NCBI RefSeq assembly: GCF_000012505.1
Contig: NC_007513.1
Coordinates: 992,001-1,056,000, forward strand
DNA from: Synechococcus sp. CC9902
Lineage (GTDB): Bacteria; Cyanobacteriota; Cyanobacteriia; PCC-6307; Cyanobiaceae
Length of the DNA stretch: 64,000 bases
Direction: 5' to 3'
The stretch's first letter is position 1; each line of letters opens with the position of its first letter. Position numbers and translations under genes: made by a program. Shown here piece by piece: positions 1 through 64,000 of this stretch. The notes below the pieces were generated by a model that worked only from the letters and a program-made list of their open reading frames with translations, ran no database searches and was not told the DNA's origin.

Positions 1-20
1 TCAAGCGTTGAATGCAGGTT

Positions 21-341
21 TTACTGGCGAACTAAAAAATCCACAATCAGATCACCATCGTCATTACGTGTGATGCGGAAATCAAACTCTTCCACCTTGC
101 CTGTCCAAATTCCTTCGTCTGGATCGGCTTGATCACCTTTGATGGACTGAACGATGTGGCCGTAAAGCTCTTGAAAGACGTGAGCTGCCACCTTGGCTGC
201 CATAACCTCATCCATGTCGTCTAACTCATGGGCAGCAACGCTGCAGCCCTCAAGCATTTCTGAATCGAGGACATTTCCCTTGCCGATATCTTCAACGAGG
301 AAGAGCAGATCTGAATGGTCCATAAGCGGTTTAATCCTCAA
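21..341 (-). CDS. Conserved hypothetical protein, acidic, 106 aa
   Basis: I do not recognise a named family. The product is acidic with no signal peptide or membrane segment, so it is probably cytosolic. An ATG start and an uninterrupted frame with balanced codon use suggest a real gene. It reads leftward and ends close to the window edge. The spacer to its right shows no partner gene. Its function is unknown. Confidence 0.7.
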   Translation of the reverse strand: MRIKPLMDHSDLLFLVEDIGKGNVLDSEMLEGCSVAAHELDDMDEVMAAKVAAHVFQELYGHIVQSIKGDQADPDEGIWTGKVEEFDFRITRNDDGDLIVDFLVRQ

Positions 342-732
342 TTGAGTGTGTCAACACAAATCCCTGTTGTCAGCATCGCTGCATCTCAGAAAAAGAAAAA
401 ATCTAGATTTCGCTTGGTACACGTCGGCAGGATAAAATTGTCGGGAATACAAACGCGAGCGATCGGGCGAAGAAGCCAGTACTGAAAATGTGTTGATAGC
501 TATTGTTTCAATAAAGAAGATATGAAAATCCATGAGCAGCAATTGCCGAGCCCATTAAGAACGGTTTGTCCCAGCTGAGGGGATGTTGGTCTTGCCCGAT
601 GTTGTTTGATGTATATGCGATGGTCCTTTTACCAGTTGAAAGTGATAAATATTTTTGTATGAATCAATAAATTGATAAATTTTTAATGTATTCGAAGTGT
701 GTGGCAAATAATCGATCAATAAAGTCGTAGGG
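342..732. other. AT-rich spacer without a supported gene
   Basis: This stretch of about 390 bases separates two divergent small genes. The right half is strongly AT-rich and could hold promoters for the gene beginning at 733. A 63-codon leftward frame at 351-542 has no ribosome-binding site or family resemblance that I can see, and I do not call it. Confidence 0.5.
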
Positions 733-996
733 TTGTCTCATTTGAAATGGGTTATGCCGCATCCAACGGCTTCGATTATTGCCCAAGCCTCAACTGAGCA
801 GTTAAAGGAATATTTGCTTGGCTTTACGGAAGAGGCTGCCATTCTGGCGGTCCGAGAATTGGTGAACCGTGGCGAACCCGCTGATCAAATCATTCAGGAG
901 CTTGAGCATCAGCTTCAACCGAGCCTTGATAATGGAATGCCGATGCGTTCATGCCAGGCTTTGATCGCTGCACTGAAGTCTGAGTTCATTAAATAA
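733..996 (+). CDS. Hypothetical protein, 87 aa
   Basis: A small soluble protein with a predicted helical, acidic composition. The frame opens at a TTG preceded by a GTAGGG purine-rich stretch, and an in-frame ATG lies eight codons in (MPHPTA), so either could be the start. No domain is recognised. The clean frame and typical codon use favour a real gene of the picocyanobacterial orphan type. Confidence 0.6.
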   Translation: MSHLKWVMPHPTASIIAQASTEQLKEYLLGFTEEAAILAVRELVNRGEPADQIIQELEHQLQPSLDNGMPMRSCQALIAALKSEFIK

Positions 997-1103
997 GAGC
1001 TTTATACATTGTTGGTTCAACCATTGAACTTTATGCCTGTCTGGTTTTGAGCTATTTGTTGTGTTCTCGCCAGATCAGACTAGGCTAAAAGACCCGAAAT
1101 TGA

Positions 1104-1361
1104 ATGATGAATCCAGCTTCTATTCGACGATTTATATTGACTTTAATGACCGGTTACCTAGCTATATTTGGCGTAAGGCAGCTCCCTTATGAATTTGATA
1201 ACGAATGGTTTGTTCTTATTCCAGTGCTTCTCGTCGTCTATGTTCTAACAACTTGGATTGATGGTCAGATATTTGGTGATAATGAAACTCAACTTTCGAT
1301 ACCTAAGAAGAAAAATCTAAGTCAAAATAAATCCGAAAAGAAAGGTTTTGGGGATGCTTAG
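1104..1361 (+). CDS. Small membrane protein, 85 aa
   Basis: Two hydrophobic segments are visible, roughly residues 9-24 and 37-50, followed by a Lys-rich hydrophilic tail. It starts with tandem ATG codons. The likely topology is a two-pass inner or thylakoid membrane hairpin with a basic cytosolic tail. No family is recognised and no functional partner is evident among the neighbours. Confidence 0.6.
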   Translation: MMNPASIRRFILTLMTGYLAIFGVRQLPYEFDNEWFVLIPVLLVVYVLTTWIDGQIFGDNETQLSIPKKKNLSQNKSEKKGFGDA

Positions 1362-1391
1362 TGATGTTTCTAGTTGATGTTCTAGACCCTT

Positions 1392-2144
1392 TTAAGACTG
1401 TCCAGAATGGTTCTTGATCTCTGTATATGGATTGCGAACTGGTTTCCAGTTTCCTTTGTAGTGCGGGTATAAAAAAGTCCAGTCTTCATCAACACGAATC
1501 CCATGTGCTTTGAGTAGGCGTTTAGATGAATCCGATGTGGTGAAACCAATAGCAAATTTTTTCCTCTTCCCACAGGTATGAGCGATTGCATCAAGAACTT
1601 CTGTTCGTCCTTTTTTATCTTCAAGAACAGCCCGCTTCCACTGCCCATAAGCTTTATCACCGTGGCTAGTAATGATGGCTTCACGAATTTGTTTGGGCCC
1701 AGTTTTGTAAAAGTCACCAACTAAAACCGAAAGACCCCATCGGGGATAGGTTTCTTCAATCCCTTCATTGTCTTCTAGCTCAAGGGACCCACACCAGAAT
1801 CCGCTCATCCAACATAGTTGGGCACCATTTTTATATTTCTGTGCAAATAATCCCTTACCAGGTCTTCGAAGCAATAATTCAAGTTTAGCCGGAGCACGAA
1901 CAACTTCAGTGCTCTTTTCGAGGAAACTATCGCGAGTACTTCCCTCTCTACCTTTCTCCTCTAAATGAGTTTTTAATTCTTCGATGGTTGGTTCGTGGAA
2001 GTGAGGTGGTTTATTAAAGTTTTGTTTGGTTAGCTTCCAGGATGTACCGTCTCCTCGTGTTGGCTCGTCAATGAAATTGGCCATGGGCGAGTCAACTCCT
2101 CTGTTTCTGGTTCCTGTGTAGGAACATCGTACAAGGTTATTCAT
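1392..2144 (-). CDS. Hypothetical protein, 250 aa
   Basis: A long uninterrupted leftward frame starting at ATG, with an alternative ATG at codon 21 (MANFID). The product is basic, rich in Lys, Trp and Gly, and has no membrane segment. The C-terminal half is Lys/Arg-rich around a CGKRKKF stretch, which could suit nucleic-acid contact, but this is only inference. No known domain is recognised. It has an accessory character in this orphan-rich stretch. Confidence 0.6.
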   Translation of the reverse strand: MNNLVRCSYTGTRNRGVDSPMANFIDEPTRGDGTSWKLTKQNFNKPPHFHEPTIEELKTHLEEKGREGSTRDSFLEKSTEVVRAPAKLELLLRRPGKGLFAQKYKNGAQLCWMSGFWCGSLELEDNEGIEETYPRWGLSVLVGDFYKTGPKQIREAIITSHGDKAYGQWKRAVLEDKKGRTEVLDAIAHTCGKRKKFAIGFTTSDSSKRLLKAHGIRVDEDWTFLYPHYKGNWKPVRNPYTEIKNHSGQS

Positions 2145-2234
2145 TACTAGTCTGCTTGAAGTGGTATCAATATGCGTTATGTTCTAGTCGTGTATTTCAA
2201 GAGTTGACTGTCTGAAAATATTGGTTGGTTGGCT

Positions 2235-2498
2235 CTATTTTGGTTCTGTTGGGAAGAGTTTCCAATCACCTGTTGGAATATTTGGGGTTTGTTTCATGTT
2301 TTTTGGTTCTTTAAACAGTACGCGCCATTCAGGTACCCGACAAGGCACAAAGTCCGGGCTTTCAATTCGTATTCCACCAAGAACCGATGGGGCCCCGTAA
2401 AAGCCAGCTTTCCAGGAGCCGTCTTGTTTCAACGGATCGCCTTTGAACCAAACCCAACAGCGTTCATTCGCGCAGGTTGTGGATTTTGGCGCAGCCAT
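2235..2498 (-). CDS. Hypothetical protein, 87 aa
   Basis: A small soluble protein rich in Trp, Pro and Lys, with two Cys near the N-terminus in a C-x4-C arrangement (CANERC). No signal peptide is present. The leftward frame is clean from an ATG. I do not recognise the family. It is separated from the 250-aa neighbour by about 90 bases, so co-transcription is not obvious. Confidence 0.5.
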   Translation of the reverse strand: MAAPKSTTCANERCWVWFKGDPLKQDGSWKAGFYGAPSVLGGIRIESPDFVPCRVPEWRVLFKEPKNMKQTPNIPTGDWKLFPTEPK

Positions 2499-2657
2499 CT
2501 TGAAAATTCGTTATTTCGTAGTTGTACTTGCCTACTTTACCAATAGCCCCCATCTGGGGAGTAGAGATCATAGATTCTAAATTTTGAGGCCTCCTATTTC
2601 TATGGAGGATGTCGTGAGAATACGATTTCTTGAGAGAAAAAAGATCAGATCATGTGG

Positions 2658-2804
2658 TTACTTTTCCACCCATTGAATTGGATATTGAGTCAGCTTATTG
2701 ATTTCAAGGGTGGTCTTGTCTGATGGGTTGAATTGTGTTCGATGGCCAATGGTAAATTCCTTGAACATTTTTTTAGCAGTCTTTTCCCATAATTTTAAGA
2801 GCAT
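2658..2804 (-). pseudogene. Possible C-terminal remnant of a protein
   Basis: A leftward frame translates to a natural-looking protein end (about 70 codons counted back to a TAA near 2,875), but only the last 48 codons follow an ATG and that ATG has no ribosome-binding site. The open frame upstream of the ATG also reads like protein, which suggests a lost N-terminus. Family unknown. It could instead be a short real gene. Confidence 0.35.
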
Positions 2805-2819
2805 CGGAGGTTCTAATTC

Positions 2820-3536
2820 TAATAAGATATTATCGACCGATTGAGTGATTGCAATATCCCATACGGTTCGTATTTAGTGAGAGATATCTACTCCTCGTCT
2901 GCATGTCCTTGGTTGTTGGCCTCTGCTGAGGTTTCAAAGCACGCCGTTTCCACTGTCGGAGGTTTTGCTTGAGAGGGCAATGCGCCTTAACACCGATGGC
3001 AAAGGAGCCGTACTGGGCAAAAGTATGGGCATCGAAATCGGAGGAGCCCATGACGGCCGAAACTCCACCTGAGCAAGCACTAGAAGCACGCTGACTTTTC
3101 TGGCCCCTGCTCCAACTTTCAACCCATCCGTGAACCGTTCGTCTGGCGCGACAAAGCAGAGCGTCAACCCAGTCGAGTTTCCTCCGCATCGTTGAGGTGC
3201 CCTTGAAGGAAACGAGGTTTCACACCTGGTAGCAATGGCCCCAGGGTTTGCCACCAAGCCAGTCGCTTCGCTCTTCTACTTTTATGTGTTGACCAACGAC
3301 CTGATCTCTGCTTTTTGGAAGAGGAAGCAGTGGTGTCGGAAGCGAGGAATACGAGAAATCCCCCCATCTCTGTCGTCGGTGGGCTGATTTCTCAGCCAAG
3401 CTGTTGTACAGGTGAACGATGAACAAACGAGCGAGATAGGCCGTCTCTTCCATCCGGGAGGGGCGGCCTCCCCTTTGTTCAAGCTTCATCGTTATTCCAA
3501 GTCTTCTTTGAAAGCGTTACCCGTTCAACGATGATC
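2820..3536. other. Unresolved region of overlapping short frames, possible gene decay
   Basis: About 700 bases contain at least six short overlapping frames on both strands, none of which shows a family match or a convincing start. Two short rightward frames near 2,996-3,092 read as plausible protein but stop after about 30 codons. The base composition is less AT-rich than the flanks. The pattern suits a degraded gene or a structured non-coding region; I cannot decide between them. Confidence 0.4.
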
Positions 3537-3562
3537 AAAAAAAAAGCCCCGTCGGGGCTTTT
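3537..3562 (-). terminator. Rho-independent terminator
   Basis: A near-perfect hairpin, AAAAGCCCC / GGGGCTTTT around a GTC loop, is followed on the minus strand by a run of T. It lies directly after the small leftward gene ending at 3,571. Confidence 0.85.
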
Positions 3563-3570
3563 GATCTGAA

Positions 3571-3750
3571 TCAGTTGATGTAAGAAATACCGCTCTGAAC
3601 GATATTCGTTTGTTCAAACTGACGCGTTGGCGCTTGATGGGCGGTGGTGTTAACACCGCGATAAGCGGTTTGGCGTAAATGTGCCATTTGAGCCTCATTG
3701 AGGCGATGCTTGCGCTTTTGAATGCGCTGAGCAAGGGCGAGAGGTGACAT
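3571..3750 (-). CDS. Small cyanobacterial protein with a YRGV motif
   Basis: I prefer the ATG at 3,750, giving 59 aa; a TTG at 3,822 would add 24 residues. The product is basic, with a helical first half and a TAYRGV motif in the middle. That motif resembles the YRGVxY repeat of cyanobacterial DUF4278 proteins, but the match is weak. It is followed by a strong terminator, supporting a real transcribed gene. The function is unknown. Confidence 0.6.
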   Translation of the reverse strand: MSPLALAQRIQKRKHRLNEAQMAHLRQTAYRGVNTTAHQAPTRQFEQTNIVQSGISYIN

Positions 3751-3939
3751 ACATGTCTCCACAGCGACCAGGACCCCGTTGCGTGACCTGGCTCTAACTG
3801 CAACCGACGGCTGTCGGTTCAACGTGAGTCAATCATACAGAATTTAAATCCCAGATGGTTGCCAACGTTTTGGCGATTTGAAACCGACTTGTCCATCAAT
3901 GTCGTCTTTGCTTGGTCAAAGTCAATTGAGTGCTGTGAG

Positions 3940-4449
3940 CTACAGAGTCCAGTCTGGAAGACGGATTTCGGGTCTTTTTACTAAGGCGAAAATTGTTCCA
4001 GCGTTGCCACGACAGATCCGTAAAGCATCATCCAGAACGGTGATATCAAGCCAAGCTGGGAAACTTTGCTCGATGGAGCGCAACAGCTGAAGTTTGCGTC
4101 CTGCAATGGTTGGTCCAGCCCAACCACCGCGTTTGAAGCTCACATTCACCCGTTGTTGACTAATAACGCTGATGTTTGCATCAACCTGGATGCCTGCAAG
4201 CTGTCCAAATGGACCACCCAATTGAAGAATGTTGCGTCCACGGCCTTGGTTGGGGTCGAGGATTTGTAGGTTGAGAAGCCCTGGTGATTGTTTCAACCAT
4301 GGTTGACTCGAGCTACTCCATCGCAGCTCCCATGTTCCGGTCAACTCATTGAGTTGATTGGAGAGGTCGGCAGGATGTTCCGTTTCAAGTTGCTGGACAA
4401 GCTCGAAAATCTTCTCTGAACTTGGGTGGTCTCGCAGCAAATCGATCAA
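3940..4449 (-). CDS. PAP/fibrillin family protein
   Basis: This is a plastid-lipid-associated protein (fibrillin) homologue of 169 aa. The signature LxGTWELRWSSS lies near residues 36-47, and the C-terminal IYxxV-like beta-barrel end is preceded by FALVKR. Fibrillins are lipocalin-like proteins that bind lipids or quinones at thylakoids and plastoglobules and are linked to photoprotection. No signal peptide is present. It is transcribed opposite to the secreted-protein/HLIP gene pair to its right. Family assignment is fairly firm; the substrate is unknown. Confidence 0.8.
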   Translation of the reverse strand: MIDLLRDHPSSEKIFELVQQLETEHPADLSNQLNELTGTWELRWSSSSQPWLKQSPGLLNLQILDPNQGRGRNILQLGGPFGQLAGIQVDANISVISQQRVNVSFKRGGWAGPTIAGRKLQLLRSIEQSFPAWLDITVLDDALRICRGNAGTIFALVKRPEIRLPDWTL

Positions 4450-4495
4450 GCTGCTTCGTGTCTGTGTCAGCGTCTCTCAACCAGTCAGGTCTCTC

Positions 4496-4924
4496 ATGTT
4501 GGCGTGTCGATCAATCGTTCTGTGTTGCTTGAGTGGGCTTGTCGCTCTGATCTCCTGCCCTGTTCGTGCCAACTGGCAGCCCGAGCCTGAACCCCTCGTG
4601 TGGAGCCGGTTGCGTAAGACGCATCTCCCTGGTGAGGGTTGGACGTTTGTCGATGCCATGTCGAGTCCAAAGCTGCAGGCGGCCGAATACTTGCGGTCAC
4701 CGCGTGCCGCAATCACCGATTCGAGTGGCGTCGTTGTTGATATTGAAGCTGGTCTGTTGCTCCGACGTTCAGATCAGTCGGAGTGGACAGCCAAGGTGAT
4801 TCCGATGCGAGTTGTCTGTGATGCAGGGCGGATGGATCGCCTGGATTCGAGCGGGAAATGGAGTGCATATCCCAGTCGACCGGATACGCCCGTTAAGGTC
4901 GCCTGGATGTGCTCGCTCCCATGA
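4496..4924 (+). CDS. Secreted hypothetical protein, 142 aa
   Basis: The ATG at 4,496 gives a typical signal peptide: a hydrophobic core LCCLSGLVALI followed by CPVRAN with likely cleavage near residue 22. The open frame extends further upstream, but that part overlaps the PAP/fibrillin gene and lacks signal-peptide character. The mature part has no recognised domain. It overlaps the following HLIP gene through ATGA, so the two are probably translated together and the protein may work in the periplasm or thylakoid lumen. Confidence 0.75.
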   Translation: MLACRSIVLCCLSGLVALISCPVRANWQPEPEPLVWSRLRKTHLPGEGWTFVDAMSSPKLQAAEYLRSPRAAITDSSGVVVDIEAGLLLRRSDQSEWTAKVIPMRVVCDAGRMDRLDSSGKWSAYPSRPDTPVKVAWMCSLP

Positions 4925-5142
4925 CCCGTCAAGCCTTCAAGTATGAGACGCCAGAACGGTTCGGCGAATCCTTAACCACAGCTCGTCCGTGGAATCGTTC
5001 AGCCCTTGCCGAGGTTGAGCTTCTCAATGGGCGGGCGGCAATGCTGGGTTTCATGGCTGCAATTCTTGTTGAACGAGTAACGGGATATGGAATTGTTGGA
5101 CAGCTCACTGGAGTTGTCCGCTGGTACCTCGACCTCGGTTGA
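4921..5142 (+). CDS. hli: High-light-inducible protein (HLIP)
   Basis: A 73-aa single-helix member of the light-harvesting-like superfamily. The chlorophyll-binding signature ExxNGRxAMxGF is intact (ELLNGRAAMLGF) and starts the one membrane helix. HLIPs bind chlorophyll and carotenoid, associate with photosystem II assembly intermediates and dissipate excess energy. The ATG overlaps the TGA of the upstream secreted protein. An in-frame GTG/ATG a few codons upstream is possible but less likely. A methyltransferase gene follows after three bases. Confidence 0.93.
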   Translation: MTRQAFKYETPERFGESLTTARPWNRSALAEVELLNGRAAMLGFMAAILVERVTGYGIVGQLTGVVRWYLDLG

Positions 5143-5145
5143 TCG

Positions 5146-5799
5146 ATGACAGTTGTTCGGGTACTTGAAGAGTCTCAGCGGTTCAAACTTGATCGCAGTG
5201 ATGATGCTCTTTTTTATAATGAACCGCGTTTTGTTCATCATTTAGACGCCCCTTTTAGAGAGCGTCTAACAACTCTTTATCGGCAGAAGCTCCCTCCCTG
5301 TGCCGTGGTTCTCGACCTGATGAGCAGTTGGGTCAGCCACCTTCCGGATGATGTGATCTATGACGAAGTCATTGGACATGGATTAAACGAAGAGGAGCTC
5401 AACGCCAACCCACGGCTCGATAGGAATTGGGTTCAAAACTTAAATAGAGATCAAATTCTACCGTTAGTAGATTCAAGTATTGATGCAACATTAATGGTGG
5501 CTGGATGGCAATATTTACAGCAGCCTGAGGCCATTGCTGCCGAGCTTCTGCGGATCACGCGGCCAATGGGTCAGGTGATTGTCGCTTTCTCCAACCGGAT
5601 GTTTTTCACTAAGGCACCTCAAGTTTGGACTGATGGTGACAACGGTGACCATCTCACTTATGTGTCTTCTGTGTTGAAGGCCCAAGGTTGGATGAATCCT
5701 GAAATTATTGCTGAAGACACCCGATCGGATGGAGTGATGGGGCTGTTTGGTGGCAAAGGTGATCCATTTTTCGCGGTTATTGCAACGAAATCCAGGTAG
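5146..5799 (+). CDS. Class I SAM-dependent methyltransferase-like protein
   Basis: A 217-aa protein of the cyanobacterial type-11 methyltransferase group. The usual glycine-rich SAM loop after VLDL is replaced by MSSWVSH, a feature of this subfamily. The later LRITRPMGQVIVAFSNR segment corresponds to the strand-4/5 region of Methyltransf_11 domains. Substrate unknown. It sits three bases behind the HLIP gene, so it probably belongs to the same three-gene transcript. Confidence 0.75.
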   Translation: MTVVRVLEESQRFKLDRSDDALFYNEPRFVHHLDAPFRERLTTLYRQKLPPCAVVLDLMSSWVSHLPDDVIYDEVIGHGLNEEELNANPRLDRNWVQNLNRDQILPLVDSSIDATLMVAGWQYLQQPEAIAAELLRITRPMGQVIVAFSNRMFFTKAPQVWTDGDNGDHLTYVSSVLKAQGWMNPEIIAEDTRSDGVMGLFGGKGDPFFAVIATKSR

Positions 5800-5893
5800 T
5801 CGGCTTTTTGACCCCTCTGATGGGTTTTTTAGGCTGTGCATGCCAATGATTCGCTGGCATTGAGTTGTCGAGATATCATCAATCATTAATAAT

Positions 5894-6187
5894 ATGATTA
5901 CCACTTCCAGAACTTTGTTGTCTTCCAAAAAGTCAAAAATCAAATCTAAATCTCAACCCAAAGATTTGAATCCCACTTCTCAATACTCCTCGCTAAGGCT
6001 CCAAATCGATCGAAACACATCCGAGAAGATTGCTGCTTTGCGCTATGACGCGCAACAACGTGGAGAAGATAATTTCAGTCTTTCTGCTGTTGTTGAAGAT
6101 GCAATTGAAATGTATTGTGAATGTATTTTCGAGGGGCGAGAGATTCCAACTCCAGTTCAGTATTCAAATTTTCTAAAATCGATTTAA
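5894..6187 (+). CDS. Hypothetical protein, 97 aa, with basic N-terminus
   Basis: The first 30 residues are Ser/Lys-rich and probably disordered. They are followed by a compact region (about residues 33-80) with a strand then two helices, which faintly recalls ribbon-helix-helix DNA-binding proteins. No family can be named. The gene is AT-rich relative to core genes and stands alone, giving it an accessory character. Confidence 0.55.
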   Translation: MITTSRTLLSSKKSKIKSKSQPKDLNPTSQYSSLRLQIDRNTSEKIAALRYDAQQRGEDNFSLSAVVEDAIEMYCECIFEGREIPTPVQYSNFLKSI

Positions 6188-6221
6188 TTATCTTGAAAGG
6201 GGGCTAATTGTACTGTGGGAA

Positions 6222-6440
6222 TTACGATTCACCTTCTCCTAACTCGAGATTGAATTCGTCAGTCAATCTGTTGGAATCCATCGTATCTGTTGGTTGAAAT
6301 CCTGGTGCATTATCGTCGGACTTTGGTTCGTATGTGGCGCACGCTCCAAGTCCTAGACAGAGAATAACTACGATGAGTAAAGATAATTTTGACCATTGGA
6401 TTGATGTTTGAGAAGATTCCTGCGATCGTGGCTTACTCAT
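6222..6440 (-). CDS. Small lipoprotein, 72 aa
   Basis: The ATG at 6,440 (MSKPRS) begins a signal sequence with hydrophobic core LLIVVILCLGL and a lipobox LGAC. Signal peptidase II cleavage would leave a short acidic mature peptide of about 40 residues. A GTG five codons upstream is an alternative start. The mature sequence resembles no known family. It converges with the gene ending at 6,187. Confidence 0.65.
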   Translation of the reverse strand: MSKPRSQESSQTSIQWSKLSLLIVVILCLGLGACATYEPKSDDNAPGFQPTDTMDSNRLTDEFNLELGEGES

Positions 6441-6541
6441 GTTGGTGTATATCACTAGAACATTGAGCCTACCGATCTGCTGGCTGAGTGCTCAAAATTT
6501 GGCTGATTGCCATGGGATCTAGTGCTAGTTAGGATTAAACA

Positions 6542-6739
6542 ATGAATTATGAAATCTATTCAGCGGCTCTTCGTATTCTGGAACTAGTGAATAGCGATTC
6601 ACAGCTGTGCTCACAAGCTACAGAGTATGGTGACTGGTATGGCAATCTTTTAGAGCATGTCTGTGATTTTGAAGCCGAGAATCTTGAGATGTGCTTGCTT
6701 TTAAGAAATCTGCGCAAGCAGATGTCTGATCGCTCTTAG
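6542..6739 (+). CDS. Hypothetical protein, 65 aa
   Basis: A small acidic, apparently helical soluble protein that starts at ATG. No motif is recognised. It lies in the AT-rich orphan region and has no obvious partner. Confidence 0.5.
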   Translation: MNYEIYSAALRILELVNSDSQLCSQATEYGDWYGNLLEHVCDFEAENLEMCLLLRNLRKQMSDRS

Positions 6740-6810
6740 TTGATGTGTGCAATTCACGTTGGCTGATAGGTGTGGTGTGGCTTTGAGACGATGGTTCGAA
6801 AGATTCGAAT

Positions 6811-6885
6811 TTAATTCTTGAATGGATTTTGCGTTTTTAAAACCCATGCGATAAAAGCCCAGGTCATGATCAGAAATAACTCCAT
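6811..6885 (-). CDS. Possible 24-aa membrane micro-protein
   Basis: A short leftward frame begins MELFLIMTW and forms one hydrophobic helix ending in a short basic tail. A purine-rich AGAGAAAG lies immediately before the ATG. Micro-proteins of this size and shape are common in cyanobacterial membranes, but nothing beyond composition supports it. Confidence 0.3.
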   Translation of the reverse strand: MELFLIMTWAFIAWVLKTQNPFKN

Positions 6886-6921
6886 CTTTCTCTTCTAATC
6901 AATCGAACGACTTGTCTGAAT

Positions 6922-7015
6922 AGCACTTGGTGTACGGAGAACCGCATTCTCATCGCTCGTTGGGTGCCCATGCTTATCGTCTTCGGGCGGGTTCCACGGC
7001 GAATCACCAAGTGCT
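6922..7015. ncRNA. Candidate structured RNA closed by an 11-bp perfect stem
   Basis: AGCACTTGGTG (6,922-6,932) and CACCAAGTGCT (7,005-7,015) are exact reverse complements 72 bases apart. The interior contains further pairing such as GCCC/GGGC and a GGGTGCCC hairpin, giving a branched fold. It lies in a 315-base gap and 40 bases upstream of the gene at 7,055, so it could be a small RNA or a leader. Strand undecided; no known riboswitch consensus was recognised. Confidence 0.45.
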
Positions 7016-7054
7016 GATTGGCTTCAAGCTCATTAGAGTTTTGGTTATTGATCG

Positions 7055-7492
7055 ATGTCAGGGATGATCGAAACCATCGACAACGTCTTAAATCAGCTTG
7101 TTTTATCAGGTGGAGTCAAAATTGACTGGATCGAAGGTGAAGATCGCAAATGCCCCAATGGAAGCTGGTGGGTTGACGATCCCGTAGACCATCAGTTGTT
7201 TGACGATCAGCTGCAGCCAACAGCCATGATTCAAATGCAACACCTTGCCATGGTGGTCGAACTCAGCGAGACATCAGATGCCCACCTCCATCTGTTGTTT
7301 GATCCCGAAACGCGGCGCATTGAAGCTGCTGAAGTGTCAGACCCGTCAACTGGCGGCACGTTGCTCACCCTCCTATTTTGGCCAGGCCTTGCATCGGCTC
7401 GAAAATTAGCCATTGCCACCATGACCCACTGGTTAGAAGCCATTGACGATGGTTGGCTCGACTCCCCGAGCGCGCTTGACAAACCCCATTAG
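7055..7492 (+). CDS. Conserved hypothetical protein, 145 aa
   Basis: A soluble acidic protein with several Trp and His residues, starting MSGMIETID at ATG. The central part reads like an alternating beta sheet and the C-terminus (about residues 115-135) like an amphipathic helix. No family is recognised. It follows the structured element at 6,922-7,015, which might belong to its leader. Confidence 0.6.
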   Translation: MSGMIETIDNVLNQLVLSGGVKIDWIEGEDRKCPNGSWWVDDPVDHQLFDDQLQPTAMIQMQHLAMVVELSETSDAHLHLLFDPETRRIEAAEVSDPSTGGTLLTLLFWPGLASARKLAIATMTHWLEAIDDGWLDSPSALDKPH

Positions 7493-7626
7493 CGATTCAT
7501 GGTTTTGCTAGCTGACGAAGAGTGGGGCTTCGTTTCATTGAACCGCGGAAGACGAGATTACATTCTTTATCATTTCACCCTTTTTTGAGCTCACGGAACC
7601 TCTTATCCGTTAGCGATCATGAATCA

Positions 7627-7755
7627 ATGAAGGATGAAATCAAACTCAGCATCGCTTTTTTGGCCCTGAACGCAGGGGTCATCGCTTTAGTCGTTTCGGG
7701 GTACGTCAAAGGTGGAATGAACTTTGGCTCTGTCATCGACTTTATTCTTCGCTGA
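7627..7755 (+). CDS. Small membrane protein, 42 aa
   Basis: The ATG at 7,627 (MKDEIK) gives a single hydrophobic helix of about 20 residues followed by a short Gly-rich tail. The open frame extends upstream to 7,522, but that part looks non-coding. It is a plausible single-pass membrane micro-protein with no family match. Confidence 0.55.
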   Translation: MKDEIKLSIAFLALNAGVIALVVSGYVKGGMNFGSVIDFILR

Positions 7756-7765
7756 TTTTTTGTAT

Positions 7766-8242
7766 TTAAATCAATTCTGGATGCTTTGGATCTCCCTTGA
7801 ATGGACCATTGACCCAGCTTGTAATCCATCCGCCGTAAAATTCTCCTGGCTGGGGAACAACCTTTTCTCCCTCTAAATAACATCCGTCGACACATCTTGG
7901 GTAGACGCTAATCCAGTCTCTTAAGGATGAATATTTATTAGACGGTTTGGCGTAACTCCAGCCAGCTTTTTGTCGAATGCTCTCTCCATTGGATCTTGTC
8001 AGATCCCAGTATGTCGCAAGCCCTTTCCACTCACAAAATGATGGTCGCCCTGAGGTCTGATGCAAAGTGCCTTTCGTGAATGCTGAAGGTTTGATATAGA
8101 TGCTTGGCGGATGATAAGTCTCACAAACTCTGATATATTCACAATCTCTAGCGATGATTTCGTCTTGAATATAAATCTCTAATGCACCTGAGATGAGTTC
8201 AATTCTTGGTGGCCTTGGATACTCAGCAACGTACTCGTTCAT
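7766..8242 (-). CDS. DUF427 domain protein
   Basis: A 158-aa protein with the DUF427 fold. The order RIELISG, then IIARDCEYIRVCETYHPPSIYI, then CEWKGLATYWDL is typical of that family, and residues 10-80 carry most of it. DUF427 proteins are small beta-barrel proteins of uncertain function. I prefer the ATG at 8,242 over a TTG ten codons earlier. The C-terminal extension ends in a WITSWVNGPFKG stretch that is common in cyanobacterial members. Confidence 0.85.
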   Translation of the reverse strand: MNEYVAEYPRPPRIELISGALEIYIQDEIIARDCEYIRVCETYHPPSIYIKPSAFTKGTLHQTSGRPSFCEWKGLATYWDLTRSNGESIRQKAGWSYAKPSNKYSSLRDWISVYPRCVDGCYLEGEKVVPQPGEFYGGWITSWVNGPFKGDPKHPELI

Positions 8243-8444
8243 GATGCTAGTGATCTCGTTGTTGAAAATCAATTTTAGGCCTTTTAGGATAGGTGGTTTC
8301 TTTCGCTCTTGTTTTCCGACTCCAATGATACATATTTGTTTGGATCGTTTTATCCTTGTCTGTATTGAAGTTTTATCGCAGGGAATTTGAAAGTATTTAT
8401 ACTTAAGTATTCCAGGTTTTGGTTAAGTTACAGGTTTTTTATCG

Positions 8445-8720
8445 ATGATTTTGAAGGATGGGATGGACTCCTTTGATTTATTTGGCAATGTGCATGTACA
8501 AGTGCGCTGCCAGTCCATGTCGTTCACACTTCCTGGTCTTCTTCCGTGGCATTTTCGAATTGTGCTAATCGGTCAGCATGTGGTGTTAGAAGCATTATCT
8601 GAGAGTCAGCATTTCAGTACGATTCTCGAGCCCACTAGCAGCCGTATTCGCCGGGGATATGAATTAATTCAATCACCACAATGTGCATTAATTCATGATT
8701 CTCGGGCTGGATGCCATTAA
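8445..8720 (+). CDS. Hypothetical protein, 91 aa
   Basis: A small ATG-started frame with mixed composition and no membrane segment or motif. Codon use is compatible with coding, but I see no ribosome-binding site. It could be a spurious frame. Confidence 0.35.
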   Translation: MILKDGMDSFDLFGNVHVQVRCQSMSFTLPGLLPWHFRIVLIGQHVVLEALSESQHFSTILEPTSSRIRRGYELIQSPQCALIHDSRAGCH

Positions 8721-8985
8721 AAATCACAGTTGGATTCAATTATTTTTGCTTGGTTGTTCCTTCACACTTTAAAAATTTGACAAACCCAGCCTATGGCTTG
8801 GGCTGCATTGCATCGTTCTGCTACCTCTAGGTGAGGTTATGACCATTCCGCGGCGATGCCCTTGGCACTGCTTTGACCCACTCTGGTTTCTGCCCGACTC
8901 AGCAGTTTCCGACAATTGATGAAGACAGCTTGGTGGCCATTGCATTTGTCTTATCTGTGAGGCGCTCAGGCATTGTGAGGGGACA

Positions 8986-9354
8986 TTGCAGTCTCATCAG
9001 TCGGTGACCAACAAACGTGTGATTAGCAGCGACAGTGGAGCGGGTGGGTTTGGCGCTGCAACCACCAAGCGGTCCAAAGCCTCAAAAGCGAGGCGTAAGC
9101 CGCGTAAATCGAACCATCGGAGGGAGCAGTGCCCGCTGGGTCGCGATCCCGACATTGATGCCATCAAGGCTCGTCAGAGTCTTGGTTTGCCGTTGACAGG
9201 TCGCTTAAGTGTGGCGGTGGTTAAACAAGCTCATAAATCGCTTGCTGTTCAACATCATCCCGATAAAGGCGGTGATCCCGAGATGATGACGCGCTTCAAT
9301 CATGCCCGTGATGTACTGCTTGAGCCCGTTATGGACAGTATCGCTGCTGAATAG
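8986..9354 (+). CDS. J-domain protein with basic N-terminal tail
   Basis: A 122-aa protein. The TTG start is supported by a GAGGGG ribosome-binding site five bases upstream. Residues 1-45 are Lys/Arg/Ser-rich and probably disordered. Residues 55-115 form a compact J domain with the diagnostic HPD tripeptide (QHHPDKGG) and a following helix III/IV. J domains stimulate the ATPase of Hsp70. No substrate-binding or zinc region follows, so it may recruit DnaK to a site chosen by its basic tail. Confidence 0.8.
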   Translation: MQSHQSVTNKRVISSDSGAGGFGAATTKRSKASKARRKPRKSNHRREQCPLGRDPDIDAIKARQSLGLPLTGRLSVAVVKQAHKSLAVQHHPDKGGDPEMMTRFNHARDVLLEPVMDSIAAE

Positions 9355-9364
9355 TCCTCGCTCA

Positions 9365-9484
9365 CTACTTGGGTGACCGACCAAGTACTAACCAACAAAT
9401 CAAAAGGACTCCTCCCAGGCTCATGACCGTATAGATCCAGTCGGCATAGGGGGTCCAAAATATTCCAGGGTATAAATGATTCAC
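9365..9484 (-). CDS. Membrane micro-protein, 39 aa, overlapping its upstream partner
   Basis: A GTG start overlaps the stop of the 29-aa frame before it (GTGA). The product has an aromatic N-terminal part (PGIFWTPYADW) and one membrane helix with a short basic end. It would be translated by coupling. No known photosystem, cytochrome b6f or NDH small subunit matches by eye. The tight overlap and helix character argue for a real two-gene unit. Confidence 0.5.
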   Translation of the reverse strand: MNHLYPGIFWTPYADWIYTVMSLGGVLLICWLVLGRSPK

Positions 9485-9570
9485 CGATCCCAAACCAATA
9501 TGAGGACTGCCAACAGAGCACCAAATACCAAAAATGGTGTTGCGATGGTCAAAATCGATTGAGTGTCCAT
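9481..9570 (-). CDS. Membrane micro-protein, 29 aa
   Basis: An ATG-started leftward frame of 29 codons with a single hydrophobic helix (about residues 6-26) and a WDR end. It is the upstream member of an overlapping pair with the 39-aa frame. The size resembles single-pass subunits of photosynthetic complexes, but the sequence does not match PsbM, PsbN, PsaM, PetG or PetL as I know them. Confidence 0.5.
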   Translation of the reverse strand: MDTQSILTIATPFLVFGALLAVLILVWDR

Positions 9571-9763
9571 CGACGATATACGGTTATGAAAATTTTCTTC
9601 GAAATCACCCTCCGTTGTCAATTATTTGATATCGATTGATATATAATAGGCTTTAATCCAGGCCTTATATAGTCTGTTAGAGTTGTAAGTTGTCTTATTT
9701 CTATTGTCCTAGAGAGTTTGTCGCTCAGAATGGAATTTGTACTGTGCCTGTTTGATTGCTCTG

Positions 9764-10021
9764 TTACCGCAGAATATTTGCTTTGAAAAAACCAAAACCT
9801 AGGCCAAACGAATTTTTTTTGTCACGATGAAGTGTGATCGAGATGTCAAAATCTAGTAATCCGAATTCATGGATCTCATTGCTTGTAATGCCATGGGAGT
9901 TCTCGTTTTCAAACTGTTCAATAATCTTTTCTTTGTTTGTCTCAAGATTCCCTACAATCTGCTTTAATACATAATCTCGCCAGGCATTGATCGATTCTTG
10001 ACTAATTGATTCAGTGTTCAT
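9764..10021 (-). CDS. Hypothetical protein, 85 aa
   Basis: A soluble acidic protein with helical N-terminal half (Glu/Asn/Ile-rich) and a Gly/Phe-rich C-terminus. ATG start and clean frame, AT-rich codon use. No family recognised; it looks like one more orphan of the accessory stretch. Confidence 0.5.
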   Translation of the reverse strand: MNTESISQESINAWRDYVLKQIVGNLETNKEKIIEQFENENSHGITSNEIHEFGLLDFDISITLHRDKKNSFGLGFGFFKANILR

Positions 10022-10330
10022 GCTTGAGGCTAGAGTTTAAGATTTAGAGGGAAATATTATAGCTTAAGTTTACGTATGGGAGATAATATTGATAATAGCC
10101 TCGATGAACGATGACTGCCGGTGATCTCCTCTATATATAGAGATTGCGGCTTGGTTGACGGTTTCGTTGATAATAAATAGATCTTTGATACTAGTTTGAT
10201 ATTGGTTTTTGTAAGTGTGCGAAAGATGATGCCCGTGTTGTGGGCGGGCATGATTTGTGAGTGTTGTTCCATCGAATTGTGTCCAGATGTGACCGTCGAT
10301 GGATAGCTCACGATCCGGCGCAGTCTGTTC
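10022..10330. other. AT-rich spacer with small inverted repeats
   Basis: This gap of about 310 bases contains a 14-bp palindrome CTCTATATATAGAG at 10,129-10,142 and a hairpin ATGCCCG/CGGGCAT at 10,229-10,251. An 84-codon leftward frame at 10,057-10,311 looks unlike protein and is not called. Promoters or a terminator may lie here. Confidence 0.45.
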
Positions 10331-10870
10331 CTAGATCAGCCAGTAGCCGGTCCAGTCTGGTGTCTCGGATACTGAGACCTCTGTTGTGCTGGGTGTTAAT
10401 TGGATATGCCAGCGCCCATTGCCATTTATCGGTAAGAGATCATCAATAAGCGGATTTCCATTGATTTTGTGGAGATCGTCCTTGTGGATTTGAGTCATGC
10501 CCTTAAGCCAGCGTTTCTTGGCTGTGGCCTTTGCTGATTGAGCTGTTGATGCAACAACAATGCCAAATTCATGTTGCTCGGCCATGGATTGGCTTGAATA
10601 TCCTCCAAGATTCACAAACCATAGGCGATATTCATCAGTAGGTTCATTCACGGTTGGTGAATGAACCACAGCTACGGACATTCCATCTACATGCAGAATT
10701 TTCCGGTAGCTATCAATATGGAGCCCTTTTTTGTCACCAAACCATTCACTCTTCAGTGTCTTAATTGTATCCTGAATTGATTCCCCCACCACCCACCTGA
10801 CGTCATGGAGTTCGATATTGCAGCCCTTCATTCTCCCCCCCAACACCACAAGATATAAATGGACGGCCAT
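10331..10870 (-). CDS. DUF1543 domain protein
   Basis: A 179-aa soluble protein. The N-terminus YLVVLGGRMKGCNIELHD, followed by EWFGDKKGLHIDS, is the characteristic DUF1543 signature; family members typically contain one or two such units. The function of the family is unknown. It starts at ATG 10,870 and reads leftward, with about 75 bases separating it from the end of the helicase gene upstream, so it may be the tail of the repair operon or independent. Confidence 0.8.
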   Translation of the reverse strand: MAVHLYLVVLGGRMKGCNIELHDVRWVVGESIQDTIKTLKSEWFGDKKGLHIDSYRKILHVDGMSVAVVHSPTVNEPTDEYRLWFVNLGGYSSQSMAEQHEFGIVVASTAQSAKATAKKRWLKGMTQIHKDDLHKINGNPLIDDLLPINGNGRWHIQLTPSTTEVSVSETPDWTGYWLI

Positions 10871-10946
10871 GGAGGAAGATTAAAAGACTTTGATCCTTGG
10901 TTACACTATCTGATAATCTGAGTCACTAACGTTATGAGTTTTTCTC

Positions 10947-13421
10947 TTAAGATTCTTTGTGCAGAGCATCCTTTTGCATGCGCATGATTCGTTCGAGCAC
11001 AGTCTCGTTTGACATGCGTGAATTGAGGCGCTCGACCAACAATGGAAAGGCTAGTGGTCCAGGGCGTGGTGTTTGGACATGCAGCCATTCTTGTTCAGCG
11101 GCCCGAGTAAGTGCATGTTCCAATCTGCTGAGCTCTAGTTGATCGTGCATCACTTCTTGATAAGCCTGTTGAAGTAATCGATTGCTTGGTTCATGTCTAT
11201 TAAATACATCAAATAAAAGAGACGCACTAATTTGAAGTTGGCCGGTGCTTTTGGTTGATCCTGGAAAGCCACGATTCATTAGACCTGCGATTTGTGCAAT
11301 GGCCCGAAAACGTCGTCGTTGCAGTTCTGAAAGGTTGAGTGCATTCTGTAAATCATTCTCGAGATTTTCTTTATTAAGTAGGAGCTCGGAATATTCTTCA
11401 ACAATCTCTGCCATTGGGTAGCTCCTTGGTGCTAATAATTCAAATCCATAATCATTAACAGATACTGTAATTGTGCCGCGATTCAGCTTTGTGAGTCTTG
11501 ATGCCCACAGAAATCCGATTCCCTCGTGAACAAATCGACCTTCAAATGGATATGCGAATAGATGGCTCCCCTCGCGTGTTTGACAGGTTTCGATTAACAG
11601 CTGATTCGTTTTTGGTAGAACAGATAAATCCTGCTGTCGATCAAATAATGGTTTTAATGCTTTTAATTCCGGTGTGTCTAGATCTTCTCGTCTGGCTCGA
11701 TCTATTTCTTGTCGTAGGTGATGTGTCAGCAGGTCGGATAGTGCCATTTGACCTCCTGCCCATGCTGGTACTGTACGACTTTTTTTCGTGCTGACTTTGA
11801 CGTAGGCTGTCATCTCTCTGAGTCGAATAAACTCGAGTTGTCGTCCCGAAAAAAAGAACACATCTTTGGGTTTTAGCTGGCTAATAAATGTTTCTTCAAC
11901 ATGGCCTAATACAGCTCCTCGAATGAATCGGACTGTGATCGATGGTGCTGCTGTAATCGTACCAATATTGAATCGATGCAGTCTGGCGATCATTTTTTCG
12001 CGGATATGATATTTCTTGCTTTCCTTATTCCATTCAAGCTTTTTGTATCTCGGGTATGCACCTAGGCATTCACCACCCTCTTTGAGAAATATGAGACACC
12101 AATCCCAGTCTTCCTGGCTCAGATGTTCATAGCATGCACTCGTTTTTACTGCTTTTAGGGTTTGTTCTGCGTTGAACCCTGGCCCACAAGCAAGGCTTGT
12201 AAGGTGTTGGAGTAATACATCAAGTGGAGCATTTGGTGGTTTTCGCTGCTCGACTAATCCTTCTTCTAAGCCTCGTCGAACTGCGCTTAGTTCTAGAAGC
12301 TCCAGTGCATTGGTTGGCATAAATAATACTTTAGAGGTCCCTCCTGGGATATGGGATGATCGACCTGCTCGCTGTAAAAGACGAGCTAAATTCTTTGGAC
12401 TACCAATTTGTACAACCTGTTCTACTGGCTGAAAATCCACACCTAAATCTAGAGAACTGGTGCACACCACCCAACGAATATCTCCTGCTTTTACAGCTGA
12501 TTCAATGGATTCTCGTTCTCCACGATCGATTGCACTGTGATGTAAAGCGAGTGCCCCTTCCATTTCAGGACAGGCGAAACGAAGACATTGATGCCAACGT
12601 TCTGATTGATTTCTTGTGTTAGTGAACAGCAGTGTGCTGATGTTCGGATTGAGAACAGCTACAAGCTCTTCATACATTCGTAGGCCGAGGTGACCCGCCC
12701 AAGGGAAGCCATCAATCTTTTCTGGAAATATGCTGTGGATATAAGTGGTCCTTGCCGGTGCGCCCCCAACCATTATGGGTTTGCCCTTCGTGCCCAGTGC
12801 GTGCAGTGCGGCCTGGTTCAAATTTCCAATCGTGGCACTGATCGCCCAGGTTTGTAGGCCTGGACGTTGTTGGCGAAGCCATGAAAGGCATAGCTCTGTT
12901 TGGCTACCACGCTTACTTCCCATCAATTCATGCCATTCATCCAAGATCACGGTGTCGAGGTTATTGAACAGCTCCTCTGCCTTCGGATTACTGAGCAATA
13001 GAGTTAGTGATTCTGGAGTGGTAACTAATATTTCCGGTGGTGATTTAAGTTGTTTCGTGCGTTCACTACTTTTGCTGTCTCCGTTACGGATGCCGACGCG
13101 CAATGGCCAATTCATCACTTCTATTGGATCTCGTATTGCTAGGGCTAGATCCCGACTCAGCGCTCGAAGTGGGGTGAGATATAGCAATCGTATCCCTTTA
13201 CGATCTGCGGTATCTGTCAGCATTCGGGCGATGGGGCCCATCACTGCTGCATAGGTTTTTCCAGACCCTGTTGGTACTTGGATAAGGCCACTTTTGCCTT
13301 CTAAATATGCTTCCCAAGTTTTTCTCTGAAATGGAAGTGGCGTCCATCCCTGATGATAAAACCATTTATGAATTGGTTGTAGTTGATCGGTTGAATCCAC
13401 TTCATGCGAACGTCCTGGCAT
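10947..13421 (-). CDS. Ligase-associated DEXH-box DNA helicase (Lhr-like)
   Basis: An 824-aa superfamily-2 helicase. Walker A TGSGKT is at residues 51-56, a DEWH box lies near 160, and a SAT motif (AISATIG) follows. The second RecA domain has the QRAGRSSH motif VI, and the C-terminal half carries the Lhr-type winged-helix and beta-barrel region. This family unwinds DNA 3' to 5' and is encoded with an ATP-dependent ligase and an MBL-fold exonuclease in a predicted repair pathway. It starts two bases after the ligase stop, so the two are co-transcribed. Confidence 0.92.
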   Translation of the reverse strand: MPGRSHEVDSTDQLQPIHKWFYHQGWTPLPFQRKTWEAYLEGKSGLIQVPTGSGKTYAAVMGPIARMLTDTADRKGIRLLYLTPLRALSRDLALAIRDPIEVMNWPLRVGIRNGDSKSSERTKQLKSPPEILVTTPESLTLLLSNPKAEELFNNLDTVILDEWHELMGSKRGSQTELCLSWLRQQRPGLQTWAISATIGNLNQAALHALGTKGKPIMVGGAPARTTYIHSIFPEKIDGFPWAGHLGLRMYEELVAVLNPNISTLLFTNTRNQSERWHQCLRFACPEMEGALALHHSAIDRGERESIESAVKAGDIRWVVCTSSLDLGVDFQPVEQVVQIGSPKNLARLLQRAGRSSHIPGGTSKVLFMPTNALELLELSAVRRGLEEGLVEQRKPPNAPLDVLLQHLTSLACGPGFNAEQTLKAVKTSACYEHLSQEDWDWCLIFLKEGGECLGAYPRYKKLEWNKESKKYHIREKMIARLHRFNIGTITAAPSITVRFIRGAVLGHVEETFISQLKPKDVFFFSGRQLEFIRLREMTAYVKVSTKKSRTVPAWAGGQMALSDLLTHHLRQEIDRARREDLDTPELKALKPLFDRQQDLSVLPKTNQLLIETCQTREGSHLFAYPFEGRFVHEGIGFLWASRLTKLNRGTITVSVNDYGFELLAPRSYPMAEIVEEYSELLLNKENLENDLQNALNLSELQRRRFRAIAQIAGLMNRGFPGSTKSTGQLQISASLLFDVFNRHEPSNRLLQQAYQEVMHDQLELSRLEHALTRAAEQEWLHVQTPRPGPLAFPLLVERLNSRMSNETVLERIMRMQKDALHKES

Positions 13422-13423
13422 TG

Positions 13424-15088
13424 TTAAGCCTCTCTCTGGTCGTTCATCAACTGTTTTGCATCGCTTAAGCAGTTTCCTTCTTGGGCAGTCTTATCCTTTC
13501 GCCAGCGCAAAATTCTCGGAAATCGTACGGCTACTCCAGCTTTGTGCCGTTTTGATGGGTGAATTCCTTCAAACCCCAGTTCAAAGACTTGCTCGGGCCG
13601 AACAGATCGCGTCGGGCCAAATCGTTGCAGTGTGTTCTTTCTGATCCAACGATCGAGCTCAAGGATTTCCGCGTTGTCAAGTCCGGAGTAAGCCTTTGCG
13701 AAGGTGACTAGTTCAGGTGTTTCTGAATTGTTCCAAAGGCCAAATGTGTAGTCGGTAAATAAATTCGCGCGCCGACCACGTCCTGCCTGCGCGTAGAGAA
13801 GAACGGCATCTAGGTTCATGGGATCAAGCTTGTATTTCCACCAGCTACCGCGTTTTCGACCAGCCAAATATGGGGATGTGCGTTGCTTGAGCATCAATCC
13901 CTCAGCATGTTTTTTTCTTGCTTCCTGTCGTTGCCGATCGAGCTCGTCCCATGTTTTTAGTGGCCAGTGCTGGCTTTGTTGTAATCGCCAGTGCTCTGGA
14001 TGTTTCAGCGTCCTGATCACTTCAAGTAGCTTTTGCTGCCGTTGTGAAATTGGCTCTTGTCGGATGTCTTGTCCTTTGTGCTCTAACAGGTCGTAAGCGA
14101 TAAAACGCACTGGGCATTCCCGTTTCAAAATGTTGCCCACCTGTTTTCGACCCAGGCGGCGTTGTAATTGGTCGAAACCTAGTGGTATTGAATCCTCTTC
14201 CTTCCAACAGATCACTTCTCCATCGAGAACGGTGCCATCCGGTAGAGCCTCCCCAATCGAGATAAGTTCCGGAAAACTATCGTTCACGAGTTCCTCTCCC
14301 CGACTCCACAGAAATGTGCCATGTCCTCGGTGAATTAATTGCCCACGAATGCCATCCCATTTCCATTCGACAAGCCAGTCATCAGGCTTGCTGTCTTGAA
14401 GTCGATGGAGATCGATGGGGCTAGCCAGAAAGAAAGGATACGGAGTGCCTTTCGATCGTTGTTCATCGTCGTTAGCAGGAAGGATGAGTTGTTGAAAATT
14501 GTCAGCCGTTGGCTCAAAGCCGCCCATTAACCGTTGGACAACCAGTTCGATGTCGAGATCAAAGGCCTCAGCAATTGCTCGACTGATCAACCCCGTTGAT
14601 ACACCGACCCGAAATCCTCCCGTGATCAGTTTATTAACCACAAAGTGTTGGTCGTTTGGCACTCTCTGCCATAGATCGAGAACAGCGTTTGCTTCGTTGT
14701 CGTCTTTGAAACCGCTAATCGTTGGAAGAAGGGTGTCCATCCACCAGTGCAGCGGTTGATCGACTGGAAGTGTCGGGAGATTTGATTCCACAAGGCCGAT
14801 TTTGGTGCTCACGGCTGGCCAAAGCAGGGTGATTGTTTCGGCTGAATCGCCAACTTGACCGTGACACTCGGCAACTAGCCACTCTGGAATGCCACCCCGT
14901 TGCTCAAGGATCGTGCGAAGCCTTCGGCCAGTGATGAGCCGGCGTCTTCGTTTCCCCAACAGAAGAACAAGAGCCCAGGCGGCATCGGCTGCTGGTACAG
15001 AACGGAAATGTTCAACAAGCAAACCAACTTTGGCCCGTGTTCCTGTGACTTGGTCGAGCTGTTGGAATAGGGCCTGAAAGGCCTGCAT
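13424..15088 (-). CDS. ATP-dependent DNA ligase of the ligase-associated repair module
   Basis: A 554-aa ligase. The nucleotidyl-transfer motif KWDG puts the adenylated lysine at residue 243, and motif III/IV-like stretches (FIAYDLLE, EGLMLK) and motif V (WWKYK) follow. An N-terminal ligase domain occupies about residues 1-200. It seals nicks using ATP, in addition to the essential NAD-dependent LigA. It belongs to the group called cisplatin-damage-response ligases. It is followed after two bases by the helicase; the exonuclease gene lies upstream on the same strand but separated by an opposing small gene. Confidence 0.93.
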   Translation of the reverse strand: MQAFQALFQQLDQVTGTRAKVGLLVEHFRSVPAADAAWALVLLLGKRRRRLITGRRLRTILEQRGGIPEWLVAECHGQVGDSAETITLLWPAVSTKIGLVESNLPTLPVDQPLHWWMDTLLPTISGFKDDNEANAVLDLWQRVPNDQHFVVNKLITGGFRVGVSTGLISRAIAEAFDLDIELVVQRLMGGFEPTADNFQQLILPANDDEQRSKGTPYPFFLASPIDLHRLQDSKPDDWLVEWKWDGIRGQLIHRGHGTFLWSRGEELVNDSFPELISIGEALPDGTVLDGEVICWKEEDSIPLGFDQLQRRLGRKQVGNILKRECPVRFIAYDLLEHKGQDIRQEPISQRQQKLLEVIRTLKHPEHWRLQQSQHWPLKTWDELDRQRQEARKKHAEGLMLKQRTSPYLAGRKRGSWWKYKLDPMNLDAVLLYAQAGRGRRANLFTDYTFGLWNNSETPELVTFAKAYSGLDNAEILELDRWIRKNTLQRFGPTRSVRPEQVFELGFEGIHPSKRHKAGVAVRFPRILRWRKDKTAQEGNCLSDAKQLMNDQREA

Positions 15089-15224
15089 GGGCTGTACAGC
15101 GCTTTCAATATCTTGTCGACCGACGCCGACTTCCGTGGGGATTCTGATCGAGACGTTTTGTGATCAACCAGTGCTGATTGCCAAGGTCTGTGTTCATCTA
15201 GTGATCACATATCTCGGTGGATAA

Positions 15225-15491
15225 ATGGCACTTCTTTGGGAGAACCTGGCCCAGCAACTCTCAAGCGTTCGTGCATCAATGCCGATAGCTTCTCCTGACC
15301 TGACGATTGGAACTCAAGGCTCTGGCGATGATCCAAGCAACCGCCGTCGGCGTCTTGAAGCAGCACTCAAAGCAATTCAAGACAGCGGCAACACGATGAT
15401 GATTGAATCGCTGAAGGCTGCGATTGAAGGCCGAGAAGCCAATTTGAACTTCCCCCCTCTGCCAACAGGAATTGGTCAGGGCGGCAACTGA
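15225..15491 (+). CDS. Hypothetical protein, 88 aa, between ligase and exonuclease genes
   Basis: A small soluble protein. The central region RRRRLEAALKAIQDSGN is a basic/amphipathic helix and the C-terminus is Pro/Gly-rich. It reads opposite to the ligase and exonuclease genes on either side and ends 12 bases from the exonuclease stop. I recognise no family. Its placement inside the repair cluster is suggestive but proves nothing about a shared role. Confidence 0.65.
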   Translation: MALLWENLAQQLSSVRASMPIASPDLTIGTQGSGDDPSNRRRRLEAALKAIQDSGNTMMIESLKAAIEGREANLNFPPLPTGIGQGGN

Positions 15492-15502
15492 ATCCAGAAG
15501 TC

Positions 15503-16489
15503 TCAGTCTTGTTCACCTTCAAACAATGTCTCGAGCGGTTCGGCAGCAATCCCTTCGCATTCACGTAGGTATCTGGCGAGTACGTCACTTTGTCCATGGG
15601 TGACGTACACCTGTTTGGCTCCTGACTCCCGGACGGTTTGAATCAGACCTGGCCAGTCGGCGTGATCGCTGAGCACAAACCCCCGTTCATATCCACGTCG
15701 TTGCCGCGCGCCCCGCACAGTCATCCATCCTGAAGCAAAACCAGTTTGCGGTGCCTTGAAACGACGCATCCAACTGGAACGATGTGCAGATGGGGGGGCT
15801 AGAACCAATCGGCCATTCAGAGAATCTTTGCGTGGGTAGTCACTGACGGGCCGGCTCGGCGTCATCGGAACTTGAGCCTCGCGATAGTGCCGAGTGATGG
15901 TTTCCACCGCACCATGCAAAAGCACCTCTTCTTCGACACCGATTGCTTTTAATTCAGCCAGTAGACGTTGTGCTTTCCCAAAGGCGTAACAGAACAACAA
16001 TGTGGGCCGGCTCCGATCAGCCTGCCACCAATCTCGAATTGATTTTGCGACTTCGGCTCCGCTGCTCCAGCGATAAATGGGCAACCCAAATGTGGCTTCT
16101 GTAATCAACACATCACAGGCGACGGTCTCAAACGGAGCGCAGCTGGGATCGTGGTCGCGCTTGTAGTCGCCACTCACGACCCAGACATTTCCATCCGACT
16201 CCAGTCGGATCTGCGCTGACCCAAGCACATGCCCTGCACTGTGGAAGGACACCTTGCATTGACCGAGCCAAAACTCTTTCCCGTAACGAACCGCGTGCAG
16301 ATTGATGCTCTGGCCAAGACGCTGCCGCAAGACCGCTTCGCTTGAGTCAACAGCCCAATATTCGCCACATCCTGGTCTGGCATGGTCGGCATGGGCATGG
16401 GTAATCAAGGCTCTCGGAACCGGCCTCCATGGATCCACCCAGGCATCAGCAGCCCGGCAGTACAGGCCTGATTCGGTGCGTTCTATCAA
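15503..16489 (-). CDS. Ligase-associated MBL-fold DNA exonuclease
   Basis: A 328-aa metallo-beta-lactamase-fold nuclease of the Artemis/SNM1/CPSF type. The zinc motif HAHADHA is at residues 31-37, SGDYKRDHD provides another ligand, and late motifs SDHADW and VTHGQ complete the site. These proteins are predicted DNA exonucleases acting with the ligase and Lhr-like helicase. ATG start at 16,489. All three partners are on the minus strand. The usual fourth partner, PdeM phosphoesterase, is not adjacent. Confidence 0.9.
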   Translation of the reverse strand: MIERTESGLYCRAADAWVDPWRPVPRALITHAHADHARPGCGEYWAVDSSEAVLRQRLGQSINLHAVRYGKEFWLGQCKVSFHSAGHVLGSAQIRLESDGNVWVVSGDYKRDHDPSCAPFETVACDVLITEATFGLPIYRWSSGAEVAKSIRDWWQADRSRPTLLFCYAFGKAQRLLAELKAIGVEEEVLLHGAVETITRHYREAQVPMTPSRPVSDYPRKDSLNGRLVLAPPSAHRSSWMRRFKAPQTGFASGWMTVRGARQRRGYERGFVLSDHADWPGLIQTVRESGAKQVYVTHGQSDVLARYLRECEGIAAEPLETLFEGEQD

Positions 16490-16558
16490 GCCCAGTCCTC
16501 ATCGCTGCATGGATTCTGCAAGTCACTAACGTGAAGCTGCGCATTTGATGTACGCCCA

Positions 16559-16792
16559 ATGAAGCTTTTACTTGCTGCCCTGTCCGTTTGCGCTCTAAGC
16601 GTCCCCACTTCCGTTCTCGCCCAGAAAAAAATTCCTAAGGCAGCTGGGCATAACCAGTGCCCGATGGGGTATGTAAACACTTTAGGTACAACCTGTGTAT
16701 CTCCGATTAACTACGAGATGCAGCCCACCAATGGTGAAGCTTGTGAATCAGGTTGGATGAATGTTGGCGCTGGTTATTGCCGTAAAAAATGA
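16559..16792 (+). CDS. Small secreted Cys-containing protein, 77 aa
   Basis: A signal peptide with a LLLAALSVCALSV core and a likely cleavage site after VLA precedes a mature part of about 56 residues. The mature part has four Cys (in CPMGY, TTCV, EACES, GYCRKK), which could form two disulfides in the periplasm. No family name recognised; small Cys-rich secreted proteins of this pattern occur in marine cyanobacteria. Confidence 0.7.
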   Translation: MKLLLAALSVCALSVPTSVLAQKKIPKAAGHNQCPMGYVNTLGTTCVSPINYEMQPTNGEACESGWMNVGAGYCRKK

Positions 16793-16802
16793 TTAAATCG
16801 CT

Positions 16803-17735
16803 TTAGCGACTCATCTCCAGCATTTTTTTCATTGGAAGGAGAGCCTTCATTCTTAGGTTCTCCTCCATTTCAATGGCTGGTTCCAATGTGCTCAAACAGT
16901 CGTGTAGTTTTTGAAGTGTATTAAGGCGCATGTACGGGCAGGCATTGCAGCTGCATCCATCCAGGCCTGGTACTTCTAAAAGTGTCTTGTGTGGAACGCG
17001 TTGTTGCATCTGGTGAATGATGCCTGGCTCAGTTAAAACAATGAATGTTTGGGTAGCACTGATTTCGGTGTAATTCAGCAACTTGCTTGTTGAACCGATG
17101 AAGTTAGCGAGATCAAGGAGATTCTCCTGACACTCTGGGTGAGCAATCACTTCAGCGGTGGGATGTTCGAGTTTTAGTTGAAGTACTGCTTCTTCGCTAA
17201 ACGTTTCATGAACAATGCAACGACCAGGCCAGAGGGTGAGATCACGACCACTTTGGCGTTGTACCCACCGCCCTAAGTTTTGATCAGGAGCAAAAAGGAT
17301 GGGTTGATCTTCAGGCAATTGCTTGACCAGATCTACGGCATTACTGCTCGTGCAAATCAGATCGCTTTGCGCTTTTACTGCGGCGGTGCAATTGATGTAG
17401 CTCACGACAAAATGATCCGGATGTTGCTGACGAAATGCAGCGAAAGCGTCTGCTGGACAGTCATCAGCTAATGAGCAACCTGCATCAAGATCAGGAATAA
17501 CAACTGTCTTCTCTGGGCTGAGAATTTTTGCTGTCTCCGCCATGAAGTGCACACCACAGAACACGATCACGTCTGCAGAGGTGTTGGCGGCTTTTCTTGA
17601 TAACTCCAAGGAGTCGCCGATGAAATCGGCAATATCTTGGATGTCTGGGGACTGGTAATAGTGCGCAAGCACCACAGCATTCCGCTGTTGTTTGAGCAGC
17701 TCGATCGCCGCGACCAGGGCGTTGTCAACGCTCAT
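16803..17735 (-). CDS. nadA: Quinolinate synthase A
   Basis: A 310-aa enzyme that condenses iminoaspartate with dihydroxyacetone phosphate to quinolinate in de novo NAD synthesis. It uses an oxygen-sensitive 4Fe-4S cluster. Conserved elements include [20 protein letters not shown] near the start, [19 protein letters not shown] and the C-terminal [10 protein letters not shown]. These hold the three cluster cysteines. ATG start at 17,735. The gene stands alone, divergent from the phosphoesterase gene at 17,790. Confidence 0.97.
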
Positions 17736-17789
17736 TGGGACCCGGACGCGTCAGGATGGACCCCAGCCTAGGCAAGAGCTCTGAAAGAT

Positions 17790-18638
17790 CTGCGCATTGC
17801 GATTGCCGGAGATCTTCACGGCGCTTGGAGCGACGCTGACGAACTGCTGTTGGAGCGGCTTCAACCCGACGCTGTTTTGTTCGTCGGTGACCTCAGCGAT
17901 GGTGATCTGCGTTTGACACGTCGCATTGCCTCACTTCCTTATCGAGTGGCGGTCATCTTTGGGAATCACGACAGGGGATCTGACAAAACCGGTGGACTCC
18001 TGCGTCAGCAATTGGTTCTTCTGGGGGACCGTCACTGTGCTTGGGGTGTCCGTCGCTGGGAGGACCTTCCCTTAACAGTTGTTGGTGCACGGCCGTTCAG
18101 CGCCGGAGGTGGATTTCATCTCTCGAAGGCCGTGGAGGCCGTGTATGGCCCAGTCACCTTGGATCAGTCGGTGGATCGAATCTTGGCTGCTGCTGCCTCC
18201 GTTCCTTCCGAGGAACCTCTCTTGGTCTTGGCCCACTGCGGGCCTACAGGTTTGGGGTCTGATCCAGATAGCCCTTGCGGACGGGATTGGAAGAGTCCTG
18301 CCATCGATTGGGGAGATCAGGATTTATCGATTGCCCTGGATCGGATTGCTGTGACACGCCCCCCTGATCTTGTGGTGTTTGGTCATATGCACCATGCTCT
18401 TAAGCGAGGCTCGGGCTATCGACAAAGTCTTCTGCAAGATCGACGTGGCACGGCTTATCTGAATGCGGCCTGTGTGCCTCGCAGCGGTCTGGATGTCCAA
18501 GGACGAACATTGATTCATTTGTCCTGGGCTGAATTCAGTGGGTCGTCTCTGACCCATCTGAGTCATCGTTGGTACACGCCTGATGGTGGGCTTAGTCACC
18601 AAGAGTCGCTTCCCCTCGACAAACCTATGCAGTGCTGA
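17790..18638 (+). CDS. Metallophosphoesterase, TIGR04168-like, probable CTG start
   Basis: A calcineurin-like phosphoesterase of the cyanobacterial/plant TIGR04168 group. Metal motifs are GDLHG near the N-terminus, VGDLSDGD, FGNHDRG and the late VFGHMHHA. The first motif lies upstream of every ATG, GTG or TTG in the frame; the first such codon is a TTG at 17,850. The family N-terminus would match a start at CTG 17,790, giving LRIAIAGDLHG. The frame closes upstream at a TAG at 17,769-17,771. It overlaps the next gene by seven bases. Substrate unknown. Confidence 0.8.
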   Translation: MRIAIAGDLHGAWSDADELLLERLQPDAVLFVGDLSDGDLRLTRRIASLPYRVAVIFGNHDRGSDKTGGLLRQQLVLLGDRHCAWGVRRWEDLPLTVVGARPFSAGGGFHLSKAVEAVYGPVTLDQSVDRILAAAASVPSEEPLLVLAHCGPTGLGSDPDSPCGRDWKSPAIDWGDQDLSIALDRIAVTRPPDLVVFGHMHHALKRGSGYRQSLLQDRRGTAYLNAACVPRSGLDVQGRTLIHLSWAEFSGSSLTHLSHRWYTPDGGLSHQESLPLDKPMQC

Positions 18639-19714
18639 TTTACGTCTGTAGCAGCAGTCATGGGTTTGGACATGCGGCAAGGGATGCAGCCGTTTTGCAG
18701 CAATTGCGCTTGCGAAGGCCGGACTGGACGTTGGTGATGAGCTCCATGGTGGAACCTCGTTTTTTGCGGCTTCTATTAGGAGACGACAGCATCACCATTC
18801 GCGCCTGCCGTTGGGATGTCGGCATGGTTCAAGCCGATGCTCTCGGTGTTGATCGCAGCCAAACATTGGCGGCACTCAGCGCCTTGGAGACCGCACTTCC
18901 AGATCAGCTCATGGGGGAAGTGGAGTGGCTTCGTACTCAGGCCGACTCGGTTTTGATTTTCGGCGACATCCCACCAGCTGCTGCTGAGTTGGCAGATCGT
19001 GTCGATGCTCCCCTTGTGTGGATGAGCAATTTCGGCTGGGACGATATTTACCGCCCTTTAGGGGGGCGGTTTGAGCGCTGGGCCGATGCAGCCTTGGCTC
19101 AATACAAACGAGGACAGCTGCTGTTGCGGTGCCCCTTTGATTTGTCGATGAATTGGGGATTGCAGGAACTGGCCCTGGGTTTGGTCTGCACCCGTCCTCG
19201 GCCGCTTCCGTCTGATTGGGAGCGCGCCATACGTTCGCTCGATCAATCGCTGGTTTTGGTGGGATTCGGTGGTTTGGGCCTCCAGCTCGATCCCGAACTG
19301 TTTCTTCGTTGGCCACGCCATCACTTTTTAATGGCCTCTCCAGCGCAGGCCGTACAAGCGCTCGCTCTCCAACAAGTTCCAAATCTCACCCTTCTTCCAG
19401 GCTCCGTGCGGCCGATCGATGCCTTTCCGTTGTGCTCTCGACAGTTGGGTAAGCCTGGCTTCAGCACCTTCTGTGAGGCGTTGGATCAGGGAGTTGGCCT
19501 CCATGTGGTGGAGCGTCGTGATTTTGCGGAGGCGGCGGCTTTAATGACCGGTCTTCGACGGCATGGCGACCATCGAGTTCTGACAAGAGATCAGTTGGAA
19601 CGTGGAGACTGGCAATTGAATCTCTCGCTCAACGCGCCGGAATCTGGCCCTTTGCCGCACGACGGTGCTCAACGCGCTGCAGAAGCTTTGATCGCGCTGG
19701 CAGAAGCTCGATAA
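18632..19714 (+). CDS. Glycosyltransferase family 28-like protein
   Basis: A 360-aa protein. The N-terminus has SSSHGFGHAARD, the glycine/histidine loop typical of GT28/MurG-like and arabinokinase-type N-terminal domains. The C-terminal half carries a nucleotide-sugar-binding-like stretch with GKPGFSTFCEAL. GTG start at 18,632 overlaps the phosphoesterase stop, so the two are co-translated. Substrates are unknown. Cyanobacterial relatives are annotated as glycosyltransferases without proven activity. Confidence 0.7.
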   Translation: MLIYVCSSSHGFGHAARDAAVLQQLRLRRPDWTLVMSSMVEPRFLRLLLGDDSITIRACRWDVGMVQADALGVDRSQTLAALSALETALPDQLMGEVEWLRTQADSVLIFGDIPPAAAELADRVDAPLVWMSNFGWDDIYRPLGGRFERWADAALAQYKRGQLLLRCPFDLSMNWGLQELALGLVCTRPRPLPSDWERAIRSLDQSLVLVGFGGLGLQLDPELFLRWPRHHFLMASPAQAVQALALQQVPNLTLLPGSVRPIDAFPLCSRQLGKPGFSTFCEALDQGVGLHVVERRDFAEAAALMTGLRRHGDHRVLTRDQLERGDWQLNLSLNAPESGPLPHDGAQRAAEALIALAEAR

Positions 19715-19736
19715 TATTTTTTACCCAAAAAATATT
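19713..19736. repeat. 10-bp perfect AT inverted repeat at the gene end
   Basis: AATATTTTTT and AAAAAATATT flank an ACCC loop and overlap the TAA of the glycosyltransferase gene. There is no U-tract after it, but the hairpin may slow or stop transcription. Confidence 0.55.
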
Positions 19737-19963
19737 GTCTCCGTTGCTGCACTTTGGCTGGGTCACTTTTGTTTCAGCCACTCACTTTGTACGTTTTCAT
19801 ACATAGGTTCGATTAATCGACTGGCATATCTACCTATTGCATCCGATGATTTGTTCGACAAAGTCAGCCGGAAAGTTCCCCACTGTCGGGTTCTTTTGAG
19901 GTCTAGTCAATTACTGATGCGTTTTTTATGCATCGTTTGACCTTTATCCTTTGACACTTTTTT

Positions 19964-20686
19964 GTGGCTCTCTCAGGTGTGATTTGTCGCCACGGACTCG
20001 TATTGGCTGCGATGTCTGGAGTATTGGCCACATCTCTTCCGAGTGCTCCCGCCAGAGCGAGCTTTTTGCCCCCTGCGACGAGATCGCAGTTAGTGCATTT
20101 GCCTGATGTTCAGCCAACCCGAGCGATTCCTTACGTCATAACCCCCGAGCGTCGAGCGATGCTCAATACCATCCGTTTTGCTGAAGGCACGTGGAAGGGT
20201 GGCTTTGATGTGGGCTATCGAGTGATGTTTGGTGGTGGCTTGATGAGCTCCCTCAACCGGCATCCCAATCGGGTGATCTATAGCTCCCGCTATGCCAGTG
20301 CTGCTGCAGGGGCTTACCAATTCATGCCATTTACCTGGGATTTGGTTCGGCGAAGCTTGGGTGTGACCGGCTTCGGACCAGAGGTGCAGGATCAAGGAGC
20401 GCTGTTCTTGATTCAGCGTCGCAAGGCCCTCGGTCTCACAGACACAGGCAATCTTTCCCCGTATCTTGCAGCCAAATTGGCGCCGGAGTGGGCTTCATTC
20501 CCCACGCTTGCGGGTCGGAGTTTTTACGGGCAGCCCGTAAAAAAATACGATCGCCTTCTCTCGTTTTACAACGTCAATCTTGTGGAGTTACGGCGGATCC
20601 GCGACGAGCGTCGCCTTGAACTTTCTCAGGCGGCTAAGCCAGCCGTTTGCACAGGCTCTCGAATTGCCTGTGCAACGCAGCTCTGA
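19964..20686 (+). CDS. Lysozyme-like muramidase (GH104/lambda-endolysin type), secreted
   Basis: The 240-aa product has an N-terminal hydrophobic signal (LVLAAMSGVLATSL, possible cleavage after ARA). The domain at about residues 60-200 has TIRFAEGT with the likely catalytic Glu, GYRVMFGGG, then SAAGAYQFMPFTWD, typical of lambda lysozyme/DPBB-free GH104 muramidases. They cut MurNAc-GlcNAc bonds in peptidoglycan. GTG start. About 250 bases of AT-rich spacer with a GATGC/GCATC inverted repeat precede it. It is a chromosomal enzyme, not part of a prophage that I can see. Confidence 0.85.
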   Translation: MALSGVICRHGLVLAAMSGVLATSLPSAPARASFLPPATRSQLVHLPDVQPTRAIPYVITPERRAMLNTIRFAEGTWKGGFDVGYRVMFGGGLMSSLNRHPNRVIYSSRYASAAAGAYQFMPFTWDLVRRSLGVTGFGPEVQDQGALFLIQRRKALGLTDTGNLSPYLAAKLAPEWASFPTLAGRSFYGQPVKKYDRLLSFYNVNLVELRRIRDERRLELSQAAKPAVCTGSRIACATQL

Positions 20687-20693
20687 CCTTCGA

Positions 20694-21503
20694 TTACTCG
20701 TCAGTTTCACTTTGAAGGCGTCGTCCCATCGTGACTTGGGCAATGAAGTAAGCGGCGACTCCCCCAGCTAAGAACCCAAACGTGTTTCGAATGAGTGGCA
20801 ACCATTCCGAGGTGCGTGTGATCACTGGTGCAATGCCGAAGATGCCAAACAACATTCCCCACAGCGGTGAGAGCAGCAGTAGCCAGGCCCAAGCGACCGT
20901 TTCTCCTTCCTTACGCGGATAGGCGGCAAAACCTGCAATCAACCCTCCTAAAACCGATGTGGTGAGCGTCCAAAGCCACTGTTCCAAGGGCAAGCCAGGA
21001 ACGACCTGACATCCGCCGCGATCCAAGCAGATTTCGACGGCGCCCAATGCATCCAATACGGCGCCATCTTCACCGTGATCTTTGACGTAATACTGATTGC
21101 CGAATCTGGTCTGTAGTTCGACCCAATAGGTTCTCGGCATCATTGCGAAGTACGCATCGCCGACGTTGAAGTTGAGCAGATTGCCTCCTCTGGGGTCTGC
21201 TACAAGCAACAGGCTTCGTTCGTCGAGTCCCCAGAATTCTCGGATCGCTAATCCTGGTGTTCGTTCGTACTGGGTGAGAACCCGCAATTTCCATCCTGTT
21301 CGTTCTTCCACCTCTCCAAGTGATTCCTCCAACCGTTCTCGTTGGGTTTCGCTGAAAACCCTTGCGAGATCGATCACCGGCGTGGGGTGGTCGGGAAGGA
21401 GTTCAGGGTTGTCGTAAGCCAGCGCAGGTGATGCTGCCCCCCAAAGGCCGATGACCATGGCCAAAAGGGCGCCCCACAGGATTCGAATGCGATGTGTTCC
21501 CAT
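20694..21503 (-). CDS. TPM-domain protein, membrane anchored (Psb32-like)
   Basis: From ATG 21,503 the product is 269 aa with a signal sequence ending SPALA. A TPM domain follows: VIDLARVFSETQRERLEESL, RVLTQYER and the LNFNVGDAY stretch. Two or three membrane helices occupy the C-terminus. TPM proteins of chloroplasts and cyanobacteria (Psb32/TLP18-like) act in photosystem II repair, with the domain in the lumen. The frame continues upstream, but that part overlaps the divergent methyltransferase gene. Confidence 0.85.
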   Translation of the reverse strand: MGTHRIRILWGALLAMVIGLWGAASPALAYDNPELLPDHPTPVIDLARVFSETQRERLEESLGEVEERTGWKLRVLTQYERTPGLAIREFWGLDERSLLLVADPRGGNLLNFNVGDAYFAMMPRTYWVELQTRFGNQYYVKDHGEDGAVLDALGAVEICLDRGGCQVVPGLPLEQWLWTLTTSVLGGLIAGFAAYPRKEGETVAWAWLLLLSPLWGMLFGIFGIAPVITRTSEWLPLIRNTFGFLAGGVAAYFIAQVTMGRRLQSETDE

Positions 21504-21534
21504 GGACCTGCTGAATTGACGGGCATTCTCTCCA

Positions 21535-22713
21535 ATGGAATCGATGTCTGCGGCTTGCCCGTCATGGCTAGCAATGCATCTGAAACAGCTCGGCGGTGTG
21601 ACCTCGTTCCGCCAGTACATGGATCTTGCGCTCAATGATCCCAATCACGGCTTTTATGGCTCTGGTCGCGCCCAAATATCCCGCGATGGCGATTTCGTAA
21701 CGTCGACCGCCCTCGGGACTGATTTTGCCGGGCTCCTGGCCACCCAAGTGGAGCGATGGCTTGCTGAATTACCCGCAGATCTTCCAACACTTTCACTGAT
21801 TGAGATCGGCCCTGGAGAAGGCGATCTACTGGCTGATTTGGTGGATGCTCTAACGGACTTATCACCCCAAATCTTGCACCGCCTCGAATTGGTTCTTGTC
21901 GAGGCCAATCCAGGAATGAAGCAACGGCAACAAGCACGCTTGCAACACCTCACCAACATTCCGATGCGTTGGTGTTCGCTAGACGAGCTCTTGGCTGCGC
22001 CGTTGCGGGGCTTGGTGTTGGCCCATGAATTGTTGGATGCACTTCCCGTTGATCGACTGACCTTCGACGACGGAGTGATGTGGCAACAACTGGTGGAGCT
22101 TGATGACGATGGTGCACTGGTGTTTTCAAAGGGGCACGTGCCGCCCCAGCTCGCAGCCGAAATTGAGCGGGTCTGCAAACGCTGTGAACTGGTTTTGCCA
22201 CCGCCGGATGCTGAGCCGGGCTGGACGACGGAATGGCATAGCGGTTCATCGAATTGGTTCAAGCAGCTGAGTCAGGCCTTGGATCAAGGTGTGCTTCTGG
22301 TGGTGGACTACGCCTTAGAAATGCATCGTTATTACTCCGCTCGTCGTTCGGATGGCACGTTGATGGCGGTTCAGGCCCAACGGGCAGGTCTTTCTCCTCT
22401 CGATAAGCCTGGTTCGCAGGATTTGACCGCACACATCTGTATTGAAACCGTCGAAGATGCCGCCGTTCAAGCGGGATGGACCTGTATGGGGCAACTCAGG
22501 CAGGGCGAAGCTCTGCTCGCTCTCGGGCTCGCGGAACGTTTGTATGGCTTGCAATCGCTTCCGCCAGGAGACTTGCCTCAAGCCCTGCAACGACGAGAGG
22601 CAATGCTGCGGTTGGTGGATCCATCAGGACTCGGGGATTTTCGCTGGTTGTTGTTCGGCAAGGGGGTGAATCCAGCCAGCTTCAAGTTGCCAAGTGCTCC
22701 AGACAGTGCGTGA
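21535..22713 (+). CDS. MidA/NDUFAF7-type SAM-dependent methyltransferase
   Basis: A 392-aa protein of the DUF185/COG1565 family. Marks are [17 protein letters not shown] at the start, DFVTSTALG, the SAM loop [14 protein letters not shown], then [14 protein letters not shown] and LLVVDYALE. Mitochondrial relatives methylate an arginine in complex I during assembly; the bacterial role is not established, though an NDH-1 link is conceivable. It is divergent from the TPM gene and converges with aroB, overlapping its end by 32 bases. Confidence 0.88.
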
Positions 22714-23797
22714 TCTCGTCGCGGCTGATGTCGTTTTGAATCTCGACCGAACCGATCTCTGTCGGGATCACAAACCGAAGCTGACCGTCCCGGACTTTTT
22801 TGTCGCCTTGAAGTGTGTGCAACACAGCCTCCAGATTGAGTTCGGGCCAAGTTGTGGGTAAGCCTGCTTTGGCAATCAGCTGTTTTTGACGCTCTGCATC
22901 GCCCCGTGACCAGTTGCCCCGTTGGACGGCTAGCTCCCCAACAGCAACCATTCCGAGAGCAACAGCTTCGCCATGTAGCCAAGTTCCATAACCACACAGC
23001 GCCTCGACCACATGGCCAAAGGTATGGCCGTAGTTCAGGACGGCGCGGAGGCCTCCCTCCCGTTCGTCAGCCGCCACGATGCTGGCCTTGGCTGCCGCTG
23101 ATCGTTGCAGGATCGATTCGAGTGTTGTTCGCCCTAATCCATTGGGGCTACTTGGATCTTTGCATGATTCAAGTTCTAGGAACAGGTCGGTATCCCCGAG
23201 AATTCCATACTTGATCACTTCGGCCATCCCAGCTCGGAATTCTCGAATTGGGAGGGTGTCCAAGGTTGTTGGATCGATCAAGACCAGATGCGGCTGATGA
23301 AAAGCGCCGATCAGATTTTTGCCGCCAGGGTGATTCACCCCTGTCTTCCCTCCGATGGAGGCATCCACCATCGCCAACAATGTTGTTGGAACTTGAACGA
23401 CGCCGACACCTCGCAACCACGTTGCTGCGGCAAATCCGGTCATGTCTCCCACGACCCCACCGCCAAGGGCCAACAGCATCGAACTCCGTTCCAACTTGAA
23501 CGCAAATGCTGCGTCGTGGATTTGCGAAACGGTGCGTAAGTGTTTTTGCTCTTCGCCCGCTTCGATCACGAGCAATTCAACGTTGAATCCCTTCTCTTTC
23601 AAGCTGTTGAGGCAGGCTTCGCCGTAGGGACCGGCAACGTCTGCGTTACTGACCACAAGGATTTTTTTTCCTGGCTTTGCCCCGAGTCGATGGAGTTCAT
23701 CGCCCACTATTCCCAAGACACCGTCCCCTATGACGATGTCGTAGGGGTTGCGCTCGAGGGCGACGTTGATGCGGTGAGCGTGAATCGTCGTCGTCAT
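22682..23797 (-). CDS. aroB: 3-dehydroquinate synthase
   Basis: A shikimate-pathway enzyme that turns DAHP into 3-dehydroquinate using NAD and zinc. The ATG at 23,797 ([10 protein letters not shown]) gives 371 aa, the normal length. Key features include EQKHLRTV, the NAD-binding stretch [22 protein letters not shown] (positions about 100-120) and the zinc ligands in E, NYGHTFGH and HGEAVALGM. Its start codon overlaps head-to-head the possible ATG of the permease gene on the other strand. Confidence 0.97.
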
Positions 23798-23843
23798 GGA
23801 ACTAGGGGAGCCCATCTACTCTCGCAGCAGAGAACCAAGCGTC

Positions 23844-24716
23844 GTGCGTAACAGTCTGACGGCATGGGCGTTTTTGTTGCCGGCACTCTTTTTAATCAGC
23901 CTGTCGGTTTTGATTCCAGCTCTGATGGCCTTGGTGATGAGTTTCACCGCCACTGGATTGGACGTCAGTGAGCCGCTTCGCTTTATTGGCTTCGCCAATT
24001 TTCAACGGCTTCTGGCTGATCCGATGGCGCGACAAGTCATGTTCACCACCTTTTTGTATCTGATTGGTGTCGTGCCACCGATTGTCTTGGGTGCACTGGC
24101 TTTGGCGGTGTTGGTGAATCAGAAGCTGCCTGGGCAGACGTTGTTGCGCGGCGCGTTCTACACCCCAGTTTTGGTGTCGATCGTTGTGGCAGCAATTGCC
24201 TTTCGTTGGCTCTATGCCGAAAACGGTCTGATCAATGGATGGTTTGCTGCTGTTTTTGGAGACACGTTCTCGCCCATTGGTTTTCTAACGGTTCCCCATC
24301 TGGCTCTTCCCGCCGTGATGCTCGTCACCCTGTGGAAGGGCTTGGGGTACTACATGGTGATTTTTTTGGCGGGTCTTCAGGGCATTCCAAAAGAGCTGTA
24401 TGAAGCTGCCGAGCTCGATGGCAGTGAGGGTTGGCGTCAGCACCTAGATATCACGCTTCCCCTGATGCGCCCCTACGTCACCCTCGTCGCTGTGGTGTCG
24501 TCGATCGCTGCAACGAAGGTGTTTGAGGAAGTGTTTCTGATGACGCAAGGTGGGCCGGCTGATGCCACGCGAACCATCGTTTATTACGTCTACGACCAGG
24601 CTTTTTCTGAATTGGAAATCAGTTACGCCTGCACCTTGGGTTTGGCTCTCTTTTTCATGGTGATGTTGTTAACTCTGGTGCGGTTGGTGCTGGCAGGCGA
24701 CCGATCCCTCATCTAA
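23844..24716 (+). CDS. Sugar-type ABC transporter permease (MalF-like), orphan
   Basis: Six membrane helices and the EAA loop EAAELDGSEGWRQ mark a binding-protein-dependent transport permease of the MalF/UgpA group. I place the start at GTG 23,844 (VRNSLTAW). An ATG at 23,796 in the same frame shares three bases with the aroB start on the other strand. No matching second permease, binding protein or ATPase is nearby, so it probably pairs with subunits encoded elsewhere. Substrate unknown, probably a sugar or glycerol compound. purK follows almost directly. Confidence 0.85.
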   Translation: MRNSLTAWAFLLPALFLISLSVLIPALMALVMSFTATGLDVSEPLRFIGFANFQRLLADPMARQVMFTTFLYLIGVVPPIVLGALALAVLVNQKLPGQTLLRGAFYTPVLVSIVVAAIAFRWLYAENGLINGWFAAVFGDTFSPIGFLTVPHLALPAVMLVTLWKGLGYYMVIFLAGLQGIPKELYEAAELDGSEGWRQHLDITLPLMRPYVTLVAVVSSIAATKVFEEVFLMTQGGPADATRTIVYYVYDQAFSELEISYACTLGLALFFMVMLLTLVRLVLAGDRSLI

Positions 24717-24751
24717 GGGTGCATTTCCCCAGTGGAGTGGCAAGCTTCCAA

Positions 24752-25951
24752 ATGAGCAGTGCTGAGCCAGGGATGTCCTCTTCGGACACGATGATCGGTG
24801 TAGTGGGTGGCGGTCAGCTGGCGAGAATGCTGGTGCAAGCTGCTTCTGCGCGTTCGATACCGATCGCAGTCCAAACCATCTCCGCGAGTGACCCTGCTGC
24901 TGAGGCTGCGGCCCGCGTTGTGGAAGCTGATCCCCGTGATGTAGCAGGAACGCGCGAGTTGGTGGAGGGTTGCGAAGGCATCACTTTCGAAAATGAGTGG
25001 GTCAATATCGACGCGTTGATTCCCCTCGAACAGCAGGGCGTTCGCTTTCGTCCCTCTCTGGCGTCTCTTGCTCCACTGGTCGACAAGTTGTCTCAGCGAA
25101 AGTTGTTGGACGACTTAGCGATACCCAGTCCACCTTGGTGTCCCCTAAGCCTGATTTCTCCAGCGCAACCATCTCTACCTCCGGGATGGAATTTTCCGGT
25201 GATGGCGAAAGCGGCCCGCGGTGGATACGACGGAAAGGGAACGATTGTTCTGAAAAATATTGATGCTCTGGCTCAGTTGCTCCGATCCGTCGATATTTCC
25301 GATTGGCTTTTAGAAACGTGGGTGCATTACGAGCGTGAGCTGGCCCTTGTGGTGAGCCGAGATTCCCAGGGTCGTCTTCGGAGCTTCCCACTGGTGGAAA
25401 CGCACCAACATGATCAAGTTTGCAACTGGGTTTTGGCACCAGCAGGAGTGGACCAGGATGTTGAAGCTCTCGCTTACAACGTTGCTGCTTCCTTGCTCAC
25501 CAAATTGAATTACGTGGGTGTGTTGGCCCTTGAATTCTTTTATGGACCTGCCGGTTTACAGGTGAATGAGATTGCGCCTCGTACCCACAACTCTGGTCAT
25601 TTCTCAATCGAAGCTTGTACCAGCAGCCAGTTTGATCAACAAGTGTGCATTGCAGCGGGTCTTCCCGTACCTACGCCAGAACTGAGGAGTGATGGCGCAT
25701 TGATGGTGAATCTTTTGGGCCTTAATCCAACCCAAGCTGCCCCGCTCGAGCAGAGATTGACTGCGCTTCGTGAAATCCCCAATGCACATCTTCATTGGTA
25801 TGGAAAATCACCTGAAACCCCAGGCCGCAAACTCGGCCACATCACTGTGTTGTTGAACGCCAGTGATGCAGAACATCGTGATCGGCAAGCGAAGGACGTT
25901 TTGACTGTTGTGCGAGGAATATGGCCCGAGTTTCCCTCAGTTCAGGACTAA
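24752..25951 (+). CDS. purK: 5-(carboxyamino)imidazole ribonucleotide synthase
   Basis: An ATP-grasp enzyme that carboxylates AIR to N5-CAIR in purine synthesis. Marks: IGVVGGGQLARML at the start, FENEWVNID, a KAARGGYDGKGT ATP-binding loop, and ALEFFYGPAGLQVNEIAPRTHNSGHFSIEA. Several starts are possible: GTG 24,719, or ATG at 24,752, 24,773 and 24,791; the core begins at the last. I list 24,752 as a compromise. The spacer after it holds the 6S RNA candidate, as in other cyanobacteria. Confidence 0.95.
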   Translation: MSSAEPGMSSSDTMIGVVGGGQLARMLVQAASARSIPIAVQTISASDPAAEAAARVVEADPRDVAGTRELVEGCEGITFENEWVNIDALIPLEQQGVRFRPSLASLAPLVDKLSQRKLLDDLAIPSPPWCPLSLISPAQPSLPPGWNFPVMAKAARGGYDGKGTIVLKNIDALAQLLRSVDISDWLLETWVHYERELALVVSRDSQGRLRSFPLVETHQHDQVCNWVLAPAGVDQDVEALAYNVAASLLTKLNYVGVLALEFFYGPAGLQVNEIAPRTHNSGHFSIEACTSSQFDQQVCIAAGLPVPTPELRSDGALMVNLLGLNPTQAAPLEQRLTALREIPNAHLHWYGKSPETPGRKLGHITVLLNASDAEHRDRQAKDVLTVVRGIWPEFPSVQD

Positions 25952-25964
25952 ACTTGTCCATGAA

Positions 25965-26150
25965 CTGCTGTGTTGGTGAAGGCCTTTTCTAGTGCTCTGA
26001 TCTGACTCTCTTTCGACTTGGGGAGGCTGTCGTGACGGTGACGTAAACCGGCCTTGTAGCCGGAAACGAAGCCCCACTTTGACTCCCCTTCTGGTTAACT
26101 CCAGGTCGACCACAATCGGTCACACGGCATGGTGGTTCACCCTCATAACT
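25965..26150 (+). ncRNA. ssaA: Probable 6S RNA
   Basis: The 227-base gap behind purK is rich in paired segments. GGTGAA (25,975-25,980) pairs with TTCACC (26,136-26,141) as a closing stem. GGGGAG (26,020-26,025) pairs with CTCCCC (26,083-26,088), and CCGGC/GCCGG forms an inner hairpin at 26,048-26,063. This rod with a large internal bubble and about 180 nt length suits 6S RNA, which binds the RNA polymerase holoenzyme by mimicking an open promoter. Cyanobacterial ssaA is known next to purK. Ends are approximate. Confidence 0.6.
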
Positions 26151-26178
26151 TGAACGCTTGATGCGTCGGCGTTTGCTC

Positions 26179-26472
26179 TTAGGGCCGATGGCGCTCCAGC
26201 GCACTTTGCAGTTGCGACGGTTCAAGATTGGTCACGATGAACACTTCTTGGACGCTGCTTCCTTTGCGAGCTACAAGCTTGTAACCTCCGCGGATTGTTG
26301 TAGACACTCGCAACTGAAGGGACTGACTTCGGCCCCTGACGCGATTGATGACGGCTGGGGTGATGGTTTGGATTCCTTTTTCGCCAGCAAGAGATTTCAG
26401 CCAAGGAATCAGGCCCTCGACATAGGTGCTGTGGGTGATGACGACCCGTCCCAAACCTGAATCAAAACCCAA
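26179..26472 (-). CDS. DUF2103 family protein
   Basis: The product matches cyanobacterial DUF2103/COG4031 proteins through VVITHSTYVEGLIPWL, ITPAVINRVRGRS, RGGYKLVARKG and QEVFIVTNL. It is a small basic protein, annotated in databases as a predicted metal-binding protein without proven role. The start is uncertain: the frame is open to 26,688, but the family begins near RVVITHST, so TTG at 26,472 or 26,454 is likely, leaving the upstream part to the divergent gene at 26,514. Confidence 0.8.
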   Translation of the reverse strand: MGFDSGLGRVVITHSTYVEGLIPWLKSLAGEKGIQTITPAVINRVRGRSQSLQLRVSTTIRGGYKLVARKGSSVQEVFIVTNLEPSQLQSALERHRP

Positions 26473-26528
26473 TGACTGGTGAAAGTTAGCGGGAATGGCT
26501 ATGCCAAAGAGAGGTGTTCTCGGTCGTG

Positions 26529-26756
26529 ATGCTGAAATCCGTCGATGCTGTGCACATCGCTGTTCATGGACCTCTGACCGAGGCCTGCGGCCCAAGGACA
26601 CGAATGCTGACGGCGGAAGTTCACGGTCCTGAGGTTCGGGGCCTCGCGCTCTGTCCAGGGCGTGTCGTTCGGTATGTGTTCGATGCACGCAACGAACACT
26701 TCAAAACCGTGGATCTTCTCAGGCTCGCAACGTCGAGCCGTAAGCCTGCGGCGTGA
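26529..26756 (+). CDS. Hypothetical protein, about 75 aa
   Basis: A rightward frame with natural-looking protein composition, alternating beta-like first half and a helical basic C-terminus (FDARNEHFKTVDLLRLA). Possible starts are GTG 26,514, GTG 26,526 or ATG 26,529. It converges with clpS, ending one base before the clpS stop codon, and is divergent from DUF2103. No family recognised. Confidence 0.55.
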   Translation: MLKSVDAVHIAVHGPLTEACGPRTRMLTAEVHGPEVRGLALCPGRVVRYVFDARNEHFKTVDLLRLATSSRKPAA

Positions 26757-26757
26757 C

Positions 26758-27054
26758 TTAACAGCGATCTAAGGGAGCCATGGTGAGTCCCTCCGTTTGC
26801 AGTTGTAAGTGATAGAGCTCAGCCTGCTCAAGCGGGCCACGCCACACCTCGGCTGACCCTTGACCATCAATGCGATGGGCCAGCCCCCAGGCCTTCTCTT
26901 CATCCATACCGGGGATGATCTTTCGAAGACAATCCACCACGTGCTGAAACGTGTTGACGTCGTCGTCGAGAACGATGACTTTGGCTTCCGGATAGCGCTG
27001 AGTGGTTTTCTGCCGCTCCAGAAGCGTCGAAGAAGAAGGGCTGGAGCTGGTCAT
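26758..27054 (-). CDS. clpS: ClpS adaptor protein
   Basis: A 98-aa adaptor that hands N-degron substrates to ClpC/ClpP. The ATG at 27,054 starts a Ser-rich tail, then the core with [34 protein letters not shown] and the [11 protein letters not shown] helix. The substrate-pocket region around the DDDVNTF loop is intact, with Asp where many bacteria have Asn (DDD for NDD). The longer open frame upstream overlaps the petN promoter region and is not part of it. Confidence 0.95.
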
Positions 27055-27124
27055 GACAGTAATTTTCAATGGTGCCGGAGCAAACGCAAACCTAGGTAGG
27101 ATTTTTGAAACAGAGCTGTATTCA

Positions 27125-27226
27125 GTGTTATTCACCGTTGCCTGGGCATCTCTTGCCGCCATGTTCAGCTTCTCGATTGCGATGGTGGTTTGGGGTCGTA
27201 ACGGTGACGGCACACTGAAATTCTGA
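27125..27226 (+). CDS. petN: Cytochrome b6f complex subunit VIII (PetN)
   Basis: A 33-aa single-helix subunit of the cytochrome b6f complex, needed for its assembly. The sequence (V/M)[12 protein letters not shown]...[11 protein letters not shown] is the conserved PetN pattern. GTG start at 27,125. It is divergent from clpS, with a 70-base shared promoter region. A 49-aa membrane protein follows after seven bases. Confidence 0.97.
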
Positions 27227-27233
27227 TCGCACG

Positions 27234-27383
27234 GTGCTTTCAGATTCACCGTTGTTAAGCCAATCCTTAGCAATAGCAGCAACGTTTTTGCTGGTTTTTG
27301 TCAGTGTTTCAGTGATTTATCTCTCCGCCGTTGAATGGCGGGATCGCCGTCGCAGGCAAGTCCCTTCTCGCTCTAGCCGTTGA
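27234..27383 (+). CDS. Small membrane protein downstream of petN, 49 aa
   Basis: GTG start, one hydrophobic helix (about residues 11-31), then EWRDRRRRQ and a basic, Ser-rich tail. It begins seven bases after petN and its TGA overlaps the TTG that could start the next gene (TTGA), so it probably belongs to a petN transcript. Positive-inside reasoning puts the basic tail on the cytoplasmic side. No family known to me. Confidence 0.65.
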   Translation: MLSDSPLLSQSLAIAATFLLVFVSVSVIYLSAVEWRDRRRRQVPSRSSR

Positions 27384-28756
27384 CGTTGATGGTCCCCCGT
27401 AGTTTTCGGGACCATCCGATTACAGCGTCTCTTATTGCTCTGTCGATCGCTGCGTCTGCAGCGGGATTCTTTGCATCGGGGCGTTGGCTGTCGCCCAGAT
27501 TTTCCGATCAAGGAAGCCTGCTTTTTTTTCTAAGGGAATCGCGCTTAATCCAGAGTTTCAACGTGGATTCCGCGCAGTCTCCCCCAGATGTTTGGCAGCG
27601 ACGCCTTGGTGCGACCGCTGCAAATCAACGATGGCAGTCATCGGTCGGACATCGCTGGTGGATGGTGTGGCTCCAAGATGGAGCACCGTTGATGGTGCTC
27701 CATCGAACAAAGGCCAGTGAGCCTTCAAGGGTTTCATCGTTGTTCCCAGATGTCGAACTCTTCTTCGCAGACGAGCTTCATCGAAAAAGCTTTTTCTCCA
27801 AACGTCCTTCTAGATCTCTAACGCCCTCCGGCCTTGAAAAAGAGTGCATTGATCAGCTGATCAGATCCCCTGCAGTTGCTTGGAATCCCTCGGGTTTATC
27901 CGCTATCGCAGGACCTCTTGCCTTTGCGTTGAATAGCGGTTCCCATGGCTGCCTAAAGCTCACGTTGGATCAAGGTCGACTGTTGCTCCTCGATGGATCG
28001 ATCTCGTCAAGACCCCTGTCTTCAGCTCCACCGTCCTTAAGGCGTCCCCCTGGCATTGAATCCGCGTTTCAGACGTTCGTTGGTGACTCGCCGACGAACA
28101 ATCGGCTTGCTCTTCATTGGCAAGGAGCTTCAACAAAGCCGCTCTTCTCCTCACTTCTTCAACGCCGATTGATTTCGGATGTAATTGAAAAAACCTACGG
28201 CCTCGCTCCAGATTTTCAGGCTGCATGGTCACGAGCGCCCATGGATTTACAGGCTCAACTCAAGAATGATGGTGGATTTAAGGCATCACTTCAGCTCACC
28301 TTGGCGTTCCATGCTCAACAAGCTGAAACCCTTCAATCGGGGTTGGCGTCCGTGGCCTCAAATCTTGAACAGCGAGGTTTTAGGCCTCAGGTGAGTCCGT
28401 CAGCTGCTGAAACGGACAATGGTCAATCAACCGCTGTGATCTGGAAAGGGGCAAACCAGAACGTTTTGGGACGTTGGTCCGTGGAGTCGCCCAGGCCAGA
28501 TCAGATCTCGCTTCGACTATCCCTGGGTGGTCCGCTAGACACTGGTCTTCCACCTTTGAAACTGAAGCCCAAGTCGGGATTAAGCATTCGCTTTGATGCC
28601 AAGCAGCTGCGCGAAATGGGTTGGTTGAAGGCAACATGGCCTTTCTTGGTGCAACAAGCAGGCCAAGGCGAGCTTCTGATCAAGCCGATGCTGGGCAGCA
28701 GATCTGGCCAAGCAGACACCTGGTACTGGATCAAAGGTCAGCTTTCGCTGCGTTGA
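27380..28756 (+). CDS. Membrane-anchored hypothetical protein, 458 aa
   Basis: An N-terminal hydrophobic segment (about residues 14-34) is an uncleaved anchor or signal, followed by a large extracytoplasmic domain. The domain is rich in beta-like alternation, with repeated LR/LS patterns towards the end. It faintly recalls cyanobacterial DUF3352 proteins, but I cannot confirm that. Start may be TTG 27,380, overlapping the upstream stop, or ATG 27,389 (MVPRSF). It ends 19 bases inside the convergent thf1. Confidence 0.7.
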   Translation: MTLMVPRSFRDHPITASLIALSIAASAAGFFASGRWLSPRFSDQGSLLFFLRESRLIQSFNVDSAQSPPDVWQRRLGATAANQRWQSSVGHRWWMVWLQDGAPLMVLHRTKASEPSRVSSLFPDVELFFADELHRKSFFSKRPSRSLTPSGLEKECIDQLIRSPAVAWNPSGLSAIAGPLAFALNSGSHGCLKLTLDQGRLLLLDGSISSRPLSSAPPSLRRPPGIESAFQTFVGDSPTNNRLALHWQGASTKPLFSSLLQRRLISDVIEKTYGLAPDFQAAWSRAPMDLQAQLKNDGGFKASLQLTLAFHAQQAETLQSGLASVASNLEQRGFRPQVSPSAAETDNGQSTAVIWKGANQNVLGRWSVESPRPDQISLRLSLGGPLDTGLPPLKLKPKSGLSIRFDAKQLREMGWLKATWPFLVQQAGQGELLIKPMLGSRSGQADTWYWIKGQLSLR

Positions 28757-29385
28757 GCCTGTTCTGCCTGACGACGCTCTTTCTTACGACGTTCTGCTGC
28801 GATCGTTTCCTGGACGAGCTCGATAGCTGCGGACATGCGCTCACTGTTGGACGCAAACAGGCTGAGATCCTTTTCGACTCTCTCTGCAGGGAAGTTGAGG
28901 GCCGTCGAAAGCTCTTTACAGCGTTTGCGTAAATCAGCTTCATCTGGTTGATCAGCATCACCCTTGGCTTCCTCAAAGAGCCGGAGGACGCCAATGGCCA
29001 TCAGCCTTGAGTAGTGACTTCCTTCACCAAGCTTTTGCCCAGCTAGGTGAGAGTCCATCGCGTCGACGGATTCAGTTTTGGCGGCATCAATGCAGCGTTT
29101 GGATTCTTTCCGAAAGGTGTTGGCGTCGTACCCGTTGCTGCTGCAGAGGGCGTCAAGAAGGCCGGTGATGTGCTCTTCAGGGCGATATCCCGCGGAGAAC
29201 GTGTCGAAAACCGTGCACAAGCCCACAGCGAAAAGTGGGGTGGTCTTAAAGCTGCTCTGATGGCTCAGAAGGTGCAGCTCCACAAGCAATTCATCGGCCA
29301 GTCGCCGGTAGAGCGGTGCAATGACATGTGGGAAGGCCTGGTGAAACGCCCGCTTGCTGTCTGCGATGGTCTGACGTTCGCCCAA
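28738..29385 (-). CDS. thf1: Thylakoid formation/photosystem II biogenesis protein Psb29 (Thf1)
   Basis: The family pattern [37 protein letters not shown] and [10 protein letters not shown] is complete, with a C-terminal coiled coil rich in Glu/Arg. Thf1 associates with photosystem II and FtsH proteases and is needed for PSII repair and normal thylakoids. The likely start is TTG 29,385, which gives the usual 215 aa and has GGGAAG about six bases upstream; the open frame continues to 29,517 but would run into the clpP leader. Confidence 0.95.
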
Positions 29386-29464
29386 CGGTCGCTTCCCGAA
29401 TGAATGGCGAAACCCTAGCGTCGAAGCCGTCGCCGTTAGGATTATTGGGTTCGCTAATGGCCAA

Positions 29465-30058
29465 ATGATCCCCATCGTGATCGAGGAGTCCGGCCGGGGG
29501 GAAAGGGCCTTTGACATTTACTCGCGACTCCTTCGCGAGCGAATTATTTTTTTGGGTGAAGCCGTCACGAGTGATTCGGCCAATCGCATCGTTGCTCAGA
29601 TGCTGTTCCTCGAGGCAGAGGATCCCGAGAAAGACATTTATCTGTACATCAATTCCCCCGGTGGATCCGTTTACGACGGATTGGGAATTTTTGACACCAT
29701 GCAACACATCAAACCTGATGTGCAAACGGTTTGTGTTGGTCTTGCCGCAAGTATGGGGGCCTTCCTGCTTTGTGCAGGCACCAAAGGGAAGCGCAGCAGC
29801 CTTCAGCACTCCAGGATCATGATTCACCAGCCGCTGGGTGGAGCGAGCGGACAAGCCAGTGACATTCGGATTCAGGCTGATGAAATCCTCTACTTAAAGG
29901 ATCGCCTGAATACAGAGTTGTCTGACCGCACCGGTCAGCCCCTCGACCGCATTCAGGAAGATACTGACCGTGATTTCTTCATGTCCCCCGGTGAAGCCGT
30001 GAGTTACGGATTGATTGATTCCGTGATCGACAAACGTCCTGTACAAGCTGTGGCTTGA
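29465..30058 (+). CDS. clpP: ATP-dependent Clp protease proteolytic subunit
   Basis: A 197-aa serine protease subunit. The catalytic triad is complete: Ser96 in AASMGAF, His121 in MIHQP, Asp170 in DTDRDFFM. It forms the tetradecameric chamber fed by ClpC/ClpX. The ATG start at 29,465 matches the cyanobacterial N-terminus [18 protein letters not shown]2256 gene overlaps or immediately follows its stop, and a strong terminator closes the pair. Confidence 0.97.
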
Positions 30059-30066
30059 AAAATGGC

Positions 30067-30219
30067 TTGAGAAACACCCCACGTCCCTCCAAAATTTGTC
30101 CTGTTTGTCAGCGACCCTTCGAATGGCGAAAAGCATGGAAAAAATGTTGGGACGATGTGGTGTATTGCTCAGAGCGATGTAGACGTCGAAAAAATACAAT
30201 CAAATCAATGGGTGGTTAG
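30067..30219 (+). CDS. DUF2256 zinc-ribbon-like protein, 50 aa
   Basis: The frame encodes KICPVCQRPFEWRKAW, then KCWDDVVYCSERCRRR, the classic DUF2256 pattern with three CxxC/C pairs expected to bind zinc. DUF2256 proteins are often found near photolyase or cryptochrome genes; here it follows clpP. Start is TTG 30,067, or TTG 30,055, which would overlap the clpP stop (TTGA). Role unknown. Confidence 0.85.
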   Translation: MRNTPRPSKICPVCQRPFEWRKAWKKCWDDVVYCSERCRRRKNTIKSMGG

Positions 30220-30252
30220 TAATATATTGATGCAGCAAACACAAAAATGGTT

Positions 30253-30281
30253 AGCCCGATCACATTGTTGATCGGGCTTTT
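30253..30281 (+). terminator. Rho-independent terminator of clpP and DUF2256
   Basis: A perfect 10-bp stem AGCCCGATCA/TGATCGGGCT with a six-base loop is followed by TTTT. Confidence 0.9.
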
Positions 30282-30431
30282 ATGTGGTTTCAATTTTAGT
30301 CAATAGTATCTGCTCTAGATATTTTTGATTGTCTTGATTGTCTCGAGTTTGTCATTGTTTATAAGGTATCGGGATGATTGCCCGTCAGGTGCTTGCCCGA
30401 CCGTTCCTTTGGAGACGACATGATTTTCCAT

Positions 30432-30464
30432 TAAAATTCCCCAGCTATTTCGCAACAGCTGGGG
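30432..30464 (-). terminator. Terminator of ftsH
   Basis: The stem CCCCAGCT/AGCTGGGG, read on the minus strand downstream of ftsH, is followed by an AATTTTAAT tail. Weaker T-tract than usual. Confidence 0.7.
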
Positions 30465-30495
30465 GAAGTAATGGATGGAAAATAATTCCTGGGAA

Positions 30496-32424
30496 TCAGT
30501 TCAGAATTGGCACTGTGCGGTCCTTTTCAGGGACTGAAGTGAATTCAGCAACGATTGATTTGAATTCGTCGCCATCCATTGTCTCTTTCTCAATCAATAT
30601 TTCAACCAATTGGTCCATTGCTTCTCGGTTGGCTGCAACGAGGGCAACAGTTTCTTCATAACAGCGCTTAACCATGCTGCGAACTTGTGTATCCACCTGT
30701 TGAGAAATCGATTCGGAAATTTCACTGCGAGACATCAAATCTCTACCAAGGAAGACTTCCTGACCACCGCCCTCAAGGGCAACAGGTCCAAGATCACTCA
30801 TGCCAAGCCGCGTCACCATATTGCGGGCCATCGAGGCGACCTGTTGGATGTCGCTACCGGCACCGGTGGTGATTTCCTGGGAACCAAACACCACGTCTTC
30901 GGCAGCACGACCACCCAGGGCACCCATGATGCGTGCCTTGAGCTGGGCGCGGGTCACTAGGGTTTGCTCTTCGTCCGGAGAGAACCAGGTCAGGCCTTGG
31001 GCTTGGCCGCGGGGCACAAGGGTGACTTTTTGGACAGGGTCATGGGCTTTGACCAGAGTTCCGATAAGTGCATGACCCACTTCGTGATAAGCAATTAGCC
31101 GCTTGCTGCGTCCATCGGTGAGAGGACGACCTTCCATGCCAGCGATGATGCGGTCAACAGCATCATCAATTTCACTCAGACCAATTGATTCCTTTCTGCG
31201 GCGTGCCGTCAAGATTGCCGCCTCGTTCATCAAGTTGGCGAGATCTGCACCCGTGAAACCAGGAGTACGTCGAGCAATACTTTCAAGTGATAGTTCACCA
31301 TCGAGTTTCTTATTTTTAGAGTGGACAGCAAGAATGGCAAGGCGACCTTTGATATCTGGTGCATCAACAGTGACTTGACGATCAAATCGACCTGGACGCA
31401 ATAACGCCGAATCAAGAACATCAGGACGGTTTGTTGCCGCGATAATGATGATTCCATTATTTCCTTCGAAACCATCCATTTCTGTGAGGAGTTGGTTGAG
31501 AGTTTGTTCTCTCTCGTCGTTGCCACCGCCGACACCAGCGCCGCGTTGACGACCAACGGCATCAATCTCATCAATAAAAATCAAGCAAGGACTGTTTTCT
31601 TTGGCCTTTTTGAACAGATCGCGCACACGGCTGGCACCAACGCCAACAAACATTTCAACAAACTCAGAACCCGACAGGGCAAAGAACGGAACTCCAGCTT
31701 CTCCGGCAATGGCTTTGGCTAACAACGTTTTGCCAGTACCTGGAGGTCCGACAAGTAGGAGTCCCCGAGGGATTTGAGCTCCGACAGATGTGAAGCGTTC
31801 AGGCTGCTTCAGGAACGTGACAACCTCTTCGAGTTCTTGCTTGGCTTCTGTGACGCCAGCAACGTCGTCGAACATCACGCCGGTCTCGGCTTCCATCATG
31901 AACTTGGCCTTGCTCTTGCCAAATTGCATGGCCTGACCAGGGCCGCCGGGCATGTTGCTATTGCGGCGAGCCAAAAAGATCAGGGATCCGATCAGCAGCA
32001 ATGGGAACAACAAATTGCCCAAAAGACCCAGCGCTGGCGGAGTGCTCTTGGGGGGGTGCACATCAAAGCTGATGCCTTCTTCCTTCAAGGTGTTGATCAA
32101 CTCAGGGGCTAAACCTGGGAGATCGACGCGTAAACGCTGGACGCGGTTATCTAAATCTGGATCGACAGCTTCAACTACGGCATTACGACCACCGTCGTAG
32201 ATATCAACAGCCGTGATGCGACCTGCTTCCACGTAATCCAGGAAACGGCCGTAGCTCATCCTCGCGACAGCGGCGTTACGCGGAGCAACCGTGGGGCTGT
32301 TGCCACCACCGTTGTTTTGGCTCATGCCATTCATCCCGCCGTTGCTAAGGACCTGCCAGCCGATCAGCAGCACAACGCCAATCGGCAAAAGCCATAGGGC
32401 AAGGAGGCGCCAGCGCTGATTCAT
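30496..32424 (-). CDS. ftsH: FtsH zinc metalloprotease
   Basis: A 642-aa membrane AAA protease. Two membrane segments (about 8-24 and 135-152) flank a lumenal/periplasmic domain. Walker A GPPGTGKT is at 226-233, Walker B IFIDEID follows, then the SRH region and the zinc motif HEVGH (near residue 450), the usual cyanobacterial variant of HEAGH. FtsH removes damaged D1 in photosystem II repair. A terminator follows the gene. Confidence 0.97.
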
Positions 32425-32481
32425 GAGCCTGATTAAGAATGATTGAGTGTAAAGGGAATTAGTGGATTCCCGAGGGCGTCC

Positions 32482-33711
32482 CTAAAGGCTTCTCAGCGCA
32501 ACGATTGGATCGAGGCGAGCTGCCCGTCGTGCAGGAACAACACCAAAAAACAAACCAATCGATCCCGATAGGCCAACTGTGATCAGAACCATGCCTGTGC
32601 CAATGCTCGCTGGGAGAGGGGTTACAGCTGCCACTAAACCAACGGCACCAAGACCGACGGCTGTTCCGATCACTCCACCAAGGCTGGAAAGAACCAACGA
32701 CTCCACCAAAAATTGTTGGAGCACATCGCTGCTCCGAGCCCCAAGCGCTTTGCGTAAGCCGATTTCCTCGGTGCGTTCACTCACCGACACCAACATGATG
32801 TTCATGATGCCGATGCCTCCTACGAGCAGGGAAATCCCACCGATGGAGGCGAGCATCAACGTCAGTCCACCAGTAATGGTTCCGACAATCGTTAAGGCAT
32901 CTTTTTGAGATCGAACAGCAAAGTCGTCGTCTCGAAGGATTCGATGGCGTTGACGCAAGAGATTCGTGATTTGAAATTTGGCAGCCCCGGTGCTTTTGTC
33001 GTTTTTGGCTTCAACGCTGATAAAACTCAAGCTGATGCCGTAGGTGGGATCCCGGCCGGTGAGGCGATTCACCATCGTGCTCAACGGGATGTAAGCGTTT
33101 TCGTCTTGATTGCTCCCGAATACGGCACCCTTGGGTGCCATTACTCCGATCACTTCAAACGCCTGGCTGCCAATTCGAACCTGTTGGCCGATGGCATCGC
33201 CGGTTGGAAAGAGCTTCGTCCTTAGGTCTGGACCAAGGGCCACCACAGCTCTCGCGGCTTGCTCGTCTTGGCTGTTGACAAACCGTCCGCTCGCGATTTC
33301 GAAGCTACGAACGGGTACAAAATCTGCGGTTACTCCTGAGATCGAACTGGTGGCACTTCGGGCGCCCGCTTGAACCACTTGGCTGCTTGTGATCTGTGGA
33401 GCGACGCGTTTGACGCTTGGCACCTGTTCTGCAATCGCTGTTGCGTCTTCCAGAACCAAGGTTTTAGGAAAAGCGACACCGCGCCGTCGGGTGTCGTTAT
33501 TCCCAGGAACGACAAATAAAACGTTGGCCCCGAGGTTGCTGAGCTGCTCTTCGGCGAGCCCTTGAGCCCCTCGACCCACTCCCACCAGCGTGATGACAGA
33601 CGCGTTGCCAATCACGATGCCCACCATCGTGAGCAAGCTGCGTAGGCGATTCGTCCGCAGCGTCGTCAACGCCATCCGAACGGTTTCCGTTGACTTCATC
33701 CGACGGACCAT
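32482..33711 (-). CDS. MacB/DevC-type ABC transporter permease (FtsX domain)
   Basis: A 409-aa permease: an N-terminal membrane helix within MVGIVIGNASVITLVGVG, a MacB periplasmic domain (about 50-270), and an FtsX domain with three helices containing GGIGIMNIMLVSVSERTEEIGLRKALGA. Such permeases pair with a MacB-like ATPase and sometimes HlyD-like proteins for export or lipoprotein handling. No ATPase is next to it. It lies 57 bases after ftsH's start region, on the same strand, and 13 bases beyond pyk's stop, so it may share a transcript with pyk. Confidence 0.88.
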   Translation of the reverse strand: MVRRMKSTETVRMALTTLRTNRLRSLLTMVGIVIGNASVITLVGVGRGAQGLAEEQLSNLGANVLFVVPGNNDTRRRGVAFPKTLVLEDATAIAEQVPSVKRVAPQITSSQVVQAGARSATSSISGVTADFVPVRSFEIASGRFVNSQDEQAARAVVALGPDLRTKLFPTGDAIGQQVRIGSQAFEVIGVMAPKGAVFGSNQDENAYIPLSTMVNRLTGRDPTYGISLSFISVEAKNDKSTGAAKFQITNLLRQRHRILRDDDFAVRSQKDALTIVGTITGGLTLMLASIGGISLLVGGIGIMNIMLVSVSERTEEIGLRKALGARSSDVLQQFLVESLVLSSLGGVIGTAVGLGAVGLVAAVTPLPASIGTGMVLITVGLSGSIGLFFGVVPARRAARLDPIVALRSL

Positions 33712-33724
33712 CGCTTATTGGGCC

Positions 33725-35176
33725 CTAGAAGAAACTGCAGTCGTCGGCCGAGGTCACGACACCGACCTTCACCAAATCGGTGGAACCCGAGACCCCGGAA
33801 TGGGTTCCTGCCGTTTGGACCACCAAATCTCCTTCTTTCAAGAGCTTGAGGTCTTTGGCTTTTCGCATGGCGGTAATAAAAGTTGCTGTTGTATCAGGCT
33901 CTTCTGGCACAACAAGGGGTGTCACACCCCAAACGAGTTGCAATCGACACGCTACGGATTTATCGGGGGTGACCGCAAGAATCGGTGCTGCCGGCCTGAA
34001 TTTGCTCACGTTGTGGGCCGTTGCTCCAGTTTTGGTGAGGGGAATGATGGCGGCCGCGTTGAGCTGACTGGCAATGGTGCTAACAGCACCGCTTAAGGCA
34101 TTGGGGATCGTGGACGGGAGGTGGCTGTCAATCGACCGCTCTGGGTAATCCTTTTCGATTCGCCGGGCAATGGTGGCCATGGTCTGCACCGCTTCAACAG
34201 GGAAATCGCCAACCGCCGTTTCGTTGGAGAGCATGACCGCATCGGTGCCATCGAGGATCGCGTTAGCAACGTCGCTCACCTCAGCCCGCGTTGGCCGAGG
34301 ACTCGATGCCATGGAATCGAGCATCTGCGTTGCGGTGATGATCGGAATCCCAAGACTGTTGGCCTTGCGAATCAGCTCTTTCTGCAAGAGGGGAACTTCT
34401 TCTGCGGGCATCTCAACGCCGAGATCGCCTCGGGCCACCATCACCCCATCACAGAGGGGAAGAATCGCATCGATCTGATCGATGGCTTCAAATTTTTCGA
34501 TCTTGGCCACGACTGGGGTTTCGTGGCCGTGTTGGCGAATGAGACCACGAATTTCTTCCATGTCGGATGGGTTGCGCACGAAGCTCAGGGCAACCCAATC
34601 CACCCCTTGGCTCAACCCGAAAGCGAGATCTTCTTTGTCCTTATCCGTTAACGCGCGAACCGATAACTGAACATCGGGGAAATTGACCCCCTTGTTGTTG
34701 GAGAGAACCCCTCCCACCGTGACGCTGCAATGGAGTGTTTGCTGCGATTGATCGACGCTTTCGACCTTCATCTCCACTCGCCCGTCATCCAAAAGAATGC
34801 GGCTTCCAGCGGTGACTTCATCCGCCAGTTTTGGGTAGGTGACAGTAGCGATGCTCTGATCGCAACTCACAGGCCTGGACGTGAGCGTAAAAGGATCGCC
34901 GTTGGCCAAGGTGATGGGTCCATCGGCAAAACGACCCAGTCGAATCTTTGGACCTTGGAGATCTTGGAGGATTCCGATGGTTTGCCCAAGCTCCTCGGAT
35001 ACTTGGCGAATGGTTTTGATTCGTTCGGCGTGATCGGCGTGATCGCCGTGGGAAAAGTTCAGACGAAACGTTGTGGCCCCAGCCCTGACAAGCTCTTTGA
35101 TCTGGTCCGGGCTTTCTGTGGCAGGACCGATCGTGGCCACGATTTTGGTTCGGCGGTTCAAATCGAACTGGCCCAT
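33725..35176 (-). CDS. pyk: Pyruvate kinase
   Basis: Converts phosphoenolpyruvate and ADP to pyruvate and ATP. From ATG 35,176 the protein is 483 aa. Marks: RRTKIVATIGPA, FRLNFSHGDH, LQDLQGPKIRLG, VVAKIE, MVARGDLGVE (catalytic region), and TATQMLDSM. The C-terminal allosteric domain is present. Upstream sequence in the same frame looks untranslated. It is divergent from the MazG-like gene. Confidence 0.97.
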   Translation of the reverse strand: MGQFDLNRRTKIVATIGPATESPDQIKELVRAGATTFRLNFSHGDHADHAERIKTIRQVSEELGQTIGILQDLQGPKIRLGRFADGPITLANGDPFTLTSRPVSCDQSIATVTYPKLADEVTAGSRILLDDGRVEMKVESVDQSQQTLHCSVTVGGVLSNNKGVNFPDVQLSVRALTDKDKEDLAFGLSQGVDWVALSFVRNPSDMEEIRGLIRQHGHETPVVAKIEKFEAIDQIDAILPLCDGVMVARGDLGVEMPAEEVPLLQKELIRKANSLGIPIITATQMLDSMASSPRPTRAEVSDVANAILDGTDAVMLSNETAVGDFPVEAVQTMATIARRIEKDYPERSIDSHLPSTIPNALSGAVSTIASQLNAAAIIPLTKTGATAHNVSKFRPAAPILAVTPDKSVACRLQLVWGVTPLVVPEEPDTTATFITAMRKAKDLKLLKEGDLVVQTAGTHSGVSGSTDLVKVGVVTSADDCSFF

Positions 35177-35233
35177 ATCGAGGCTGGAAATCCTTGCGGA
35201 AACTACCATCCGGGGCGATTCGACCACACCTTG

Positions 35234-35563
35234 ATGGATCTGAACGCGTATCAATCAGCGGCTCGTCAAACCGCCAGCTATCCCGATGTGGGCCGGAATC
35301 CCATCTATCCAACCCTTGGTCTGACTGGGGAGGCTGGAGAAGTGGCCGACAAAGTGAAGAAGGTCTTGCGGGATCAAGACGGGGTATTTGACGAATCAGC
35401 CCGTGAGGCGATCAAGCTTGAACTGGGTGACGTGCTTTGGTACATCGCGCAACTCTCCATGGAACTGGGCTATGACCTTGAGGATGTTGCTGCAGCGAAT
35501 CTCGCAAAATTGTCCAGTCGTGCGGCCCGTGGTCGCATCTCTGGCAGCGGCGACCAACGCTGA
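35234..35563 (+). CDS. MazG-like nucleotide pyrophosphohydrolase
   Basis: A 109-aa all-alpha NTP pyrophosphatase. The metal-binding pattern GEAGEVADKVKK and, further on, ELGDVLWYIA gives the EExxE...ExxD arrangement of this superfamily. It likely hydrolyses non-canonical or excess (d)NTPs. The ATG at 35,234 is chosen; the long upstream open frame is antisense to pyk. A secreted-protein gene starts ten bases after its stop. Confidence 0.88.
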   Translation: MDLNAYQSAARQTASYPDVGRNPIYPTLGLTGEAGEVADKVKKVLRDQDGVFDESAREAIKLELGDVLWYIAQLSMELGYDLEDVAAANLAKLSSRAARGRISGSGDQR

Positions 35564-35573
35564 TTTGAATTTG

Positions 35574-36044
35574 ATGCTGCGCCGATCGATTCGTTACTTC
35601 GTTGTTCTGGCCTGTGTGTTCACGTTGGCAATGCCGGCGATGGCGGCTGAACTTCAGCTAACCGGAGTTCACCTCGACACTTGCAATGAACAGGAGGGCG
35701 GCCAACCCGACTTCAAGCGTCCAATGGGTGCAAGTTGTTATGTGCTTCGTGGGGATGTTGAAAACCCCGGTCGCAAAGCGATCATCGACACCGATGTATT
35801 CGCCAGAATTTTGGATGCCAGTGGTGAACCGGTTCTCCAAAATCGAACTCGGGTTGGTTCCATTGGAGATGTTGAGCCTGGATCCCAACCCTTTGCCTTG
35901 AGGCTCACCGTTCCTGCAGGTACTCCCGGCCCGTTTGTAGTGAAAAACGCCAAAGCTCGTGGTTTTTCAGCTCCTGTGAGAACACGAGTCGCCGATGACG
36001 AAGATGATCTCCTCCCCCTTGAACGCCAAGTGGCTGTTAATTGA
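35574..36044 (+). CDS. Secreted hypothetical protein, 156 aa
   Basis: ATG 35,574 gives a clear signal peptide (LRRSIRYFVVLACVFTLAMPAMAA). The mature domain of about 130 aa is beta-rich with two Cys that could pair, and ends in an acidic patch (DDEDDLLP). No family recognised; it resembles Ig-like periplasmic domains in pattern only. Likely co-transcribed with the MazG-like gene. Confidence 0.7.
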   Translation: MLRRSIRYFVVLACVFTLAMPAMAAELQLTGVHLDTCNEQEGGQPDFKRPMGASCYVLRGDVENPGRKAIIDTDVFARILDASGEPVLQNRTRVGSIGDVEPGSQPFALRLTVPAGTPGPFVVKNAKARGFSAPVRTRVADDEDDLLPLERQVAVN

Positions 36045-36056
36045 ACCGAGCCACCT

Positions 36057-36353
36057 CTACCAGCTGCTGCCCGACATGAAAAATGCGCTGATCGATTGGT
36101 TCACCAAGCTTTGAAGCAGATTCAGGGCAAGAAATGCCAATAGGGCTGATAGATCAATCCCACCCAAGGGGGGAATCAGTCCTCGGAATGCATTGAGGTA
36201 GGGATCGGTAATGGCGCTAACGCTGCTTAAAACAGGATTGCTCCAGTCCAAATTTGGGAACCAGCTCAGAAGAACCCTGACGATTAGTACGAGGGAATAA
36301 ATCTGCAAGGTCTGCGCTAGCACCTGCAGCAACGAGACGGGGAGCATTTCCAT
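36057..36353 (-). CDS. YggT family membrane protein
   Basis: A 98-aa protein with the YggT signature LVLIVRVLLSWFPNLDWSNP and two membrane helices, plus DPYLNAFRGLIPPLGGIDLS. Cyanobacterial and plastid homologues (YlmG/CCB3) affect nucleoid distribution and cytochrome b6 heme attachment. The gene lies 24 bases after scpB on the same strand, suggesting one transcript. This pairing of YggT with a segregation protein is consistent with a nucleoid role. Confidence 0.9.
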   Translation of the reverse strand: MEMLPVSLLQVLAQTLQIYSLVLIVRVLLSWFPNLDWSNPVLSSVSAITDPYLNAFRGLIPPLGGIDLSALLAFLALNLLQSLVNQSISAFFMSGSSW

Positions 36354-36377
36354 GACGTGACCTGATCTACGACAACT

Positions 36378-36875
36378 TTATGCAGCCTCCGCCAGATCGG
36401 TTGCACCTAAGTCAGGAAGTACGGAGAAGGTGCGGTGGAATTTCTCCGTCAGAGTGATCCAATACGACCGGCCATCATTTTGTCGACGCCGCTCGATGAA
36501 CTCTTGTGCCAGCAGTTCCTTGATGTGGTCATAGGCCCCAGATCCCCGCAGGTCGACCAGATCTGATTGAAGAATTCGCTTCTTTAAAGCAATCGTGGCG
36601 AGAGTCCGAAGCGTTGCCGTCGAGAGATTCACGGGCAAAAGGTCCTTCACCAAATCGCCAAGCCCCGCACGCAATTGAAGACCAAACCGACCGTTCTGAT
36701 GAACGATTTCAAGTGCCGACTCTCGTTGGGCGTACGAGGTTGTCAGAGCAATAAGCGCCTCTTCAACCTCTTTTCGCTCCACCTGGGAAAGCTCAGCGAG
36801 TTCGCCCACGCTTACTGGACGACCCTTGAGATAAAGAATCGCCTCCAAACGAGTGGTTAGGGACGGGGACGTCAT
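36378..36875 (-). CDS. scpB: Segregation and condensation protein ScpB
   Basis: A 165-aa kleisin-interacting protein made of two winged helices. Patterns: LEAILYLKGRPVSVGELAEL near the start, then ALKKRILQSDLVDLRGSGAYDHIKELL, matching ScpB. It forms the SMC-ScpA-ScpB complex in chromosome segregation. ATG start. YggT follows and ilvA lies upstream, reading in the same direction with a 44-base gap. Confidence 0.92.
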   Translation of the reverse strand: MTSPSLTTRLEAILYLKGRPVSVGELAELSQVERKEVEEALIALTTSYAQRESALEIVHQNGRFGLQLRAGLGDLVKDLLPVNLSTATLRTLATIALKKRILQSDLVDLRGSGAYDHIKELLAQEFIERRRQNDGRSYWITLTEKFHRTFSVLPDLGATDLAEAA

Positions 36876-36919
36876 CTCAAGCTCTACCCCTTAATTCACT
36901 CAACGTACCGCTTAGTTCC

Positions 36920-38449
36920 TCACAGGAACAGGCTGTAAGCAGGGTTCTTACTTTCTTCCCAAAAGGCATAACCCAACGCACTTAGAAAGCTGGTCCAACC
37001 GTCCATTTCAGTCTTAGGAATCAAAACGCCCACCACGATTCGGCCGGTGTCGGCGCCGTGGTTTCGATAGTGAAAAATGCTGATGCTCCAACTGGGATGA
37101 AGCGACGTCACAAAATTCATCAGCGCACCGGGTCGTTCTGGAAACTCGAAGCGATAAAGCAATTCGCTGCAGTCCCCCGCGCAGGCCTCGCGAGCTGATT
37201 TCGGTAGTCGTCCACCCACCATGTGTCGCAAATGAACTTTCGCAAACTCGTTGTCGCTCAAATCAAGGCAGGGGAACCCGTTGTTGGACAGATGCTCGAC
37301 GAGGGCGAAGCGGTCTTGCTGATTGTTGACCTGAACTCCAATGAAGATTTGGGCGCGCACTCCCTCCGTCATTCGATAACTGAATTCGGTGAGGCTGCGG
37401 TCGCTTAAACATCGACACAACGCACGAAGACTTCCTGTCGACTCGGGGATTTCCACGGCAAACATCGCTTCTCGCTCCTCACCGAGCTCAGCCCGCTCTG
37501 CGATGAAGCGCAATCGTTCGAAATTCATGTTGGCCCCGCAGGCCACCCCAACAAGACGCTTCCCTTCGAGGTTTCGATCAGCCACATCCTGTTTCAAACC
37601 AGCGATCGCAAGCGCTCCAGCTGGTTCAAGGATTGATCGTGTGTCCTCAAAGACGTCTTTGATGGCGGCACAAATGGCATCGGTGTCCACGGTCACCATG
37701 CGATCCACATAGCGACGAGCCAGATCAAAGGTGTGCTCACCAACCTTTCGAACGGCGACGCCATCGGCAAATAAACCCACTTTCTCCAACTCCACGCGAT
37801 GTCCGCACCGCAGGGATTGGGTCATCGCATCGGCATCAATGGGTTCGACTCCGATCACTTCTGTTTCTGGCCAAAGCTGCTTCACGTAGGCCGAAATTCC
37901 GGCGATCAATCCCCCTCCACCAACGGCGACGTAAATCGCATCCGGTGGTTCTTTGCTTTGTCGCATGATTTCCATGCCAATCGTGCCTTGACCAGCGATG
38001 ACCTCTGGGTCGTCGAAGGGGTGGATGTAGGTCAATCCTTCAGCTTCACAACGCTTTTGCGCTTCCGCCGAGCATTCGTCGTAGGTCTCGCCGTGCAAAA
38101 CCACTTCGCCGCCTAAGGCACGGACGGCGCGGATTTTGACTTCGGGAGTTGTTTTGGGCATCACAATCACCGACCTGCAACCCAAACGGCGCGCACTGAG
38201 AGCCACTCCTTGGGCGTGGTTGCCTGCACTGGATGCGATCACGCCGCGTTGAAGATCCTCAACGGGGAGTTGCACCATGCGGTTGTAGGCGCCTCGAAGC
38301 TTGAACGAAAACACCGGCTGTAGGTCTTCTCGTTTCAACCAAATCTGATTGTTGAGCCGCTGGCTGAGGTTGGGAGCTGGATCAAGAGGGGTTTCCCTGG
38401 CCACGTCGTAAACACGTGCTCGGAGGATCTTTTGCAGGTAATCGGTCAT
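36920..38449 (-). CDS. ilvA: Threonine ammonia-lyase, biosynthetic
   Basis: A 509-aa PLP enzyme, first step of isoleucine synthesis. The PLP lysine lies in SFKLRGAYNRM, and the SSAGNHAQGVAL phosphate-binding loop and GGGGLIAG glycine loop are present. Two C-terminal ACT-like regulatory domains follow (from about residue 330), giving feedback control by isoleucine. Divergent from dxs with an 80-base gap. Confidence 0.97.
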   Translation of the reverse strand: MTDYLQKILRARVYDVARETPLDPAPNLSQRLNNQIWLKREDLQPVFSFKLRGAYNRMVQLPVEDLQRGVIASSAGNHAQGVALSARRLGCRSVIVMPKTTPEVKIRAVRALGGEVVLHGETYDECSAEAQKRCEAEGLTYIHPFDDPEVIAGQGTIGMEIMRQSKEPPDAIYVAVGGGGLIAGISAYVKQLWPETEVIGVEPIDADAMTQSLRCGHRVELEKVGLFADGVAVRKVGEHTFDLARRYVDRMVTVDTDAICAAIKDVFEDTRSILEPAGALAIAGLKQDVADRNLEGKRLVGVACGANMNFERLRFIAERAELGEEREAMFAVEIPESTGSLRALCRCLSDRSLTEFSYRMTEGVRAQIFIGVQVNNQQDRFALVEHLSNNGFPCLDLSDNEFAKVHLRHMVGGRLPKSAREACAGDCSELLYRFEFPERPGALMNFVTSLHPSWSISIFHYRNHGADTGRIVVGVLIPKTEMDGWTSFLSALGYAFWEESKNPAYSLFL

Positions 38450-38528
38450 CTCTCCATTCTTTCAACCTCTGGGTGCCCCTTTTGAAGGGAGGGAACCCGT
38501 AGATTGATCAATCAGGAGCGGGTTGTGC

Positions 38529-40460
38529 ATGCATCTCGGAGATCTCAAGCATCCGAACGAATTGCACGGCCTCAGTCTTGCTGAGCTCGAAGATGTCGCT
38601 CGTCAGATTAGGGAACGCCATCTCGACGTGGTTTCAACGAGTGGTGGACACCTTGGACCGGGGCTTGGTGTCGTTGAACTCACCATTGCTCTGTATCAAA
38701 CCCTCGATCTCGATCGGGACAAAGTGTGTTGGGACGTGGGGCACCAGGCCTATCCCCACAAGTTGCTCACTGGTCGCTTCAATTCCTTTGACTCCCTCCG
38801 GCAGCAACGCGGTGTAGCTGGTTATTTGAAGCGTTCTGAGAGCCGTTTTGATCACTTCGGTGCAGGCCATGCCAGCACGTCGATTTCTGCAGCACTGGGG
38901 ATGGCGTTGGGCCGTGATAACCGCGGTGAAAATTTCAAATGTGTTGCGGTTATTGGGGATGGTGCCCTGACGGGGGGCATGGCCCTTGAAGCGATTAACC
39001 ACGCCGGCCACCTTCCAAATACGCCCCTCTTGGTGGTGTTGAACGACAACGACATGTCGATCTCCCCGCCGGTGGGTGCTCTGTCGAGCGTTCTCAACCG
39101 GGCAAGACTCAGTCCTCCGATGCAATTCCTTTCCGGAAGTGTCGAGGAGAGTGTGCGTCACCTGCCTTTCATGGGTGGAGAGCTTCCTGCCGAGCTCAAC
39201 CGCTTGAAGGGAAGCATGCGCCGCCTAGCGGTCCCAAAAGTTGGTGCTGTTTTTGAGGAGCTCGGCTTTACCTACATGGGGCCGATCGATGGACACGACA
39301 TCGGCGAGATGACTCGCACCTTCCAAGCGGCCCATCGAGATGGTGGACCTGTTTTGGTTCATGTTGTTACGAAGAAAGGCAAGGGTTATCCCTATGCCGA
39401 GGCTGATCAAGTCGGCTACCACGCCCAGTCGGCCTTCGACTTGAGCACCGGCAAGGCCATTCCATCATCCAAGCCCAAGCCTCCTAGCTACAGCAAGGTG
39501 TTTGGCCAAACCTTGATCAAGCTCTGTGAGCAAAACAGTCGCGTTGTTGGGATCACCGCAGCGATGGCAACTGGCACCGGTCTCGATCTTCTTCAAAAGG
39601 CTGTTCCTAATCAATACGTTGACGTTGGAATTGCTGAGCAGCATGCGGTCACGCTGGCTGCTGGTATGGCCTGCGAAGGTTTACGCCCTGTTGTGGCGAT
39701 TTACAGCACCTTCCTCCAGCGGGCTTACGACCAGCTGATTCATGACGTTGGCATTCAAAATCTGCCGGTGATGTTCGTTCTCGATCGGGCTGGCATCGTG
39801 GGCGCTGATGGTCCAACGCATCAGGGTCAGTACGACATCAGCTATTTGCGGGCTGTTCCCAATTTCACCGTGATGGCTCCGAAGGATGAGGCGGAGTTGC
39901 AGCAGATGATGGTCACCTGTCTCCAGCATGACGGCCCCACCGCGCTTCGAATTCCCCGTGGGTCTGGAGAAGGGGTCCTACTCATGGAAGAAGGCTGGGA
40001 AGCTCTTCCAATTGGCCGAGGCGAATTGCTGCGAGAGGGCAATGATTTGGTGATCGTTGCCTACGGATCGATGGTGGCTCCCGCCATGGAGACGGCTGCT
40101 TTGTTGGAGGCTTCTGGCTTGTCCGCCTCCGTGATCAATGCGCGTTTCTTAAGACCTCTCGACCAGGCCCTGATTCATCCTTTGGCCCGTCGGGTTCCCC
40201 GTGTCGTCACCATGGAAGAAGGAACCTTGTCGGGTGGTTTTGGTGCCGCAGTGTTGGAGTCCTTGAACGATCACGACATCAATGTTCCTGTTTTAAGGAT
40301 CGGTATTCCTGATCAACTGGTGGACCATGCAACGCCACAGCAAAGCAAAGAAGCGTTGGGCCTGACTCCCAACCAAATGAGTTTGAAAATTCAGCAGCGC
40401 TTTGGTTTGGGCTCGGACGATGCAGCGAAATCCTCTCCGTTTCAAGCTGTTCAAGCTTGA
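38529..40460 (+). CDS. dxs: 1-deoxy-D-xylulose-5-phosphate synthase
   Basis: A thiamine-diphosphate enzyme joining pyruvate and glyceraldehyde 3-phosphate, entry to the MEP isoprenoid pathway. ATG 38,529 gives 643 aa. Signature regions: [49 protein letters not shown] (ThDP/Mg), [14 protein letters not shown] and [15 protein letters not shown]. The oxidoreductase gene follows after 18 bases; both could feed pigment or isoprenoid metabolism. Confidence 0.97.
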
Positions 40461-40478
40461 GCCCTCTCCCATTGCGGG

Positions 40479-41717
40479 ATGACCTTTCTCATCGCAGGCG
40501 CTGGCCCAGCGGGAGCTCGCCTGGCCACTGCTTTATCTGAAGCAGGGAAGGAGGTGGTCCTCGTCGACCGTCTGACTAACCCGCATCGGAATTCTTTTTC
40601 GAGTGCTGCCTTGTCTTGTGCTGAGGCTTCACGGCTCAATCTTCCTCAGTCAGCCTGGTCTGCGACCTGGAGCGGTTGGCAATTACTCGATCCCAGCGGA
40701 CATGAGCATCAGTGGTGGGATGCCGATCCCCTTGGGGTGGTGTTGGATTTTGGTCGGCTGCGTTCAGCGATGTGGTCCCGTGCGCGCGCTGCCGGGGCGG
40801 AGGTCGTCAGTGGCTGCACTGTTCGGATTGAGGCGCTCCACAGCGATGGTGCCCACGTTCTTCTTCAACACGGTGACGGCCGTTGTCAGCACCGATCTGT
40901 GAAATGGGTCATTGACGCCACAGGTGCATCGCGTTGTCTGTTGCGAGAAGCGTCGGTGCCTCCGCCATCGACGCTTGATCCGTTGCTGGAGGGCGTTGGT
41001 GTGGAGTGGCTCATACAGGCAGATGATCGAGTTGCGTCCCGTTGGCTCGACCGCATCAGCTTTTTCCTCGGCACGCGCTGGATTCCCCATGGGTATGGAT
41101 GGGTTTTTCCGATGGAAAACAATCGCCTCAAGGTGGGGGTTTGTTGTTTGGCACCAGTACAGATCAAGGGCTCTAGAAGCGATCTTTTGGCTCGACTTCA
41201 GGCATTGCTGCGCAACTGCAAACTTGAAGGGTGTTCCGTGTTGGATCGCCATGGCGGCGTGGTTTCCAGCTCAATAGCCAGGCGCGAATCGCTTGGTTCT
41301 GGCGCCCTATTGGCCGTAGGGGATGCTGCAAGTACAGCCAATCTCCTGGGAGGTGAGGGGATTCGTCATGCGATCGACAGTGCGGATCTTCTCGCTGAAA
41401 CGCTTCTAAATGCCGAGGGTCTGAACCAAGTGGGTCTGAATCAAGTAGGTCTGAATCAAGTAGGTGCTGATCACGCCGATGTCGTCCGTCAAACCTATGA
41501 GAAGGCGCTTCATCAGTGGTTTGGCTGGCGCTGGCGTGCTGCGGGAAAATTGGCCCAACGCACCTGGTGGGGATTGGACTCTTCTTCTGCAGATCGACGA
41601 GTCGAACGGATCATTAACGGATTGTCCCGAACCTCGTCAGCTCGAGACCTATCCAATCTTTTATTCCACTACCGCTTTGAACGGTATGGACTTCGACTTT
41701 TACGCTATTTGATCTGA
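40479..41717 (+). CDS. FAD-dependent oxidoreductase (geranylgeranyl-reductase-like)
   Basis: A 412-aa flavoprotein. The dinucleotide-binding motif FLIAGAGPAGARLATAL starts the protein, and the second FAD motif LLAVGDAASTANLLGGEGIRHA lies near 280-300. The family includes geranylgeranyl reductases and carotenoid-modifying enzymes; the substrate here is unknown. Position behind dxs supports an isoprenoid or pigment role. Residues 314-328 are a threefold GLNQV repeat encoded by a 15-bp tandem repeat. Confidence 0.8.
   Translation: MTFLIAGAGPAGARLATALSEAGKEVVLVDRLTNPHRNSFSSAALSCAEASRLNLPQSAWSATWSGWQLLDPSGHEHQWWDADPLGVVLDFGRLRSAMWSRARAAGAEVVSGCTVRIEALHSDGAHVLLQHGDGRCQHRSVKWVIDATGASRCLLREASVPPPSTLDPLLEGVGVEWLIQADDRVASRWLDRISFFLGTRWIPHGYGWVFPMENNRLKVGVCCLAPVQIKGSRSDLLARLQALLRNCKLEGCSVLDRHGGVVSSSIARRESLGSGALLAVGDAASTANLLGGEGIRHAIDSADLLAETLLNAEGLNQVGLNQVGLNQVGADHADVVRQTYEKALHQWFGWRWRAAGKLAQRTWWGLDSSSADRRVERIINGLSRTSSARDLSNLLFHYRFERYGLRLLRYLI
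41418..41462 (+). repeat. In-frame 15-bp tandem repeat, three copies
   Basis: Units GGTCTGAACCAAGTG, GGTCTGAATCAAGTA and GGTCTGAATCAAGTA encode GLNQV three times. Units 2 and 3 are identical and unit 1 differs at two positions, so at least one duplication is recent. Confidence 0.95.
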
Positions 41718-41720
41718 ATT

Positions 41721-41740
41721 GGGAGACCAATATGTCTCCC
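41721..41740. terminator. Hairpin between convergent genes
   Basis: GGGAGAC/GTCTCCC with a six-base loop lies between the oxidoreductase and psaK stops. No strong T-run follows on either strand, so termination is a guess. Confidence 0.5.
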
Positions 41741-41761
41741 CGATTCATTGAGGAAAAAACC

Positions 41762-42022
41762 TCAGAGCACGCCTCTAGCGGCCAAACCCTGGATTGCACC
41801 AATGCCAATGATGTGCCCAAGGCTTGTTGTGCCAAGGAGGGCTGCGTGGCTCATTCCGCCAAAGAACGAGGCATTTGGAAGTTGAGCACCAACGTTGGGG
41901 TACTTAATCGTGGCTTTACCAATGCCAATGGCGATGACGTTGCACACAATCATCACCAGAGCAACTTTCGGAGACCAGGTGAGAGTGGCAGGGGTGATTG
42001 CGAAGAGGTGGGTCAGCAACAT
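41762..42022 (-). CDS. psaK: Photosystem I reaction centre subunit PsaK
   Basis: An 86-aa two-helix subunit at the edge of photosystem I that binds chlorophyll and helps antenna coupling. Conserved stretches: TWSPKVALVMIVCNVIAIG, then the loop KATIKYPNVG, and FFGGMSHAALLGTTSLGHIIG. I use the ATG at 42,022 (MLLTHLFA); an upstream frame extension adds nine residues. DUF3593/DUF2499 lie upstream on the same strand. Confidence 0.94.
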   Translation of the reverse strand: MLLTHLFAITPATLTWSPKVALVMIVCNVIAIGIGKATIKYPNVGAQLPNASFFGGMSHAALLGTTSLGHIIGIGAIQGLAARGVL

Positions 42023-42079
42023 TCGGGCCAATGTTCGATGCCCCATCATCTGAGCAGAACGACTCCAGAATCACGAGTC

Positions 42080-42376
42080 TTAAGAGTTGTTCACCCTTTT
42101 TTGTCGGTCTTGGACAAGTCCAACCACTAAAACCGTGTTGGCCAGAGTGAGAAAAGCCTCAGCTCCGCCGTGAAGCGCATCAATGTCTACAAGCTCTGCA
42201 TCACAACATCGCAGCGCCACAATGGCCGCCACGATCGTGACACCGACGAACAGCAGGGTGAGCTGAAAGCCTCGTTGTGCCAAGACGGGTAACGCTTCGC
42301 TTTTGCGGAGCCAGTACAAAAAGCCGAGATAGGGAATCAGGGATAACGCGAACAGAGGAGCTGGATCGAACTCCAT
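42080..42376 (-). CDS. DUF3593 family membrane protein
   Basis: A 98-aa protein with three hydrophobic stretches. The pattern PLFALSLIPYLGFLYWLRKS at the N-terminus and the GGAEAFLTLANT segment are typical of DUF3593, restricted to cyanobacteria and plastids. Function unknown. It starts three bases after the DUF2499 stop, and the two families co-occur. Confidence 0.85.
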   Translation of the reverse strand: MEFDPAPLFALSLIPYLGFLYWLRKSEALPVLAQRGFQLTLLFVGVTIVAAIVALRCCDAELVDIDALHGGAEAFLTLANTVLVVGLVQDRQKRVNNS

Positions 42377-42379
42377 GGT

Positions 42380-42655
42380 TTAAGCCGTTTTTGGGGGTAA
42401 AAGTTTCCAGGCTGCAAAGGCCAGCGTGCAATTGCCGATCAATGTGAACCACGCTTGCAACGTCACCAAACCTCTTAGAGATTCAGCGTTATCGAACAAA
42501 TGCCACGTACAAGCAGCCATGGCACTGACCAGGGCTGGAAGCATGGCAAGTGCCATTCCGTTCAGTCCACGACGCTGCATCAACACAATCGCTAGCGACC
42601 ATTCGATGACTGATGCGACGTGGATCCACCAGGTTCCGAGAGACAAAGAGTGCAT
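42380..42655 (-). CDS. DUF2499 (Ycf49-like) membrane protein
   Basis: A 91-aa protein matching Ycf49/DUF2499: SLGTWWIHVASVIEWSLAI, MALAMLPALVSAMAACTWHLFDN and LIGNCTLAFAAW. It has three membrane helices and His residues that could bind a cofactor. The role is unknown but it is confined to photosynthetic organisms. First gene of a two-gene unit with DUF3593; divergent from csaB. Confidence 0.87.
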   Translation of the reverse strand: MHSLSLGTWWIHVASVIEWSLAIVLMQRRGLNGMALAMLPALVSAMAACTWHLFDNAESLRGLVTLQAWFTLIGNCTLAFAAWKLLPPKTA

Positions 42656-42687
42656 GGGTTCACTTTAGAAATCCGAAGCGACGGATA

Positions 42688-43770
42688 ATGAGGGCAACGT
42701 TCGGGAAGACGCCGATGCCCCGATCTGGACCGGCTTCGTTATTGCTTTGTGGGTATTACGGCGAACACAACCTGGGGGATGACGCCCTTCTTCAGGTTCT
42801 TTTGCAGGGTCTGCCATGTTCTGCCCCATTGATGATCACCGCCCACGATCAAGCAGAGGTGCAGGGAATAGCGCCTGAGGCACGCATCATCAATCGTCGA
42901 TCGCTCCGTTCCAGCTTGATCGCTGTGTTGCATGCGGATGTTCTGATCCTTGGGGGCGGCAGTCTTTTACAAGACAGCACCAGTTTTCGAAGCCTGATTT
43001 ATTACTTGCTGCTCATCACGCTCGCGCGGTTGCGTCGTCGCCGCGTTGTGCTTTGGGGGCAAGGCTTAGGCCCATTACGCCGATCCATGAGTCGCTGGCT
43101 TGTGCGTTGTGCGCTCCCGTTTTGTACGGCCGCGAGTTGGAGGGATCAAGCCTCGCTTCGGCTGGCTCAATCCTGGGCACCGAACCTACCGATGTGCATG
43201 GCTGCCGACCCGGTGTGGCAGATGCAAACAAAACCCTGGGTTGGAGGAGGGAACATCGTGCTCAGTTGGCGACCGACTGATCTGTTGGATGCTCCCCGTT
43301 GGCAACGTCTTCTTCAAGCGCTGGATTCAGTGGCAGCAAGCCTTGATGTGTCTGTGTGTTGGATGGCTTTTCATCAGCATCAAGATGGCCCTTTGCTCGA
43401 CGATCTTGTAGAGCAAAAGCTTGTGCCCGCAAAACTGTTGGCTCGAAGTAAAACCGTGATTCCACGCTCGTTGGACCAAGTTTTTGAACTGGTCTCCACA
43501 GCGCGGCTGGTGCTGCCGATGCGACTTCACGCACTGATTTTGGCCAGGCTTGTTGGTTGTCCGATGGCAGCATTGAGCTATGACCCAAAAGTGGATGCTG
43601 CTGCAGCAATGGCGCAGGTTCCCTGTGCTCGGCTGAATGCTTTGCCATCCACTGAGCAACTGTCTGCTGAGTGGATGGCTGAAGTTGATCAGGAAGCTGA
43701 TCGGGCGGTGATTCAACGGATTCAGTCCGAAGCTTCAGCGCATGGGGAACTTCTCAGGCGTTGGATTTAA
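42688..43770 (+). CDS. csaB: Polysaccharide pyruvyl transferase (CsaB)
   Basis: A 360-aa enzyme that adds pyruvate ketals to cell-wall polysaccharide, used for anchoring S-layer proteins. Signature: LLCGYYGEHNLGDDALLQ, then LILGGGSLLQDSTS, VVLWGQGLGPL and MRLHALILARLVGCP. Start at ATG 42,688 (MRATFGKT) or ATG 42,715 (MPRSGP). It converges with the glucosylglycerol operon, leaving 15 bases between stops. Confidence 0.9.
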   Translation: MRATFGKTPMPRSGPASLLLCGYYGEHNLGDDALLQVLLQGLPCSAPLMITAHDQAEVQGIAPEARIINRRSLRSSLIAVLHADVLILGGGSLLQDSTSFRSLIYYLLLITLARLRRRRVVLWGQGLGPLRRSMSRWLVRCALPFCTAASWRDQASLRLAQSWAPNLPMCMAADPVWQMQTKPWVGGGNIVLSWRPTDLLDAPRWQRLLQALDSVAASLDVSVCWMAFHQHQDGPLLDDLVEQKLVPAKLLARSKTVIPRSLDQVFELVSTARLVLPMRLHALILARLVGCPMAALSYDPKVDAAAAMAQVPCARLNALPSTEQLSAEWMAEVDQEADRAVIQRIQSEASAHGELLRRWI

Positions 43771-43785
43771 TCCAAACGCTGTTGG

Positions 43786-44760
43786 TTAATCATCAATCCG
43801 TTGGCCAGTTTGATCATCGAAAAGGTGCTCAGACGTTTTGAGCCAACTCACGTGGGGATTCTCTCCAATCTGTTGGTCGCCAGGGCAAACCAAACGGAGC
43901 TGGCCTCGTGCGCAACGAATCAAGAGCATTTGACTCGCTCCATGCCATTCACGGCTCTCGACTTCGCAAGGGATTCCATTGGGATCGAAGCGAAGATCCT
44001 CTGGACGGATGCCCAACGTCTGACCTTGACCAGCGCTGAGCATGTTCATCTGGGGACGCCCGATGAATTGAGCCACAAAGCTGGTGGCGGGGTGGTGATA
44101 CAACTCCCTGGGAGTGCCGATTTGTTCAATTCGTCCGTGGCGCATGACCGCAATTCGGTCGGCCAATGCCATGGCCTCTTGTTGGTCATGGGTGACATAC
44201 ACCACAGGTTGCGACCCGCCAAGCATCAAGCGTTTTAGTTCAGGCCTCAGTTCTTCGCGCAACTGGGCATCAAGGTTGCTCATGGGCTCATCTAGCAAGT
44301 ACACCAGGGGATCACGGAGAAGTGCGCGAGCTAAGGCGACGCGTTGCCGCTGCCCCCCGGATAATTGCGCTGGCCTTTGATGAGCCTGATGGCTGAGTTG
44401 CAGAACTTCCAAAATCGTTGTGATGCGCTGATCACGCGCTGCTCCATGGCTGCCGCGCATCCGCAGGCCGAGCTCTAAATTTTCCCGAACACTGAGGTGG
44501 GGAAATAGGGCATAGCTCTGAAACACCATGCCGACCCTGCGGTCTTCCGCGGGGACGTTGTTCATCTCAGTGCCATCGATGCTGATCGAGCCGCTTTCCG
44601 GCTGATCAAGCCCGGCAATCAAGCGAAGAGCTGTGCTTTTGCCACAACCACTTGGTCCCAACAACGCGACGCATTCACCATCGCCAACGTTGAGATCGAG
44701 ATTGTGGAGAATCGTTCGGCCGCCAAATTTTTTGGTGATCGCTTTGAGGCTGAGTGTCAT
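43786..44760 (-). CDS. ggtA: Glucosylglycerol ABC transporter ATP-binding subunit
   Basis: A 324-aa ATPase of the MalK/UgpC type. Walker [14 protein letters not shown], signature LSGGQRQRVALARAL, Walker B YLLDEPMSN and the switch His in VTHD are complete. The C-terminus has a shortened TOBE region with LGIRPEDLRFD. It overlaps the permease gene by four bases as the last gene of the operon. Substrate specificity is inferred from ggpS. Confidence 0.9.
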   Translation of the reverse strand: MTLSLKAITKKFGGRTILHNLDLNVGDGECVALLGPSGCGKSTALRLIAGLDQPESGSISIDGTEMNNVPAEDRRVGMVFQSYALFPHLSVRENLELGLRMRGSHGAARDQRITTILEVLQLSHQAHQRPAQLSGGQRQRVALARALLRDPLVYLLDEPMSNLDAQLREELRPELKRLMLGGSQPVVYVTHDQQEAMALADRIAVMRHGRIEQIGTPRELYHHPATSFVAQFIGRPQMNMLSAGQGQTLGIRPEDLRFDPNGIPCEVESREWHGASQMLLIRCARGQLRLVCPGDQQIGENPHVSWLKTSEHLFDDQTGQRIDD

Positions 44761-45596
44761 CCCTTAATCGCTCCATTGGTGAGTCCACTCACGATTTGGC
44801 GCTGGAACAACAACACAAGCAACAAAAGTGGAATCGCTCCAATCACTGTGGCAGCCGCATAGGCCCCATAAGGAATGGAGTAAATCGATGACCCTGCGAT
44901 CCGTGCCATCGCGACTGGAAGCGTGAGTAAATCACTGCGGCTGAGCCAGGTGAGTGCAATCGGGTATTCATTCCATGCGAAGAGAAAAACCAGGATCGCT
45001 GTGCTGGCGGAGGCCGGCGCGATCAGCGGCAACATCACCCATCGCAGTCTTTGCCCCAGGGTGAGGCCCTCAAGCCTGGCTGCATCATCAAGATCTTTGG
45101 GTAAACCTTCGAAGGCTGCTGTGAGCAAAAGAAGCGCGAGGGGCATGGCCAGCGCGCTGTACGGAAGAGCAAGAGCAAACAGGCTGTTGCCCAGATGAAA
45201 GTTGCGCGCCAATTCAAGAAGGGCCAAAAACAGCAACACATAAGGGAAAAGAGCAGCCGCGATCACGCCACTTCTGATGCTTCGCCGCCATCGCCGCGGA
45301 AGTTGGGCCAAAACGTAGGCCGCTGGCACAGCCAAAACCAGGGTTAGAACTGTTGAAGCACCAGCCACCACGGTGCTATTCAACAAATATCGCCAGAAGG
45401 GTGGATCGCTGGATAAGAGTTCGCGGTAATGAATCAACGTCCAGCGGTTCTGGAAGGGAATGGCTCCATTAACGAGGGCTTCCGAACTTGTAAAAGAGCT
45501 GATGAGTTGCCAAATCATCGGGGCCAGAGACCAGATCAGCAGCAACGTCACCAAGACGGCATGTCGACTGCTCACCCATGAACGTTTGCTGCTCAT
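44757..45596 (-). CDS. ggtD: Glucosylglycerol ABC transporter permease (MalG-like)
   Basis: A 279-aa permease with six helices and an EAA-loop variant, LDDAARLEGLTLGQRLRW. It overlaps its neighbours by four bases at each end. With the other permease it forms the transmembrane channel. Confidence 0.9.
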   Translation of the reverse strand: MSSKRSWVSSRHAVLVTLLLIWSLAPMIWQLISSFTSSEALVNGAIPFQNRWTLIHYRELLSSDPPFWRYLLNSTVVAGASTVLTLVLAVPAAYVLAQLPRRWRRSIRSGVIAAALFPYVLLFLALLELARNFHLGNSLFALALPYSALAMPLALLLLTAAFEGLPKDLDDAARLEGLTLGQRLRWVMLPLIAPASASTAILVFLFAWNEYPIALTWLSRSDLLTLPVAMARIAGSSIYSIPYGAYAAATVIGAIPLLLLVLLFQRQIVSGLTNGAIKG

Positions 45597-46459
45597 GGCT
45601 GCATCGCCCTCAGGGCGCCCGTCATCCGCAGCAGCAGTGCACCGAGCAAAATCAAAGCAGTCAGTAGTAAGAATCCACCGACCATGACGGTGGCGCTGTA
45701 TCCAAAATCAAGAAAGCGCATCCCGTTCAGATAGGCATATAGAGCAAGGCTTTCCGTGCTTCCTGCTGGGCCTCCCCCGGTGAGCACTTGGATTAAATCG
45801 AAGACACCAAACGCCTGGGCCATTCTGAAAAGAAGGCTGAGCAGGATGTATGGCATTAACAGAGGAATGGTGACGCGCCTCAGGGCCTGGAATGCTGAGC
45901 CGCCTTCGAGACGAAAGGCGGCATACAGATCCTCTGGAATCGTTTGGAGACCGGCCAAGAGAATCAGCGTGATGAAGGGGGTTGTTTTCCAAACATCAGC
46001 AAGCACCGTCACGATCCAAGTCATGGCGGGGGTTGAAAGGAGATTGAGTGGCCCAAAACCAGCGGCTTCCGCTACTTGCTCGATGGGTCCATAGGGCGTG
46101 TTGAAAATCCAACGCCAGCCCAAGGCCATCATTGTTGTCGGAAGTGCCCAGGGCAAAAGCGAAAGAGCTCTTACGGCGCTGCGTCCTCGCCAGCGCTGGT
46201 CGAGGAGGAGAGCAATGGCGAGGGCCAGGATCAACTCCAGGCCAACGGAGACGATGGCAAATCTTGTGGTTTGACCTGCATCAAGCCAAAAGCGAGAGTC
46301 CGTGAGAAGACGCAACCAATTGGCACCCCCGTTGGGGACAGGTACTAAGCCTGTGAGGACGGAGTCGGCATGAAAACTCAGCCAGGCGTACCGAAGCATT
46401 GGCCAGCCAAAAACGACAGCCATTAACAACAACGCCGGGAAGGCAAGCAACACCGTCAT
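45593..46459 (-). CDS. ggtC: Glucosylglycerol ABC transporter permease (MalF-like)
   Basis: A 288-aa permease, six helices, with the EAA-type loop IPEDLYAAFRLEGGSAFQAL and a PLLMPYILLSLLFR helix. It overlaps the binding-protein gene and the second permease by four bases each. Transports the osmolyte into the cell with the binding protein. Confidence 0.9.
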   Translation of the reverse strand: MTVLLAFPALLLMAVVFGWPMLRYAWLSFHADSVLTGLVPVPNGGANWLRLLTDSRFWLDAGQTTRFAIVSVGLELILALAIALLLDQRWRGRSAVRALSLLPWALPTTMMALGWRWIFNTPYGPIEQVAEAAGFGPLNLLSTPAMTWIVTVLADVWKTTPFITLILLAGLQTIPEDLYAAFRLEGGSAFQALRRVTIPLLMPYILLSLLFRMAQAFGVFDLIQVLTGGGPAGSTESLALYAYLNGMRFLDFGYSATVMVGGFLLLTALILLGALLLRMTGALRAMQP

Positions 46460-47757
46460 GCTTCTGCCCCTGTCGCTTTAAGCAGCATGTCGCTTTTGGT
46501 TTGAACTCTGTTCATGGCAGCGGCTGAGGCGGCAGTTGCCGTGCCGACATCGCGATTGGTCTTCTCTGGTTCGGCAGTTAGCAGGCCATTCAGTTGGCGT
46601 TGAAGAAGATCACTGAGCTGGGCATAAAGCGGTGATGGTGGCCTTGAAACGGAGTACTCCAAAGCCTTCGCGATTTCAGGAAGGGCCGACGACACCGCGA
46701 TGAGCTCTGGATCCCTAAACAAGCTTTTGCTGGTGGGGGTGTAGCCCTGGTTGAGGAACCGTTCACGCTGCGCAGCTTCAGAGGTGAGATATCGAATCGC
46801 TTCAACAGCGGCCTCTTGATGCGGTGACTGTTTGAGCAAGCTCAAACCCCAGCTGCCAACGGTGGCGGCAGGACTTTGATCGGGTTCCGCAACCATCAGT
46901 GCAATTCCAACGTTTCCCCGCACGTTGCTTTCGGGTTTTTGGAGCTCTGCCCAGGCATAGGGCCAGTTGCGCATGAATGCTGCATCCCCGGCTTTAAATG
47001 CCTGCAGCGATTCTGATTCCGAATAATTGATTACCGCTTTTGGACTGGCTCCAGTTGTGATCAGTGATTGCATCCAGGCGGCTGCACGAGCTGCCGACGT
47101 TGCGTCGAGTTCGAGTTGACCGGTGGCTGGGTTAAGCCACTGGCCTCCGAAGCCATGGAGCACTTCAACGAAGTTGCAACTCAATCCTTCGTATTGCCTT
47201 CCTTGCCAGACATAGCCATTGGTGACGCGCTTGGTTTGGACCAAATTGATGGCGATGTCGGACAGTTGCTCTGGAGTGGAGGGAGGCGAGTCCATCAGGT
47301 CGGTCCGCCAATACAAAACGCCAACATCAGCGCCAAGGGGCCATCGATAGAGCTGACCTTTGTGGTGATTGCCAAGGCGAGCGCCCAAGATCAATTGATC
47401 AAGAGCGGCTTGATCGAACCAGGGATCAAGGGGTTCGAGCCAACCTGCTTCGGCATATTTCGGCAGCCAGGTGACATCCATCAACAGGGCATCAAAGGGG
47501 GTGTCCCCCAGCAACAAACTGCTAATTGCGAGATCAGAAATCGACTCGGTTTCCAGGGGTCCACGGATGACCTCAAGGTGAATTGATCCGCGGTGCTCAC
47601 GATTGAAGGCTTCGACCATTTGAGTACTTGCATCCGCATAGGGCGCAGGCATCAAAATTGAGACGGGTACAGGCTGTTTCTGGCCTGACCATGCCAGACA
47701 AGCCAGAACAAACAGCAGACCGATCAAGCCGCTGGCAATCCGGAAGCCTCGTCTCAT
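46456..47757 (-). CDS. ggtB: Glucosylglycerol-binding lipoprotein of ABC transporter
   Basis: A 433-aa solute-binding protein (SBP family 1). The N-terminus has a signal with lipobox VLAC, giving a lipidated cysteine near residue 20. The mature part has the two-lobed pattern with TWLPKYAEAGWLEPLD and YGYVWQGRQYEGL-like contacts. In Synechocystis the matching protein binds glucosylglycerol, sucrose and trehalose. Overlaps ggpS and ggtC by four bases. Confidence 0.9.
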   Translation of the reverse strand: MRRGFRIASGLIGLLFVLACLAWSGQKQPVPVSILMPAPYADASTQMVEAFNREHRGSIHLEVIRGPLETESISDLAISSLLLGDTPFDALLMDVTWLPKYAEAGWLEPLDPWFDQAALDQLILGARLGNHHKGQLYRWPLGADVGVLYWRTDLMDSPPSTPEQLSDIAINLVQTKRVTNGYVWQGRQYEGLSCNFVEVLHGFGGQWLNPATGQLELDATSAARAAAWMQSLITTGASPKAVINYSESESLQAFKAGDAAFMRNWPYAWAELQKPESNVRGNVGIALMVAEPDQSPAATVGSWGLSLLKQSPHQEAAVEAIRYLTSEAAQRERFLNQGYTPTSKSLFRDPELIAVSSALPEIAKALEYSVSRPPSPLYAQLSDLLQRQLNGLLTAEPEKTNRDVGTATAASAAAMNRVQTKSDMLLKATGAEA

Positions 47758-49250
47758 TCGGGCGTCGTTGACGGCGGCTCGAAACCAGAAAGTTGTTCTT
47801 CAGCCCAGTCCTTCACGGTGTAATTCTCGACCGCAGTGCACATGCGCGTCATGCGATCGCGTTGTGCATCTGAATCCATGAACAGAGCCTTTTCAATGGC
47901 TTCATCCATCCGTTTGTTGGAATACGGGTTTGTGAGAACAGCGCCGTCGAGTACCACAGACGCTCCCGTGAATTCGGAAAGAACAAGAACTCCTCCACGG
48001 TTGCGTCGTGCTGCGGCGTATTCCTTAGCAACAAGATTGAGGCCGTCCCGTAAAGGGGTAATCCAACAAACATCGGCTTGACAGAACCAAGCCACCATTT
48101 CGTCGTAGGGAATTCTTCGCGTTGAAAAACGAATTGGAACCCAATCTATTTTGCTAAAACGACCATTAATTCGTCCTGCTATCTCTTCTATTGTGCGCTG
48201 AGTATCTTCGTAGATCTTCATCCCACTTGCTGCTGCAACGCAAGCCAACATCAGAACCACTTCGCCATGAAGGTCTTCACGACGTTCCAACAGCCTTTCA
48301 AAGGTAAGAAGAAGTGCTTCGTTGCCCTTGGTGTAGTCAACGCGACTGGCGGAGAGAATTAACTTGCGTCCTTTTTTTGTGTCTTGAACAATTAGTTCAC
48401 CATGACTTTCAACAGAAGCACTCCAGCTGAGTTCTTGAATCACATCCGGTGAGGTGCCAACGGGTGAACTCAACAACTGAATGCGACGACCGTTGTGCTC
48501 CAGGTAACTCGTAACAGTCCCTTCAGAAAGTGCTGTCCCTACTGGAATGAACTTCGAATCAACCGGAACCTTTGGACCACGTTTTGCTCCCACGAGGGTG
48601 CTCGCTGCACGGGCAAAATTCTCGGTGTAACGCGGAATATGAAACCCGACAACATCGCAACAGAGCAAACTTTCTAAGATCTGTTCACGCCAGGGGAGAA
48701 TCGCAAAAACATCATTGCTTGGGAATGGCGTGTGATGGAAAAAGGCTACTTTTAGATCAGGTCGACTACTTCTTATGTATCCAGGTACGAGCCAAAGGTT
48801 GTAATCGTGAACCCAAACAGTTGCTCCCTCTGCAGCTTCTTTGCAAGCGGCTTCAGCAAAACGACGATTAACTTCCTCAAAGATTCCCCAATCAGCATTG
48901 TTAACATTAAAATGCGTTGGAAAGGTATGAAGTATTGGCCAAAAACATTCCTTGGAAGTGATGTGATAAAAACTAGATATTTGATTGTCTTCTAAGGGAA
49001 TCCTGCACAAAGTGAATGGCGCAGGATTCGTCATTTCAATACTTTCGTCCTCTGCATTGTCAACAGAATCAACGCGTCTCCAAGCAATCCATGTTCCATC
49101 TTCCTTGTTTCTAAATAAATTTCTAAGGGTTGGTATTATCCCGTTCGGACTTTTTTGATCGACCCAAGTTCTATTGCCTTCGCTATCTATTGATTCGTCA
49201 AAAGGTGTTCGGTGATAAAGGATTACGAAAGAACTACTGCCAATGCTCAT
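47754..49250 (-). CDS. ggpS: Glucosylglycerol-phosphate synthase
   Basis: A 498-aa retaining glycosyltransferase (GT20, OtsA-like) joining ADP-glucose and glycerol 3-phosphate, the first step of glucosylglycerol synthesis. Marks: FYHITSKECFWPILHTFP, VWVHDYNLWLVPGYIR, FFHHTPFPSNDVF, SRVDYTKG and LRDGLNLVAKEYAA. Its first gene position in a five-gene operon with overlapping transporter genes suggests salt-regulated expression. The matching phosphatase is not in this window. Confidence 0.95.
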   Translation of the reverse strand: MSIGSSSFVILYHRTPFDESIDSEGNRTWVDQKSPNGIIPTLRNLFRNKEDGTWIAWRRVDSVDNAEDESIEMTNPAPFTLCRIPLEDNQISSFYHITSKECFWPILHTFPTHFNVNNADWGIFEEVNRRFAEAACKEAAEGATVWVHDYNLWLVPGYIRSSRPDLKVAFFHHTPFPSNDVFAILPWREQILESLLCCDVVGFHIPRYTENFARAASTLVGAKRGPKVPVDSKFIPVGTALSEGTVTSYLEHNGRRIQLLSSPVGTSPDVIQELSWSASVESHGELIVQDTKKGRKLILSASRVDYTKGNEALLLTFERLLERREDLHGEVVLMLACVAAASGMKIYEDTQRTIEEIAGRINGRFSKIDWVPIRFSTRRIPYDEMVAWFCQADVCWITPLRDGLNLVAKEYAAARRNRGGVLVLSEFTGASVVLDGAVLTNPYSNKRMDEAIEKALFMDSDAQRDRMTRMCTAVENYTVKDWAEEQLSGFEPPSTTPE

Positions 49251-49301
49251 TGATTATTTCTTGAATTAGTTTCACTACCCTTCATGATGGCCCTGGATTT
49301 G

Positions 49302-49862
49302 TCAAACAGAAGTCTTGTTTTGCAGATTCGTTAGAAAATCAAGGACTTCCTGGGCGTGGCCACTAGGACGCACGGCTACCCACCGTTGCTGCAGAACCCC
49401 ATCAGGATCAATCAAAAACGTGTGTCGCAAAGAATAGGGAGCCATCCATGAGCCATAAGCCTTGCTGACTGTTCCGTCCGGATCCGACAGGAGGGGGAAA
49501 CTAAGGCCTTCGCTTTCACAGAAGGACTCGTGATCATCCACGCTGTCGGCGCTGATCCCCACCACTTCTGCGTTTGCCGCTAAATAATCGGAGTGAAGAG
49601 TCTCGAATCCACGCGCTTCGATTGTGCAGCCGCCGGTGAAGTCTCTGGGGTAAAAATAAACAGCAACCCAACGGCCCTTGAAATCCTGTAGAGACCAGTT
49701 GCTCTGGTCGGGTTGTGAACGGCTGGAACCGGGCAAGCTGAAAGCTGGAGCTGTGTTGCCTGTTTCCAAAACAACACCCCCAAGAGCGGATGCTCTTGAG
49801 GGTTTAAGAGACCAAGCTGTAAGCAGTAGGCCGGTTTGAATCAGAAGTTCTCGCCGGTGCAC
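49302..49862 (-). CDS. Peroxiredoxin of PrxQ/BCP type, exported
   Basis: A 186-aa thiol peroxidase. The N-terminus carries a signal-like segment LLIQTGLLLTAWSL ending ASA, suggesting lumen or periplasm. The core has FYPRDFTGGCTIEARGF with the peroxidatic Cys in GGCT; the resolving Cys usually five residues on is absent (EARGF), and a later Cys is in FCESEG. This may make it a 1-Cys or atypical enzyme. rpmB is upstream on the same strand. Confidence 0.85.
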   Translation of the reverse strand: MHRRELLIQTGLLLTAWSLKPSRASALGGVVLETGNTAPAFSLPGSSRSQPDQSNWSLQDFKGRWVAVYFYPRDFTGGCTIEARGFETLHSDYLAANAEVVGISADSVDDHESFCESEGLSFPLLSDPDGTVSKAYGSWMAPYSLRHTFLIDPDGVLQQRWVAVRPSGHAQEVLDFLTNLQNKTSV

Positions 49863-49873
49863 GATCTACAGGG

Positions 49874-50110
49874 TCAGAGTTTGGCCAGGTTAATGCCCAA
49901 AGACTTGGCATAGGGACCCAATCCCTTTTTTTGAATCGTCTTCAAAGCACGGGTGGTGACGCGCAATTTGATCCAACGATTCCCTTCAGCCCACCAAAGG
50001 CGACGTTGCTGCAGATTGGCTTGCTGCAACTTCTTGGTGCGGATGTGGGAATGGCTCACGGCCATGCCGTTGTTGGCGCGAGTACCTGTGAGCTGACACA
50101 CCCGAGACAT
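49874..50110 (-). CDS. rpmB: 50S ribosomal protein L28
   Basis: A 78-aa ribosomal protein. [23 protein letters not shown] and the [19 protein letters not shown] stretch match L28. It lies between htpG and the peroxiredoxin gene on the same strand, 75 bases after htpG's stop. Confidence 0.97.
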
Positions 50111-50185
50111 GTATTTGTCCTACTGATTGAGTTGGTTGGATCTGTACAAACAGCTCCGGCCCCAATCTTACCAAAAGGTCCGTGA

Positions 50186-52090
50186 CTAAAGGCCTCGTTG
50201 CATCAGGGTTCCCATCAGTTCAGCGCTTCGGGTTTGAAAGCCAGCAAGTTCGTTGGGCTCGAGTCCGCCCACGCCAAGACGTGCCATGTCATAAAGATGA
50301 CGGGCGAGGTTTTCCGACAGGCTGAGGGTTGGAGAGCTCTCGCTGTTGCCCACCAAAACACTGCCCGATTGCAACTTGAGCAACCCTTCCACCAAAGGGT
50401 GTCGCCGATTCACCAGCAACACGTGATGATCGGGCAATCCAGGTAGCCGTTGTTCCATTAATGCGCCCATATCGTTGAGGCGGCGCATTTGCTCGGGAAG
50501 CAAAATCATCGCCGGTGGTGCTCCTTCCGCCTTAAGCGCTTGCACCTGCACGGTCACCTTCTCGTTGTTGAGCGCGTCTTTGATCAAGCTGCGCAGCCGT
50601 TCTGAGTCGGTGGTTCCGTCTTGATCAGCCAATTCAGGGTCTTCTTCCTTGAGGCTTTCATCCAGCTCTGCATCCACACGTTGGAACTTGAGTTCCTCAT
50701 GGCGGTATTCCAGCCATGGGATGAACTGTGTATCAATCACCGTTTCGAGTTTCAGCACCTCTGCTCCCTGCGCTGTCCAAAGATTGAGTGCCCCTGCTTG
50801 GGAAACATCGTCTGTGCTGTAAAGAATTCGTTTGCTGTGTTCTTCGCTCAACCGGCTTCGGTATCCCTCCAGTGTGGTGAACGATTTGCCATTGGCTTCG
50901 ATGGGGTCATCTCCGTCCTGCTCATTTGCATTCGTCGTTGTTCCGAATAGAATCAATTCAGACACTTGATCGGCAAACTTTTCATCTTCCATTGCACCGA
51001 TTTTTACAAATGGTGCGAGCGAATCCCAGGCTTCGGCGTAAGCTTTGGGATCATCTTTTTTGAGTGACCGCAAGCGATCAGAAACTTTCTTGGCGACAAA
51101 ATTTCCGATCGAGCGAACCCGCCGATCCGTTTGCAAGGCACTTCTGCTCACATTGAGAGGGATATCCGGAGAATCAATCACTCCCCTTAGCGGCAGAAGG
51201 TAGCGAGGTACGACCTCTTTGATTGAATCGCTAACAAACACTTGGTTGCAGTACAACTTGATTTCTCCCTTCTCCCAATCAGCCCGTCCTGTCTGTTTGG
51301 GAAAGAATAAAATACCTTGCAAATTATATGGGTAGTCGGTATTTAGATGTACCCAAAGGAGCGGATCGCCTTGGAATGGATACAGATAGTTATAAAGATC
51401 GATGTAATCTTGATCACTTAAATCTCTAGAGCTCTTCCGCCAAGGGGCTTCCATTTTGTTGATTGTTTCACCCTCCAGTTGCACTGGAACCGACATAAAG
51501 TCGCAGTAGGTGTTGATCAAGGTGCGAATCCTTGCGGGCTCAAGATATTCCATCTCTTCTTCCATGAGATGGAGAACAACATCGGTTCCAGGCTCGCTAC
51601 GTTCACCCCCCGTTAAGTTGAAATTGGGCGACCCATCGCAGCTCCAACAAACAGGCTCCTGATCGGGTTTAGCCGACTGCGTGATCAACTCGACGCGGTC
51701 AGCCACCATGAAGCTTGAGTAAAAGCCAAGGCCGAAGTGGCCGATGATCGCGTCGTCCTCTTGCTTGTATTTCTCTAAAAAATCCTCAGCGCTGGAGAAG
51801 GCCACCTGGTTGATGTAGCGCTTCACCTCATCGGCGGTCATGCCGATGCCGTTGTCAGAAATGGTGAGGGTTTTGGCTTCGCGATCCACGTGAATCTTGA
51901 TGGCTCCATCGTCTCCCTCTGAACAATCGCCAGCCATGGCAGCCATTCTTCGCTTGCTGATGGCATCAACACCATTGCTGACAAGTTCCCTGAGAAATAC
52001 CTCATGGCCGGAGTAAACGGCCTTTTTAATGATCGGGAAGATGTTTTCGGTGTGGATCTGAATTTGACCCTGTTCGTCCAACACCGCCAT
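50186..52090 (-). CDS. htpG: Hsp90-type chaperone HtpG
   Basis: A 634-aa chaperone. The N-terminal ATPase has LVSNGVDAISKR (in place of the usual LISNASDA), LTISDNGIGMT and FGLGFYSSFMVADRV; the middle domain contains NVSRSALQTDRRVRSIGNFVAKKV. HtpG helps phycobilisome linker stability and stress tolerance in cyanobacteria. ATG start, upstream gap of about 130 bases to the membrane-protein gene. Confidence 0.95.
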   Translation of the reverse strand: MAVLDEQGQIQIHTENIFPIIKKAVYSGHEVFLRELVSNGVDAISKRRMAAMAGDCSEGDDGAIKIHVDREAKTLTISDNGIGMTADEVKRYINQVAFSSAEDFLEKYKQEDDAIIGHFGLGFYSSFMVADRVELITQSAKPDQEPVCWSCDGSPNFNLTGGERSEPGTDVVLHLMEEEMEYLEPARIRTLINTYCDFMSVPVQLEGETINKMEAPWRKSSRDLSDQDYIDLYNYLYPFQGDPLLWVHLNTDYPYNLQGILFFPKQTGRADWEKGEIKLYCNQVFVSDSIKEVVPRYLLPLRGVIDSPDIPLNVSRSALQTDRRVRSIGNFVAKKVSDRLRSLKKDDPKAYAEAWDSLAPFVKIGAMEDEKFADQVSELILFGTTTNANEQDGDDPIEANGKSFTTLEGYRSRLSEEHSKRILYSTDDVSQAGALNLWTAQGAEVLKLETVIDTQFIPWLEYRHEELKFQRVDAELDESLKEEDPELADQDGTTDSERLRSLIKDALNNEKVTVQVQALKAEGAPPAMILLPEQMRRLNDMGALMEQRLPGLPDHHVLLVNRRHPLVEGLLKLQSGSVLVGNSESSPTLSLSENLARHLYDMARLGVGGLEPNELAGFQTRSAELMGTLMQRGL

Positions 52091-52217
52091 GACAACAACG
52101 TGAAAACCTGACCATAGAGATGGGTGCTGTCCTAACTCAACGACGGTTGTAGGGGGGGTCTCCGAACCATCACCGGCTTGCCTAGAGCAACCTCATGCAA
52201 ACTTGTGTTTTGGCTGA

Positions 52218-52832
52218 TTGGCCGTGACATTGCAGGGTTGGCGGATTACGACCTTGGTGACTTGTCTCATTGTCGTTGGCTTGGTGATCAACTTTGGGCT
52301 GGCGGGGTGGAATGCACCGGCGATCACCCATGCGATCGATGCCACGGGGCGGAGTTCCCTCATCCTTTTTGCGATTGCTTTTACGGCCTCCAGCGTTGTA
52401 AGTGTTTGGCCGTCTTCTCTCTCTCGTTGGTCGCTGCGAAATCGGCGTTGGATCGGTCTCAGTTTCGCTTCATCCCATTTCATCCATCTCGGTCTGATCA
52501 TCTCGATGACCGTTTTCTTTCCGGATCCATTTGTGCGTGATCAGTCCATGGCTCAGTGGGTGTTTGGTGGACTTGCCTATGGGTTTGTGTTGTTAATGGC
52601 ACTTACCTCAACCGATCAGGCTCAGCGTTGGATGGGGATGAAGACCTGGAAACGTCTTCACTTTGTTGGAAGCCATTGGATCTGGACGCTCTTCTTGCTC
52701 ACTTATTTGAAACATGTGAAGCAAGGCCCCATGTGGTTTTATCTGCCCTTCTTGGTGTTCACCTTGGCGTTGATTCCAATTCGATATGCGAAACACACAC
52801 CTCCAAAAGCTCCCATCGGAGCATCGATGTGA
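52218..52832 (+). CDS. Ferric reductase-like/MsrQ-like membrane protein
   Basis: A 204-aa protein with about six hydrophobic segments and paired His residues in SSHFIHLG and HFVGSHWIWTLFLLTYLKH, typical of heme-b-binding ferric reductase-like transmembrane domains. MsrQ-like proteins supply electrons to periplasmic methionine sulfoxide reductase, but no MsrP partner is here. Start is TTG 52,218 or GTG 52,224. Confidence 0.8.
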   Translation: MAVTLQGWRITTLVTCLIVVGLVINFGLAGWNAPAITHAIDATGRSSLILFAIAFTASSVVSVWPSSLSRWSLRNRRWIGLSFASSHFIHLGLIISMTVFFPDPFVRDQSMAQWVFGGLAYGFVLLMALTSTDQAQRWMGMKTWKRLHFVGSHWIWTLFLLTYLKHVKQGPMWFYLPFLVFTLALIPIRYAKHTPPKAPIGASM

Positions 52833-52839
52833 GCGGCTC

Positions 52840-53064
52840 TCAGCCGGCTTTTTGAAGATCTGGCCGCTCTTCGGCCAGGATCGCGCCTTCAACGGGGCAC
52901 ACCTGTAGGCAGATCCCGCAATCGATACAGGTGTCGAAATTGATCACGTAAAAATCGGTGCCCTTGCTGTTTTTACCGCTGCCTTGGTCGATACAGGCCA
53001 CTGGGCATGCATCAACGCAATCGGCGATGCCTTCGCACACCTCAGAAACGATGGTGTGGGCCAT
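52840..53064 (-). CDS. Bacterial-type 4Fe-4S dicluster ferredoxin
   Basis: A 74-aa ferredoxin with two cluster motifs: CEGIADCVDACPVACI and CIDCGICLQVCP. The first has a C-x5-C spacing with an extra Cys, as in seven-Fe or modified cyanobacterial members. It carries electrons in unspecified reactions. ATG start at 53,064, 27 bases after the hisZ stop. Confidence 0.93.
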   Translation of the reverse strand: MAHTIVSEVCEGIADCVDACPVACIDQGSGKNSKGTDFYVINFDTCIDCGICLQVCPVEGAILAEERPDLQKAG

Positions 53065-53091
53065 GGCAAAACAATCTCCGTTGGCTGAACT

Positions 53092-54270
53092 TTAAAGATC
53101 CACCCAGTCGAGCTGTAGGTCCCCGCGAGCCTGCGCAAGAGCCTGGGCTTCATCCATGGATCGGATCGGCTGCAGCTCGAGGACAGCACTGTGTCCTTTC
53201 GCATGCCATTGCTGCTGGTGATCGAGGGCCGTTTCCAAGTTTGAATTCGAGGAGTAGGCCACCAACACGTCCGTCGTGTCTGCTTTTGCCGATTCATCCT
53301 CCACTAGGAGCTCTCGAATCGGATCGATCGCCAAGCTGAAGCCCGCGCCAAATGCTTGGTTTTCAGGTGCTCCACACCGTTGAACCAGCTCGTCGTAACG
53401 ACCGCCACGGGCAAGCACCACGGGTGCCGAACGGCCGTTGCAGACCAGCTGAAAGACCAACCCGGTGTACAGCTCAAATTGGGGTTGAAAGGTGGGGTCG
53501 AGTTGAAGAGCGATGTCTTGCTCAAGGGCTGTTTTGCTGAGGAGCGAGCAAAGGCGATCGAGATCCTCAAAGACGGGTTGTTGGCCAAACAAGTGTCGTA
53601 GCTGCTGGAGCACGTCTTTTGGCGTTCCACGACACTCCATCAGTGACAGCAGTGTTTTGCGTTCGTTGGGCAACAACTCCATCGTTTCGACGGCTAGACG
53701 GTCGAAATGGACCAGAGCCCAACGCACCGCATCCCGTTTTGGACCCTCGTATGGAGAAAGGATCAATTCCATGAGTTGGGTATGTCCCAACAGCAGTCGA
53801 GGTTGCGTCGATGGGCCCAGCTTCAAAGAGGCGATAGATGCCATCAACAGGCTGAGCAATTCCATCTCCGCCTCGATGGCGGCGACTCCAAATAGCTCCA
53901 CTCCGCTCTGGAGGTTTTCTTCAATGCACTGACCACCCTCGTCTGCGGCCCTGGATCGAAACACGGTGCCTGATGCCCACAAACGCATGGGGCGTGGTCG
54001 TGTTGCCAGTCGCGTGCAGGCGGCTCGAGCAATCGATGCCGTCATTTCTGGTCGTAACCCCAATGGGTCGTCAGCGACAAGACGCACAATGTCGCGACTG
54101 GCGATGGCACCCCCCGCCATCAAAGTTTTCATCCGTTCCACACGGGGCGGAGAAACCTCGTCATAACCCCAAAGTCGAAACACACGAGCGAGTCGCTCCG
54201 TGATGTTCCGATTGGTTTCCACCTGGTGCGGATTCAGATCCCTTGCGCCAGCGGCTGGTTGCAGCGCCAT
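53092..54270 (-). CDS. hisZ: ATP phosphoribosyltransferase regulatory subunit
   Basis: A 392-aa HisRS paralogue lacking tRNA-charging ability, which activates short-form HisG, first step of histidine synthesis. Class II synthetase pattern: [38 protein letters not shown] and [15 protein letters not shown]. It shows no anticodon-binding domain. ATG start 54,270; the ferredoxin follows and the IMPase-family gene precedes. Confidence 0.93.
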
Positions 54271-54292
54271 TGTCGGAGTACTCGCCTCGTGA

Positions 54293-55180
54293 TCAGGATC
54301 CCATGGCCGTGACCTCGGGCGCCCCGAAAGCTGATCCTTCCAAGGGCGTCACCTGGGCAAGTACATCGAGAATGGCTGGATGCAGCTGTGGTCCAGCGGC
54401 GACAACGCGTCCCGAGTTCAGCTGAAATGCCTCGCCTTGATATCCACTGATATGCCCTCCAGCGATATCCACCAAGGCGACACCCGCAGCAAGATCCCAT
54501 GGAGATAAACCACGTTCCCAATAGCCGTCTTGACGCCCTGCGGCGACGAAGGCCAGGTCGACTGCCGCGGCACCACCTCGTCGAACTCCCCGGGTGCGAT
54601 GGGTCAACCAGCAAAACTCTGCGTAGTTGTTGTCCAAGCGGGTGTGTCGGTCGTAGGCGAATCCAGTCACGAGCAGTGAATCCTCGAGTTGTTGACAGCT
54701 GCTCACGGTGATCGCCTGTTCGTTGCAGAACGCCCCTATCCCGGGTGCTCCCCAATACACCTCTCCAAGAAAAGGAACCGCAATGGCTCCAAGCACTGGT
54801 GTTTGACGAAACGTGAGACCAATGGAAGTGGCGAAGAATGGATAGCCATGGGCAAAATTCGTTGTCCCATCAAGCGGATCAACGCACCAACGCAGGCCGT
54901 CCTGTTCACCTGCTGCACCACTCTCTTCAGCTAAGACTGCGATATCTGGCGTTGCAGCTGCCAAACAATCCAACACAACCTTTTCTGCGGCGACATCGGC
55001 GTTCGTGACGAGATCACCGACGCGACCTTTGCTTTTTATGGAGGCCAGGCGTCCGTAGTGGCGCATCAACTCAGCTCCTCCGAGTTCAGCGGCTTCGCGA
55101 GCGATTTCAACCAGTCGTGTGAGTTCAGTCGTGGTTAAACCGGCCTCCGCTGCGGCCGTTGCCGTGAGTTGTTGGGCCAT
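54293..55180 (-). CDS. Inositol monophosphatase family protein
   Basis: From ATG 55,180 the protein is 295 aa. Li-sensitive phosphatase motifs: [31 protein letters not shown] and [10 protein letters not shown]. Substrates could be inositol phosphates, histidinol phosphate or sugar phosphates. The next gene on the same strand, 22 bases on, is hisZ, so a histidinol-phosphatase role is possible, but this is only inference. Confidence 0.88.
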
Positions 55181-55184
55181 GGAT

Positions 55185-55562
55185 TCACTCTTCTTCGATG
55201 GGGAGACCGGGACTGACTTTGCCTCGGCCGAAGTGTTGTCCAAATTGCAGTTCGTAAACCTCGTCTTCGTCTTGGGTCTCGGCTTCGAGAGGACCAATGG
55301 CTCTGGCGACGCACAACAGTCCGTATCCCTTTCGGCGTAGCTCATGGGACAAGCCCATGGCTTCCTTTTGATCTAGCTGGCCGCTTTGGACGCGGACAGC
55401 ACAGCTCGTACAGCATCCATTTCGACAGGAAAAAGGAAGCGGATCCCCCTGCTCTTCAAAGCTCTGCAGGATGTAGTCGCCTTCTGCAACCTCGTGGGTG
55501 ATGGTGCGGTTCTCTTGCCGCCAGTGAATGGTGATCTGGTGGCTAGGGCTCATGCCATCCAT
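55185..55562 (-). CDS. 2Fe-2S ferredoxin, plant type
   Basis: From ATG 55,562 (MDGMSPSHQ; alternative ATG 55,553) the product is 125 aa. The cluster motif CRNGCCTSC gives the C-x4-C-x2-C pattern, with an additional Cys, and the fourth ligand is in LLCVARA. The C-terminal acidic extension DEDEVYELQFGQ is longer than in PetF. Probably a minor ferredoxin. Stop is five bases before the IMPase ATG, so co-transcribed. Confidence 0.9.
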   Translation of the reverse strand: MDGMSPSHQITIHWRQENRTITHEVAEGDYILQSFEEQGDPLPFSCRNGCCTSCAVRVQSGQLDQKEAMGLSHELRRKGYGLLCVARAIGPLEAETQDEDEVYELQFGQHFGRGKVSPGLPIEEE

Positions 55563-55607
55563 CTGGAAACGCCCTGCTACATTGGCATCTGCCCCATAAA
55601 AGCCGGT

Positions 55608-55694
55608 GGAGAGCTGGCCGAGTGGTCGAAGGCGCAGCACTGGAAATGCTGTATAGGGGCAACTCTATCGAGGGTTCGAATCCCTCGCTCTCCG
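55608..55694 (+). tRNA. trnS: tRNA-Ser (anticodon GGA)
   Basis: The acceptor stem GGAGAGC/GCTCTCC closes an 87-nt cloverleaf with discriminator G. The anticodon loop CTGGAAA gives GGA. A long variable arm (TATAGGGGCAACTCTA) and the T-loop GGTTCGAATCC are typical of serine tRNAs. The 3' CCA is not encoded. Confidence 0.97.
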
Positions 55695-55707
55695 TCACAT
55701 AACACCC

Positions 55708-55735
55708 AAACCCCTTGCTTTGCAGGGGTTTTTTT
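55708..55735 (+). terminator. Terminator of tRNA-Ser
   Basis: AAACCCCTTGC / GCAGGGGTTT forms a hairpin with one mismatch in the stem, followed by a T-run. Confidence 0.9.
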
Positions 55736-56190
55736 ATTGGAATTTCTAAAAAAAAGGGGGGAGATGTTCTTCTATGCGACTTTTAAAGACTTAAGGACTA
55801 ATTTGCAGAGACTTCGTTGCTTAAGCTCATACAAGCAAGTCACGTTTTTGCCTAAATTCAAAAGTAGTTATGATCTTAAGAGTAAGATATGAGGCTTCAA
55901 TGATCGAGCTTTGGATCCTGATTTAATGTCTCAATTCGAAGACGTTAGCTTGTACAGGACTGCTTCTCAGGGCATCTGATTGAGTATTTCTGGGGATTTT
56001 GGTGGTCATTGATCCAGTGGAATGGATGGATGCATCTCCGTTGGTGAATCACTTATGGGTCGCGCGCTACTGAGTGAATCATGCATGACAGGAAATGGTA
56101 TATATACTTAGGCATTAATACGTAAAGTATTAATTGTGCTGGTTTACATGCATTGCCAGCATGATCTCAAACTCTTAATAGCCTGAAGAT
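55736..56190. other. AT-rich spacer behind tRNA-Ser
   Basis: About 450 bases with only very short frames: a 42-codon ATG frame at 55,764-55,892 just after GGGGGG, and tiny ones near 55,926. An inverted repeat ATTAATAC/GTATTAAT lies at 56,114-56,134 and TGCTGG/CCAGCA just after. No gene is convincingly supported. Confidence 0.5.
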
Positions 56191-56403
56191 ATGAATGGGT
56201 GCTTGATGACTTCCACTAACTCGTCAGACTTTTCATCCTTTGATTCTGTGTATACATCAGATGCTCATGATGAATATTTACTGGAGGTGTGGTTAAAGTC
56301 GCGGCTATTTTTTCTTCGACTTGCACATCCGGTTGATGATGTAGTTGCACTCATGGAAGAATTTGAGACAGGCGCTGCTCTCAAATCCGACTCATGGAAA
56401 TAG
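56191..56403 (+). CDS. Hypothetical protein, 70 aa
   Basis: A small acidic protein with Ser/Asp-rich N-terminal tail and helical C-terminal half. ATG 56,191 or ATG 56,206 (MTSTNS) may be the start. No family recognised. It is one of a few orphan genes in the patch behind tRNA-Ser. Confidence 0.55.
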   Translation: MNGCLMTSTNSSDFSSFDSVYTSDAHDEYLLEVWLKSRLFFLRLAHPVDDVVALMEEFETGAALKSDSWK

Positions 56404-56499
56404 AATGTATTTAGGCCAATGGTGGTTGATTGGAAAGTGCGAGACTACGTCAACTAAATTTTTTAGAGCCTCCTTGTTCTTACGTCGGGATCGTTGAAA

Positions 56500-56595
56500 T
56501 CATTCGATTTTGCGTTGAAGCATCACTATCTCACCGTAGAAAATTGCCATTGCACCGACGGCAGCAGCTGAAATCGCAAAAACAGTGAGAATCAT
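56500..56595 (-). CDS. Membrane micro-protein, 31 aa
   Basis: An ATG-started leftward frame with one hydrophobic helix (about residues 3-20) and a charged end (QRKIE). An AAGGG ribosome-binding site lies eight bases before the ATG. It resembles single-pass photosynthetic subunits in size but has no recognisable family. Confidence 0.5.
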   Translation of the reverse strand: MILTVFAISAAAVGAMAIFYGEIVMLQRKIE

Positions 56596-56765
56596 TCAAT
56601 AACCCTTGATTGCGATGGTCTAAAGGGGTTATGCCCATTGGGCGTTATGGAGAACCGCCCTCCTATGGGCGGGTTAGTGCATGTCGGCTCGGGCGACTCT
56701 TGGTTTCTAGCCAGCAAGGCCGAGCGATCATGTATGTTAATGAATGTAAAGCAACGTGTACGAAT

Positions 56766-56966
56766 ATGAATGGCTGGTTCGCAGCGCTCTACTTCCTCTT
56801 CTTCGCAGTGATAGCAGGAGGTGCTTTTGCAATGATGTGGGGAAACATTCGCTACACCAGCTGGGATAAGCCAGCCAAGCGCCACCCCGAAGCACCCCAA
56901 CCAGGCGAGGAAGTTCTCTACGCCAATCTCAGTCGTGAAAAGCTTGAGGAGCTTTATCAAAAATGA
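56766..56966 (+). CDS. Small single-pass membrane protein, 66 aa
   Basis: ATG 56,766 (MNGWFAALY) gives one helix then a hydrophilic tail rich in Pro, Glu and Lys (KRHPEAPQPGEEV). An in-frame ATG at 56,730 would add twelve residues. It overlaps the next gene by four bases (ATGA), so the two are translated together. No family recognised. Confidence 0.65.
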   Translation: MNGWFAALYFLFFAVIAGGAFAMMWGNIRYTSWDKPAKRHPEAPQPGEEVLYANLSREKLEELYQK

Positions 56967-57208
56967 TGAAATCTATTCTCTCTCTGATGTTTGCTGCACT
57001 GATGTGGGTTCAAGTTCCTCAATGGGATGCGGATTGGAGCAAGTGTGCCGTTGATGTTCCCGACACTGCCTGCCATTGGTACATCACTGCTCCAGATTCC
57101 ACGATGGGTGAAGGCTTTAGTTGGGAAAACTCTCCTTGGTTCTCTGTTGAAGGCTTGAGAGATATTGGTGAACTAAGCAACACAGTTGAGTCTTTGCAAG
57201 CAACCTGA
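56963..57208 (+). CDS. Small secreted protein, 81 aa
   Basis: A signal-like N-terminus (KSILSLMFAALMWVQV) precedes a mature acidic part with two Cys (KCAVD, ACHWY) that could form a disulfide. It overlaps the membrane protein gene before it. Similar short proteins occur in marine picocyanobacteria, but I cannot name a family. Confidence 0.65.
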   Translation: MMKSILSLMFAALMWVQVPQWDADWSKCAVDVPDTACHWYITAPDSTMGEGFSWENSPWFSVEGLRDIGELSNTVESLQAT

Positions 57209-57471
57209 GCTTGTTTTCAATTGGTTTGAAGCTTAGAATTGCTGGGCTAATGTGTAAATCACTGATACTTTTGATTTAAGGAATATACAATCTTGGTATT
57301 CTAAATTGCTTTTTGAGCGCGCCATTGCCACAGCTTACATGATTTGGCTTTACAGATTTCTTGAAAAATAGAACACTCTTGTACGATATAAAATTAGCCA
57401 CCTCGAGCCATATTTTTTATTGTTACCAGCTAAGACTTTAGCCTTGCTTTCCTAAGCTTTATAAATTGAAG

Positions 57472-58290
57472 CTAGCCAAATCGTCCAGACACATAGTCTT
57501 GTGTGGCTTGCTGTTGGGGAGAATTAAAAATAGATTGAGTATCATTGAATTCCACTAAATAACCAACTTTCCCGGATCGATTCTCGACTGTTTCTGCATT
57601 AAAAAAGGCCGTTTCATCACTCACCCGAACGGCCTGTTGCATATTGTGAGTCACAATTACAATGGTGAAGCTCTTCTTGAGCTCATGCATTGTTTCTTCG
57701 ATCTTCAATGTAGAAATTGGGTCTAAGGCAGAGCAGGGTTCATCCATCAATATTACCTCCGGTTGGGTGGCAATCGTACGGGCAATACATAACCGTTGTT
57801 GTTGTCCACCAGATAAGGAGCAACCGCTGTCTTTTAGCTTGTCTTTGCATTCATCCCAAACAGCGGCCTGACGGAGAGAACGCTCCACCAATTCATCCAT
57901 ATTTCCTGTATATCCGTTGATACGGGCGCCGAACGCAACATTTTCATAGATGCTTTTTGGGAATGGGTTGGGTTGTTGAAACACCATTCCAATGCGTCGC
58001 CTAACTTCGACTGGGTCGACAGCAGCGTCGTATAAATCAACACCGTCAAAAAGTACGCGTCCTTTCAACGTGCAACCTTCGATTAAATCATTCATGCGAT
58101 TAATCGATCGTAAAAGTGTTGATTTTCCACATCCTGAAGGCCCAATAAAAGCCGTTACTTTGCCGGTTGATATTTCACAAAAAACATCTTTAACTGCAGC
58201 AGATTTGCCATAGCTAATGGTCACGTTCTGCATTGAAACTGCAATATTTTCAGCGGTGCTCTGTTGTTTGTCTGCGGATTCCTTAGTCAT
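57472..58290 (-). CDS. pstB: Phosphate ABC transporter ATP-binding protein
   Basis: A 272-aa ATPase. Walker [22 protein letters not shown], the PstB-typical [17 protein letters not shown], signature [16 protein letters not shown], and Walker [13 protein letters not shown] are complete. The DPIS stretch is family-typical. It follows pstA by a 66-base gap on the same strand and energises high-affinity phosphate uptake. Confidence 0.97.
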
Positions 58291-58356
58291 GGCGCCCTGT
58301 GCTGAGTAAAAGGTAAAGGGAGTCGGCGAGGTCTCTGGATAAGTGCTGACACCGTG

Positions 58357-59271
58357 TCACCTTGATGCGAATCGTCCAAGCCAGCGAGCGAATAAATTGA
58401 GAGACAAAATTAGTGCTACAAGGACAAAAGATGCTGCCCAAGCTAATTCATTTTGAACCTCAAGGGGCATGATGGAAAAATTATAAATTAAGACTGATAA
58501 TGTGGCAATCGACGAGAACAACCCATCCACTGATAAGAGGTTGGCCCAGTATGAAGAAAATAATGCAGTGAAGATTAGTGGGGCCGTTTCACCTGCTGCC
58601 CGTGCAACCGCTAGTACGACGCCTGTAGCAATGGGCGTGAAGGCCGTGGGCACCGTGATGCGCGTAATCGTGATGAATCGAGAGGCGCCGACGCCTAACG
58701 CTCCACGACGAAGGTCATCTGGTACCAATTTTAATCCCTCATCAGTTGTCTTAATGATGGTTGGAATCATTAAGATTGAAAGTGCTAGGCCACCAGCAAC
58801 AGCACTGTAGGAATTTCCAAATAACAATTTAGTTGTTACTAATGTTCCATAGATAAATACACCAGCGATGATTGATGGTACTCCGGCAAGTACATTGGTG
58901 CCGAAACGAATGAATTGCGCAAACCAGTCTGATCTTGAATATTCTGCTAAATAAATTCCTCCACCTACCCCCACCGGAATTGCAAATAAAGCTGCAATTA
59001 AGGTAACTACCAATGTGCCGATAATTGCATTCCCGATTCCGCCTCCCTCTAGTCCTGGTGGTGGAGGTAATTGCGTAAAGAGGTCGATGCTGATTTTTGA
59101 AGCACCCTTAATCAATACGTAGCCCAATACAAGAATTAAGGGCAGAACAGCAATGGCTGAAAAAAGTCCAGCTAGCCCTGTCATCAATCGGTTGCCCAGA
59201 TTACGTGTGATATTTGGTTTGTAGCTGAGCTCAGATTTTCTAGTGATTAAGCCAGAGTTATTCTTTTTCAT
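58357..59271 (-). CDS. pstA: Phosphate ABC transporter permease PstA
   Basis: From ATG 59,271 (MKKNNSG) the product is 304 aa with about six helices and the PstA pattern LPPPPGLEGGGIGNAIIGT, VGGGIYLAEYS and DLRRGALGVGASR (EAA-like loop). It overlaps no gene; pstC ends one base upstream of its ATG. Confidence 0.96.
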   Translation of the reverse strand: MKKNNSGLITRKSELSYKPNITRNLGNRLMTGLAGLFSAIAVLPLILVLGYVLIKGASKISIDLFTQLPPPPGLEGGGIGNAIIGTLVVTLIAALFAIPVGVGGGIYLAEYSRSDWFAQFIRFGTNVLAGVPSIIAGVFIYGTLVTTKLLFGNSYSAVAGGLALSILMIPTIIKTTDEGLKLVPDDLRRGALGVGASRFITITRITVPTAFTPIATGVVLAVARAAGETAPLIFTALFSSYWANLLSVDGLFSSIATLSVLIYNFSIMPLEVQNELAWAASFVLVALILSLNLFARWLGRFASR

Positions 59272-59272
59272 A

Positions 59273-60223
59273 TTAATACTTAAGGCTAAGCCTTTTAACA
59301 AGAAGCTGCGCGAAGATATTGACTGCAAGCGTCATAATAATGAGCACGAAAGCGGCATACATTAGTGAGGAAACCTGCGATCCATCAGCTTCGCCAAATT
59401 GGTTCGCCAGCATTGCGGAAATCGTATTGCCAGGTGCCAACAAGGAAAAGCTGAAGTTGTTTGAGTTTCCAATAATCATCGTTACTGCCATGGTCTCTCC
59501 CATTGCCCTTCCAAGGGCAAGCATCACCCCACCAACAATTCCAGAGATTGCTGCAGGTAAGGTCACGTTGATGATGGCGCCCCAACGTGTCGTGCCAATT
59601 CCATATGCAGCCTGAGTTAATTGTTGAGGAACTTGCTGGAGTGAATCACGTGTAATTGCTGTAATGATCGGTAGGATCATCACCACCAAGATTAAAACTG
59701 CTGGTAATGTGCCCGGTCCCATCGGTGAAGAGCTAAAGAGAGGAAACCATCCGAAATAGTTGTAAAGAAGTTCCAGCCCTGGCCGAATGAAAGGCTCCAT
59801 CACAAAGATGGCCCATAAGCCGAGAACAACCGATGGAATTGCTGCCAATAACTCCACCATCAAGCCGATAAAGTTTCTTAGTTTTTCTGGAATAATGTTT
59901 TCTGTGATGAATATTGCCGTTCCAATACCCAATGGAACAGCGATGAAAAGTGACAAAATGGAGGTCACCAAGGTGCCGTAAATCGCGGCTCCAGCTCCGT
60001 ATTCATCATCGACGGGGTTCCAATTGGATGTAATCAAGAATTCCCATCCGTACCGAAGCATGGACGGCAGCCCCCCCTGAAAAACCACGATCAGAATCGC
60101 GACCAAGATCAGGGCCACGACCGACGCCAGACTGAGCGCCAGGGTCTTAAAACCTGAGTCCACCAGCTTTTCGGACTGCGGTCGCTTGCGGAGTCGGTAC
60201 CGATTGTCCATGGGGCTGGACAT
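59273..60223 (-). CDS. pstC: Phosphate ABC transporter permease PstC
   Basis: From ATG 60,223 (MSSPMDN) or ATG 60,211 the protein is about 312-316 aa. Marks: LLAAIPSVVLGLWAIFVM, SLQQVPQQLTQAAYGIGTTRW (EAA loop) and ALGRAMGETMAVTMIIGN. The periplasmic PstS and the regulators PhoB/PhoR are not in this window. It is divergent from dnaK with a 140-base gap. Confidence 0.96.
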   Translation of the reverse strand: MSSPMDNRYRLRKRPQSEKLVDSGFKTLALSLASVVALILVAILIVVFQGGLPSMLRYGWEFLITSNWNPVDDEYGAGAAIYGTLVTSILSLFIAVPLGIGTAIFITENIIPEKLRNFIGLMVELLAAIPSVVLGLWAIFVMEPFIRPGLELLYNYFGWFPLFSSSPMGPGTLPAVLILVVMILPIITAITRDSLQQVPQQLTQAAYGIGTTRWGAIINVTLPAAISGIVGGVMLALGRAMGETMAVTMIIGNSNNFSFSLLAPGNTISAMLANQFGEADGSQVSSLMYAAFVLIIMTLAVNIFAQLLVKRLSLKY

Positions 60224-60362
60224 TCTCCGGGAGATCACACCGCTACAAAGTATGGGGGACATCGGTCCTGGATTCCTTGTGATGCCGAACACCCATCCAT
60301 GCCCATGGGTTAGGGGCTTATTCGGAACCGGCCGTTAGCCTGGGGTCCCACTGATTGCGGGT

Positions 60363-62354
60363 ATGGGTCGGATCGTCGGAATCGATCTAGGGACCACCAA
60401 TTCGGTAGTCGCCGTTTTGGAGGCCGGGCGCCCCCATGTCATTGCCAATGCTGAAGGTGGGCGGACTACGCCATCCGTTGTCGGTTACAGCAAGGATCAA
60501 GAACTTTTAGTCGGTCAACTTGCCAGACGACAACTGGTGTTGAGCCCACGCAATACATTTTCCAATCTCAAGCGTTTTGTCGGCCGCGATTGGGACGAGT
60601 TGGACGACAGCAGTCTTTCTGTTCCCTACACCGTTCGGGCAAATGACCGTGGTCAGGTGCGCGTGCCCTGCCCTGTGACCGAGAGGGAATATGCACCGGA
60701 GGAGTTGGTCGCAAGCATCATTCGAAAGTTGGTCGACGATGCGTCGACTTACTTAGGTGAAACCGTTGAAGCCGCAGTGGTGACGGTTCCGGCCTATTTC
60801 AACGATGCGCAACGGCAGGCAACCCGTGATGCTGGTCGATTGGCTGGTATCTCCGTTGAGCGAATTCTGAATGAACCCACAGCCGCAGCCTTGGCTTACG
60901 GCTTTGATCGCAGTGCCGTCCGCCGGGTGCTCGTTTTCGATCTTGGTGGTGGCACCTTCGATGTGTCGTTGCTTCGGATTGCCAATGGTGTTTTTGATGT
61001 CAAATCAACAAATGGAGATACCCAGCTCGGTGGCAACGATTTCGACCAGCGCATCGTTGATTGGCTGGCAGATGCCTTTTTAAAAGAACACTCCATTGAT
61101 CTGCGTCGCGACCGGCAGGCTTTGCAACGGCTCACCGAGGCTGCAGAAAAGGCAAAGCAAGAGCTTTCTGGCGTTTTAACGACTCCCATCTCTTTGCCGT
61201 TTATCGCGACGGGGACTGAGGGGCCACTTCATATCGAAACCAACCTGGACCGTCCAACATTTGAAGGCCTTTGTCCGGACCTCCTCGACCGGTTGCTGAA
61301 TCCGGTTCAGGCTGCTTTGCGCGATTCCGGTTGGGCACCGGATGACATTGACGATGTGGTGCTTGTGGGGGGTGGTACCCGGATGCCGATGGTTCAACAA
61401 CTGGTTCGGACCCTTGTTCCGATTGACCCTTGCCAGTCGGTCAACCCCGATGAAGTGGTGGCCATTGGTGCCGCGGTCCAGGCCGGGATCCTCACGGGGG
61501 AACTGCGAGATCTGCTGCTGAACGATGTGACACCGCTCTCCCTTGGTCTGGAAACGGTGGGCGGTTTGATGAAGGTTTTGATTCCACGCAATACCCCCAT
61601 CCCCGTGCGCCAATCTGATGTATTCAGTACTTCGGAAGCGAATCAATCGTCCGTTGAAATTCATATCTGGCAAGGTGAGCGCCAGATGGCATCTGACAAC
61701 AAGTCGTTAGGACGCTTCCGCCTCTCCGGAATTCCTCCAGCACCGCGTGGCGTTCCCCAGGTGCAAGTTGCTTTTGATATCGATGCCAATGGTTTGCTCC
61801 AGGTCAGTGCGACTGACCGGACTACGGGCCGCAAACAATCCGTGTCGATCCAAGGTGGATCGAATCTCAACGAAGAGGAGGTAACGGCTCTCCTGGCTGA
61901 GGCTGAGGCCAGAGCTGATGAAGATCGCCGCAAACGCAATCAAATCGAGCGGCGCAATCGAGCCCAAACCCTCCTCTCCCAGGCTGAGCGCCGATTGCGT
62001 GATGCGGCGCTGGAACTTGGCCCCTATGGAGCAGAACGTCAACAACGTTCGGTGGAAATGGCCATCCGTGATGTGCAGGACTGTTTGGCTGCGGACGACC
62101 TTCAAGAGATTGACCTCAGCGTGAGTGGATTGGAGGAGGCAATGTTTGGTTTGAATCGACGCCTCTCGGCAGAACGTCAATCCGATGGAAGTCCGCTTCA
62201 GGGCATCCGCAGCACCCTCGGTTCGCTGAAGGATGAGTTGTTTTCAGATGATTGGGATGACGACCCTTGGGGTGCTCCTAGTCGCCCGCCCGATCGCAGC
62301 CGTGGTTTGAACCGGCGTGATGCATCCGCTTGGGACGATGACATCTACCGCTAA
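60363..62354 (+). CDS. dnaK: Hsp70 chaperone DnaK
   Basis: A 663-aa Hsp70. The ATPase domain has GIDLGTTNSVVAVLE, FDLGGGTFDVSLL and VLVGGGTRMPMVQ; the substrate domain and alpha-helical lid follow. The C-terminus DDWDDDPWGAPSRPPDRSR...DDIYR differs from canonical DnaK tails, as in the cyanobacterial DnaK1 type. ATG overlaps nothing; a J-protein gene overlaps its last 17 bases. Several dnaK paralogues are usual in cyanobacteria. Confidence 0.95.
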   Translation: MGRIVGIDLGTTNSVVAVLEAGRPHVIANAEGGRTTPSVVGYSKDQELLVGQLARRQLVLSPRNTFSNLKRFVGRDWDELDDSSLSVPYTVRANDRGQVRVPCPVTEREYAPEELVASIIRKLVDDASTYLGETVEAAVVTVPAYFNDAQRQATRDAGRLAGISVERILNEPTAAALAYGFDRSAVRRVLVFDLGGGTFDVSLLRIANGVFDVKSTNGDTQLGGNDFDQRIVDWLADAFLKEHSIDLRRDRQALQRLTEAAEKAKQELSGVLTTPISLPFIATGTEGPLHIETNLDRPTFEGLCPDLLDRLLNPVQAALRDSGWAPDDIDDVVLVGGGTRMPMVQQLVRTLVPIDPCQSVNPDEVVAIGAAVQAGILTGELRDLLLNDVTPLSLGLETVGGLMKVLIPRNTPIPVRQSDVFSTSEANQSSVEIHIWQGERQMASDNKSLGRFRLSGIPPAPRGVPQVQVAFDIDANGLLQVSATDRTTGRKQSVSIQGGSNLNEEEVTALLAEAEARADEDRRKRNQIERRNRAQTLLSQAERRLRDAALELGPYGAERQQRSVEMAIRDVQDCLAADDLQEIDLSVSGLEEAMFGLNRRLSAERQSDGSPLQGIRSTLGSLKDELFSDDWDDDPWGAPSRPPDRSRGLNRRDASAWDDDIYR

Positions 62355-63267
62355 TCCTGATTATTGGTCCCTGCTTGGGATCCGTCCCGATAGTGATGCT
62401 GCGCAGCTCAAACGAGCCTTCCGTCGGGAAGCCCGTCGTTGGCATCCGGATCTCAATGGAAATGATCCCGTTGCCGAAGAGCGATTCAAGCTCGTGAATG
62501 AGGCATATGCGGTTCTCAATGACCCACGACGACGGGATGCATGGCAGCGGGGTACGGGTGTTGTAGAGGCCGATGATGACCCGTTCACAACAGGTTTTCC
62601 TGATTTTGAGGATTACCTCGATGTGATTTTTGGAAGGCGAGAACGTCGTGAAGACGCTGCTCCTGAACCTGCATCTGAACCAGAGGTCATGCCTTGGCAG
62701 ACAGGTGACAGCCACGTGTCCTCAGAGCGGCCCGTGGCAGCACCCGCACCACCACCGCCTGTTCTGGCCGTTGAAGATCTTGAATCTGTTGTGGAGCTCA
62801 CCCCAGACCAGGCTCTACTGGGTACCCAGGTGGAACTCACCCTTGGCGATGGAACGCTGATTCAGCTCGATACACCACCCTTTGCCGGAGATGGTTGGCG
62901 TTTGCGTCTTGAAGGTGTGGCTCCAGGGGGGCGTGATCATTTTTTACAGCTTCGCGTCATCACTGAAGACGGTCTGCGTGTTGATGGTTTGCGGGTGCAC
63001 TACAAATTGGAACTCTTTCCCCCAGATGCGGCCCTGGGCTGTGCCGTTGATGTGCCCACCCTGGATGGGCCTGTCACCTTGCAGGTTCCCCCAGGCTCGT
63101 CGAGTGGTCGTCTGTTACGTCTGCGGGGTCGGGGACTCTCAATGGAAGATCAACTAGGGGATCAACTGGTTGAAGTGGTGGTGGTGATCCCTTCCGACTT
63201 AGGTGAAGACGAACGTGCTTTGTATCGACGTTTGCAGGAGCTAGCGCTCGAATCTGAGATCCAGTGA
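62338..63267 (+). CDS. J-domain chaperone (DnaJ/CbpA-like)
   Basis: From ATG 62,338 the product is 309 aa. The J domain (about 7-70) has HPD at 36-38 in RRWHPDLNG. A Pro/Glu-rich linker (110-145) follows, then a substrate-binding beta domain with PPGSSSGRLLRLRGRG. No zinc-finger CxxCxGxG repeats, so it is a class B J-protein. It is translated in overlap with dnaK, a likely functional pair. Confidence 0.92.
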   Translation: MTSTANPDYWSLLGIRPDSDAAQLKRAFRREARRWHPDLNGNDPVAEERFKLVNEAYAVLNDPRRRDAWQRGTGVVEADDDPFTTGFPDFEDYLDVIFGRRERREDAAPEPASEPEVMPWQTGDSHVSSERPVAAPAPPPPVLAVEDLESVVELTPDQALLGTQVELTLGDGTLIQLDTPPFAGDGWRLRLEGVAPGGRDHFLQLRVITEDGLRVDGLRVHYKLELFPPDAALGCAVDVPTLDGPVTLQVPPGSSSGRLLRLRGRGLSMEDQLGDQLVEVVVVIPSDLGEDERALYRRLQELALESEIQ

Positions 63268-63346
63268 GGTAATTCGCACCTCTGAGGATGCATGCATTCG
63301 TGGGTCGGTGAGAGACTCCGATCCAGATCGGCTTGTTGGTTCAGGG

Positions 63347-63769
63347 ATGCGCGTTCACGTGCTTTTGTTTGACGCTGGCACGGACAGCGAAGGGATTCAT
63401 TCGCTTGAGATCGCTGGACGCACCGTGGTGTTGTTGTTTGAAAACCCAGAGGATGCCGAGCGATATGCAGGCTTGCTTGAGGCCCAGGATTTTCCTGTCC
63501 CAACCGTTGAGGGCTTGGATCGTGAGGACGTTGAATTGTTCTGTCGCGATGCTGGGTACGAGGCACGCCTGATCGAAGCGGGTTTTGTGCCTGGCACCGA
63601 TGAAGAGCGTTTGTTCATGGCTCCCCCTGAATCCAACCGTGATGTCAGCCAATGGAAGGAAGATCAACTTGCGGCGGAAGAGACACCCCCCAATTCCGAT
63701 GCATCTCTCGACGCGGAATCAAACCCTGAACTCGATGCGTTGAGACAACGTCTCGAAGGACTTCTTTAA
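63347..63769 (+). CDS. DUF3110 domain protein
   Basis: From ATG 63,347 (MRVHVLLFD) the protein is 140 aa. VHVLLFDAGTDSEGIHSLEI and the segment FENPEDAERYAGLLEAQDFP match DUF3110, a cyanobacterial and plastid family of unknown role. The C-terminal Glu/Asp/Pro-rich tail is probably disordered. murQ starts five bases after its stop. Confidence 0.88.
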   Translation: MRVHVLLFDAGTDSEGIHSLEIAGRTVVLLFENPEDAERYAGLLEAQDFPVPTVEGLDREDVELFCRDAGYEARLIEAGFVPGTDEERLFMAPPESNRDVSQWKEDQLAAEETPPNSDASLDAESNPELDALRQRLEGLL

Positions 63770-63773
63770 AGCG

Positions 63774-64000
63774 ATGGCTGGCTTTGATCCGACGCTTCAG
63801 CCCTCCGATGACCGCGGTCATCTCCTAACGGAGCAATCCAATCCCCGTAGTCGCCGATTGGATCAATTGGCGACGAATGATCTTGTGAATTTGTTTGTTG
63901 AGGAAGATCGACGTCCTCAAGAAGCGGTAGCGGAGGCATCTGAGGCAATAGCCGCCGCTGTGGATGCCATCTCAAAGCGCCTTTCCAGCGGTGGTCGGTT
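63774..64000 (+). CDS. murQ: N-acetylmuramic acid 6-phosphate etherase, N-terminal part
   Basis: The first 75 codons are present; the window ends inside the gene. DRGHLLTEQSNPRSRRLDQL and the following VNLFVEEDRRPQEAVAEA match the MurQ N-terminus. MurQ cleaves the lactyl ether of MurNAc-6-phosphate to recycle cell-wall sugars. It is the fourth gene in the dnaK direction. Confidence 0.9.
   Translation, partial: MAGFDPTLQPSDDRGHLLTEQSNPRSRRLDQLATNDLVNLFVEEDRRPQEAVAEASEAIAAAVDAISKRLSSGGR

Follow-up and report, generated by a model that had tools for sequence, protein, structure and literature searches.

Two very short hydrophobic frames meet at positions 9365 to 9570 of the DNA studied here, the second starting on the stop codon of the first. 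The question raised by this locus is whether they are two membrane proteins in their own right, the halves of one broken gene, or a small unit of another kind such as a toxin-antitoxin pair. The window, i.e., the whole stretch of DNA that was analysed (64,000 nucleotides), corresponds to positions 992001-1056000 of a genome of 2,234,828 bases. The sequence-only reading, which gave no strand, had described two overlapping single-pass micro-proteins of 29 and 39 amino acids with a GTGA junction. This description was confirmed; both frames were located on the minus strand, with one hydrophobic stretch in each, and are referred to here as P1 and P2. The features of the locus are as follows:

9481-9570, minus strand: P1, 29-aa single-helix micro-protein (ATG start at 9570-9568, TGA stop at 9483-9481)
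9365-9484, minus strand: P2, 39-aa single-helix micro-protein (GTG start at 9484-9482, TAG stop at 9367-9365)
9481-9484, minus strand: GTGA, shared by the P1 stop and the P2 start, read from the sequence; NTGA is kept in relatives
9616-9621, minus strand: -35-like hexamer TTGACA, found upstream of P1 in 21 of 22 loci
9592-9597, minus strand: -10-like hexamer GAAAAT, 18 nt after TTGACA and 21 nt before the P1 start; consensus-based prediction
9764-10021, minus strand: 85-aa conserved protein without an assigned function, neighbour upstream of P1
8986-9354, plus strand: J-domain-like gene convergent with P2 (DnaJ Pfam E-value 1.9e-4, short of the family cut-off)

The translation of P1 was MDTQSILTIATPFLVFGALLAVLILVWDR (29 aa) and that of P2 was (M)NHLYPGIFWTPYADWIYTVMSLGGVLLICWLVLGRSPK (39 aa), the latter containing the motif WTPYADWIY. 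Ten bases separated the end of the J-domain-like gene (9354) from the P2 stop codon. This gene adjoined P2 in the window and likewise, among the stretches listed, in the seven others of the genus that carry P2. The 85-aa neighbour (9764-10021), whose C-terminal end was SFGLGFGFFKANILR, had no match in Pfam and none above the cut-off in NCBIfam. Relatives of its gene were present upstream of P1 at both P1 sites, the usual one and the one found in genomes G020 and G023. The gene for PetN of the cytochrome b6f complex was also located in the window (27131-27208, plus strand).

To judge the coding status of both frames, 22 loci with adjoining P1 and P2 were compared (21 genomes of the genus and contig L115). 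The comparison covered the first 29 codons of P1 (21 distinct DNA sequences, nine proteins) and the 28 codons of P2 from WTPYADW onward (22 distinct DNA sequences, 13 proteins). Summed over all pairs, the in-frame pN/pS was 0.205 for P1 and 0.146 for P2. The corresponding values were 1.55 and 4.59 in the other two frames of P1 and 1.28 and 2.03 in those of P2; the pairs are not mutually independent, but the contrast between frames was nonetheless plain. Conserved frames with synonymous changes across relatives, the pattern that the sequence-only reading had associated with two proteins, were thus found for P1 and P2 alike. Since purifying selection was seen in the P1 and P2 frames only, the comparison indicates that both are translated now, or were until very recently, and that they are real proteins, each kept separately by selection. 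Contig L115 is labelled Crocinitomicaceae and was apparently mis-binned, as it carries P1-P2 of the Synechococcus form.

An NTGA overlap joined the frames in 20 of the 22 adjoining loci (N = A in 16, G in three, and T in one), giving P2 an ATG (16), GTG (3), or TTG (1) start codon. In the remaining genomes, G006 and G032, the P2 ATG was located three bases past the P1 stop without overlap, and P1 and P2 shared one frame, separated by TGA and one codon. No fused P1-P2 frame was found in the 22 loci. A start of the second frame on the stop of the first had earlier been taken to imply coupled translation. The overlap and its retention in relatives fit this proposal, and translation of P2 is probably coupled to that of P1.

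The start codons of the two frames differed in combination among branches. In the branch of the window (G000, G014, and L115) and in G026, P1 began with ATG and P2 with GTG or TTG. In a clade hereinafter referred to as the ATC clade, P1 began with ATC and P2 with ATG, and in G010, G012, G015, G006, and G032 both began with ATG. The pattern suggests a swap of start-codon dose between P1 and P2 across branches, with the last five genomes taking no part in it. The last P1 codon in the ATC clade was CGA (11) or AGA (2), either of which yields the P2 ATG. The longest open frames sampled from two ATC-clade loci contained 97 arginine codons, of which 18 were CGA and 17 were AGA; the genomes are related, and the bias at the P1 end is suggestive only.

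Upstream of P1, TTGACA was found 51-54 nt ahead of the start codon in 21 of the 22 adjoining loci and was absent in G026. A spacer of 18 bases led from it to GANNAT in all but one of these 21 loci (G014 has AGACTA there), and 21 to 24 bases separated GANNAT from the P1 start codon. TTGACA was also present upstream of P1 in genome G007. It was not seen at the corresponding place of the other P1 site (G020, G023, and G022). By its match to the consensus, TTGACA-N18-GANNAT is a predicted promoter, which would give a leader of about 14 nt.

The first codon of P1 was ATC in all 13 genomes of the ATC clade, a clade of marine Synechococcus. In a midpoint-rooted tree of the J-domain with 17 rows, all 11 ATC rows included were located on one side of a branch with a support of 100/99. 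P1 occurred in three protein forms within this clade, at a pS of 0.334 and a pN/pS of 0.041. No in-frame ATG, GTG, or TTG usable ahead of the conserved P1 coding part was identified in the 13 genomes. Four of them (G005, G008, G021, and G013) had an in-frame TGA two codons upstream of ATC, and in G017 no start codon intervened between ATC and an in-frame stop nine codons upstream. In the eight remaining genomes, the first in-frame ATG, GTG, or TTG to be met upstream of ATC was the TTG of TTGACA, at a distance of 17 codons; this TTG precedes the predicted transcript start. ATC was the only near-cognate codon common to all 13 genomes at the P1 start, the codon before it being ACG in 11 genomes, AAG in G013, and CCG in G017. 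Codons 2-4 of P1 encoded E/D-T-Q in all 22 adjoining loci with synonymous changes present, and therefore translation would begin at or before codon 1. Taken together, the shared ATC, the upstream stops, and the conserved codons 2-4 make initiation at AUC the simplest reading for the ATC clade, and a likely one.

Out-of-frame starts close to ATC in this clade count against initiation at AUC. A short upstream frame was considered as the true P1 start and was rejected because its ATG sits within the -10-like hexamer GATGAT. This argument is weaker in G021, where a second ATG of that frame lies past the hexamer, 17 nt before ATC and out of frame with it. Another explanation is that P1 of the ATC clade is started elsewhere, at the ACG one codon upstream or at CTG or TTG in codons 6-7, or that it is dead and only P2 is made. 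An ACG directly before ATC in 11 of the 13 genomes would suit the former, as would codon 6 (CTG or TTG) and codon 7 (CTG or CTC), to which no genome of the clade was an exception. Against this, the place of ACG is taken by AAG and CCG in G013 and G017, respectively, and the conservation of codons 2-4 in ATG and ATC loci alike indicates that these codons are translated. The low pN/pS within the clade argues against a dead P1, and we regard all of these variants together as unlikely.

Besides infC, pcnB is a gene with a non-AUG start under the control of IF3. P1 of the ATC clade would likewise start at an AUN codon, but with AUC instead of AUU; in addition, it encodes a membrane micro-protein rather than a translation or RNA-processing factor and is the first of two frames that are probably coupled. 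The incidence of AUU, CUG, and AUC as start codons is described as variable in prokaryotes in the consulted part of a chloroplast paper (PMC9845219), and the start of infC with AUU appears in the reference list of that paper. A further reading concerns the AUC start as a device: it may have been kept since the clade ancestor before a coupled AUG partner, while the branch of the window combines an AUG-started P1 with a weakly started (GTG or UUG) P2. The two branches would then have opposite dose settings, with IF3 gating P1 according to growth state. We consider the case for this reading to be evenly balanced.

The distribution of the two families was examined together and apart. Of the 34 genomes of the genus, 25 contained P1, among them all 19 near-complete ones. 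P2 was present in 18 of these 19, the exception being G007 (98% complete), in which P1 was present and P2 was undetectable. The two were adjacent in 16 of the 19. The near-complete genomes G020 and G023 kept both proteins at unlinked places, P2 after a 179-aa gene and P1 at a different place, preceded by a relative of the 85-aa gene. The strong matches in a profile search with P1 came from 22 genomes, none of them outside the genus of the window. In total, 38 genomes were matched, of which 16 were outside the genus with weak matches only (best E-value 6e-4, with an internal stop). The weak P1-like loci L107, L108, and L110 outside the genus were inspected, and none was counted as P1. L107, in genome G172 of another genus, is a P1-like frame with an internal stop, perhaps a relic or a chance match.

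P2 was distributed more widely. Of 300 Cyanobiaceae genomes sampled from 59 genera, 119 (in 24 genera) were matched by its profile at an E-value of ≤ 0.1 and 106 (in 15 genera) at ≤ 1e-3, the other 13 genomes being possibly chance matches. A strong match was absent in 194 of the 300 family genomes, and the distribution was accordingly patchy. Most of the P2-bearing genomes among these 300 picocyanobacterial genomes were without P1, and P2 in genomes without P1 was a complete protein of about 30-46 aa. Named relatives were found in WH7803, RCC307, Cyanobium and Vulcanococcus bins, and Prochlorococcus single cells; this named set comprised 56 loci and was collected partly via the motif WTPYADW itself, and every one of the 56 was translated at the match and included in a clustering of neighbouring genes. 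The motif was invariant in 28 aligned P2 sequences, a set likewise gathered partly by it. P2 of G293 was located between purB and fumC, and a gene of the purB or fumC type flanked P2 in at least 24 of the 56 named loci. In RCC307-like genomes, P2 followed a maf-like gene, with psbC convergent (gene names were read from sequence in both cases). A class-wide search of 194 genomes revealed no convincing P2 outside the family, with two weak P2-like matches (E-values of 4.0e-4 and 4.6e-4), and no convincing P1, with one weak match that contained an internal stop (E-value of 0.008).

Since P2-only genomes, the unlinked copies of G020 and G023, and the P1-only genome G007 were all found, neither protein seems to require the other, and P1 and P2 appear to be two independent families. 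P2 is probably the older, picocyanobacterial family and P1 a younger one at the level of the genus.

Most genomes with a strong P2 match had a single copy. Genome G107 (L200, L201, and L202; 2.0 Mb, about 41% GC, no ApcA match) contained four P2 copies, and two copies were found on one contig in other cases (L132, L138, G322 contig C34). WIF-type P2-like copies (L145, L210, L211, and L142) were located near phage-like scaffold, capsid, holin-like, and L,D-transpeptidase-like genes, as read from sequence, and a scaffold-like remnant lay beside the P2 variant at L142. A cyanophage gene was considered as the source of the two frames and rejected: no match to P1 or P2 was obtained in a phage collection, and none to P1 in viral contigs. 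Two P2 matches, one strong and one partial, were found in viral contigs in phage-like surroundings.

Neither P1 nor P2 matched any family in Pfam or NCBIfam. When the 28 members of the P2 alignment were compared with Pfam, five families were obtained, each in one of the 28 members (best E-value 0.018). Searches of the PDB with the single sequences gave nothing convincing (best E-values of 7.1 and 1.6), and the P1 and P2 profiles gave no match at an E-value of ≤ 10, whereas the 29-aa PetN of the same genome, used as a control, matched five PDB sequences at ≤ 3.4e-6. The earlier remark that neither frame resembled a known photosynthetic small subunit was therefore borne out. In PHROGs, P1 had one weak match (E-value of 0.075) and P2 had none. 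The string WTPYADW occurred in no paper in a search of the full text of the literature, and no paper plainly on P1 or P2 was found, as far as the consulted text went, among the matches listed on non-canonical start codons and on small Synechococcus proteins.

The maximal Kyte-Doolittle values over 19 residues were 2.55 for P1 and 2.11 for P2, in the single hydrophobic stretch of each. In five sequences, the N-terminal flank had a charge of -1 and the C-terminal flank a charge of 0 to +2. By the positive-inside rule, this favours a topology with the N-terminus outside and the C-terminus inside for P2, and less certainly for P1.

PetN, PetL, PsbM, PsbT, PsaM, and NdhP have a single helix apiece, and P1 and P2 share with them a size of 29-40 aa and one helix. 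They differ from these subunits in that no convincing relation to a PDB entry was found, whereas PetN has one, and P2 is patchy (no strong match in 194 of 300 genomes), unlike a core subunit. A list of these small cyanobacterial subunits with their lengths is included in the part of PMC5126843 that was consulted, which also describes Norf4, a highly conserved protein of 31 aa with one predicted helix. Norf4 is, like P1 and P2, tiny, highly conserved, and equipped with one helix. Its homologues are described there as missing from alpha-cyanobacteria, mainly marine Synechococcus and Prochlorococcus (PMC5126843), whereas P2 is found on the alpha-cyanobacterial side save for the two weak matches in 194 genomes. 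A phycobilisome-linked subunit was also considered. Of the 196 near-complete family genomes, 139 contained ApcA, and 86 contained P2 at an E-value of ≤ 0.1 (80 at ≤ 1e-3). P2 was found without an ApcA match in G086, G107, and G139, and ApcA without P2 in G060, G063, and G078; because presence was discordant in both directions, a tie to the phycobilisome is unsupported, and this candidate was rejected.

The explanation that we prefer, with a little more confidence than doubt, is that P1 and P2 function as two distinct single-pass membrane micro-proteins, are transcribed together as a short unit, and serve as accessory subunits. Transcription would be driven by a sigma-70-type promoter located some 50 nt upstream, and the leader of the transcript, about 14 nt long, would lack a clear Shine-Dalgarno sequence. 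Ribosomes would translate P1 first and, on terminating at its TGA, would initiate P2 at the GTG, ATG, or TTG that overlaps this stop. P2 would also work alone, as in the arrangement purB-P2-fumC, and P1 may have been placed in front of it later. In both proteins, the acidic N-terminus would probably lie outside, in the lumen or periplasm, and the C-terminus, which is basic or neutral, would lie inside. As dispensable subunits, they would stabilise or adjust a larger membrane complex, like the one-helix proteins of photosynthetic and respiratory complexes; membership in a thylakoid complex is possible. In the ATC clade, P1 would be made from AUC, a weak type of codon against which IF3 discriminates, and hence probably at a low dose. 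The accessory role, which is suggested by size, motif, and patchy distribution, is the weakest step of this explanation and the most likely function.

Among the other explanations, the sequence-only reading had raised that of a single two-helix membrane gene split by a frameshift or a stop in this lineage. The frames do abut, and read-through of the stop in G006 and G032 would fuse them. Nevertheless, a fused frame was sought in relatives and found in none of the 22 adjoining loci, purifying selection acts on each frame in its present form, P2 is complete in genomes that have no P1, and the two are unlinked in G020 and G023. This proposal has therefore fallen away almost entirely, and we give it hardly any weight. 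A stable heterodimer of P1 and P2 that forms one membrane device alone, e.g., a transporter or a regulator of a sensor, is a more serious alternative, although a doubtful one. The overlap, the adjacency in 16 of 19 near-complete genomes, and the probably equal orientation of both helices are consistent with it, and a heterodimer had also been suggested by the sequence-only reading. Its obligate form was weakened by the occurrence of P2 in other genera, where the search found no convincing P1, by G007 with P1 and no detectable P2, and by the unlinked copies of G020 and G023.

A toxin-antitoxin-like unit had also been suggested. As an obligate pair, this did not hold, since P2 is widespread without P1, G007 has P1 only, and the two are unlinked in G020 and G023. 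There is a related form of the idea in which P2 is a small hydrophobic toxin under the control of an antisense RNA. Hok, Ldr, Ibs, and TisB are small hydrophobic type I toxins, and P1 and P2 resemble them in their similar size, in having one helix, and in sometimes occurring in several copies. Two of the four P2 copies of G107 have internal stops, and some P2 copies have phage-like scaffold, capsid, and L,D-transpeptidase-like genes as neighbours; such copies are easier to reconcile with a mobile, selfish, or toxin-like element than with a subunit. P2 differs from the type I toxins in its strongly kept N-terminal motif and in its place between purB and fumC in G293. No antisense RNA is known for it, and Rfam gave no match on either strand of positions 8300-11000 at an E-value of ≤ 1. 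A toxin or mobile element was considered improbable because of the one copy in most strong-match genomes, the purB/fumC flanks, and the conserved motif.

With the two accessory membrane proteins as the preferred reading, P1 and P2 would be new families of a known kind, and the conserved AUC start would be the surprising part. The two membrane protein families have no Pfam or NCBIfam entry, are strongly selected, and may be missing parts of membrane complexes that are otherwise well studied; one of them, P2, is common in picocyanobacteria of the ocean and of lakes. P1 with an ATC start would be overlooked by searches for ATG, GTG, and TTG starts. The ATC clade offers a rare and testable case of AUC initiation kept in evolution, and, if this reading is true, P1 would be a natural AUC-started gene retained over long evolution.
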